Assembly: GCA_030614785.1 (NCBI GenBank)
Contig: JAUWTJ010000039.1
Span: forward strand, 1-37,350
Direction: 5' to 3'
Origin: Alphaproteobacteria bacterium
GTDB lineage: Bacteria; Pseudomonadota; Alphaproteobacteria; M2410
Length of the DNA stretch: 37,350 nt
The notes beneath the pieces were generated by a model that was not told where the DNA came from, searched no databases, and saw only the letters and a program-made list of their open reading frames with translations. Positions 1 through 37,350 of the stretch are shown here, in pieces; within the stretch, counting starts at the first letter, position 1; the number at the start of each line of letters is the position of its first letter. A program made the position numbers and the translations under genes.

Positions 1-817
1 CCTCACCAACATGAAACCCGGCCCAGAATTCCGGCATCACGCCATAGGTTTCCCGGTAGTGATCAGCACGCGCTTCAAGGGCTGCGACAATGTCCCTATA
101 GCAGGTGAGGCAGCGGCTGTCCTTGAGGCCGCGATCTTCCCGCCATGAGGCCACCAGCTCATCACCATTGTAGCTCAGAACCTCGCCGCGATATTCCGAC
201 ACCAGACGATCGGCAAGAAAAAAGACATCGCTAATGAGCGCGTGGGTTTTCTCATCCCCAAGGCGTTCGGCCAGCGCAGTGGAGTCCTTGATATCGAGAA
301 ACATATAGATGCGCCGCTCTGTGCGCGGGCGATGATACCGACCGGTGATCATATTCCACATAACGCCTTCACCGACGAGGCGGCGAAGTTGCATGATAAA
401 GGTAATCAGCAGGAAGGCCGCAACCGCCATCAGCAGGTCGATCAGGAGATCTGTTTTGAAGTACTCGGTAACGGTGTTGAACCCCGGCCAGAGCAATGCA
501 GAAATCGCGCGTTGCACTGAAATACCGGAGATGATGACCCCGACCGAGATGAATTCCAGCACAAGCCAGCCCTTGACGAACCCCATGCGGCGAAAGATTT
601 CCCCCGGCGTATCATAGACAATGAAGGTCATGAACCACCCGAGACAGAACCCGACAAACCCGGCCGTTCGAGCTGCATTTTCGAATTCAGGGAAATTGGC
701 CGGCATGGTGCCCGCCAGCATGCGCAATCCGACATAGGATAGGGCGACACCGATGGCGGCCGTTGTAATCAGACCGACTTGCCGCCATTTCTTCCGATCA
801 CGATAGGAAAGGGCCAT
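1..817 (-). CDS. Membrane-bound class III adenylate/guanylate cyclase, C-terminus cut by window edge
   Basis: Probably makes cAMP (or cGMP) from the nucleoside triphosphate at the inner membrane. The 272 visible codons give four hydrophobic segments at about residues 14-34, 50-68, 83-101 and 123-143, followed by a cyclase homology domain. That domain shows FLDIKDST with metal-binding Asp175 and NGDELVASW with the second metal Asp at 219, so both metal ligands are kept. The substrate-specifying and transition-state residues lie beyond the left edge and cannot be judged, so ATP versus GTP specificity is open. The ATG at 815-817 is preceded by AGAGGTAA at a good distance, which fixes the start. 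It is transcribed away from the receiver gene at 1119, so 818-1100 holds divergent control regions. I am confident of the family and unsure of the product nucleotide. Confidence 0.85.
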   Translation of the reverse strand, partial: MALSYRDRKKWRQVGLITTAAIGVALSYVGLRMLAGTMPANFPEFENAARTAGFVGFCLGWFMTFIVYDTPGEIFRRMGFVKGWLVLEFISVGVIISGISVQRAISALLWPGFNTVTEYFKTDLLIDLLMAVAAFLLITFIMQLRRLVGEGVMWNMITGRYHRPRTERRIYMFLDIKDSTALAERLGDEKTHALISDVFFLADRLVSEYRGEVLSYNGDELVASWREDRGLKDSRCLTCYRDIVAALEARADHYRETYGVMPEFWAGFHVGE

Positions 818-1000
818 AATTTTACCTCTGAAGGGCTTTCAAGAATCAGAATTGGCGACAATGCATCTTACTGCAAGAGTACATCCGTCACCAATCAACC
901 ATTCAGACCCACAGCGTCGGTATGAAGGTCTTTTATTCAGGCTGGCCGCGAGGTTACCTGTGGCAGAAATTTCCCGTCGAAGGGCAATTTCGTTTTAGAG

Positions 1001-1030
1001 TTGTTAAACTATTATAGTTAAGTATATAAA
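1001..1030 (+). promoter_or_regulatory. Candidate promoter with a palindrome in the spacer
   Basis: TTGTTA at 1001-1006 and TATAAA at 1025-1030 are separated by 18 bp, in an AT-rich patch about 70-90 bp upstream of the receiver gene. The 13-bp odd palindrome AACTATTATAGTT fills 1007-1019, exactly between the two hexamers, where a repressor or activator could bind. The rest of the 818-1100 gap shows nothing else recognisable. This rests on sequence matching only. Confidence 0.3.
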
Positions 1031-1118
1031 CAATAAGGGGTTTGGGCAATTTTCAAAGATCTTGATGGGTTGAGATCATACCTTTTGACAGGGGAGTGCC
1101 TTGCGGCATTGTGCGACT

Positions 1119-1490
1119 ATGAACCAGATACTCCTGATTGACGATGATGAAGCTATGAGGGAGACGTTGGCAGACTGCCTCGACAGTGCAGGCCATACCG
1201 TTTCGCAGGCAGAGAATGGAAAGAAGGCTCTGCAACTCCTGGAAAAGACAACCTATGATCTGATTATTACAGATGTCTTCATGCCCGAGCTTGATGGCAT
1301 TGAGCTTATTCGAATTCTCGGTGAGAGGGATGATCAGCCGCCGATCATTACCATTTCCGGTGGAGGAGGTATTCTACCGCCCGGTTGGTCGACCAAGCTC
1401 ACCGATGTTTATAGTGTCGCATCTTCCATAACCAAACCCATCGATATGGACTTTTTTCTCGGAACAGTCGAACGGACCCTGTTGGTGTAG
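1119..1490 (+). CDS. Single-domain response regulator (receiver protein)
   Basis: A stand-alone CheY-like receiver domain with no output domain, so it probably acts by protein contact or as a phosphorelay shuttle. It opens with ILLIDDDEAM, the acidic pocket. The phosphoacceptor Asp is in LIITDVFMPELDG and the conserved Lys is in ITKPID near the C-terminus. The start is uncertain. ATG at 1119 puts the domain at the very N-terminus, as is usual, but the only good Shine-Dalgarno (AGGGGAG, 1090-1096) sits 4 bp before an in-frame TTG at 1101, which would add six residues. The hybrid kinase 136 bp downstream, in the same direction, is the obvious partner, though a separate Hpt would normally be needed if they form a relay. 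Confidence 0.85.
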   Translation: MNQILLIDDDEAMRETLADCLDSAGHTVSQAENGKKALQLLEKTTYDLIITDVFMPELDGIELIRILGERDDQPPIITISGGGGILPPGWSTKLTDVYSVASSITKPIDMDFFLGTVERTLLV

Positions 1491-1626
1491 AACGGGATCG
1501 CCACGAGTGCATAGTGGGTGTCGATTGATGAATTCGCAACAGGAAAAACAGTCCGTTGGCGGTTTTCCCCCGTCAACTTGGACAACTAACCTGTGGTCGA
1601 GGTGAGACTTATTTCAAAGGTATCTG

Positions 1627-3747
1627 ATGGTGTTGCTGGATCAAACCAATCTGGAAATACGGTCCAGCATTTGTGACGCGTTCCTTATTTGCTTCGCTAT
1701 ATTGACGGTTCCAGCAATGGCAGCCTCGCTCTATCGGGCTTTGGACATCGGTTGGCAACCAGTCATGACGTTGCAAATCCTTGTAGTGACCGGCATCTGG
1801 ACTCTCGCGGTACTCCGCAAATTCCTGCCCTATCATGTTCGTTCTATCTCCCTCATCGCCGTGTTCATCATCGTTGGTCTGACAGGGATCTGGTCGTTTG
1901 GCCTTATGGCTGGCAGCATCGCCTGGTTCGTCGTAGCCCCTATCCTTGGGACTGTTTTCTTTGGCATGCGGACAGGTCTTGGCATTCTCTTCGGGGTCAT
2001 TGTGGCGACCGGCATGATTGGTGTCGGTACGGTGCTGGGGTACCGATTACCTCCTTTCGAACTGGCAGCTTACTTGACGAGTACCCCTGCATGGGCACTG
2101 GCTGAAACCAGCTGGATCATTGTCAGTGGAAGTCTGGTGATCGCCGTCGGCATTCTGACCAGATTTTTTGTTGAATCGATGGAAAAGTCCCGGCGAGACA
2201 CCGCCGCACTGGAGGAAAGCGAGCGCGACTATCGCAACATCCTGGATAATATGGTGGACACGTTTTATCGTGCCGATCAGGACGGGCGCATTGTCATGGT
2301 TTCACCCTCGGTCGTGGACATTAACGGACATTCGTCCGACGAGTTGATCGGGAAAAAACTTGATCAGTTCTACGTGGACGAAAACAAGAGACAGGAATTT
2401 CTTGAACTCCTCAAGGAGAGTGGAGGAAAGGTCAGCAAATTTCAGACTGAAACCCGCAACAAGGATGGCAGCACTGGGTGGGTCTCTACCAGTGCGCGCT
2501 ATTGGACGGGGGCCGATGGCGAAATTTTGGGGGTCGAAGGAACCATCCGCGATATTACTGAAAACAGGAAGGCTGAGGAGGCGCTTCGTCGCTCCCAGAA
2601 AATGGAAGCGGTGGGGCAACTGACCGGCGGCATTGCCCACGACTACAACAATATGCTTGGCGTTATCATCGGGAATATTCAGCTCGTCCAGGGCGGCGCC
2701 AACCTTGATGACAAATCTATTCTCAGATTGGATAAGGCCCTTGCAGCAGCAAAACGAAATGCTGACCTAACGGATAAGCTGCTCGGAATTTCTCGCACGC
2801 GAGTGCGTGGAACAAGGCTTACATCGGCGAACGCCTTCATCGCAAATTTGAAAGATATTATTACTATATCAGCGGCTACTTTCATTGAAGTTGATGCCAG
2901 CCTCGCAGACGATCTTTGGATGGTTGAGCTGGATACAGCTGAACTTGAAGATGCGATTCTGAATCTGACCATCAATGCTCGTGATGCAATGCCGGACGGA
3001 GGTGTCCTCTCTTTTGAGACCGTGAATAAAACCCTGGACGAACGATATGTGCGGGACAATCCCGGAAGTCGGGCGGGAGACTTTGTCATGATCTCTGTGT
3101 CCGACACTGGCACTGGTATGACGGAAGAAATCTGTAAGCAGATTTTTGATCCCTTCTTCTCAACCAAGGAAATCGGTATGGGGACCGGTCTGGGTCTCAG
3201 TACTGTCTATGCTTTTATCCAACGCTCCGGTGGTTTCATAAAGGTTTATTCCGAACCCGGGGAAGGGGCAACCTTCCAGATCTTTTTGCCGCGGGCATAT
3301 GAGCATGAGGCTGACACAGCGGTGCGTAGTGGCGAGACGGAACAGGACTTGCCGCCCGGAACCGAGATTATCCTGGTGGTTGATGACGAGGTTGCACTCG
3401 TTGACATCGCGGTCGCCTACCTTAATGACCTTGGATATAAGACGTACACGGCGAACAATGGAAAACAGGCGCTGGAAGCCCTCAAGGCCAATCCTGGCAT
3501 CAATATGCTATTTAGCGACATTATCATGCCCGGAGACCTGGATGGCTATCAACTGGCGCTCGCCGCAGTACAGGCCGAACCTTCCCTGAAAGTACTGCTG
3601 ACCAGCGGGTTCACGAACAAACGCGTAAAATGCATGGAAGGCGACAATAAGAGGATGGCCAAAATGGCCGCCAATTTGTTGAGTAAGCCCTACATCCTGA
3701 CTGAACTGGCAGTGGCCGTACGGCGCACGCTGGATGAAGAGGATTGA
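1627..3747 (+). CDS. Hybrid sensor histidine kinase (membrane domain, PAS, HisKA, HATPase, receiver)
   Basis: A 706-residue inner-membrane sensor kinase. Residues 15-182 hold about six hydrophobic segments. A PAS domain follows at roughly 200-315 and ends in the typical GTIRDITENRKAEEAL linker. The HisKA box reads GGIAHDYNN with phosphorylated His338, where Tyr replaces the commoner Phe of HDFNN. The ATPase domain shows NLTINARDAM (Asn450), DTGTGM at 493-498 and GTGLGL at 519-524. The C-terminal receiver (about 580-703) has the acidic pair Asp586/Asp587, phosphoacceptor Asp631 in FSDIIMPG, and Lys687. All catalytic residues are present. AAAGG lies 6 bp before the ATG. The ligand cannot be read from the membrane domain, which I do not recognise. 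The preceding receiver gene is probably co-transcribed. Confidence 0.9.
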   Translation: MVLLDQTNLEIRSSICDAFLICFAILTVPAMAASLYRALDIGWQPVMTLQILVVTGIWTLAVLRKFLPYHVRSISLIAVFIIVGLTGIWSFGLMAGSIAWFVVAPILGTVFFGMRTGLGILFGVIVATGMIGVGTVLGYRLPPFELAAYLTSTPAWALAETSWIIVSGSLVIAVGILTRFFVESMEKSRRDTAALEESERDYRNILDNMVDTFYRADQDGRIVMVSPSVVDINGHSSDELIGKKLDQFYVDENKRQEFLELLKESGGKVSKFQTETRNKDGSTGWVSTSARYWTGADGEILGVEGTIRDITENRKAEEALRRSQKMEAVGQLTGGIAHDYNNMLGVIIGNIQLVQGGANLDDKSILRLDKALAAAKRNADLTDKLLGISRTRVRGTRLTSANAFIANLKDIITISAATFIEVDASLADDLWMVELDTAELEDAILNLTINARDAMPDGGVLSFETVNKTLDERYVRDNPGSRAGDFVMISVSDTGTGMTEEICKQIFDPFFSTKEIGMGTGLGLSTVYAFIQRSGGFIKVYSEPGEGATFQIFLPRAYEHEADTAVRSGETEQDLPPGTEIILVVDDEVALVDIAVAYLNDLGYKTYTANNGKQALEALKANPGINMLFSDIIMPGDLDGYQLALAAVQAEPSLKVLLTSGFTNKRVKCMEGDNKRMAKMAANLLSKPYILTELAVAVRRTLDEED

Positions 3748-3756
3748 AGGCCCCCG

Positions 3757-3823
3757 CCAGTCAGCTTGCGCCAGTCAGCCCGCGTCAGTCAGACCCCGTC
3801 AATCAGACCAGAGAAAGCGGTAG
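3757..3823. repeat. Four 14-bp tandem units plus a copy of the PBP gene's 3' tail (copy A)
   Basis: Units start at 3757 (CCAGTCAGCTTGCG), 3771 (CCAGTCAGCCCGCG), 3785 (TCAGTCAGACCCCG) and 3799 (TCAATCAGACCAGA), and are followed by GAAAGCGGTAG. The stretch 3801-3823 matches 7888-7910 at 20 of 23 positions. Read on the minus strand, it encodes YRFLWSD and a stop codon at 3799-3801. The real penicillin-binding protein gene ends in YRFPWSD and a stop. The rest of 3748-3903 shows nothing else that I recognise. Confidence 0.7.
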
Positions 3824-3903
3824 GCACCGGTCGCGGTTCTCACCGGTTGCCCTCAGTCGCATGGCCGGTCGGAGTCCCGTTTCCGGGGCCCCTCGCAGTC
3901 GCT

Positions 3904-6123
3904 CTAGAATTTGTAGACCGTTGAAAGTCCTATGACATGAACACTGTAATCCGGCGATTGATTACCAAGACCCAGGACATAGGGGAGCGTGTCGGGGGCA
4001 ACGCCGTCGTAGGCATAGTCTTCAACAAGAAGGTCCTCATACTTATACCGCAAGCGCAGGGTCAAATCCCTGGTCCACTTGTAGTCCGCCCGCAAATCAA
4101 GGCTTACGAGATCCGTGGTCACGTCGGGCAAAGGTGCCACAGAGTTCAGTGTCCCTGCCCAGATATCAAATGAAGTCTCAGCCTGGAGCAAGGTGGCATC
4201 AAGTGTAATATCAAGCTTGTTCTTGACGGCTGCCCACTCGAAGCCCAGCCCCATAGAACGGGCCTTGTCGTCGGTTTCGACACTCCAGCCACGCCCGGCA
4301 AAGTCATAGAGATCTGTTCCCGGACGGCTCGCAACACCAAACTGCTCGAAGACCCGATCGTCAATTGTCACCCAGCCATGAGCGCTGAATGTTTCGCTCG
4401 CTGTATAGGAGCCGTCGACGGTAACGCTATAGCCGGCGCTTTCGGTCAGCCCGACGATTGTTTCGCTATAGTCATCGTTGGTGTAACGACCGGTGAGACC
4501 AATGACCCATTTATCGTTCGGCATGAAGTTGGCGGCACCGCGAACCTTAAGCTGATCACGATCCGCCATATAGAATTTGCGAACCAGGGGGTGGTTTTCA
4601 AATTCGGCGTCGGGATCCGGGCCGAGAAAGTCCGGCGTATGGCTGGCAACAAACTGGGCGTTGTGGTCATAGGTCGAGCCTTCACGCATCGCATAGCTCA
4701 CAGCCGCCCAACCCTGCATTTCCGGCGTCGGTGTGAACCTGAGCTTGCCTTCAATACGATGTTCCTTTGTCTTGGAAACCTCGGAGAAGGTGCGCGTGAT
4801 CTCTTCATAGTCATAGCTGCCGGTCAGCTTCATATTGTCTCTGAGCCGGTAGCCTGCATCCAGCTCGAACAGATGTTGCGAGCGGCTGTAGGGCATATTG
4901 ATGCGAGCATTACTGGTATCAATCGTGCTCTGATCACCGGAGTCGCTATGAACCACGATGAACACATCGCGCGGGGTCTGGTTGTCCCGATCTTCATAGC
5001 GGTAGCTTGCCCTGACATTGAGTTTGGGGCTCGGCCGCGTCGTCACAGCCAGGTGTGCCAACATGGTATTGATCTCGCCGTCAAGTGAAGTGCGTGGCAA
5101 GGGCGTCGCAACGACCAGACCGGGGTTCACTGTATAGTCCTGGAAGGTCTGGTCCTGCGTCATGCGGCTGTAGGAAAGGTTGGCTGTAGCTCTGGTGGTA
5201 TTATTCATCAGATATTGCCCGGAAAACCGAATGCGGTGTGCCTCGTTGTCCGGCGGCAAGCCAATCGAGCCCATACCGCCTGGATAAGAGGCGACAGGTG
5301 CCCAGCGGGTGCTGGCATAGGCGTTATCGAATGTGAGCGACCTCAGGTCATTGTCGAACATCGACAGATTGTAGCTCACCAGGAACTGCCCCTTCTTTCC
5401 GGTATAACCAATCGACGCGTCGAATGTATCCGTCTGGTAGTCGATCGGCTCGGGAACGATGACGGCGGCAGGATTTCCTCCGCTGCTGCCAAAGATCGCG
5501 GCAATGGTCCGCGACCCATCTTTCAACTCGCGTCTGAAGTCTGTCTTGATGGTCCAGTTTTTTGCCGGCAAAAGAGAAAAGCCGCCGGAATATCTCTCGC
5601 GTGAATGTTCAACAGTAATGTCGCGCAAACTGGTCGCCAGCTCAGTCATTTCGGACGTGTCCCGGTCACCGGGGACCCAGCCGGCGGGCAGGGTCATAAG
5701 CGATCCGTCATTCGCGAAGAGATAGGGCGTCCGGGCATCATCAATCATGTATTTCGGAATTTGGTCGAACCCGAAATGAACATTGAATAAACCCTGTTGG
5801 CCATATTCAAATTGCAGCGCGCCGGATGAAAGGCCTAAATCTGTTCCCCGCAGGGTGAAATAGGTGGTGTCCGGATCATCAAACGCGGATCTCTTTTGCA
5901 AGTTGATATTACCGATGACGAAGGCACCTTGTTCCTCAAGCCCGGTGTATTCACCAAATTTGAAAGAATCTTCATTGACATGGCCCAAACCCAGTTCGAC
6001 CTCATTGACATATATGGGGGTTGGCGCTTCATCAAGAACATCATCCTGCGCCAGGGCATTTTGGGAAAACGCAAGGACTGTGGCCATTGCTGTCATTCCG
6101 ACTAACTTTTTCCTAAACATCAT
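3904..6123 (-). CDS. mtrB: MtrB/PioB-family outer-membrane beta-barrel of a porin-cytochrome conduit
   Basis: Forms the outer-membrane barrel that sheaths the decaheme cytochrome encoded just upstream, so that electrons can cross the outer membrane. The 739-residue protein starts with a signal peptide ending near ALAQ (residues 22-25). It continues as alternating polar and aromatic strands typical of a large barrel and ends in STVYKF, a terminal aromatic residue expected for BAM-dependent insertion. No cysteine is visible, so the N-terminal CXXC of Shewanella MtrB is missing. The length is close to MtrB (about 700) and PioB (about 800). The start is one of two adjacent ATGs (6121-6123, or 6118-6120) behind AAAGAGGTG; an open frame extends to 6408 but has no protein character. 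It lies 50 bp after mtrA, clearly one operon. The family call is firm; the direction of electron flow is not known. Confidence 0.85.
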   Translation of the reverse strand: MMFRKKLVGMTAMATVLAFSQNALAQDDVLDEAPTPIYVNEVELGLGHVNEDSFKFGEYTGLEEQGAFVIGNINLQKRSAFDDPDTTYFTLRGTDLGLSSGALQFEYGQQGLFNVHFGFDQIPKYMIDDARTPYLFANDGSLMTLPAGWVPGDRDTSEMTELATSLRDITVEHSRERYSGGFSLLPAKNWTIKTDFRRELKDGSRTIAAIFGSSGGNPAAVIVPEPIDYQTDTFDASIGYTGKKGQFLVSYNLSMFDNDLRSLTFDNAYASTRWAPVASYPGGMGSIGLPPDNEAHRIRFSGQYLMNNTTRATANLSYSRMTQDQTFQDYTVNPGLVVATPLPRTSLDGEINTMLAHLAVTTRPSPKLNVRASYRYEDRDNQTPRDVFIVVHSDSGDQSTIDTSNARINMPYSRSQHLFELDAGYRLRDNMKLTGSYDYEEITRTFSEVSKTKEHRIEGKLRFTPTPEMQGWAAVSYAMREGSTYDHNAQFVASHTPDFLGPDPDAEFENHPLVRKFYMADRDQLKVRGAANFMPNDKWVIGLTGRYTNDDYSETIVGLTESAGYSVTVDGSYTASETFSAHGWVTIDDRVFEQFGVASRPGTDLYDFAGRGWSVETDDKARSMGLGFEWAAVKNKLDITLDATLLQAETSFDIWAGTLNSVAPLPDVTTDLVSLDLRADYKWTRDLTLRLRYKYEDLLVEDYAYDGVAPDTLPYVLGLGNQSPDYSVHVIGLSTVYKF

Positions 6124-6173
6124 TGCACCTCTTTTTCTGTCTGTTGTGCATATTTCTTGATTGCGAATGTCTT

Positions 6174-7118
6174 CTACCGCGTCAACCGTGTGCCGGACGG
6201 GTGGTTTGACCCGTGTACTTTCGGGTGACAATTCATGCAATCCTTGCCGAGGACACGAGCATTGGGGCTGGCACCAGCCAGGCCCGTACCGCTGTAGAGT
6301 GTTCCCGGATGGTAATTTTCCTGATGACATTCCTGACACAGATAGGGCGTGCGAGCCTTCAGCAGACGTGTCAGATTTGACCCGTGCGGTGTATGGCAAC
6401 TTGAGCAATCATCACGAACCGGCGCATGTTCCCAAAGGAAGGGGCCGCGTTTTTCGGCGTGACAACCATAGCAAGTGTCATTGACAGATATTTCTTTCAG
6501 GAGTTTGGGGCCAGCGGAGCCGTGGGAATTGTGACAATCCGAGCAAGTGACCTTGCCCTCCTCGATCGGATGGGTTGACCGACGGTGGGAGTCGGCGCGC
6601 TGCTCAACATGGCAAGTGTAACAAACTTCAGGCTGGGTCTTTTTGACAAGGATCGAATCCCTGGCTGCGTGGACATCATGACACGATGCGCAGGACGTAT
6701 CTGCTGCCTGATGCTGACTGCCGGTCCAGTTCATCCTGACACCGCCTTCGTGGCAGCCAAGGCAAACCTCATTTTGCTGGTCCACCGGAGTTGCCGAATT
6801 TGCTCCGAAAACAACAGCGGGAAGTGGCCGGATTTCTGACTCTTCGACCTTTTTCATGTGTTCCGGGCTGGCACCGTGACAGCTCTCGCAATCATGCGCG
6901 GCAAACGGCGTACGCCCATCCGCCCGCTGTGCGTGCGGTGTTTTGAGAAATTTTGCGACAGGACTCTCGTCGTCGCTATGACATTTGAGGCAAGCTTTCT
7001 CACCTCTCTTTGCGTAGCCTGGGTCGGTCTCTTCGGCGCCAGCATATCCTGACGCGAAAATCAAAACAATCAATCCGACCAGAGACACCATCATTGAGTA
7101 TCGTGTTTTAATATTCAT
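6174..7118 (-). CDS. mtrA: Decaheme c-type cytochrome, MtrA/PioA/DmsE family
   Basis: A periplasmic decaheme cytochrome that carries electrons between the periplasm and the outer-membrane barrel MtrB. The 314-residue product has a signal peptide ending near residue 28 (GYAGA) and exactly ten CXXCH motifs. Their first cysteines are at 43, 77, 119, 143, 166, 192, 216, 238, 261 and 294. Number and length match Shewanella MtrA (about 330 residues, ten hemes). Further histidines between the motifs can supply distal ligands. The ATG at 7116-7118 is chosen because it places the signal peptide at the N-terminus. It overlaps by 11 bp the end of a truncated NapC-like reading frame, so translation may be coupled to that relic. 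Heme attachment would depend on the Ccm proteins encoded at 22038-26932. No gene for an extracellular MtrC or a PioC is present nearby. Confidence 0.92.
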   Translation of the reverse strand: MNIKTRYSMMVSLVGLIVLIFASGYAGAEETDPGYAKRGEKACLKCHSDDESPVAKFLKTPHAQRADGRTPFAAHDCESCHGASPEHMKKVEESEIRPLPAVVFGANSATPVDQQNEVCLGCHEGGVRMNWTGSQHQAADTSCASCHDVHAARDSILVKKTQPEVCYTCHVEQRADSHRRSTHPIEEGKVTCSDCHNSHGSAGPKLLKEISVNDTCYGCHAEKRGPFLWEHAPVRDDCSSCHTPHGSNLTRLLKARTPYLCQECHQENYHPGTLYSGTGLAGASPNARVLGKDCMNCHPKVHGSNHPSGTRLTR

Positions 7119-7402
7119 GATTCTGTCTTTCTTTCCATAGTGGCGTGCGTCTTTCATCGCTGAGCGACTTGTAGTGAACTGTGTCCCGGTACTCGACATA
7201 AGTCGTACCTTCCATTTCGTGGCGGGAAACGCAAAAGTCCATTGTTTGAGAGTATTGTATGAAGCTTGCGAGGGTGCCGGACGTAAACATTCCCAAAAGG
7301 ACTGATCCGACCGCAGCAAGTGCAACGACCTTCATCGTTGCCTACTCCCGCAACAGCCTGCGGGTCCACTCCGCAAAATCTATGAACGCTTTTCGTTGCC
7401 AT
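7108..7402 (-). pseudogene. Degenerate NapC/NirT-family tetraheme quinol dehydrogenase gene
   Basis: An inner-membrane NapC/NirT/CymA-type protein would normally pass quinol electrons to MtrA. Here only the first quarter survives. The frame from ATG 7335 reads a membrane anchor (residues 2-26), then FCVSRHEM and YVEYRDTVHYKS, matching the first-heme region of the family. It then runs into 18 unrelated residues and a stop inside the mtrA start. The heme site is CVSRH: codon CGC (7222-7224) instead of TGC, one transition away. Upstream, the frame is cut by TAG at 7342-7344. Reading past that stop gives a plausible N-terminus (FAEWTRRLLRE), which itself would need a frame change to reach the ATG at 7402 with its AAGGGA ribosome site. 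Hemes 2-4 are absent. The family call comes from motif order; the lesions are seen directly. Confidence 0.65.
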
Positions 7403-7857
7403 ATCAGAATCCCTTTTTAGTCTCAGGGTCCATCGCCCCGCAAATTGCAGGGAGCTTTGGCAGTGATTCGGTCCCCCGACATACCAGCTCGCTGAACTTA
7501 TCGTGGCTGGCTCTCATGCTAAACAGAGGATAAGGGCAAACATAGAACTGTAGATCAACTATGCAACCGCCTTGATGGCGCGTACGTTAATTTTGCAATC
7601 GGCATATTGTCGCACGCAAATGCTTTTCGGTCCCGGGCGGTCGGCGCCGACCAGCAAGTTCTTCAATTGGCGATTGAACGGTGACGCTGACTGCGAGGGC
7701 CACAACGATTTTGCTCGGCGAAGGTGTTTTCGAAAGTCTCTAATTTCAATGAAAAACGAAGCGCGAAACTCGTACTATGGAGGTTCACTTCGAATCGAAC
7801 CCGGCTGTTCGTTGAGCCCGGTAACCTGGGCCTGTCTGATTCTGTGTATGGATCACA
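7403..7857. other. Gene-free stretch upstream of the mtr locus
   Basis: About 450 bp lying between the 3' end of the PBP gene and the mtr genes, which are both read leftward. It should contain the mtr promoter, but no convincing -35/-10 pair or FNR-type site was found. An imperfect inverted pair, CTGTCTGAT at 7832-7840 and ATCAGTCAG at 7857-7865, could fold in the transcript leaving the PBP gene, but it lacks a T-run. A weak plus-strand open frame (7572-7889) was judged not to be a gene. Confidence 0.5.
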
Positions 7858-7910
7858 TCAGTCAGACCCCACGAGTCAGACCCCACTAATCTGACCATGG
7901 AAAGCGGTAG
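7858..7910. repeat. Three 14-bp tandem units overlapping the PBP stop codon (copy B)
   Basis: Units start at 7858 (TCAGTCAGACCCCA), 7872 (CGAGTCAGACCCCA) and 7886 (CTAATCTGACCATG), followed by GAAAGCGGTAG. Unit three begins with the complement of the PBP gene's TAG stop codon, just as unit four of copy A begins with the complement of its TGA. Both copies lie in the same orientation and bracket 3.8-7.9 kb, which holds the mtr genes. Confidence 0.7.
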
Positions 7911-9856
7911 CCCTTTTTTTCTTCCTTACGCGGCGCAGGGCGGCGGGAATAGCCGACCTGGCGGAAGTCGTCACTGAGCGTATCGAGAAAGGCCTTGTAT
8001 TCGAGTGCTCTCGATCCATCGATGGCCGGGACCCCGCCTGGTATTTGCGCCACACGAACGCCCTTGTGTGCCCCCATCATAATGTCTTTCCAGATCACAG
8101 CGGGCAGAGAGCCACCGGTCGCATGGTTGGTCGGTGTCGCATCATCGTTGCCGATCCAGACACCCGCCACATATTGCTGCGTATAGCCGACAAACCAGGC
8201 ATCGCGCCAATCCTGGCTGGTACCGGTCTTCCCGGCAGCCGGTCGGTCGCCCAGGCTGGCCCTGGTCCCGGTCCCGCGATAGATCACCTGATACATCAGA
8301 TGGTTCATGGCGGTCGCATCTTTTTCCTCAATGATCCGCTTCGGCTCACCGGTCGGGTGCGTATAGAGAACCCTTCCAGTGTCACTGGTGATACGCACGA
8401 CAGCGTATTTCGGCGCTGCCATGCCAAGAGTGGCAAAGGGTACATAGGCCGAGGTCAGCTCAAGCAGCGAAACCTCTTCTGTCCCCAGCGCAATTGAAGG
8501 AACAGCGGAAAGCGGGGTCGTGATACCGAGACGTCTGGCGCGCTCGACAACGTTTGCGGTGCCAACTCTCTGGGCGATCTTTGCAGCAACTGTGTTGATC
8601 GACTTTTCAAAGGCTTCCCTCATGGTGACACGGCCGACATAATGGTCGGAATAATTGGTTGGGGTCCAGTTTCCGATCCGAACCGGCGAATCTTCCCAGA
8701 CACTGTCGGTCTCTTCGCCCATCTCCAGCGCGGTCAGATAGACAAAGGGTTTAAACGCCGAGCCTGGCTGACGCCTGGCCTGGACCGCCCGATTGAACTG
8801 GCTCTCGAAGTAGTCCCTGCCGCCGACCATGGCGCGCACCGAACCATCAATACCCAGGATCACCGCCGCAGCCTGACCCACTTCCAGGTCTTCGCTGCGT
8901 GCCTCAAGGTTTTTAATCACCGCATGCTCGGCAACACGTTGCAATTTGGGATCGAGGGTCGTTCGGATTGTCACATTCACCTCAGGCGTTCCAATCAAAC
9001 GACTGACTTCGGTTGCGATGTAATCAATGAAGTAGTTTTGCCCGTATGTATTTTCACGATGCTGCGGGACGGCGGGATTTTCCCTTGCTTTGGTTGCTTC
9101 TTCTTCAGTGAGAATGCCGGCTTTGACCAGATTGCCCAGAACAACGCTGGCACGGCCTTGAGCGGAATCCAGATTGTTGGTCGGGGCGTAGCGCGAAGGG
9201 GCCTTTGGCAGACCGGCAAGCATGGCGGCTTCGGCAACGCTTACCTTGCGCGCCGAGTGCCCAAAATAGAACTGCGCTGCCGCATCAAGCCCATAAGTGC
9301 TTGCGCCCATATAGATCCGGTTGATGTAGAGCGTCAGGATTTCATCCTTGGTCAGGTGGCGCTCCAGCCAGACCGAGAGAAACAATTCCTTGATTTTGCG
9401 GGTATAGGTTCGGTCGTTTGTCAGGAAAAGGTTTTTGGCCAGCTGCTGCGTAATCGAGCTGCCACCCTGAACCGTTCGCCCGGCGCGAAAATTGGTCCAG
9501 AAAGCGCGGACAAGGCCAATCGGATCAATCGGACCGTGTTGGTAGAAACGGCGATCTTCGGTGGCGATGAAGGCGGCGGGCAAATACGGCGGCAATTCCT
9601 GCAACCGCAATATCTCGCCGTGAAAAGCGCCGCGACGTGCAAGGATTTCGTCGTTCCGGTCAAGGATCTTCAATCCATAGACCCGGTTGCGCTCCCAGAC
9701 ATTGGCTTCTTCCAGAGAGGCAGGGGTGATAACCCAGTAGGCGATAAACACCGTCCCCGCCCCAATGATCCCCAGTGCGATGACGCTGAGTGATCCATAG
9801 AGGATGACCTTGCGCTTGAAGTTGCGCCACATGTTCGCGATCCGTCCTTGCCCCAC
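7886..9856 (-). CDS. Bifunctional penicillin-binding protein, class A (PBP1a-like)
   Basis: Polymerises lipid II into glycan strands and crosslinks their peptides at the periplasmic face of the inner membrane. One membrane anchor (about residues 17-42) is followed by a GT51 transglycosylase domain with catalytic Glu100 in ATEDRRFY and the QGGSSITQQLAKN motif at 130-142. The transpeptidase domain has SXXK at Ser366-Lys369 (GSAFKP), SIN at 419-421 and KTGTS from Lys543, so both activities look intact. At 656 residues it is shorter than E. coli PBP1a, lacking that protein's extra inserted domain. GTG at 9854-9856 with GAGGG 9 bp upstream is taken as the start; ATG at 9830-9832 is the alternative. 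The final residues (YRFPWSD) fall inside repeat copy B and recur at copy A. It is divergent from the ycgN-like gene. Confidence 0.92.
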   Translation of the reverse strand: MGQGRIANMWRNFKRKVILYGSLSVIALGIIGAGTVFIAYWVITPASLEEANVWERNRVYGLKILDRNDEILARRGAFHGEILRLQELPPYLPAAFIATEDRRFYQHGPIDPIGLVRAFWTNFRAGRTVQGGSSITQQLAKNLFLTNDRTYTRKIKELFLSVWLERHLTKDEILTLYINRIYMGASTYGLDAAAQFYFGHSARKVSVAEAAMLAGLPKAPSRYAPTNNLDSAQGRASVVLGNLVKAGILTEEEATKARENPAVPQHRENTYGQNYFIDYIATEVSRLIGTPEVNVTIRTTLDPKLQRVAEHAVIKNLEARSEDLEVGQAAAVILGIDGSVRAMVGGRDYFESQFNRAVQARRQPGSAFKPFVYLTALEMGEETDSVWEDSPVRIGNWTPTNYSDHYVGRVTMREAFEKSINTVAAKIAQRVGTANVVERARRLGITTPLSAVPSIALGTEEVSLLELTSAYVPFATLGMAAPKYAVVRITSDTGRVLYTHPTGEPKRIIEEKDATAMNHLMYQVIYRGTGTRASLGDRPAAGKTGTSQDWRDAWFVGYTQQYVAGVWIGNDDATPTNHATGGSLPAVIWKDIMMGAHKGVRVAQIPGGVPAIDGSRALEYKAFLDTLSDDFRQVGYSRRPAPRKEEKKGYRFPWSD

Positions 9857-10024
9857 TTCGGATTACCCTCAAACACTTCTGATCCGGCACTGGTCCGCGT
9901 GAGTGCAAATTTGGCCAGAATCAACCCGGAATCGATATTATTGTACCAATAGTGCTATGCCAGTGATATCAGGCAATTTTGCGACCTGAGTATAATTTCC
10001 GACCCCAATGAGTATAGCCTCTCT

Positions 10025-10486
10025 ATGATTAGCAAACCCTTCTGGAAAAACAAGAAGTTAGATGAATTCTCTGAAGAGGAGTGGGAGGCGCTGTGCGATG
10101 GCTGTGGCAGGTGCTGCCTCGTCAAGCTGGAAGACTTCGATACCGGGGAAATCGAGAATACCAGTGTTGTCTGTGAATTTATGGATCAGGGGACTTGCCG
10201 CTGCACGACTTATGAGACCCGCCAGCTGGTGGTCCCGACCTGCATCAAGGTCACGCCTCAGAATGTTGCCGGGATCGAATGGATGCCGCCAACATGCGCC
10301 TATCGGCGCGTAGCAGAGGGCAAGGATCTGGAATGGTGGCATCCGCTCGTTGCCGGTGAGCACGAAAGCATCATTACGGCAGGAATTTCGGTCAAGGGAC
10401 GGGTCATTAGTGAGGCCGAAGTCAGTGATGATGACCTTGAAGACTATGTTGCCGAGTGGCCTGCAGATCGAGGATTCTCAGATTAA
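10025..10486 (+). CDS. YcgN/UPF0260-family cysteine-cluster protein
   Basis: A 153-residue soluble protein of the YcgN (UPF0260) family, whose biochemical function is not established. The N-terminal CDGCGRCCLVKLED places cysteines at 24, 27, 30 and 31. Further cysteines lie in CEFMDQGTCRC, VPTCIKV and PPTCAYRR. Such a conserved set suggests metal binding, perhaps iron-sulfur or zinc, but that is inference. The length is typical for the family. The ATG at 10025 has no strong ribosome site. The gene is divergent from the PBP gene across 168 bp, and no other gene overlaps it. The family assignment is secure and the role unknown. Confidence 0.88.
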   Translation: MISKPFWKNKKLDEFSEEEWEALCDGCGRCCLVKLEDFDTGEIENTSVVCEFMDQGTCRCTTYETRQLVVPTCIKVTPQNVAGIEWMPPTCAYRRVAEGKDLEWWHPLVAGEHESIITAGISVKGRVISEAEVSDDDLEDYVAEWPADRGFSD

Positions 10487-10662
10487 CCGGGGCGAGTTTT
10501 CCGCTGAAATCTCCCGGATCCAGTGCGTATTCCGGGTGTAGGTTGGATTTAGTTAAACTTTAACAGTTTCACTTAGACAAAGTTTAAGGCCGGGTTGTCA
10601 TAGTACTGGACAGGGGAATTGTCTCCCGAGTTTGCGTAAGAGTTCAACGATAGTCTAGTACC

Positions 10663-10911
10663 ATGAAACAAAAGAGAATGTTCAAGAGGCAAAGAGAGCG
10701 TCACCCGTTCAAATGGTGTGTGATCGCCACTGGCCTGCTGTTTCTTTCCTTTGCCTCTTTCGGAGCTGGCGTGCAGTTCGCCACACTGACCCTCGACCCG
10801 CCGGATGTGCAAATGGCCGATTCCGACGAGGGGTCTGCAGAGGGATCTGCACCTGAAGCCACCGCCGGCCGGCCGCTTCGAGTGTCCCACAAGCCTGGGC
10901 AAGACACCTGA
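10663..10911 (+). CDS. Small single-pass membrane protein, unknown
   Basis: An 82-codon frame with a basic N-terminus (MKQKRMFKRQRERH), one hydrophobic segment at about residues 18-40 and a polar, acidic C-terminal tail rich in Ser, Glu and Ala. That layout is what a small inner-membrane protein with a periplasmic tail looks like. I do not recognise a family. No clear Shine-Dalgarno precedes ATG 10663; ATG 10678 is another possible start. The gap upstream contains the perfect 13-bp palindrome GTTAAACTTTAAC at 10552-10564, which could be a control site. It may be a real gene or a chance frame. Confidence 0.4.
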   Translation: MKQKRMFKRQRERHPFKWCVIATGLLFLSFASFGAGVQFATLTLDPPDVQMADSDEGSAEGSAPEATAGRPLRVSHKPGQDT

Positions 10912-11104
10912 TCAAGCCTTCAGCGACTGAATTGTGATCCGCCAGCGTTGCGAGCCCCTGGCAAGTGCGACGTTGCGTCTCGTGCAAAACCTCATTTTCA
11001 ATGAATATAGGGTCGATTTTGCGCCCCGTTGATATAGTCTTTTCCAAAAGACACTTTGCCTGAAGAGACATTTGGCCAGAAGGGTGTCAGGGAAGAGACG
11101 TCTT

Positions 11105-11908
11105 ATGGATCTGCATCTTGGCGACAGGACTGCCCTCGTCACAGGTGGGTATAGAGGCACCGGCGCTGTGATTGCCAGGGTGCTTGCAGCAGAAGGCGTG
11201 CGGGTTTTGGTTCACGGGTTTGAAGCGGGCTCTCCCGATGAGATCGTCCACCAGATCCGCGACGGGGGCGGTCAGGCCGAAAGTGTTGTCGGCGACCTGA
11301 TGTCCGACGAAGGGGCCGAAGACCTGAAATCAAACATTGATGAATTGGGGGCCGGGATCGATATTCTGGTCAACAATTTTGGCCGCGCCGATCCGGCAAA
11401 GTGGTCGAGCGCCGGGACCGAGGACTGGTTGAAAGCCCTTGAGATCAATCTTCTCTCATCGGTTCGCCTCGCTAAACTTCTTGTCCCCGCCATGAAGGAA
11501 AAGCGATGGGGCCGGATTGTTCAGCTCGGGACCATCGGTTCGACCAGACCGAATGCGCAGATGCCGGGGTACTACGCCGCCAAGACGGCACTGGTTGCAA
11601 CCACTGTCAGTCTTGCCAAGGAGCTCGGCGGCACCGGCATTACCGTCAACCATGTCAGCCCCGGCCTTATCAGAACGCCAGAGGTCGAGGAAAATTTCCT
11701 GCGCTATGCCAAAAAGCATGGCTGGGGTGAGACCTGGGACGAGGCTGAGGCGCGCATCACCCAGAAATTCATGCCCAACCCGACAGGTCGCATCGCCACC
11801 CGCGAAGACATCGCGGATCTCGTGGCGTTCCTTGCCTCACCGCGAGCCGGGCATATCAATGGACAAAACATTCGCGTCGATGGTGGTGCCGTCGACATAG
11901 TAGGTTAA
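11105..11908 (+). CDS. Short-chain dehydrogenase/reductase (SDR)
   Basis: A 267-residue classical-type SDR, probably NAD(P)-dependent, oxidising or reducing a hydroxy/keto group on an acyl or ring substrate. It has the dinucleotide motif TGGYRGTG at 13-20, NNFG at 90-93 (in place of NNAG), and YYAAK ending in Lys160, so the active Tyr is 156. Thirteen residues before Tyr156, where the active-site Ser normally sits, I read Thr143; Thr can serve but is unusual. The C-terminal GQNIRVDGG is typical. An in-frame TTG at 11072 gives a longer version, but ATG 11105 matches the domain start. It is 15 bp ahead of the acyl-CoA dehydrogenase genes and surely co-transcribed, so it probably acts in the same beta-oxidation-like pathway. 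Confidence 0.88.
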   Translation: MDLHLGDRTALVTGGYRGTGAVIARVLAAEGVRVLVHGFEAGSPDEIVHQIRDGGGQAESVVGDLMSDEGAEDLKSNIDELGAGIDILVNNFGRADPAKWSSAGTEDWLKALEINLLSSVRLAKLLVPAMKEKRWGRIVQLGTIGSTRPNAQMPGYYAAKTALVATTVSLAKELGGTGITVNHVSPGLIRTPEVEENFLRYAKKHGWGETWDEAEARITQKFMPNPTGRIATREDIADLVAFLASPRAGHINGQNIRVDGGAVDIVG

Positions 11909-11923
11909 GAAAGAGGGGGCCTT

Positions 11924-13084
11924 ATGGCCGACAATGCGTTTTTCCGTTTTGATCCTTTTGATCTGCCGCCCGAAGCAGAAGCCGTGCGCCCGAAAATCCG
12001 CGCCTTCATGAAAGGGGCGCTCGCTGGCGCCGGTGACAAGTTTCGCGGCCGCACATGGTCCGGGTATGATGCGGAGTTCTCCCGCAAGATGGGCGAGGCC
12101 GGATATCTTGGGATGGTGTGGCCGAAGAAATACGGCGGCCATGAGCGTACAGCGCTGGAGCGCTATATTGTCCTGGAAGAGACCCTGGTTGCCGATGCCC
12201 CGACCGGCGCTCACTGGATCGGAGATCGTCAGAGCGGCCCGATGTTGCTCAACTTTGGAACCGAAGAGCAGCGTCTCAATTACCTTCCCAGGGTAGCTCG
12301 CGGCGAGATCTTCTTCTGCATTGGTATGAGCGAACCCGATTCAGGATCTGACCTTGCCAGCGTCAGGACCAAAGCCGAAAAGGTTGATGGTGGCTACATC
12401 GTCAATGGCCGCAAGGTCTGGACCTCGAATGCCCACAAGGCCGATTACATGATTGGTCTTTTCAGAACGTCGACGGACCCCGATGATCGTCATAAGGGGC
12501 TGACCCAGTTCATCGTTGATCTGAAAAACACCGACGGGATCACCATCAGACCAATCCCGGACCTCACCCAGACGTCCCATTTCAATGAAGTCACCTTTAT
12601 TGATGCCTTCGTGCCCGATGATGCCCTGGTCGGGGAAAAGGGTAACGGCTGGAGCCAGGTCTCGGCGGAACTTGTCTATGAGCGGTCAGGACCCGAGCGC
12701 TTCCTGTCCTGTTATTCTCTGATCAAGGGCGCCATCGATCGGGTTGGACCCAATCCGGATCGGATGCAGAAAATCGCCATCGGCAAACTGGTATCCCATC
12801 TTGTCACATTGCGCCGCATGTCTATTTCTATCGCTGGCATGTTGCAGGAGGGCTCCAACCCTTTGCTTGAAGCCAGTGTCGTCAAGGATCAGGGCGCGCT
12901 CTTTGAACAGTCCATTCCACACATCATCCGCGGGATTATTGAACTTGAACCAGCGGTGGGGACCGGTGATCAGTTTGCTGAACTTCTGGCCTATCTGATG
13001 CAGACAGCGCCGTCATTTTCGATGCGCGGCGGAACCCGTGAAATCCTGCGCGGCATCATCGCCCGCGGTCTTGGGCTGAGGTAG
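11924..13084 (+). CDS. Acyl-CoA dehydrogenase, larger subunit of a probable pair
   Basis: A flavoprotein that introduces a 2,3-double bond into an acyl-CoA thioester. The 386 residues show CIGMSEPDSGSDLASVRTKAE (about 132-151) for FAD and substrate binding, GRKVWTSNAHKADYMIGLFR after it, and a C-terminal MRGGTREILRGIIARGLGLR, all hallmarks of the family. AGAGGGGG precedes ATG 11924. A second, shorter homologue starts 11 bp after its stop. Adjacent long and short acyl-CoA dehydrogenase genes are the pattern of heteromeric enzymes such as those acting on steroid side chains in actinobacteria, so the two may form one enzyme. The actual substrate cannot be read from the sequence. Confidence 0.9.
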   Translation: MADNAFFRFDPFDLPPEAEAVRPKIRAFMKGALAGAGDKFRGRTWSGYDAEFSRKMGEAGYLGMVWPKKYGGHERTALERYIVLEETLVADAPTGAHWIGDRQSGPMLLNFGTEEQRLNYLPRVARGEIFFCIGMSEPDSGSDLASVRTKAEKVDGGYIVNGRKVWTSNAHKADYMIGLFRTSTDPDDRHKGLTQFIVDLKNTDGITIRPIPDLTQTSHFNEVTFIDAFVPDDALVGEKGNGWSQVSAELVYERSGPERFLSCYSLIKGAIDRVGPNPDRMQKIAIGKLVSHLVTLRRMSISIAGMLQEGSNPLLEASVVKDQGALFEQSIPHIIRGIIELEPAVGTGDQFAELLAYLMQTAPSFSMRGGTREILRGIIARGLGLR

Positions 13085-13095
13085 GGGAAATAACC

Positions 13096-14133
13096 ATGAA
13101 CGAACTCACACATATCATTGAGCAAACCGCAAACGGTGTCTTTGCGGACAACGTCACGCAGGACATGATGGCCGCGCTCGAAGACGGCAAGCTGGATCAG
13201 GCTCTGTGGCAATCGATTGAAGACGCCGGCCTCACGAAAGTGCTTTTAAGCGAGGATGAAGGCGGCGCTGGCGGAACCTGGCTCGATGCCGAAGTCGTGC
13301 TGCGCGCTTCCGGCCGCCACCATGTTCCGGCGCCCGTGGGCGAAGCGGTCGCCGCTTACTGGGTCCTGGCGTTAGCGGGTCTTCCAATTCCCGAGAGCGG
13401 CGTGCTGACATGGGCCATGGGCATTGAGGGAGGCGACGCGCTTGATCTCACGAGGGCGCCGTGGGCAATTGAAGCCGATCATGTGCTGGTCTGGTCCGAC
13501 AAGGGCAAACTTCATCTTTTCGGCAAGCTCGAAGGTCTGACAGCGGGCAAGAATATGGCCGGCGAACCGCGCGCCTCCGGCAAGATCAAAATCGCCGATG
13601 CAAAACACTCCGGCAATCTACCGGCATCGCTCAAGGGGCTCGACCCGATGGCGCTTGGCGCGGCTGTTCGTGCGGTCCAGATGTCCGGCGCGCTTGACGG
13701 TGCGCTCCACATTTCGGTGAATTACGCGACCGAACGCGTTCAGTTCGGCAGGCCGATTTCAAAATTCCAGGCGATCCAGCAACAACTGGCTCTGATGTCA
13801 GGCCATGTGGCGACATCGGTTCGCGCAGCGGGTGCTGGCTGTGAAGCTCTGGCACGCGATCCTTCCTCGGCCGGGTTTGATATAGCAACAGCCAAGGTGC
13901 GTAACAGCGAAGCCGTGGAGATCTCGACCAGCGTCGCCCACCAGGTTCATGCCGCCATCGGCATCACATTCGAATACGGCCTTAATTTCTTCACGCGCCG
14001 TCTGTGGTCATGGCGTGATGAATTCGGTTCGGAAAACCTTTGGGCCGAGAAAATAGGGGGCGCTCTGGTTGCCCAGGGCGGTGACGCGCTCTGGGAAAAT
14101 GTGACGGCAGGCATGCTCTCTCTTGAGGCGTGA
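13096..14133 (+). CDS. Acyl-CoA dehydrogenase-like protein, smaller subunit
   Basis: A 345-residue member of the acyl-CoA dehydrogenase fold, shorter than typical enzymes (about 380). The N-terminal helical part is present (LSEDEGGAGGTW). The central beta domain lacks the usual SEPDSGSD signature. The C-terminal helices read ATERVQFGRPISKFQAIQQQ and then HAAIGITFEYGLNFFTRRLW. That pattern resembles the non-catalytic or half-site partner in heteromeric acyl-CoA dehydrogenases; this is inference from length and missing motif. AGGGGAAAT lies just before ATG 13096. It is in one operon with the SDR and the larger homologue, and is followed after 90 bp by a DUF4188 gene. Confidence 0.85.
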   Translation: MNELTHIIEQTANGVFADNVTQDMMAALEDGKLDQALWQSIEDAGLTKVLLSEDEGGAGGTWLDAEVVLRASGRHHVPAPVGEAVAAYWVLALAGLPIPESGVLTWAMGIEGGDALDLTRAPWAIEADHVLVWSDKGKLHLFGKLEGLTAGKNMAGEPRASGKIKIADAKHSGNLPASLKGLDPMALGAAVRAVQMSGALDGALHISVNYATERVQFGRPISKFQAIQQQLALMSGHVATSVRAAGAGCEALARDPSSAGFDIATAKVRNSEAVEISTSVAHQVHAAIGITFEYGLNFFTRRLWSWRDEFGSENLWAEKIGGALVAQGGDALWENVTAGMLSLEA

Positions 14134-14223
14134 TCGTTCAAACCGGATGTGATCACGGACACTTGGCGACCGGGCCGCAGTATTCTAGACTTGTTCCAGA
14201 ATTCATCAGCCCGGGAGACTACC

Positions 14224-14697
14224 ATGATTATCCAGGACCGTATGGCGCCGAAGGTAGATCGCGAATTTGTGCTCTTTCTCATCGGGATGCGGATCAACAA
14301 GATCCACAAGATGGCTAAATGGTTGCCGATCTTTGCATCCATGCCCCGGATGATCAGGGAACTCGAAGCCCAAAAGGATCTCGGATTGATGCATGCCCGT
14401 TTCCATCCCGGGTTTCGCAATTTCTTCCTGATTCAGTATTGGGAAAGCTGGGACAAGCTCATGGCCTACGCGCATGATTCAGATCGCAATCACCGCCCCG
14501 CATGGACTGAGTTTTCCAAAAACGTTGGTTCCAATGGCGACGTTGGCATCTGGCACGAGACCTACACGGTCAAGCCCGGCCAGGTCGAGGCGATTTACGG
14601 CAACATGCCGCAATACGGATTGGGCAACGCCTTCGATCTCGTGAAAGCCGAAGGAAAAATGAAAGGCGCCGCCGAACGCATGACGGCGGATGGCTGA
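14224..14697 (+). CDS. DUF4188-family protein
   Basis: A 157-residue soluble protein resembling the DUF4188 family, whose members have a ferredoxin-like alpha/beta-barrel fold akin to small monooxygenases; no activity is established. Recognisable stretches are FLIGMRINKIHKMAKWLP near the start, FLIQYWESWDKLMAYAHD in the middle and IWHETYTVKPGQVEAIYGNM near the C-terminus. GGGAG six bases before ATG 14224 decides the start over the longer frame that opens at 14149. It lies 90 bp after the acyl-CoA dehydrogenase pair, so it may be the last gene of that operon. Confidence 0.78.
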   Translation: MIIQDRMAPKVDREFVLFLIGMRINKIHKMAKWLPIFASMPRMIRELEAQKDLGLMHARFHPGFRNFFLIQYWESWDKLMAYAHDSDRNHRPAWTEFSKNVGSNGDVGIWHETYTVKPGQVEAIYGNMPQYGLGNAFDLVKAEGKMKGAAERMTADG

Positions 14698-14736
14698 CAG
14701 AGTAGCAGTCACACAAAGTTGAGATGCGTGTGAAGA

Positions 14737-14783
14737 CCCCTTGCCCTATAGCGTGATTGAACATTTCAGTCAGTCACAAGGGG
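14737..14783 (+). promoter_or_regulatory. Possible stem hiding the ribosome site of the glutaredoxin-like gene
   Basis: CCCCTTG at 14737-14743 is the exact complement of CAAGGGG at 14777-14783, the latter being part of the purine-rich Shine-Dalgarno region before ATG 14793. Pairing would form a 7-bp stem with a 33-base loop and could limit translation. Nothing else supports a control role. Confidence 0.2.
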
Positions 14784-14792
14784 CAGGGATAG

Positions 14793-15455
14793 ATGGCAAT
14801 TGGTCGGCGCGGCAAGCCCGTTAAACTCACACTTTACAAATGGGCCGGACGGTTCGGGCCCTTCAAAATCAAGGTTCCGTGCGGAGAATGCGCGCTTACG
14901 GAAGATGTTATTGAGGATACGCTGGAAAACGAACTCGGTGACATCGACGTGGTTTTCAAAACTCACAATTGGTTGACCGTTTGGTGGCGACCGCTAATCC
15001 GCGGCGGCTGGCATGCGCCGATCGTGATCGTCGGCAAGAAGGTCGTGAGCCAGGGAGACGCCCTGAACCGTGGTGTTCTCACAGAAGCCGTCATACGCCT
15101 TCATGCAGCGCAGACGCCTCTGACAGGAACTCACGTCTTTTCGAAGCCGGGATGCGAGCACTGCGCACGGTCAAAGGATTATCTTGACGAGGCGGGCGTT
15201 GACTACGATGAGCATGATGTCATCGGGGAACCCGCCGCTCTCTACGAAATGCTTGCCCGCGTAAAACCCATCATTGGCGACAAGACACCGGTTACCATGC
15301 CCCAGATCTGGATCGACAGCGTCTATGTCGGCGGCGCAGACGAACTGGCATTGTGTCTCGGTCTTGAGGTGGAAGCCAATCCGGAGCGGGGCCAGTCGTC
15401 TCTGTCAAAGAAACCGGCAAGAGGGCGTTGGAAGAGGCGGCATAGACGGCAATAA
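14793..15455 (+). CDS. Two-domain thioredoxin-fold protein with C-terminal glutaredoxin domain
   Basis: Probably a cytosolic thiol-disulfide protein. Residues 112-190 are a glutaredoxin domain: HVFSKPGCEHCARSKDYL with the active pair Cys121/Cys124, TMPQIWIDSVYVGG with the cis-Pro at 169, and the glutathione-binding GG at 180-181. Residues 10-105 form a second, thioredoxin-like unit with CGEC at 30-33 and APIVIVGKKVV around the position of a cis-Pro, though it is too divergent to name. The tail from about 205 is strongly basic (RGRWKRRHRR), perhaps binding nucleic acid or anionic partners. AAGGGGCAGGG precedes ATG 14793. It converges on the HAD gene with 27 bp between the stops. I am confident of the glutaredoxin part and less so of the N-terminal domain. 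Confidence 0.8.
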   Translation: MAIGRRGKPVKLTLYKWAGRFGPFKIKVPCGECALTEDVIEDTLENELGDIDVVFKTHNWLTVWWRPLIRGGWHAPIVIVGKKVVSQGDALNRGVLTEAVIRLHAAQTPLTGTHVFSKPGCEHCARSKDYLDEAGVDYDEHDVIGEPAALYEMLARVKPIIGDKTPVTMPQIWIDSVYVGGADELALCLGLEVEANPERGQSSLSKKPARGRWKRRHRRQ

Positions 15456-15482
15456 GTTTTTCGCTCTTCAGTTCCGCGTCGA

Positions 15483-16070
15483 TTATATCAAAGTAGATTT
15501 GTCCTCTTCGAACCTGGCTTCGTTTGTAAACAGATAGCTCTGGCCACCAGCGGCGATCCACTCGTCGGTGTTTTTCGCTTTGTTGTCGATGAGTAAGGTT
15601 TCTGATCGCGAGATGTTTCCATCCAGACGAGACAAGGCCACATCGCACAGGGCGGCTTTGCTGAGTGAAACTTCCTCCCATGATGTTACGATCACCGGGA
15701 ACGTATCGTTGAGTTGATAGTGCGGGGCAACGACGTAGCTGAAGATATCCGGATTAATCGTCACGATGGCCTGGGGCAGGGGACACTCCCGAGCGAAGGC
15801 CATCACTGTGTCGAAGAATATGATGTTGCGACAGGCTTTCAGCATGTGAGCCAGGACCAGATCTGAAGGAGCAGCGATATCACGGCCAAGAGCCTCGCTC
15901 ACCGCCACCATCTCGATCCGGCCCAGATTCCAGCCATCGGCCAACTTACTGTCACCCATTGCCCGACGATAAGCCTCCGCCCATCCAGGGAAACCTTCCA
16001 GGGGTGCCTGCATCCAGTTCTCATCAACCAGTGTGTCCCCAAAATCCCACAGAATGGCCTTGATACTCAT
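15483..16070 (-). CDS. HAD-superfamily hydrolase
   Basis: A 195-residue haloacid dehalogenase-superfamily protein, most likely a phosphatase or a dehalogenase. The N-terminal motif is ILWDFGDTLVDE: nucleophile Asp9, with the second acidic residue at Asp12 (DFGDT) rather than the usual DXDGT, a variant seen in some members. Motif II is probably the Thr in AIVTINPD, Lys138 (LSKAALCD) is motif III, and LLIDNKAKN with Asp162 is motif IV. It has a helical cap insert at about 20-95. ATG 16068-16070 begins the domain; an open frame extends upstream to 16148 inside the preceding gene. It follows that halohydrin dehalogenase gene by 4 bp, so the two are co-expressed. Whether it takes halogenated acids or phosphates cannot be decided from the motifs. 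Confidence 0.8.
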   Translation of the reverse strand: MSIKAILWDFGDTLVDENWMQAPLEGFPGWAEAYRRAMGDSKLADGWNLGRIEMVAVSEALGRDIAAPSDLVLAHMLKACRNIIFFDTVMAFARECPLPQAIVTINPDIFSYVVAPHYQLNDTFPVIVTSWEEVSLSKAALCDVALSRLDGNISRSETLLIDNKAKNTDEWIAAGGQSYLFTNEARFEEDKSTLI

Positions 16071-16074
16071 CGCC

Positions 16075-16818
16075 TCACGCCCATCCGCCAGCGAACGGTA
16101 TAACCTGGCCTGTGACAAATCCTGAATGATCACCGGCCAGAAAGGCAATGAGTGCGGCGGCTTCCTCCTGCTCGCCGAGACGGCCCAGCGGGATGCGCTT
16201 GAGGATCTTTTCGGTGACGCCCGGCTTTGCCATTAACTCCGGTGGATAATAGTCCGGGTTTGCAAGATAGTTTGGCGCGACGGCGTTTACTGAAATGCCG
16301 TGTGGGCCGAGCTCCATGGCCAGTGATTTGATCATGCCGTTAATGGCGCTGCGCGCAGAGGCGTAGACCGTGTAGTCGGGAATGCCGCTGATCGGACCGG
16401 CTGATGTGACAAAGATGACGCGGCCGCTGCCTCGCTCTTTCATATGCGGAACGAGCGCGCCGGTCAGTTCAAAACCTCGAAACACAAGGCGCTCAAACGC
16501 GGCGCGTAAGTCCTCCGGCTTAATTTCCTCAATCGGCAGGCGCGGGGCGGGGTAGGCGTCATTGTTGATGAGGACATCCACCTCGCCAAGCCTCTTGAGC
16601 GCTTCTCCGGCAAGCGCCTTCGCCTCGGTCGCTTCGGCGATCAGAGCGTCCGGATTTTCATCGACGAAAACCTGGCGTTTTTCAGAATCCTGAAAGTCAT
16701 CGTCATGGCACAGTACTTTTGCGCCCAGTTCAACAAGGCCTTTCGTCAATCCCGGTCCTGCAAAGTGCAGGACATCAGTTATAAGGATTTTCTTGCCCTT
16801 GAGTGAAGCGCTGATCAT
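16075..16818 (-). CDS. Halohydrin dehalogenase (SDR-derived)
   Basis: Halohydrin dehalogenases turn vicinal haloalcohols into epoxides with release of halide, and can open epoxides with other nucleophiles. They descend from SDRs but do not use NAD(P). The 247-residue product carries both diagnostic signatures. T-X4-F-X-G is at Thr14, Phe19 and Gly21, replacing the Gly-rich dinucleotide motif. S-X12-Y-X3-R is at Ser139, Tyr152 and Arg156, with Arg in place of the SDR Lys. NNAG is degraded to NNDA. The stretch APNYLANPDYYPP at 181-193 resembles the HheC halide-pocket region (NYL then YFYP). AGGAGGT 5 bp before ATG 16818 fixes the start over the frame opening at 16839. The YihY gene ends 34 bp upstream and a HAD gene starts 4 bp downstream. 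The family is well supported; the natural substrate is unknown. Confidence 0.85.
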   Translation of the reverse strand: MISASLKGKKILITDVLHFAGPGLTKGLVELGAKVLCHDDDFQDSEKRQVFVDENPDALIAEATEAKALAGEALKRLGEVDVLINNDAYPAPRLPIEEIKPEDLRAAFERLVFRGFELTGALVPHMKERGSGRVIFVTSAGPISGIPDYTVYASARSAINGMIKSLAMELGPHGISVNAVAPNYLANPDYYPPELMAKPGVTEKILKRIPLGRLGEQEEAAALIAFLAGDHSGFVTGQVIPFAGGWA

Positions 16819-16852
16819 GAGAACCTCCTGGTCTGCCATAGTTATATGGCGT

Positions 16853-18214
16853 TCATTTTTTTGTTATTGTGACAACGGGTTCCGGCGCAAGCGGCTGCGT
16901 TTCCAGCGCCAGATCCTTGAGCGTCAATGAGCTGCCAACCTCACTCTTCGACGTCAGGAACTCATGAAGAAGACTGGACTGATCACCCTCAAAGCGCCTT
17001 TTGCGCCTCGAATATCCCGCCTGCCGGAAATACTCCAGCGCCTCATCGATCCGAATGGTTTCAAAAGGCCCAGCCGGGATAAGAGTGGTCGGCTCACCGG
17101 CGGTTTCGCTGAGATACCCGCCTTTTTTGAGGAGGGTGAGGGTGCGATCAAGTGCCTGCCACGGCACTTTGAGGGTGCGGTTCAGAGTGTCGAAGGTGAA
17201 CGCTGATGCGCCTGAATAAAATCTTTGCCCGACAAGCTGCAGGACCCTGAGAGCGAGACGCTCCTGATTGGCGATGGAAAGTTCAAGCTCGATGGGTTTA
17301 TCGACGATATAATCGGGATGCTGAAGAAGATAACTACCGTGCGCGCCGATCAGGACGACCATCCAGCTCAAGAACTGCCAGAACATGAACAGGACCAGCG
17401 AGGCGAAGGCCGAATAGATGGCATCGTATCGGCCCGAAGAAACTACGGCGTAGGAAAATAGCGAACCGATCAACATCCATGCGGCTGCAGAGATGACGCC
17501 GGCCCATAGCGCCGGAGCCAGCTTGACCCGCGTATGCGGCATGACGAAAAACAGAAAGGAAAAGCCAAGAACGGCAATGGTGAACGTCATCCACCGACCG
17601 GCCTCGGCTACAAAAACCCCGAGCAAGGGGACGTTTTCCATCGCGGCGACAATGCTGTTGCTTGCGGCGCCGGCGGTCAGAGCCAGCGCTCCGAAAGCCA
17701 GAACAGGTCCAATGGTGATCATCAGAAAATAGGTCTGGAGCCGGTCGCGCAGATTACGTCGCTCTCGCACATGCCAGATTTCGTTCAGTGCCGCTTCGAT
17801 CATCTGCAAGGCGGAGAGCGCGGCAAACAAAAGCACGGCGATGCCGGCAAATCCGAGACCTTCAATTTGCATGCTATCGACCAGGCGCAGCGCCTGATCG
17901 ACGACCTCGCCGCCCTGCTCACCGAGAGGCTCCACCAGACGCATCAAGACATCGCGAAACCGGTTATGGATGCCAAAGGATTTGAGGAGCGAGAAGGTGA
18001 AAGCCAGGATTGGCACGGTTGATATCAGGGTCAGATAGACCAGCCCCATGGCGCGCAGGCGAATCTGGCGGTCCTGAAACTTGCGGATGAGCAGAATACA
18101 GGTCCGAAGTAGCTGGAGAAAGAAGGATTCAATTCTCCTCAAGTTGGAAAGATCGACAGCCCAGATGATATTATGGAGCCTTGAGAGGGCTTTTCCTGGA
18201 TTGAGAGAGGCCAT
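16853..18214 (-). CDS. YihY/BrkB-family inner-membrane protein
   Basis: A polytopic inner-membrane protein of the YihY/BrkB family (once misnamed RNase BN), of unknown transport or structural role. From the chosen start the 453 residues hold about six hydrophobic segments between residues 50 and 310. They begin with the family's LRAMGLVYLTLISTVPILAF region and include the DAIYSAFASLVLFMFW segment. The last 140 residues form a soluble domain with winged-helix-like character (FDTLNRTLKVPWQALDRTLT). The start is uncertain: ATG 18214, ATG 18250 and TTG 18277 are all in frame. CGGAGA lies rather far (13 bp) from 18214, and the others have no ribosome site. It is read divergently from the unknown gene at 18393 and may share a transcript with the halohydrin dehalogenase. 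Confidence 0.82.
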   Translation of the reverse strand: MASLNPGKALSRLHNIIWAVDLSNLRRIESFFLQLLRTCILLIRKFQDRQIRLRAMGLVYLTLISTVPILAFTFSLLKSFGIHNRFRDVLMRLVEPLGEQGGEVVDQALRLVDSMQIEGLGFAGIAVLLFAALSALQMIEAALNEIWHVRERRNLRDRLQTYFLMITIGPVLAFGALALTAGAASNSIVAAMENVPLLGVFVAEAGRWMTFTIAVLGFSFLFFVMPHTRVKLAPALWAGVISAAAWMLIGSLFSYAVVSSGRYDAIYSAFASLVLFMFWQFLSWMVVLIGAHGSYLLQHPDYIVDKPIELELSIANQERLALRVLQLVGQRFYSGASAFTFDTLNRTLKVPWQALDRTLTLLKKGGYLSETAGEPTTLIPAGPFETIRIDEALEYFRQAGYSRRKRRFEGDQSSLLHEFLTSKSEVGSSLTLKDLALETQPLAPEPVVTITKK

Positions 18215-18392
18215 ATGTCTGCAGAATCTCCGAAAAATGTTCCAAAGCATACTATAGATCGAAAAGTGACACTTCAAATCAAGGAGTTATAAACATAAAA
18301 CCCCTAGAGTTTGGCGGTAATTGGATGTCGGGATCAATTGGTGCATATCCGCCCGGCTATTCGCACGGCGGAACTGGGGCTGTATTTTAGCG

Positions 18393-19829
18393 ATGGACGC
18401 ACGCAAGAAAGATAAACTCGAAACCTTTCTGGGCCAAATCCGGGAGCACGACCTGGAGAAACTGGCCAGTGCGGTCGAGCTCGACAGGCTTGGTGGCGGC
18501 ACGGACCTGCCACATGAAACCCTGATGGACGCCATGCGTCCGGCATTGCGCGAAAGCGCGAACTATTCCCGCACTCCAACTCTGGAACGTTTGTTCTGTG
18601 TAGCGTTTGAAGATTTGATCAATGCGCTGCCAGACAGACGCAAGCAAATCGGCCGTATCGGTCGCTGGTCTCTTCGTCCAATGTGGACGTGGTTGAAGAC
18701 CGGGATCCTTAGTGAAGAGCTTGCCGGGATCGAACTCGAAATCAGTGCTCTGATTGCCGAGGACAAACTGGATGCGGCAAGGGCGCCAGTTCGTGAGCTG
18801 CAAGTGGCCGCTGGCCAGATCATGCAAAAAGAACTGGCAAAAGTAATCCAAAGTGATGCCGCTTTCGAAGCGTTCTGCCATCAGCTCGGCGGAGCATCAA
18901 TTGTGGCAGATCTTCGTGACATGGCCATGTGTCTGGAAGTTACCGACTGGATCGATGAAATTCAAAGTCGATTTGAACGACCTCTGCTCGGCTTCAACGA
19001 GGGAGACGCGGAGGCTTTTTACAGCATCTATCAAAGGTTCCGCTCGGAGAAGCCAAAACACTCACAATATGCTCTGCTGGTTTTAATGGGACGCATGGCG
19101 CGTCCATGGGAAATTCTGACTCTCATTTCGAAACTGGAACAGGATTATGACGACCTTTCAATTGCGCCGGAAGACCAGGCTGCGGTGAATGAGTTGTTGC
19201 TCGATGACGTGGATGTCATCGGTATTTCTCTGGTTGGACTTCATCCCGAAGATGTTGATGCCGGTGAACTTCTGGAGAATCTCAATCTCTTTGTGCAAAT
19301 AACAGGCGGGGTTTTACGCAGTGTCGGCTTGCATCGGAATGAAGACTGGGGCCAGCGCTTCAAAACGACTCGCGACGCGGTCGCGCAGCAAATGGGTGCT
19401 TTTGTCGAAGCCATGCCCGGCCTCATTCTCAAAGCCCTGCCGGTCAAAAAGACCGGCGGTTATGGCGTTCGCATTCCACGCGTCCCTGATACCAGTGTTG
19501 CGCCCTCGCCGGACGCTGTAAACACTTCGGTGGACTTGACCAAACTTTTTGCCGAGTTGCGGTTCTATGCTGACCAAACAGGGTTTGCTGCTGCATATTC
19601 CCGCGCAGCCGGAGAATTTGATCACAGCTACGAGCTGTTCAAGTCAGATATCCTTGACCATATTCGCGCAACATCGGGCGCAGAGCGTCAAAATGCAGAA
19701 GCCTTTGCAGAAGTTCTCGCGCAAATCGGCGAGGAATATCGCGGGACCGTAGAGGCCGATATGATCCGCCGTCGCTCCGCCACCGCTGCAGAAGAGGGTT
19801 TCGAGGTTTCCGAAATTGTAAACGGATAG
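18393..19829 (+). CDS. Conserved-looking 478-residue protein of unknown family
   Basis: I do not recognise this protein. It is soluble, rich in predicted helix and acidic residues, and shows no signal peptide, membrane segment or catalytic signature. Notable stretches are LERLFCVAFEDLINALPDRRKQIGR at about 53-77, AMCLEVTDWIDEIQ mid-protein and LFVQITGGVLRSVGL at about 292-306. ATG 18393 is taken as start because the upstream extension (from TTG 18321) has no protein character; the ribosome site is weak. It is followed, 151 bp later and in the same direction, by a short Hsp70-like gene, so it may be a client or partner of that ATPase. That link is by position only. Codon use looks like that of its neighbours. 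Confidence 0.75.
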   Translation: MDARKKDKLETFLGQIREHDLEKLASAVELDRLGGGTDLPHETLMDAMRPALRESANYSRTPTLERLFCVAFEDLINALPDRRKQIGRIGRWSLRPMWTWLKTGILSEELAGIELEISALIAEDKLDAARAPVRELQVAAGQIMQKELAKVIQSDAAFEAFCHQLGGASIVADLRDMAMCLEVTDWIDEIQSRFERPLLGFNEGDAEAFYSIYQRFRSEKPKHSQYALLVLMGRMARPWEILTLISKLEQDYDDLSIAPEDQAAVNELLLDDVDVIGISLVGLHPEDVDAGELLENLNLFVQITGGVLRSVGLHRNEDWGQRFKTTRDAVAQQMGAFVEAMPGLILKALPVKKTGGYGVRIPRVPDTSVAPSPDAVNTSVDLTKLFAELRFYADQTGFAAAYSRAAGEFDHSYELFKSDILDHIRATSGAERQNAEAFAEVLAQIGEEYRGTVEADMIRRRSATAAEEGFEVSEIVNG

Positions 19830-19980
19830 ACATTCCCTCTGTCATCCTGTAAAACCCGCGTCCCTTTTGGATGCACTGGCGCATCTCTTTCTGGCATTGC
19901 TGTGGTTCAGATCTCACCGGTCAAGCAGTTGAAAATTGACGTGGGCGGGCTCTGCAACCAAACGGATGCGGAGGCGAAAA

Positions 19981-21282
19981 ATGACAGATCAGATTTATGT
20001 AGGTGTCGATTTTGGCACCACAAATAGCGCTGTTGCCATTGCTAGGGGCACAGGTTCGTCGAGCCTTGTGCCGCTCACGCAGAGCGGCGAGGCGACTTTC
20101 AGGTCCATTCTCTTTTTTGATGCAGATGAACGCATCGCCGGCGGCAAGCCGAGATCCTGGGTTGGCGATCAGGCGATTACAGTCGCGCAGGACCCGAGCT
20201 ATGAAGGCCGATTGGTTCAATCGATCAAGTCCTATCTGGCCAACAGCGGTTTTCGGGGGACGACGATTTTCAATGCTCGTTACTCCATCGGTGATCTGGT
20301 CGGGCTCATATTGAACCGGTTGAAGACAGGTCTCGACGAAACCTGCGCCGCTGCACATCAGGGTCCGATCGTAGCGGGACGGCCCGCGCGGTTCGTCGGT
20401 CATGATGATGAAGATGGCGAGGACCTGGCACTGACCCGGCTCAGGGATGCTTACCGCTTTTCCGGGTTCGGTGAAGTCGAGTTTGAATATGAGCCAGTCG
20501 CCGCTGCCTATAAATATGCGGCGCGTCTCGATAGGGATGAACTCGTCCTCATTGCCGATTTTGGTGGTGGCACCAGCGACTTTTGTCTTCTCAATGTTGG
20601 GCCTTCGTTGAAGGCAAGGGCGGCGGAAGAGGCTGCGATCATCGCAGTCGATGGTGTCGGGCTGGCCGGCGACGCATTCGATGCGCGCATTGTGGAGAAT
20701 GCTGTTGCCGGGCGTCTTGGCCGCGTCAGTGACTACGCGGCTCACTCCGGCAAGACTCTGCCCATGCCTGGCTGGATCTATGAACAATTGAAAGCCTGGC
20801 ACCGGCTCTCCTTCATAAATTTGCCGCGTACACATGCCATCCTTGATGAGGTGATTGAGGGAGCTGCGGATCCAGGACCAATTCTGGCCTTGCAAAACCT
20901 CATTCGCAATAATCTCGGCTTCCGACTTTATACCGCAGTTGAAAAGCTCAAACATGAGCTTTCCTTCGCTGAAAGCGCCAATTTTCAATTCGCCGTCGAT
21001 CCGCTCAGCCTTGATATTCCGATCAGTCGTAGCGCCTTTGAAGGCTGGATCGCACCGGAGCTGGGGCGCATCGAAACCTGCGTTGATAATCTGCTGCAAG
21101 ATGCCGGGATCCGGCTGGATGAGGTGGAGCGGGTCTTCATGACCGGGGGCTCGGCCTTTGTCCCTGCTGTGCGCAGAATATTTGAATCACGCTTCGGCGC
21201 GGAAAAATTGACCGGCGGCGATGAACTCACATCGGTGGCATCCGGACTCGCCCTCGTGGCGCGAGATCGATATGGGTGTTAG
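19981..21282 (+). CDS. Hsp70-like ATPase without substrate-binding domain (YegD type)
   Basis: A 433-residue actin-fold ATPase of the Hsp70 superfamily. The N-terminal VGVDFGTTNSAVAIA at 7-21 is the phosphate-1 loop, IADFGGGTSDFCLLNV at about 195-210 is phosphate-2, and FMTGGSAFVPAVRR near 385-398 is the adenosine motif. The protein stops right after the ATPase fold, so it lacks the beta-sandwich peptide-binding domain and lid of DnaK. This resembles E. coli YegD, whose role is unclear. GGAGG six bases before ATG 19981 fixes the start. The DUF938 gene begins 10 bp after its stop, so these two are co-transcribed. The superfamily is certain; function is not. Confidence 0.88.
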   Translation: MTDQIYVGVDFGTTNSAVAIARGTGSSSLVPLTQSGEATFRSILFFDADERIAGGKPRSWVGDQAITVAQDPSYEGRLVQSIKSYLANSGFRGTTIFNARYSIGDLVGLILNRLKTGLDETCAAAHQGPIVAGRPARFVGHDDEDGEDLALTRLRDAYRFSGFGEVEFEYEPVAAAYKYAARLDRDELVLIADFGGGTSDFCLLNVGPSLKARAAEEAAIIAVDGVGLAGDAFDARIVENAVAGRLGRVSDYAAHSGKTLPMPGWIYEQLKAWHRLSFINLPRTHAILDEVIEGAADPGPILALQNLIRNNLGFRLYTAVEKLKHELSFAESANFQFAVDPLSLDIPISRSAFEGWIAPELGRIETCVDNLLQDAGIRLDEVERVFMTGGSAFVPAVRRIFESRFGAEKLTGGDELTSVASGLALVARDRYGC

Positions 21283-21291
21283 AGTCACCTC

Positions 21292-21960
21292 ATGACCGAC
21301 AAAAAACCAGATAATGACCGAGAGCCCTTGATGCCTGAAGTTGGCGGTAAGACGGGTGACGCGCGAATGATGAGCCCGTCTACAGCGCGCAACAAAGATC
21401 CGATTTTGGAGGTGTTGCGTCCGCACCTGACGTCCGGGATGTGCGTCCTCGAGATCGCCAGCGGCTCGGGCGAGCACAGCGCTCACATCATGTCCAATAT
21501 CCCGGGGCTCACCTGGCAGCCCAGTGACCTGTCGCAAGAGGCAAGACTGAGTACCGCAGCCTGGGCAGAATTGACGGGAATTCAAAACTTCAGAGATCCT
21601 GTTGCTCTGGATGCTTGCAGCGACACCTGGCCTTTGGAACAAGGTCTCGAATTTGACGCCATGCTTTGCATTAACATGATCCATATTGCACCTTTCGACG
21701 CAGCAAAAGGTGTCCTTCGCGGCGCCGGGCGATATCTCGGACGCGGCGGGATCCTTTACTTTTATGGCCCCTTCAGGGTTGGCGGCGCACACACTGCGCC
21801 TTCTAACGTGGCTTTTGATCACAGCCTAAAATCGCGCGATCCCTCGTGGGGCGTTCGCGACATCGAGGAGATAGAAGCCCTGGCAAGTCAGGGGGGACTT
21901 GTTCTCGAAAGCGTGACAGAAATGCCTGCGAACAATTTGTCGCTGATCTTCCGTCGGTAG
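21292..21960 (+). CDS. DUF938 SAM-dependent methyltransferase-like protein
   Basis: A 222-residue protein of the DUF938 family, which has a class I methyltransferase fold. Motif I reads VLEIASGSGEHSAHI at about 52-66. The stretch WQPSDLS at about 75-81 fits the acidic motif II. AMLCINMIHIAPF at about 123-135 corresponds to motif IV. YLGRGGILYFYGPFRVGG is the following strand region. The substrate is unknown for the family. No membrane or signal sequence is present. It lies 10 bp after the Hsp70-like gene and 77 bp ahead of ccmI, so it ends the upstream operon or leads into the cytochrome maturation genes. Confidence 0.85.
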   Translation: MTDKKPDNDREPLMPEVGGKTGDARMMSPSTARNKDPILEVLRPHLTSGMCVLEIASGSGEHSAHIMSNIPGLTWQPSDLSQEARLSTAAWAELTGIQNFRDPVALDACSDTWPLEQGLEFDAMLCINMIHIAPFDAAKGVLRGAGRYLGRGGILYFYGPFRVGGAHTAPSNVAFDHSLKSRDPSWGVRDIEEIEALASQGGLVLESVTEMPANNLSLIFRR

Positions 21961-22037
21961 CCCCCTTTCCCCGTGTGGCTGTTTGCTATAAAGCGGCAGG
22001 TGATTTCTTGAAGTTGCCTGAATTTTATGAGGTTTGA

Positions 22038-23144
22038 ATGGTCATGTTCTGGGTCGCGGCGGCGGTGCTGTCCCTTGGTGTTGCAGCGCTGGTCTTGCGT
22101 CCGCTTTTAAGTCGGAGCACGCCGGCTCCCGACGAGACCAATCCTGATCTGCCGATTTACCGCAGCCAGCTCAAGGAACTGGAGCGCGACGTGGCGTCCG
22201 GCGCAATTGGAGAGAGTGAGGCTAAATCAGCAAGGGCCGAGATCTCCCGCAGGCTCCTTGGCGCAAGCGATGAGGAGCAGATGTCGTCATCTTCTTTGTC
22301 GTCGAAACAGCGCATTGCCGTCGTGATTCTTGTGTGTCTGGTCATGCCTTCTCTTGCCACTCTCGTCTACTTGCAAAAAGGCAACCCGAATTATACAGCG
22401 AGGCCCTATAGCGGTAGCAATGGAGAGGCACAGATGTGGGTGCAATATGGCCGTGCCTATATGCAGACCGAGCGCTTTGAAGACGCCGAGGATGCCTTCC
22501 AGCAAGCAATTGAATTGTCCGACCCCAGAGCCGACCTTTTTGAGAGCCTTGGCGAGGCAATCATTTTGGGCGGTGACGGGTCGATCCCAAATCGAGCGGT
22601 TGCTGCTTTTAAGGCAGCACTTGAACTGGAGCCGGCGCGCGAGCGTTCGCGGTTTATTGTGGCTGAATGGACTTATCGCTCCGGTGATCGGGAGGCCGGT
22701 GTGAGGGGCTTCATTGATGTTCTCGAGGACACCAAAGACGAGAGCCTTCAGGTGTTTTTGAAAGAGCGGATCGAAAATGCCATTGAGGAAATGAAGGCTG
22801 AATTGTCCGGTGATCCGGCTGCACAGCGTCCCGAGCCTCAGCAAGCCGCAAGCCCTTTGGCAGATATGAGCGAAGCTCAACGCACTCAAATCAAGCAGAT
22901 GGTCGCGGGGCTCGCAGAACGCCTTGAAGCAGAACCCGACAACCTGGAGGGTTGGCTGCGTCTTATTCGTTCGTATACGGTTTTGCAAGAAGTAGAGAAA
23001 GCGAAAGATGCTTTGCAGCAGGCGGCGTTCACCTTCATGACCCGGCGCGAGGATATGGAAAAGATACTGGCTCTGGCCGAAGATCTGGAACTCGCAAAGG
23101 GTCCCGAACTACCAGCGGGCGCGGAAGACCTTATCAAACCCTGA
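22038..23144 (+). CDS. ccmI: Cytochrome c maturation protein CcmI (CycH)
   Basis: Apocytochrome chaperone that presents the CXXCH-bearing chain to the CcmF/CcmH heme ligation complex. The 368 residues have the CcmI layout: a first membrane segment (3-23), the cytoplasmic loop with YRSQLKELERDVASGAIGESEA at about 41-62 and the ISRRLLGAS helix, a second membrane segment (about 90-112), then periplasmic TPR repeats from about 130 (MWVQYGRAYMQTERFEDAEDAFQQA) and from about 305 (LEGWLRLIRSYTVLQEVEKA). It is first in the ccmI-E-F-H series known as cycHJKL in rhizobia. Its stop is 4 bp from the stop of the oppositely oriented Hpt gene, which separates it from ccmE. Confidence 0.93.
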   Translation: MVMFWVAAAVLSLGVAALVLRPLLSRSTPAPDETNPDLPIYRSQLKELERDVASGAIGESEAKSARAEISRRLLGASDEEQMSSSSLSSKQRIAVVILVCLVMPSLATLVYLQKGNPNYTARPYSGSNGEAQMWVQYGRAYMQTERFEDAEDAFQQAIELSDPRADLFESLGEAIILGGDGSIPNRAVAAFKAALELEPARERSRFIVAEWTYRSGDREAGVRGFIDVLEDTKDESLQVFLKERIENAIEEMKAELSGDPAAQRPEPQQAASPLADMSEAQRTQIKQMVAGLAERLEAEPDNLEGWLRLIRSYTVLQEVEKAKDALQQAAFTFMTRREDMEKILALAEDLELAKGPELPAGAEDLIKP

Positions 23145-23148
23145 CCGG

Positions 23149-23571
23149 TTACTGACTGGCCCTTGCAAGCGCCATGATTTCGAGAATTTTGTCGGTATCG
23201 AAGATGGTTTTCGTCAATTGCGCCGTTTCTTTGACCGCAGCGACAAGTTCCGGCCCGTGGCTGCTGCCATCATTTTTGCAGTTGTGTTCAAGGCGGACAG
23301 CGAGATCCTGTAGCCGGGTGGCGCCGAGTTGACCGGCGCTGCTCTTGATGTCATGAGCGAACATGGCAACATCGGCCCAGTTTTCAATGTCCGCCGCATG
23401 TGCGGCCAGATTGGTTTTCTCAAGGGCATCAATAAGGCAGAGATTGGCTATTTCCAGTACCTGCTCGTCCTCCAGGACAGCAACGAGAGGAGCGATCCCG
23501 TGCGGATCACAAATCGGCAACACGCTCGTTGGTCTGATTGCCTCGTCGGGTGGCATTTTACCACTAGTCAT
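23149..23571 (-). CDS. Orphan Hpt (histidine phosphotransfer) protein
   Basis: A 140-residue single-domain phosphotransfer protein that should shuttle a phosphoryl group between a hybrid kinase receiver and another response regulator. The core AHDIKSSAGQLGATRLQDLA carries the phosphorylated His73 on the helix typical of Hpt domains, followed by the second helix with RLEHNCKN. The start is uncertain: ATG 23571 has GGGG 9 bp upstream, and a TTG at 23616 would add 15 residues. It lies between ccmI and ccmE on the opposite strand, with stops 4 bp apart from ccmI, so it interrupts the usual ccm order. No kinase or regulator gene adjoins it directly; the hybrid kinase at 1627 is a candidate donor. 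Confidence 0.8.
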   Translation of the reverse strand: MTSGKMPPDEAIRPTSVLPICDPHGIAPLVAVLEDEQVLEIANLCLIDALEKTNLAAHAADIENWADVAMFAHDIKSSAGQLGATRLQDLAVRLEHNCKNDGSSHGPELVAAVKETAQLTKTIFDTDKILEIMALARASQ

Positions 23572-23862
23572 GAAAGTCGACCCCAGTTTGTCTTCTGCCT
23601 GAAAATCTACATCCAAAAGGCTAACAAAGGCTTGTCACTGGTGCTTCCTGGTTTTTGATACCCGTATTGAGGGCATCATCGGCAGCAGACCGTATGGCGC
23701 GCGTCAACAGGTCGCAAATGACGGGGGTTTTTAAAGAGTTTATAATGACCATATGCGAATGCGTCGGGTTAAGGTAAAAGCCCTCAGGTTCCCGGCGAAA
23801 CCGGCCATATCCGTTTCCAGCCATATTCGATTGATGAGTGAAGAGGAGTTTAAAGCAAGGTC

Positions 23863-24360
23863 ATGACCCGTAAGCAAAGACGTACAACTTTCGTAGTTTC
23901 AGGTGTAACAGTGCTCGCCGTTGCGACACTTCTCATTCTCTCGGCCATGCGCGACTCAATTGTCTATTTCCATTCTCCAACCGAAGTAGCGGCTGCATCT
24001 TTCAAGATTGAAGACACGATCCGCATCGGCGGTCTTGTTGCCACAGACAGCGTGCAGCGCGGTGGCGGGGAGACGATCTTTTTCTCTGTGACCGATATGG
24101 AGGCCACGATCCCGGTTGAATTCACCGGAATTCTCCCTGATCTTTTTCGCGAAGGACAGGGCGTTGTTGTAGAGGGAACGCTGGACGGATCAGGGACCTT
24201 TATCGCGAAGTCTGTACTGGCCAAGCATGACGAAAACTACATGCCCCCGGAAGTCGCCGATGCGCTCAAGAAATCCGGTGCCTGGGAAGAATACCAGGAC
24301 GGCACTATGGATACTTCAGATGGTCCAACTGCCAGGTCCAAATCTGATGGCGAGAGCTGA
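23863..24360 (+). CDS. ccmE: Cytochrome c maturation heme chaperone CcmE (CycJ)
   Basis: Periplasmic membrane-anchored chaperone that binds heme covalently and hands it to CcmF. The 165-residue product has an N-terminal anchor (about 10-29), the OB-fold region (IRIGGLVATDSV, VEFTGILPDLFREGQGVVVEG) and the heme site LAKHDENYMPPEV, with His122 as the covalent ligand and Tyr126 as axial ligand. Size and motif order are standard. It begins 291 bp after the Hpt start; that gap should hold its promoter because the Hpt gene reads the other way. ccmF follows in the same direction after 86 bp that include a strong stem-loop. Identification is firm. Confidence 0.95.
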   Translation: MTRKQRRTTFVVSGVTVLAVATLLILSAMRDSIVYFHSPTEVAAASFKIEDTIRIGGLVATDSVQRGGGETIFFSVTDMEATIPVEFTGILPDLFREGQGVVVEGTLDGSGTFIAKSVLAKHDENYMPPEVADALKKSGAWEEYQDGTMDTSDGPTARSKSDGES

Positions 24361-24365
24361 TCAGA

Positions 24366-24387
24366 ACCGGTGATCGACATCACCGGT
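24366..24387 (+). other. Perfect 9-bp stem-loop between ccmE and ccmF
   Basis: ACCGGTGAT (24366-24374), loop CGAC, then ATCACCGGT (24379-24387), beginning 5 bp after the ccmE stop. No T-run follows, so it is not a standard intrinsic terminator. A second, 6-bp hairpin (CTGCTG 24415-24420 with CAGCAG 24425-24430) lies just ahead of the ccmF start. They could stabilise or process the ccmE message, or bind a protein. Confidence 0.55.
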
Positions 24388-24446
24388 AATCTGAGCTGAA
24401 TCGCCTGGAACAAGCTGCTGCCACCAGCAGAATGAAAGAACGCTGA

Positions 24447-26444
24447 ATGATTTCCGAAATTGGTCACTTTGCCCTCGCGCTTGCCGTGATGGTTGCGTTG
24501 CTGCAGGCGGCGCTTCCCCTGATCGGTGCCGCGAAAGGTAACAGGGCTCTGATGGAGCTTGCGGTTCCGACCGCGCTCGCCCAGGCGCTTTTGGTTCTTA
24601 TTGCCTTCCTGGCCTTGATGTATGCGTTTGTGACGTCGGACTTTTCGGTCGAAGCTGTGGCGCACTACTCCCATACGACCAAGCCTTTGCTTTACAAGAT
24701 TTCCGGCGTCTGGGGAAATCATGAAGGTTCGATGCTGCTGTGGGCTCTGATCCTTGCGCTCTTTGGTGGCAGCGTGGCATTCTTTGGCAAAAATCTTCCA
24801 CTTGTCCTCAAGGCTCGCGCCCTTGGGGTCCAGGGGCTTCTCGGTGTTTCCTTTTTGCTTTTTATTCTGTTTACGTCCAATCCGTTTCAGCGCCTGTTCC
24901 CGGCATGGCCCAATGGCAACGATCTGAACCCGCTTCTGCAGGATCCCGGTTTGGCGTTCCATCCGCCACTGCTCTATGGCGGCTACGTCGGCTTCTCCGT
25001 TGCTTTCTCTTTTGCAATTGCAGCTCTCATCGGCGGCAAGGTCGATGCAGCCTGGGCGCGGTGGGTGAGACCATGGACCCTTGCCGCCTGGGTGATGCTA
25101 ACGCTCGGCATCGCGCTGGGCAGCTATTGGGCTTACTACGAACTGGGCTGGGGTGGTTGGTGGTTCTGGGATCCGGTTGAAAATGCCAGCCTGATGCCCT
25201 GGCTTGTCGGCACAGCTTTGCTGCACTCCTCGATCGTAGTGGAAAAACGCAATGCGCTGCGCGCCTGGACGATCCTTCTTGCCATTCTCACCTTTTCTCT
25301 CAGCCTGCTCGGGACGTTTCTGGTTCGCTCGGGCGTTTTGACCTCGGTCCATGCGTTTGCCGTCGATCCGGCCCGCGGCATCTTTATCCTTGCGATTCTC
25401 ATCCTCGTCATAGGGGGCTCGCTTGCCCTGTTCGCATGGCGCGCGCCGAGCCTGAAAGGTGGAGGGCTGTTTGCGCCGGTAAGCCGTGAGGGTGCTCTGC
25501 TCATCAACAATGTGCTCCTGACCGCCGCCGCTGGCATGGTGCTGGTCGGCACGCTCTATCCTCTGGTGCTTGAATCTCTCAATGCCGGAAAGATTTCAGT
25601 CGGAGCACCCTATTTCAATATGACATTCGGGGTTCCGATGATCCCGCTCCTGCTTCTTGTCCCGTTTGGGCCAATTCTTGCCTGGAAACGCGGCGATGCT
25701 CTGGGCGCCGTTCAACGGCTCTATGTGGCGGCAGGTCTTGCGGTTCTTGTGCTGTTGGTGACCCTGGCTTTGACCTTCGATGGCCCCTGGCTGGCAGCCT
25801 TGGGAATTGGTCTTGCGTCATGGTTGATGGTCGGCGCGATCTGGGAGTGGGCCGAACGGGTCAGGCTCTTCCGTGTGCCGCTTGCGCAGTCCTGGAGGCG
25901 GATCCGGGGGCTTTCTGCATCGGCCTACGGAGCGACCTTCGGTCACTTTGGTGTCGGTCTCACGGTTCTCGGCATTGTCGGGATGACGGCGTGGCGAACC
26001 GAAATTATCACGGTATTGGAGCTGGGCGAAAGTCGGGAGCTAGCCGGGTTTACAGTTACATTGAAGTCCGTCGAGGATCTTGCCGGTTATAATTATGACG
26101 GAGAGAGCGGTATCTTTGAGGTTTCAAAAGGCCGTATGACGCAGAACCTCCAGTCAGAGCACCGCATTTACCGGGTCACCGGTCAGCCCACGACCGAGGT
26201 TGGTCTGCGGACAACACCGCTTGGCGATCTTTATGTTGTGTTGGGAGATCCACAGGAAAACTCGGAGCGCCCGGCCTGGGTCGCGCGCATGTACTACAAT
26301 CCTCTGGTCTCGTGGATCTGGCTCGGCGCCCTCGTCATGGCCTTTGGTGGCGGACTGTCGCTCTTCGACAGGAGGTTCCGCGTTGGCGCGCCGCAAAAGG
26401 CAAGGGCGAAAACAGTCCCTGAAGCGCAAGGAGTTTCGGCGTGA
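24447..26444 (+). CDS. ccmF: Cytochrome c heme lyase subunit CcmF (CycK)
   Basis: Inner-membrane heme lyase core that takes heme from CcmE and attaches it to the CXXCH site of apocytochromes. The 665-residue protein is almost wholly made of membrane helices. It contains the WWD heme-handling domain WGGWWFWDPVENA at 235-247, the conserved GVWGNHEGSMLLW at 87-99 and the FLVRSGVLTSVHAFA stretch around 304-318. A periplasmic loop (about 520-605) precedes the last helix. Length is typical. The ribosome site before ATG 24447 is weak (GAAAG). The gene overlaps ccmH by 4 bp. All expected His and Trp motifs are there, so the system should be functional and able to mature the decaheme protein encoded at 6174. 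Confidence 0.96.
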   Translation: MISEIGHFALALAVMVALLQAALPLIGAAKGNRALMELAVPTALAQALLVLIAFLALMYAFVTSDFSVEAVAHYSHTTKPLLYKISGVWGNHEGSMLLWALILALFGGSVAFFGKNLPLVLKARALGVQGLLGVSFLLFILFTSNPFQRLFPAWPNGNDLNPLLQDPGLAFHPPLLYGGYVGFSVAFSFAIAALIGGKVDAAWARWVRPWTLAAWVMLTLGIALGSYWAYYELGWGGWWFWDPVENASLMPWLVGTALLHSSIVVEKRNALRAWTILLAILTFSLSLLGTFLVRSGVLTSVHAFAVDPARGIFILAILILVIGGSLALFAWRAPSLKGGGLFAPVSREGALLINNVLLTAAAGMVLVGTLYPLVLESLNAGKISVGAPYFNMTFGVPMIPLLLLVPFGPILAWKRGDALGAVQRLYVAAGLAVLVLLVTLALTFDGPWLAALGIGLASWLMVGAIWEWAERVRLFRVPLAQSWRRIRGLSASAYGATFGHFGVGLTVLGIVGMTAWRTEIITVLELGESRELAGFTVTLKSVEDLAGYNYDGESGIFEVSKGRMTQNLQSEHRIYRVTGQPTTEVGLRTTPLGDLYVVLGDPQENSERPAWVARMYYNPLVSWIWLGALVMAFGGGLSLFDRRFRVGAPQKARAKTVPEAQGVSA

Positions 26445-26932
26445 CAGGATCTGCTAAATTAATCCGAATAATGATGGTTATCGGGCTTGGCTTTAGCTTT
26501 TTTCTGGCCGGTGTAGCCGGTCCGGTTTTTGCGGTTGAACCAGACGAAGTGCTCGATGATCCTGTACTTGAAGCGCGGGCGCGGGAGCTATCGAAAACGC
26601 TTCGATGCCTTGTCTGCCAAAACGAAAATATCGACTCCTCACATGCCCCCCTGGCAAAGGACCTGCGCATAATACTGCGGGAGCGATTGTCGGCTGGAGA
26701 TACAGATGCTCAGGTAATCGAATTTCTCGTTACCCGTTACGGCGACTTCGTGCTCCTTATGCCTCCTGTCCAAAGGAACACACTGATCCTCTGGATCGCA
26801 CCAGCCCTATTTATGATCTTCGGTATCACCGGTGCCATTATCTATATGCGCAATACAAAGACTGTCACACGAGAAGCAGACCTTACAGCAGAAGACACCA
26901 GACGCCTCGCCGAATTGATAGCTGAAGACTAG
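26441..26932 (+). CDS. ccmH: Cytochrome c maturation thiol reductant CcmH (CycL)
   Basis: Membrane-anchored periplasmic protein that keeps apocytochrome heme-binding cysteines reduced. It has a signal or anchor at about 8-31, the active motif LRCLVCQNENIDSSHAPLAKDLR with Cys56 and Cys59, and a C-terminal membrane helix (about 118-135). This is the short CcmH form (163 residues), as in other alphaproteobacteria, where the TPR part is the separate CcmI. It starts with GTG at 26441, overlapping the ccmF stop (GTGA), with AAGGAG upstream. No ccmG/dsbE lies between ccmF and ccmH, as in the rhizobial cycHJKL order. Identification is firm. Confidence 0.95.
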   Translation: MTGSAKLIRIMMVIGLGFSFFLAGVAGPVFAVEPDEVLDDPVLEARARELSKTLRCLVCQNENIDSSHAPLAKDLRIILRERLSAGDTDAQVIEFLVTRYGDFVLLMPPVQRNTLILWIAPALFMIFGITGAIIYMRNTKTVTREADLTAEDTRRLAELIAED

Positions 26933-27096
26933 CTACTTTTGAGCCCGAGTGACGCGCCCGCAGTCATATTTCGAAGGTTAATAAAGCATTTACGTGCTTC
27001 TGCTAGTCGTTATATCATGACACGCACAGGTAAGGTCATCTAGTCCAGATGCCCTTCAGGCGCCAAAGCCTGACCTGAAACAGGAGAGTCTGCCGC

Positions 27097-28563
27097 GTGA
27101 CCGGGGTCGAGAAAACTTTGCCAGCACAAAGCGCGCCGCTTTATGCCGGGCGGCCTATAGCGGCATCTTCGGATGACCCCCGCGCCCTGGCCTTTGCCCG
27201 CAAGGCCATGGCAGGAGGAGCGGCGATTGGCGTTTTCAGCTGCTGGTATGGCCTGTTTTTTGCGGGCCCTTCTGGAAATCTTTCGCCCTGGGAGTGGATA
27301 ACCGTTCCCCTTACCGGTATTTTCTCCGCGATCATTGCGATCATAGTCATCCTGAACAACAAACGGCACATTAGCCGTGCCGGGATCGCCTATGCCATTT
27401 GGGTCAGCTTTCATGCTTCGACCAATGTGGCGTATGAGCTGTTCAATCAGCCAGATTTTGGAAATGTCATGATTTACATGGCGTGGCTCCCGGCGGCCTA
27501 TCTGTTTACTACCGCCGTGGCTGACCTGGAAACTGCAGTGCGCCTGTCATGTGTAACCATTGGCGCAATCGTGACTGCTCTGGTGGCATTTGTCTTGACC
27601 GGGTCCCCGCCGCCACCAGGGGCAAGCCATGTGTGGGACGCTCTCGTCGTGTCGATCCTTGTACAACCGGCCATTCTGGCAATCATCTATGGAGTTGCGC
27701 AGTATCGGGAGCATTACATCAGCGAACATGCGAAGTTGGAACAGTTGGCGAAAAATTCCGCCCTGCTTGAAAAGATTGCGGAAGAGGCGCGCCAGGGGCG
27801 ACAAGCTGCTGAACAGGCCAATGAAGCCAAAAACCAGTTCCTCGCCAATGTCTCTCACGAGCTGCGGACACCATTAAACGGAATTTTGGGACTCACTGAA
27901 ATTCTGCGCATGGAAAAAGCAGGGGACGCATCCGCAAAAACGGAGGGTGGCTATCTGGATGCGATCAAGGTTAGCGGAGATGCGCTCCTGACTTTGATTG
28001 AGGATATTCTCGCGCTATCGCATATGGAGACTGGCGTCGGCTCACTGGAGGAGAAAGATGTGGACCTTCAGAAGTGTTTTGTGAAATGTGCAGATCGTTT
28101 TCGAGAGTTGCCGGAAGCCGAAGGTCATTCGCTTGATATTCAGATTGCTGCTGGTTTGCCTTTGCTATCTGCGGACCAGGATCTTGTGCAAAAGATGTGT
28201 CTTTCGCTTCTGTCAAATGCAGGAAAATTTTCAACGGGGCCTGGTGCCATTAAGCTTGCAGCGGGTCTTGAGGAAAGCGGAGGGTTGACAATTTCCGTTG
28301 CAGATCAGGGCGCGGGTGTTCCGGCAGAAAAGCTTTCGCAGATAGGGGACCCGTTCTTTCAGGTGGATGGCAGCTCTACGCGTGAAAATCCTGGCCTCGG
28401 TCTTGGGCTTGCGCTGACATCAGCCCGGATGGCAGCCCATGGCGGACATATGCTCGTAGACAGCACGCCTGCCAGAGGAACAACTGTCAAATTGATGTTC
28501 CCTGCCTTTCGCGTTATCAGCAATCGGTTTTCCGAAATGACAGCAAGTGCCATTTCGTCCTGA
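27097..28563 (+). CDS. Membrane-bound sensor histidine kinase
   Basis: A 488-residue inner-membrane kinase without a receiver domain. Residues 38-202 contain about six hydrophobic segments of a sensor region that I do not recognise. A coiled-coil linker (about 210-246) leads to the HisKA box FLANVSHELRTPLNGILG with His254. The ATPase domain has SLLSNAGKFS (N-box, with Gly where Ala-Val/Ile is usual), VADQGAGVP, and GLGLGLALTSAR. The start is GTG 27097 behind AGGAGAG; no ATG fits. No cognate regulator gene adjoins it, so it is an orphan that may use the Hpt or the receiver proteins elsewhere. It lies 164 bp after ccmH and 78 bp before the frameshifted gene. Confidence 0.88.
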   Translation: MTGVEKTLPAQSAPLYAGRPIAASSDDPRALAFARKAMAGGAAIGVFSCWYGLFFAGPSGNLSPWEWITVPLTGIFSAIIAIIVILNNKRHISRAGIAYAIWVSFHASTNVAYELFNQPDFGNVMIYMAWLPAAYLFTTAVADLETAVRLSCVTIGAIVTALVAFVLTGSPPPPGASHVWDALVVSILVQPAILAIIYGVAQYREHYISEHAKLEQLAKNSALLEKIAEEARQGRQAAEQANEAKNQFLANVSHELRTPLNGILGLTEILRMEKAGDASAKTEGGYLDAIKVSGDALLTLIEDILALSHMETGVGSLEEKDVDLQKCFVKCADRFRELPEAEGHSLDIQIAAGLPLLSADQDLVQKMCLSLLSNAGKFSTGPGAIKLAAGLEESGGLTISVADQGAGVPAEKLSQIGDPFFQVDGSSTRENPGLGLGLALTSARMAAHGGHMLVDSTPARGTTVKLMFPAFRVISNRFSEMTASAISS

Positions 28564-28641
28564 CCTTTTGACAGTAGCCAATTTGGTGTAGTCCTGTAAA
28601 CGCTCGTGCAAAGTAATGGCGTTTTGAGGAGGCCGAATGCT

Positions 28642-29591
28642 ATGGACAAAGAAGAGTTTGTCAACCAGATCAAGAAGATGGAGACCTGTGCGCCCGAGGG
28701 TTCGATGTCATTGGCCAGGACGTACTATATCCCCGCTACTCAGCCACCCTGGCTTGATACCGGCATCGATCTTGAGGCTGGTGATCAGATCAGCACATTC
28801 TGCGACGGGCGGATTTATCTTTCCGAAGAGCTGGACCTTTGGTTCCATCCGGAGTTTCAGGTCTGGCACAGAATTGGCGAAGATGGCGAGATCGCAAGAG
28901 GCGCGCGGCCGACCAATACTGTTACGGCTGAAAGTCGGGGGCGGTTATTCATCTGCGTGCCATCGCGGACAAGGGTGTCCAGTTGGCGGTCGATGAACTC
29001 GAGCGCCTGAGTGATGGCGTGCCTGTGCCCGATGGCTGGTCCTATCTGTGGGAGATAGGCAAGGGTGAAATGTTTGACCAGGTCCCAGGAGAATACGGCA
29101 TCACGATGTGTTGCCACGCACTGGAGGATGTCGGTATCCTTCAAAAGGATGTCGACTGCGCACTTACTCCGTCAACACGGTTGAAGTGGAAGTGGAAGAT
29201 TGACGCTCTGCCATCGCCTGTCGCTGAGGACACCATCTTTACCCACGACTATCTTTCCATCGCCCTGGAATTCGAAAATGGACGGGATCTGTCATATTAT
29301 TGGAGCTCGGAGCTTCCGGTCGAGACCAGTTACCATTGCCCGTTGCCAAATTGGACGCATCGCGAAACCCATCTTGTGGTCCGCTCGGGCCTTGAGAACC
29401 TGGGCGAGTGGTTTTCCGAAGATCGCAATGTTTATGACGATTACCTCAAGGCCATAGGTGAACCACCATCGCGCATTGTCCGCGTCTGGTTCATCTCCGT
29501 TTCGATTTTTCAGCGCAAGGAAGGCCAGTGTGAGTATGCCGACATTGTTATCGAGAACGCAGATCAGGAGATGGTCGTTCTTGGAGGCTGA
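28642..29591 (+). pseudogene. Lectin-like plus DUF3047 gene broken by a -1 frameshift
   Basis: One gene split into two frames. The first part (from ATG 28642, GAGGAGG 9 bp upstream) encodes about 100 residues with PPWLDTGIDLEAGDQIS, VWHRIGEDGEIARG and GRLFI, resembling the PA-IL (LecA) galactose-binding lectin fold. The second part (after about 28950, in the next frame) encodes LRAIADKGVQLAVDELERL and then a DUF3047-like domain with LKWKWKIDALP at its start and RNVYDDYLKAIGEPPSRIV near its end. The two join smoothly if one base is restored between about 28948 and 28952 (TTC then CAT CTG CGT). As it stands the first frame ends at a stop at 29008-29010. It could be a true pseudogene, a sequencing error or, less likely, programmed slippage. 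The complete protein would be about 316 residues. Confidence 0.7.
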
Positions 29592-29752
29592 GACCCCCGT
29601 ATTGTGAGATCTTTCATATCCAACATTAAAATCTTGTAATAATTTGGAAATAAAGTGGTAATAAATCATCTGCCATTGTACGGCTGCACGCTCGGAGTAC
29701 GCGCCGGTGAAGTGTTGGGAGTGCGCCGGGGGCGCCTGAGCAGGAGATATGA

Positions 29753-31285
29753 ATGACCAATCGAATTTTTACCCCTATTAGAGGGACATTTGCTGCGTTT
29801 TTTGCCGCCGGTGTCATCACTGCCGTTGTGCTGACCGCACCGATGACAGGGGCTGCTGCGCAAAAGGCCAAGGGAGAGAACCTTTCAGAAAAGGTTGCTC
29901 CGACCCTGTCGAATAAACTTCTGGCCAATGGAGCACCGCTCAGTTTTGCCGATCTTGTTGAGACCGTGAGCCCGGCCGTCGTCAGTGTCTCGGTGGAACG
30001 TGCTGTGCCGCGCGAGATGAGAGATCTGGGGCAACAATTTCGTAATTTGCCGGAACAATTCCGCCGCCGCGCTTTGCCTGAAAATCACGGCGGTGATGGC
30101 CCACCCCCGATGGCAAGGTCAGCCGGATCAGGCTTTATTATTGATGAAACCGGCTACATCGTGACCAACAATCATGTTGTCGAGGACGGCGAAACTATTT
30201 CCATTACCATGCATGACGGCAGCACTCACAAGGCAAGACTTGTTGGACGCGATGCCGGCACGGATATCGCACTTCTAAAGGTCGATGCTGACAAGGCGTT
30301 TCCCTACGTTCCCTTCGCCTCCGACGACAATCTGAGGGTTGGCGACTGGGTCGTTGCTGTTGGTAACCCCTTTGGACTGGGTGGCTCTGTGACCGCGGGT
30401 ATCGTATCTGCGCGGGGCCGTGAAATGAACGGTCTGGAATCCACCTATACCGATTTCATCCAGATTGATGCTTCGATCAATCGAGGAAACTCCGGCGGCC
30501 CCACCTTTGACCTCAATGGCAAGGTGGTCGGCATCAATACGCTGATTATTTCACCCTCCGGCGGTAATGTCGGAATTGGTTTCGCCATTCCGGCCAGTGT
30601 GGCAACCGGTATCGTGCAACAGCTCAAGGATCGTGGTGAAATTGTTCGCGGTTATCTTGGCGTCAACATCCAGCTCATCACTGAAGATATTGCTGAAGGT
30701 ATGGGCCTCAAAGGTGTCGATGGCGCACTCGTAGCTGAAGTTTCCAAAGGCAGCCCGGCAGAGGATGCCGGTTTTCTTTCCGGAGATGTCATCCTTGAAG
30801 TCAATGGTCAGAAGGCAAAAGACTTCCGTCAGGTTACCCGGATGGTTGGTCTGTTGGAACCGGGCGAGAAAATACCTTTCAAAATTGTCAGGGACGGCAA
30901 GAACAAGACCATCAAAGTCAAGATTGGTAAACGCGAGGAAGTGGTCGCGCTGGCGCCGAGTGATCGCGGCGAGAATGATGCGACAGCGCTTGGTTTGCTT
31001 CTGGGTGAACTGACTGATGAGGCACGTGGCAGACTTCAAGCCGGTGATGATCTTGAGGGCGTTTTGATCACTCAGATCTCCCCGGTCAGTCAAGCCGCGC
31101 AGAAGGGTCTGCGTCCCGGTGACGTTATTCTCAAGGTCGGTGGGGGCGAAGTGCGAACACCGCAGGATGTGTCCAAGGCTATTGCGAAGGCGAAGGCCGA
31201 CAAGCAAAAATCAGTATTATTTTTTGTGCAGACGAGGCAAGCGCGGCGCTTTGTTGCTCTTGGTCTGGCCTCGAAAGAGGAATAG
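29753..31285 (+). CDS. degP: DegP/Do-family periplasmic serine protease
   Basis: Periplasmic quality-control protease and chaperone. The 510-residue protein has an N-terminal signal or anchor (about 12-36). The trypsin-like domain has a complete triad: His141 (TNNHVV), Asp171 (GTDIALLK) and Ser247 (GNSGGP). Two PDZ domains follow, at about 300-390 (RGYLGVNIQLI) and 410-500 (GVLITQISPVSQAAQKGL). The linker between the first strands and the protease core (residues 84-120) is rich in Arg, Gln and Pro. It is followed by an OmpR-type regulator and kinase after 48 bp, which is a familiar alphaproteobacterial arrangement and suggests control by, or shared service in, envelope stress. Confidence 0.94.
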   Translation: MTNRIFTPIRGTFAAFFAAGVITAVVLTAPMTGAAAQKAKGENLSEKVAPTLSNKLLANGAPLSFADLVETVSPAVVSVSVERAVPREMRDLGQQFRNLPEQFRRRALPENHGGDGPPPMARSAGSGFIIDETGYIVTNNHVVEDGETISITMHDGSTHKARLVGRDAGTDIALLKVDADKAFPYVPFASDDNLRVGDWVVAVGNPFGLGGSVTAGIVSARGREMNGLESTYTDFIQIDASINRGNSGGPTFDLNGKVVGINTLIISPSGGNVGIGFAIPASVATGIVQQLKDRGEIVRGYLGVNIQLITEDIAEGMGLKGVDGALVAEVSKGSPAEDAGFLSGDVILEVNGQKAKDFRQVTRMVGLLEPGEKIPFKIVRDGKNKTIKVKIGKREEVVALAPSDRGENDATALGLLLGELTDEARGRLQAGDDLEGVLITQISPVSQAAQKGLRPGDVILKVGGGEVRTPQDVSKAIAKAKADKQKSVLFFVQTRQARRFVALGLASKEE

Positions 31286-31333
31286 CCCGATACCACGCCA
31301 TCAGGCGGCGATGTGAAAACGAAAGAGAGTTTT

Positions 31334-32011
31334 ATGCGGATCCTTGTTGTAGAGGATGACCTTGAGGCGGCGAACTATGTCGTCAAGGGCCTCCGCGAAA
31401 GCAATCATCTGGTGGATCATGCGCCTGATGGTGAACAGGGTTTGCTACAGGCCCTTGGGGGTGGCTACGATGTTCTCATTGTCGACCGCATGTTGCCGCA
31501 GCGTGATGGTCTTTCGTTGATTGCCGAATTGCGTGAACACGGCGACACATCTCCCATATTGATTTTAAGCGCGCTGGGTGAGGTCGATGATCGTGTTAAG
31601 GGTCTGAAAGCCGGCGGCGACGACTATCTCACCAAGCCCTACGCTTTTTCCGAACTTCTTGCGCGCATTGAGGCATTAGTCCGCAGGCGCAATCCCGGTC
31701 AGGTTCAGACTGTTTTGGAGGTCGGAGATCTCAAGCTTGATCTCCTGTCGCGCAAGGTGACGCGGAGCGGCGAGGAAATTGACTTGCAGCCTCGAGAGTT
31801 CCGTTTGCTTGAGTACCTTATGAAACATGCCGATCAGGTGGTAACCCGGACTATGCTTTTGGAAAATGTCTGGGAATATCACTTTGATCCCCAAACCAAT
31901 GTGATTGATGTGCATATTTCGCGTCTCCGCGCGAAGATCGACAAGAGCTTTGACGATCCGCTTTTGCACACTGTCCGCGGCGCAGGATACAGTCTCCGTG
32001 CAGTTTCTTAA
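31334..32011 (+). CDS. OmpR/PhoB-family response regulator
   Basis: A 225-residue DNA-binding regulator. The receiver domain has the acidic pair Asp8/Asp9, phosphoacceptor Asp51 (IVDRMLPQRDG) and Lys101 (TKPY). The winged-helix effector from about 128 shows LQPREFRLLEYLMKH and the recognition part VIDVHISRLRAKID. ATG 31334 begins the domain; an in-frame GTG at 31313 would add seven residues. AAAGAGAG lies close upstream. The kinase gene overlaps its last 14 bp, so they are translationally coupled and surely a cognate pair. With degP just upstream, the pair probably senses envelope stress, but its targets are not visible here. Confidence 0.93.
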   Translation: MRILVVEDDLEAANYVVKGLRESNHLVDHAPDGEQGLLQALGGGYDVLIVDRMLPQRDGLSLIAELREHGDTSPILILSALGEVDDRVKGLKAGGDDYLTKPYAFSELLARIEALVRRRNPGQVQTVLEVGDLKLDLLSRKVTRSGEEIDLQPREFRLLEYLMKHADQVVTRTMLLENVWEYHFDPQTNVIDVHISRLRAKIDKSFDDPLLHTVRGAGYSLRAVS

Positions 32012-33485
32012 TCTCCTTCGCACGACAACCTTCCGGGTTGCCGTTATTTACCTCGCGATTTTCTCCGCGAGCGCCTTCCTTGTCCTGGCCAGTATCTACT
32101 GGAACACGGCCGGCTTTATGGCCCGCCAGACAGATCAGACGCTTGATGCAGAGATCCGGGGTTTGGCCGAACAGTACAATCAACGAGGTCCCAGAGGTCT
32201 CGCCGATATAGTTTCGCGCCGCGCGGCGGAGGGCGGCGGCAGTCTGTATATTATTATGGCGCCGGGCCGCCGCTTTGTTGCTGGCAATCTTTCAGGCTGG
32301 CCGCAGGTCAAAACCGGTGCCGATGGCTGGATCAACTTCACCTATGACGCAGAAGTTGAAGGTGGTTTTGAACGCCATGCGGCCCGGGGTCGTCACCTCA
32401 TTCTCAGGAACGGCATAGACCTGCTCGTTGGCCGCGACGTCCACGAGCGGCAGAAAATCGAAAGCCGCATCGTATCTGCCCTGTTCTGGGGGATTGTCAT
32501 TACAGGCATAACCGGCCTCATAGGCGCAGTCATCATGAGCCGCAACATGACCTATCGGATCGAGACTGTGAACAAGACCAGTCGCGAGATTATGGGCGGA
32601 GATCTTTCCCGACGGGTGCCGGTAAAAGGGACCGGAGACGAGATGGACGAACTCGCCGGCAATCTGAACGCCATGCTCGACAAGATCGAGCGGCTTATGT
32701 TGGGGATGCGCGAAGTGGCGGACAACATTGCACACGATCTGCGCTCACCCCTCAACCGGATACGCAATCGGCTTGAGGTAACCCTCATGCAGGAAGCCGA
32801 CGTGGACGCCTATCGCGAAGCGCTCGAAATGACGATCACTGAATCCGATGAGCTGCTTTCAACCTTTACAGCCCTTCTCGCCATAGCCCGAGCCGAGGCC
32901 GGAGCTGCCCGGGAAACCATGGAATCGATGGAGCTCGGCACGCTTGTTGCCGATACGGCAGAGCTCTACGAGCCTGTCGCAGAGGAGCGAGGGCTGAAAT
33001 TTCACTGTGACATCGAACGCACGCCGCGCATCTGGGGAAATCGCGAAATGCTGGCTCAGGCTGTGACCAATCTGCTGGACAATGCGATCAAATATACCAG
33101 CGCAGGCGGCGAAGTTGGCATCTCTCTGAAGTCTGGCGGGCCCAACGACTACAGCCAGGGCGCCGTTCGGTTGACTGTTTATGACACCGGTCCCGGAATT
33201 CCGGTCATTGACCGGGAAAAGGTTCGCCAGAGGTTCGTGCGTCTCGAGCGCAGCCGCAACACTCCAGGTAGTGGCCTGGGACTAAGCCTCGTATCCGCAG
33301 TTGCACAGCTGCATGAGGCGCGGCTATTACTGTCTGACAATGACCCGCACAGCAAGACACCCGGTCTGCGAGCCATGCTTGTTTTTCCCATTCACGAGGG
33401 TGCCGATATCCAGGCATCGGAGCCGAAAGACCTGAGCCAATCGGATCACAGGTCGGGCGAAATGACGCATACTGAGAACCCGTAG
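31998..33485 (+). CDS. Sensor histidine kinase, partner of the OmpR-type regulator
   Basis: A 495-residue EnvZ/CpxA-like kinase. It has a membrane helix at about 13-33, a periplasmic domain (about 35-155), a second helix (about 160-180) and a HAMP domain with RVPVKGTGDEMDELAGNLN. The HisKA box is NIAHDLRSPLNRIRNRLEV with His246, and the ATPase domain shows NLLDNAIKYT, DTGPGIP and GSGLGLSLV. The open frame extends upstream to 31905 inside the regulator gene, but that part is a shadow of the regulator's coding region. GTG 31998, with AGGA 10 bp upstream and a 14-bp overlap, is the sensible start. The periplasmic domain has no fold that I can name, so the signal is unknown. Confidence 0.92.
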   Translation: MQFLNLLRTTTFRVAVIYLAIFSASAFLVLASIYWNTAGFMARQTDQTLDAEIRGLAEQYNQRGPRGLADIVSRRAAEGGGSLYIIMAPGRRFVAGNLSGWPQVKTGADGWINFTYDAEVEGGFERHAARGRHLILRNGIDLLVGRDVHERQKIESRIVSALFWGIVITGITGLIGAVIMSRNMTYRIETVNKTSREIMGGDLSRRVPVKGTGDEMDELAGNLNAMLDKIERLMLGMREVADNIAHDLRSPLNRIRNRLEVTLMQEADVDAYREALEMTITESDELLSTFTALLAIARAEAGAARETMESMELGTLVADTAELYEPVAEERGLKFHCDIERTPRIWGNREMLAQAVTNLLDNAIKYTSAGGEVGISLKSGGPNDYSQGAVRLTVYDTGPGIPVIDREKVRQRFVRLERSRNTPGSGLGLSLVSAVAQLHEARLLLSDNDPHSKTPGLRAMLVFPIHEGADIQASEPKDLSQSDHRSGEMTHTENP

Positions 33486-33814
33486 AAGACCCTTCCGGAC
33501 CTACAGAATTAGGACGCAGCGTCCCTTCAACCGTTGTCTGACCCTGCAAAGTGATTCGAAGTCTGAATCGGAATTTCCAATTTTGGGCTTATTACACTCT
33601 TGTATCGCGAAGAGAATCGGACCTTGAGACACCGAACTGCCCAAAACCCAGTAAAAAACTGCATTTCAGGACGTTCCAGACGAAAAAATAGTTGTCACTT
33701 CGATATTTCATGATAAATCTGCTCAACCCATTCGGGGTCGCGAATCGCGCCACTTGCAGGGGTGAGCAAGGCTCATAACCGAGGGCGTTTTCATTTATTA
33801 CGGAGTTTAGAAAT
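33486..33814. other. Gene-free stretch ahead of the HU gene
   Basis: About 330 bp that should contain the HU promoter. A small hairpin (GGACG, loop CAG, CGTCC at 33512-33524) follows the kinase gene but lacks a T-run. A possible but unconvincing promoter is TTGCAG around 33753, with no good -10 partner. Nothing else is recognisable. Confidence 0.4.
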
Positions 33815-34102
33815 ATGAGCAAATCAGCATTCGTCGAGCGCATCGCAAAAAAGGGCGACATGAGCAAAGCCGAAGCAAAACGGGTCGTCGAACTGGTCAT
33901 TGGCGAAATGGAAGCCGGCATCAAGGCAGCCAAGAACACCGGCAAGTATACCATTGGTACATTTGGTACATTTACGATTTCAAAGCGTCCGGCACGCCTC
34001 GGTCGCAACCCGCGCACCGGTGAAGAAATCAAGATCAAGGCCTCCAAAACATTGCGTTTTAAGCCTTCAATGGTTCTGAAGAAAGCCGCCGGCATCAAAT
34101 AA
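33815..34102 (+). CDS. HU-family DNA-binding protein
   Basis: A 95-residue histone-like protein that bends and compacts DNA. The helical dimerisation part (KSAFVERIAKKGDMSKAEAK) is followed by the beta arm with IGTFGTFTISKRPARLGRNP, whose RNPRTGEEI loop and intercalating Pro are the DNA-binding signature. The C-terminal FKPSMVLKKAAG is typical. GGAG nine bases before ATG 33815 fixes the start. It stands alone between the kinase and glnE, with its own strong terminator, so it is a monocistronic unit. It may be HU rather than IHF; the sequence alone favours HU by its beta-arm motif. Confidence 0.93.
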   Translation: MSKSAFVERIAKKGDMSKAEAKRVVELVIGEMEAGIKAAKNTGKYTIGTFGTFTISKRPARLGRNPRTGEEIKIKASKTLRFKPSMVLKKAAGIK

Positions 34103-34133
34103 GCTGGCAGCTTTTTGACATCACGTTACAATC

Positions 34134-34163
34134 GGTCTGCGAGGAAACTCGCAGACCTTTTTT
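34134..34163 (+). terminator. Rho-independent terminator after the HU gene
   Basis: GGTCTGCGAG (34134-34143), tetraloop GAAA (34144-34147), CTCGCAGACC (34148-34157), then six T (34158-34163). The 10-bp stem is perfect and capped by a stable GNRA loop. It lies 32 bp after the HU stop codon and ahead of glnE, isolating the two transcripts. Confidence 0.95.
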
Positions 34164-34202
34164 ATGAGCACGATCCTCTCTTCAATCCGACAATGAGGGC
34201 TT

Positions 34203-37160
34203 ATGTCCGGCTTTGAATTTCTGAAAGAAGTAAAACGTCAAATCCGGCCGTATAATGCGTCATGGGTCGAAGCCGGATGGGTGGATTTTAAAGTGTCCCT
34301 TGGAAGCCTGGAGGGAGGCGCTGATTTCCTCGAGAGGCTTGAGGCCAATGAGGAGGCCAAAATTCTTCTTTCATCGCTTTTTGGGAACGCCCCCTATCTG
34401 CGCCGGCTTGCGGTGCGTGACCCGATGGCGGTGAAGGGTTTTCTGGAAAAGCCTTCAAAAGAGAGCTTCAGCGAGGTTTTGGAGGATTTGCGGCAGGGTT
34501 TCGCGAGAGACATTGACATGGCCGAAGCCATGAAGGTTCTCAGGCGCGGCAAGGCACGTGCAGCGCTCCTGATCGCAATAGCTGATATTACCGGTGCCTG
34601 GGACCTTGACGCGGTTACCCGTGCTCTCAGCGTCTTTGCCGACACCTGTCTCGATATGTGTCTTCGCTTCATGTTGAAGAGCCAGGCGGCGAGTGGCAAG
34701 TGCGTCCTGGCCGATGGGGAGACACCCGAAAGCACCTGCGGAATTACCGTCATAGCCATGGGCAAGTACGGAGCCTTTGAGCTGAATTACTCCAGCGATA
34801 TCGACATTGTTGTATTCTTCGATCCTGAAAAGGTTCCGGTCATCAACGGTGGTGATGGTAGCGGTGACGCGCAAAAGCTCGCAATCCGCATCACAAAAAA
34901 TATTGTCGCTCTGATGCAAGAGGCAACCGGCGATGGCTACGTCTTCCGAACCGATTTGCGCTTGCGCCCTGATGCCGGGGCAACCCAGATCGCGCTCTCA
35001 ATTGATGCCGCGGCTTTCTACTATGAGACTATGGGCCAAAACTGGGAGCGGGCGGCGTGGATCAAGGCACGCGCCTGTGCGGGTGACAAGACTGTTGGAA
35101 ATGAGTTCCTCAAAAGTCTGGAGCCTTTTATCTGGCGGCGTCACCTCGATTATGCCGCGATTGAGGATATCCATTCCATCAAGCGTCAGATCCATGCTCA
35201 CAAGGGCCATACGGTCATTGCCATCGAGGGCCATAATATCAAGCTCGGGCGCGGGGGTATTCGTGAGATTGAGTTCTTCGCCCAGACCCAGCAGCTCATT
35301 GGCGGCGGGCGTGATCCGTCCCTCAAGGACAACACGACCGTGGGCGCCCTTGGGGCCTTGACCAGACTTGGCATCGTCAAACCCGAAGTGCGCGATAATC
35401 TGGTTTCCGCCTATCGGTTTTTGCGCGAGGTGGAACATCGCTTGCAGATGGTCAACGACGAACAAACTCATTCAATGCCGCGCGAGGCCGAAGAGGTCGA
35501 TGCCATTGCCTGCTTCGCGGGTTTTGATGATCCGGCGCTCTTTCGCAAAACGCTCAGGAAACACCACACCAATGTCCAAACCCATTATGCCGAGCTATTC
35601 GAGGAAGAACCTTCGCTTGGCGGGGTTCTTGGAAATCTTGTTTTCACTGGCGTGGAGGATGACCCTGGCACGCTGGAGACCCTGGAAGGCATGGGGTTCA
35701 AGCGACCGTCTGCTGCAGCGGAGGCCATTCGCACCTGGCATCATGGACGTATTCGCGTCACGCGCAGCGCACGATCCCGTGCGCTGTTGACAAAACTGGT
35801 CCCACATCTTCTGGAGGCTTTCTCGCGCACCTCCGATCCCGATGCGGCGATGACCAACTTTGACCGGTTTATCCAGGGGCTGCCTGCGGGCGTGCAGCTG
35901 TTCTCCATGCTGCAGTCGAGGCCGGACATGGTCATCCTCCTTGCCGACATTTTGGGAACCGCGCCAAGGCTTGCCATGACATTGTCCAAAACGGCGAGCG
36001 TTCTTGATGTCATGCTGGATCCCGAGTTTTTCAAGGCTTTCCCGGAGGCCGGCGATCTGACATCGGGTTTCAAACAGGCCCTCGCAGATGCAGACTATTT
36101 CGAAGCGAAACTTGATGAGGCGCGGATCTGGTCCAGCGAGATGAAATTCCGGGCGGGCGTGAATGTGCTGACCGGGCGTGTGGCCGCTGATCGCCTCGGG
36201 CCATTCTTTGCAGATTCCGTTGATGCGGTTATCGCGGGTCTCCAGCCGGTGGTCGAAGAAGAAGTCGCACGAAAGTCAGGGGCCATCAAAGGTGACTTTG
36301 CCGTCATTGCTTTTGGAAAGCTTGGCAGCCGCGAAATGAGTGCTGAGTCCGATCTCGATATCATCTTCGTTTATGACACAGACGATCCGGATGAGCACTC
36401 GGACGGGCCCAAACGTCTTCACAATAGCCAATACTTTGCGCGCGTATCACAACGCCTCATTAGCGCGCTCACTGCTCCAACCAGCGAAGGACAAATGTTC
36501 GAGATCGACACACGTCTCAGGCCTTCAGGCAACAAAGGCCCCATAGCCATTCGTTATGAGGGATTTGATCGTTATCAGCGAGAGGAAAGCTGGACGTGGG
36601 AAAAAATGGCGCTCACCAGAGCACGTGTCGTCACCGGTTCACCGTCCTTGACCAAAAAGATCAATGAAACAATTCGGAGCGTCCTGACGACCCCGCGTGA
36701 TAGCGCAGAGGTGCTCAAGGATGTTGCCGCGATGCGTGCGCGGATATTCGCCGAAAATGGTTCGGCCAATCCGTGGGACACGAAACATGTGCGCGGCGGT
36801 CTTGTGGATGTCGAGTTCATCGCGCAGGGGCTCCAGCTTGTTCATGCCCCGTCGCACCCGCAGGTGCTCGCTCAAAACACAATCCAGGCCTTGCAAAACC
36901 TCGGTACCATTGGCGCCCTCGATCCGGGGACGACCGAGGATCTCATTGAGGCTGCCGCACTCTTGCATAACCTGACGCAGGTCACGCGCGTCTGTGTCGT
37001 CGGTCCACTGGATCCCGCCGAGGCGTCCGTAAACTTGAAGGCCTTGATTGCAAAGGCCGGGGGCCGGGCCACTTTCAGTGAGATAGAGGCCCTGCTTGTC
37101 CAAAGTGAGCAGAAAGTGCTCAAGCACTTTGAGCGTTTGATCGAAGGGAAGGGGGCCTGA
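34203..37160 (+). CDS. glnE: Glutamine synthetase adenylyltransferase/adenylyl-removing enzyme
   Basis: Bifunctional enzyme that adds AMP to glutamine synthetase to switch it down when nitrogen is plentiful and removes it again when nitrogen is scarce, under PII control. The 985 residues match the full family length. The N-terminal deadenylylase nucleotidyltransferase domain has AMGKYGAFELNYSSDIDIVV with the metal Asp pair in SSDID (197-201). The C-terminal adenylyltransferase domain has FGKLGSREMSAESDLDIIF with the pair near residue 716. Each is followed by a helical regulatory part (GRGGIREIEFFAQ, VRGGLVDVEFIAQG). Both active sites are intact. It begins 39 bp after the HU terminator. An IS5-family element starts about 80 bp after its stop. 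Confidence 0.95.
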   Translation: MSGFEFLKEVKRQIRPYNASWVEAGWVDFKVSLGSLEGGADFLERLEANEEAKILLSSLFGNAPYLRRLAVRDPMAVKGFLEKPSKESFSEVLEDLRQGFARDIDMAEAMKVLRRGKARAALLIAIADITGAWDLDAVTRALSVFADTCLDMCLRFMLKSQAASGKCVLADGETPESTCGITVIAMGKYGAFELNYSSDIDIVVFFDPEKVPVINGGDGSGDAQKLAIRITKNIVALMQEATGDGYVFRTDLRLRPDAGATQIALSIDAAAFYYETMGQNWERAAWIKARACAGDKTVGNEFLKSLEPFIWRRHLDYAAIEDIHSIKRQIHAHKGHTVIAIEGHNIKLGRGGIREIEFFAQTQQLIGGGRDPSLKDNTTVGALGALTRLGIVKPEVRDNLVSAYRFLREVEHRLQMVNDEQTHSMPREAEEVDAIACFAGFDDPALFRKTLRKHHTNVQTHYAELFEEEPSLGGVLGNLVFTGVEDDPGTLETLEGMGFKRPSAAAEAIRTWHHGRIRVTRSARSRALLTKLVPHLLEAFSRTSDPDAAMTNFDRFIQGLPAGVQLFSMLQSRPDMVILLADILGTAPRLAMTLSKTASVLDVMLDPEFFKAFPEAGDLTSGFKQALADADYFEAKLDEARIWSSEMKFRAGVNVLTGRVAADRLGPFFADSVDAVIAGLQPVVEEEVARKSGAIKGDFAVIAFGKLGSREMSAESDLDIIFVYDTDDPDEHSDGPKRLHNSQYFARVSQRLISALTAPTSEGQMFEIDTRLRPSGNKGPIAIRYEGFDRYQREESWTWEKMALTRARVVTGSPSLTKKINETIRSVLTTPRDSAEVLKDVAAMRARIFAENGSANPWDTKHVRGGLVDVEFIAQGLQLVHAPSHPQVLAQNTIQALQNLGTIGALDPGTTEDLIEAAALLHNLTQVTRVCVVGPLDPAEASVNLKALIAKAGGRATFSEIEALLVQSEQKVLKHFERLIEGKGA

Positions 37161-37238
37161 TATGTCCCCCAACCAACAGCCAAACCGGTGCAAAGGGGCT
37201 TAAACCTTGGAGGTTCCTCTTGCACGGCAACTCAACTA

Positions 37239-37350
37239 GGGTCAGGACTCATTAAATCCACCATATGACGATGGCGGCGATGCAGATTGCCGAGAAGAAG
37301 GTGTGAGAGCATCGGTCGTATCGGGTTGATATGCGCCGCCAGTCCTTGAG
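37239..37350 (-). mobile_element. Left end of an IS5-family (IS427-like) insertion sequence, cut by window edge
   Basis: The transposase C-terminus at 37252 onward is followed on its 3' side by GGGTCAGGACTC (37239-37250), the likely start of the terminal inverted repeat, preceded by TA, which fits the short target duplications of the IS427 group. The other end lies beyond the window, so the repeat and duplication cannot be confirmed. It sits 78 bp after glnE. Confidence 0.7.
37252..37350 (-). CDS. IS5-family transposase, C-terminal fragment
   Basis: On the minus strand the last 32 codons read LKDWRRISTRYDRCSHTFFS and then a hydrophobic ending with two Trp (IVIWWI) before TAA at 37252-37254. 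RRISTRYD followed by a small hydrophobic tail is the standard C-terminus of IS427-group transposases, which carry the last Glu of the DDE triad just upstream, outside this window. The fragment is cut by the window edge, not by mutation. Nothing is visible about activity. Confidence 0.8.
   Translation of the reverse strand, partial: LKDWRRISTRYDRCSHTFFSAICIAAIVIWWI

Follow-up and report, generated by a model that had tools for sequence, protein, structure and literature searches.

The question raised by this locus is whether a gene that would ordinarily be filed among the short-chain dehydrogenases (SDRs) encodes a halohydrin dehalogenase (HHDH). HHDHs are cofactor-free enzymes that interconvert halogenated alcohols and epoxides, working as homotetramers with the halide bound in a pocket. 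Chiral alcohols and epoxides are produced with their help, yet pipelines for annotation call them short-chain dehydrogenases. The DNA comes from an Alphaproteobacteria bacterium (M2410; GCA_030614785.1, contig JAUWTJ010000039.1), and the window, i.e., the whole stretch analyzed, covers positions 1 to 37,350 (37,350 nucleotides). A preliminary description had placed an open frame at 16075-16818; the frame is there, on the minus strand, which that description had left out. Since AGGAGGTTCTC precedes ATG 16818, we preferred this start over the in-frame ATG at 16839.

16075..16818, minus strand: gene very probably encoding an HHDH, 247 aa, with the A/C-type lineage as best guess; ATG at 16818, stop at 16075; assigned from motifs, PDB matches, alignment, tree and fold matches
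16819..16829, minus strand: ribosome-binding-like sequence AGGAGGTTCTC, directly upstream of ATG 16818

HHDHs are recognized by T-X4-F/Y-X-G and S-X12-Y-X3-R, where SDRs carry T-G/A-X3-G/A-X-G and S-X10-14-Y-X3-K (PMC4989007, PMC11976700). The two signatures taken as HHDH-defining in the preliminary description agree with these published definitions, and all six residues (Thr14, Phe19 and Gly21; Ser139, Tyr152 and Arg156) were found at the numbers given. Its further claim, that the NYL and YYP region resembles HheC, also held, as P-N-Y-L-A-N-P-D-Y-Y-P-P aligns with P-N-Y-L...Y-F-Y-P of HheC.

16756..16779, minus strand: motif 1 codons, T14-D-V-L-H-F19-A-G21; nucleophile pocket, in place of the SDR glycine-rich cofactor motif
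16351..16404, minus strand: motif 2 codons, S139-X12-Y152-X3-R156; catalytic triad with Lys replaced by Arg
16240..16275, minus strand: PNYL/YYPP loop codons, P182-N-Y-L-A-N-P-D-Y-Y-P-P193; aligned with HheC PNYL...YFYP

In an alignment of the protein with six HHDHs from the PDB and three SDRs encoded by its own genome, the classical SDR hallmarks were missing: TDVLHFAG stands for TGxxxGxG and YASAR for YxxxK, and the active-site Asn is gone. Thus, the NAD(P)-binding glycine motif has been lost together with other SDR hallmarks, and both HHDH motifs are present. Further changes of the HHDH type are NNAG to NND and PG to P-N-Y-L, followed by D-Y-Y-P-P. When the letters of the protein were shuffled 20,000 times, both motifs appeared jointly in 0.005% of cases, and none of the ordinary SDRs used for comparison, whether from the window's genome or from other sources, carries the pair. 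A candidate second HHDH in the genome (G000:C69, L002) was rejected; its motif 1 is a chance TVAANYGG within an ordinary SDR carrying TGGTRGIG.

A sequence search of the PDB returned HHDH entries for all of its top 14 matches. The best was 6a41 (48% identity, E 3.2e-67), followed by HheC (about 1e-41), HheA (about 1e-39) and then 7b73, 8xxb and HheB, with the first ordinary SDR appearing at E 4.2e-25. Identity was 37% to HheC, 34% to HheA and 35% to HheD2 (7b73), and 26 to 30% to the three ordinary SDRs that the genome itself supplied. The A/C-type HHDH profile scored 241 bits (187 without 6a41) vs 157 for the SDR sample. The top 23 fold matches of a predicted structure, a weak single-chain model built from six sequences (pLDDT 61), were likewise all HHDHs. 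Pfam and NCBIfam, on the other hand, offered generic SDR models only, the NCBIfam scores lying far under the curated cut-offs (best 126.8 vs 222). This bears out the expectation that the protein would usually be annotated as a short-chain dehydrogenase; automatic annotation would therefore miss the HHDH.

The tree comprised 40 alphaproteobacterial relatives, eight gammaproteobacterial ones, ten SDRs and eight PDB references that cover HheA, HheB, HheC and HheD (HheE, HheF and HheG being outside the set). Grouping with SDRs would have told against the proposed identity; the protein instead falls among the HHDHs, which a 100/100 branch separates from the SDRs. Within the HHDHs, it falls on the A/C side and not the B/D side, the inner branches being weak (28-39). 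An AU test with the protein held beside the SDRs, which asks only about an outermost-HHDH position and not about SDR identity, did not reject that position (p-AU 0.58). Since the inner branches are weak and the outermost position was not rejected, the A/C lineage is a best guess only, the protein probably lying near its base. Taken as a whole, these observations make us confident that the gene encodes an HHDH, with the A/C-type lineage as its likeliest place. It adds a member to a known and already mined family and does not represent a novel type of enzyme.

By analogy with HheC, we infer dehalogenase activity and the following mechanism. Tyr152, its pKa lowered by Arg156, would take the hydroxyl proton of a vicinal haloalcohol while Ser139 would hold the substrate oxygen; the alkoxide would then displace the halide to yield the epoxide. 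The halide would occupy the former NAD(P) pocket, with Thr14, Phe19 and the P-N-Y-L loop lining it. In the reverse direction, small anions would open the epoxide, and the reaction would proceed without a cofactor. HHDHs are assumed to act in the detoxification or degradation of haloalcohols (PMC11536340), and by the same analogy the present enzyme may detoxify or degrade haloalcohols or epoxides.

Two genes flank the HHDH gene on the same strand.

16853..18277 (longest ORF), minus strand: upstream gene for a YihY/BrkB-family inner membrane protein, 34 nt from the HHDH ATG
15483..16070, minus strand: downstream ORF of 195 aa with a HAD-like N-terminus (LWDFGDT), starting 4 nt past the HHDH stop

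The preliminary description had spoken of an operon, a term that comes down to the same-strand spacing (34 nt upstream, 4 nt downstream); because the three genes lie close together on one strand, their co-transcription is plausible. A functional link between the HHDH and these neighbors was rejected. At 37 relative loci, the genes up to 6 kb away from the enzyme were compared all against all; synteny was at the family level only, the relatives adjoin unrelated genes, and neither the YihY gene nor the 195-aa ORF recurs beside the enzyme. The 195-aa ORF itself had no match in Pfam, NCBIfam or the PDB and no relatives in 372 alphaproteobacterial genomes or in plasmids. It was also rejected as a haloacid dehalogenase, given the DFGDT at its N-terminus and the fact that none of the genome's genes reaches the HAD type II cut-off. 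No epoxide hydrolase gene was found near the HHDH gene, a point that counts against the assignment; the host genome has an EHN-type epoxide hydrolase on another contig (G000:C33:596), and this host type, the only one tested, had no match within about 8 kb at the 37 relative loci. With neighbors that vary from one relative to the next, the setting of the gene gives little information on its substrate.

Other genes of the window were noted in passing. At 3904-7325 (minus strand), an MtrB/PioB-family outer membrane porin adjoins a DmsE-family decaheme cytochrome, an extracellular electron transfer module. At 11072-14697 (plus strand), an SDR, two acyl-CoA dehydrogenase-like genes and an af470-like monooxygenase stand in a row, the second acyl-CoA dehydrogenase-like gene being nearest to IpdE2 of steroid breakdown. 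A protein of about 480 aa, for which Pfam gave nothing even at E 10, is encoded at 18390-19829 (plus strand), directly before an Hsp70-like gene (19936-21282).

The alternative that survives best is about the natural role and does not conflict with placing the protein in this family: the protein would have the HHDH build, its natural reaction would be some other cofactor-free ring opening or closing, e.g., one in which a nucleophile other than halide reacts with a metabolic epoxide, and dehalogenation would be a side activity. The lack of a conserved degradative neighborhood, or of a nearby host-type epoxide hydrolase, at the relative loci speaks for it, and other physiological functions of HHDHs have not been excluded (PMC4989007). 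Against it, HHDH activity was confirmed for all 19 motif-bearing enzymes selected for expression in the same survey (PMC4989007), and we consider this alternative unlikely, though worth keeping in mind. Somewhat more doubtful still is the proposal that the alphaproteobacterial branch has a dedicated natural role beyond haloalcohol degradation, namely cofactor-free epoxide chemistry of normal metabolism. If true, it would explain the purpose of HHDHs in organisms without a degradative operon. The missing degradative neighborhood, common to the sampled relatives, is in itself a small piece of evidence on the natural role of HHDHs.

Among 385 alphaproteobacterial genomes sampled class-wide, 41 had close relatives (E < 1e-40), about one in ten, this genome counted. 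Three other genomes of the same family (80 to 87% complete) had none, and a phylum-wide draw gave two genomes out of 398, one of them this genome. The family had been called small in the preliminary description; it is indeed a known family, but in alphaproteobacteria the group is larger than suggested, given its occurrence in those 41 genomes. HheA3 from Parvibaculum lavamentivorans and HheA5 from Tistrella mobilis are alphaproteobacterial HHDHs characterized earlier (PMC4989007). Among the 40 alphaproteobacterial relatives in the tree, motif 1 is kept in 31, motif 2 in 34 and both in 28. Since some relatives are without motif residues, the group may hold other functions.

Three kinds of departure were seen. 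Tandem HHDH-like pairs occur in three genomes of one family, f98 (L079 7777-9249, L081 7147-8640, L084 7857-9337), where one copy keeps motif 2 and the other has lost both the aromatic residue of motif 1 (THVTASIGQ) and the catalytic Arg (Y-C-T-A-Q); this other copy is still present in all three genomes. The HheA-side relatives L082 (8190-8948), L083 (8086-8859) and L094 (7914-8873) have Pro or Ala where motif 2 normally carries its catalytic Tyr (for example SARERKPELGYAVPTTAR), and the remainder of the protein looks intact. Finally, motif 1 carries Trp for F/Y (T/S-X4-W-X-G) in L059 (4516-5310), L062 (8240-9019) and L091 (7804-8538), a variant that would escape the published motif search.

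The loss of the catalytic Tyr or Arg in L082, L083, L094 and the second tandem copies means that decay occurs in the group, which speaks for a view of the present protein as an SDR that has decayed and no longer catalyzes a reaction, or that serves in regulation. However, it has kept all six motif residues and the P-N-Y-L/YYPP loop, its reading frame is unbroken and has a good ribosome-binding site, and we regard this explanation as highly improbable. An ordinary NAD(P)-dependent short-chain dehydrogenase, the name that the generic Pfam and NCBIfam models would give, deserves practically no credence against the missing glycine-rich motif, Asn and Lys, the sub-cut-off NCBIfam score, and the placement with HHDHs by tree and PDB matches.

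The HHDH assignment leaves one more candidate enzyme, sharing about 48% identity with the closest structure solved so far, in a lineage rich in uncharacterized relatives. Its setting differs from that on the Microbacterium sp. J1-1 plasmid NZ_CP089591.1 (L101 3485-8415), where DsrE, an epoxide hydrolase, an HheA-type HHDH and glycerol kinase (glpK) stand in a row between insertion sequences as a compact halohydrin degradation cassette; the sampled alphaproteobacterial genes, including ours, are unlike that. HheB, HheD2 and HheD8 (PDB 4zd6, 7b73, 8xxb) share motif 2 and T-X4-[FY]-X-G with our protein at 32 to 35% identity, but are shorter, are without the CHDDDF-type segment and form a separate clade (100/99). 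HheA/HheA2 (PDB 4z9f, 1zmo) have both motifs and a similar length, whereas their loop reads P-N-F-F instead of P-N-Y-L and their tree branch is distinct. HheC from Agrobacterium radiobacter AD1 (PDB 1pwx, 5kvc) is identical in T-X4-F-X-G, S-X12-Y-X3-R and P-N-Y-L. In contrast to HheC, whose chains of 254 aa run past GGF, our protein ends at GGWA without a C-terminal extension, its halide loop is three residues shorter, and no epoxide hydrolase lies beside its gene. PDB 6a41 ('dehalogenase'; 'Dehalogenation enzyme', released 2019) differs in 52% of residues and forms a separate branch among the alphaproteobacterial sequences. Nevertheless, it matches our protein over 242 residues and shares with it both motifs, the length, NND, the N-Y-hydrophobic loop and the GGWA C-terminus.
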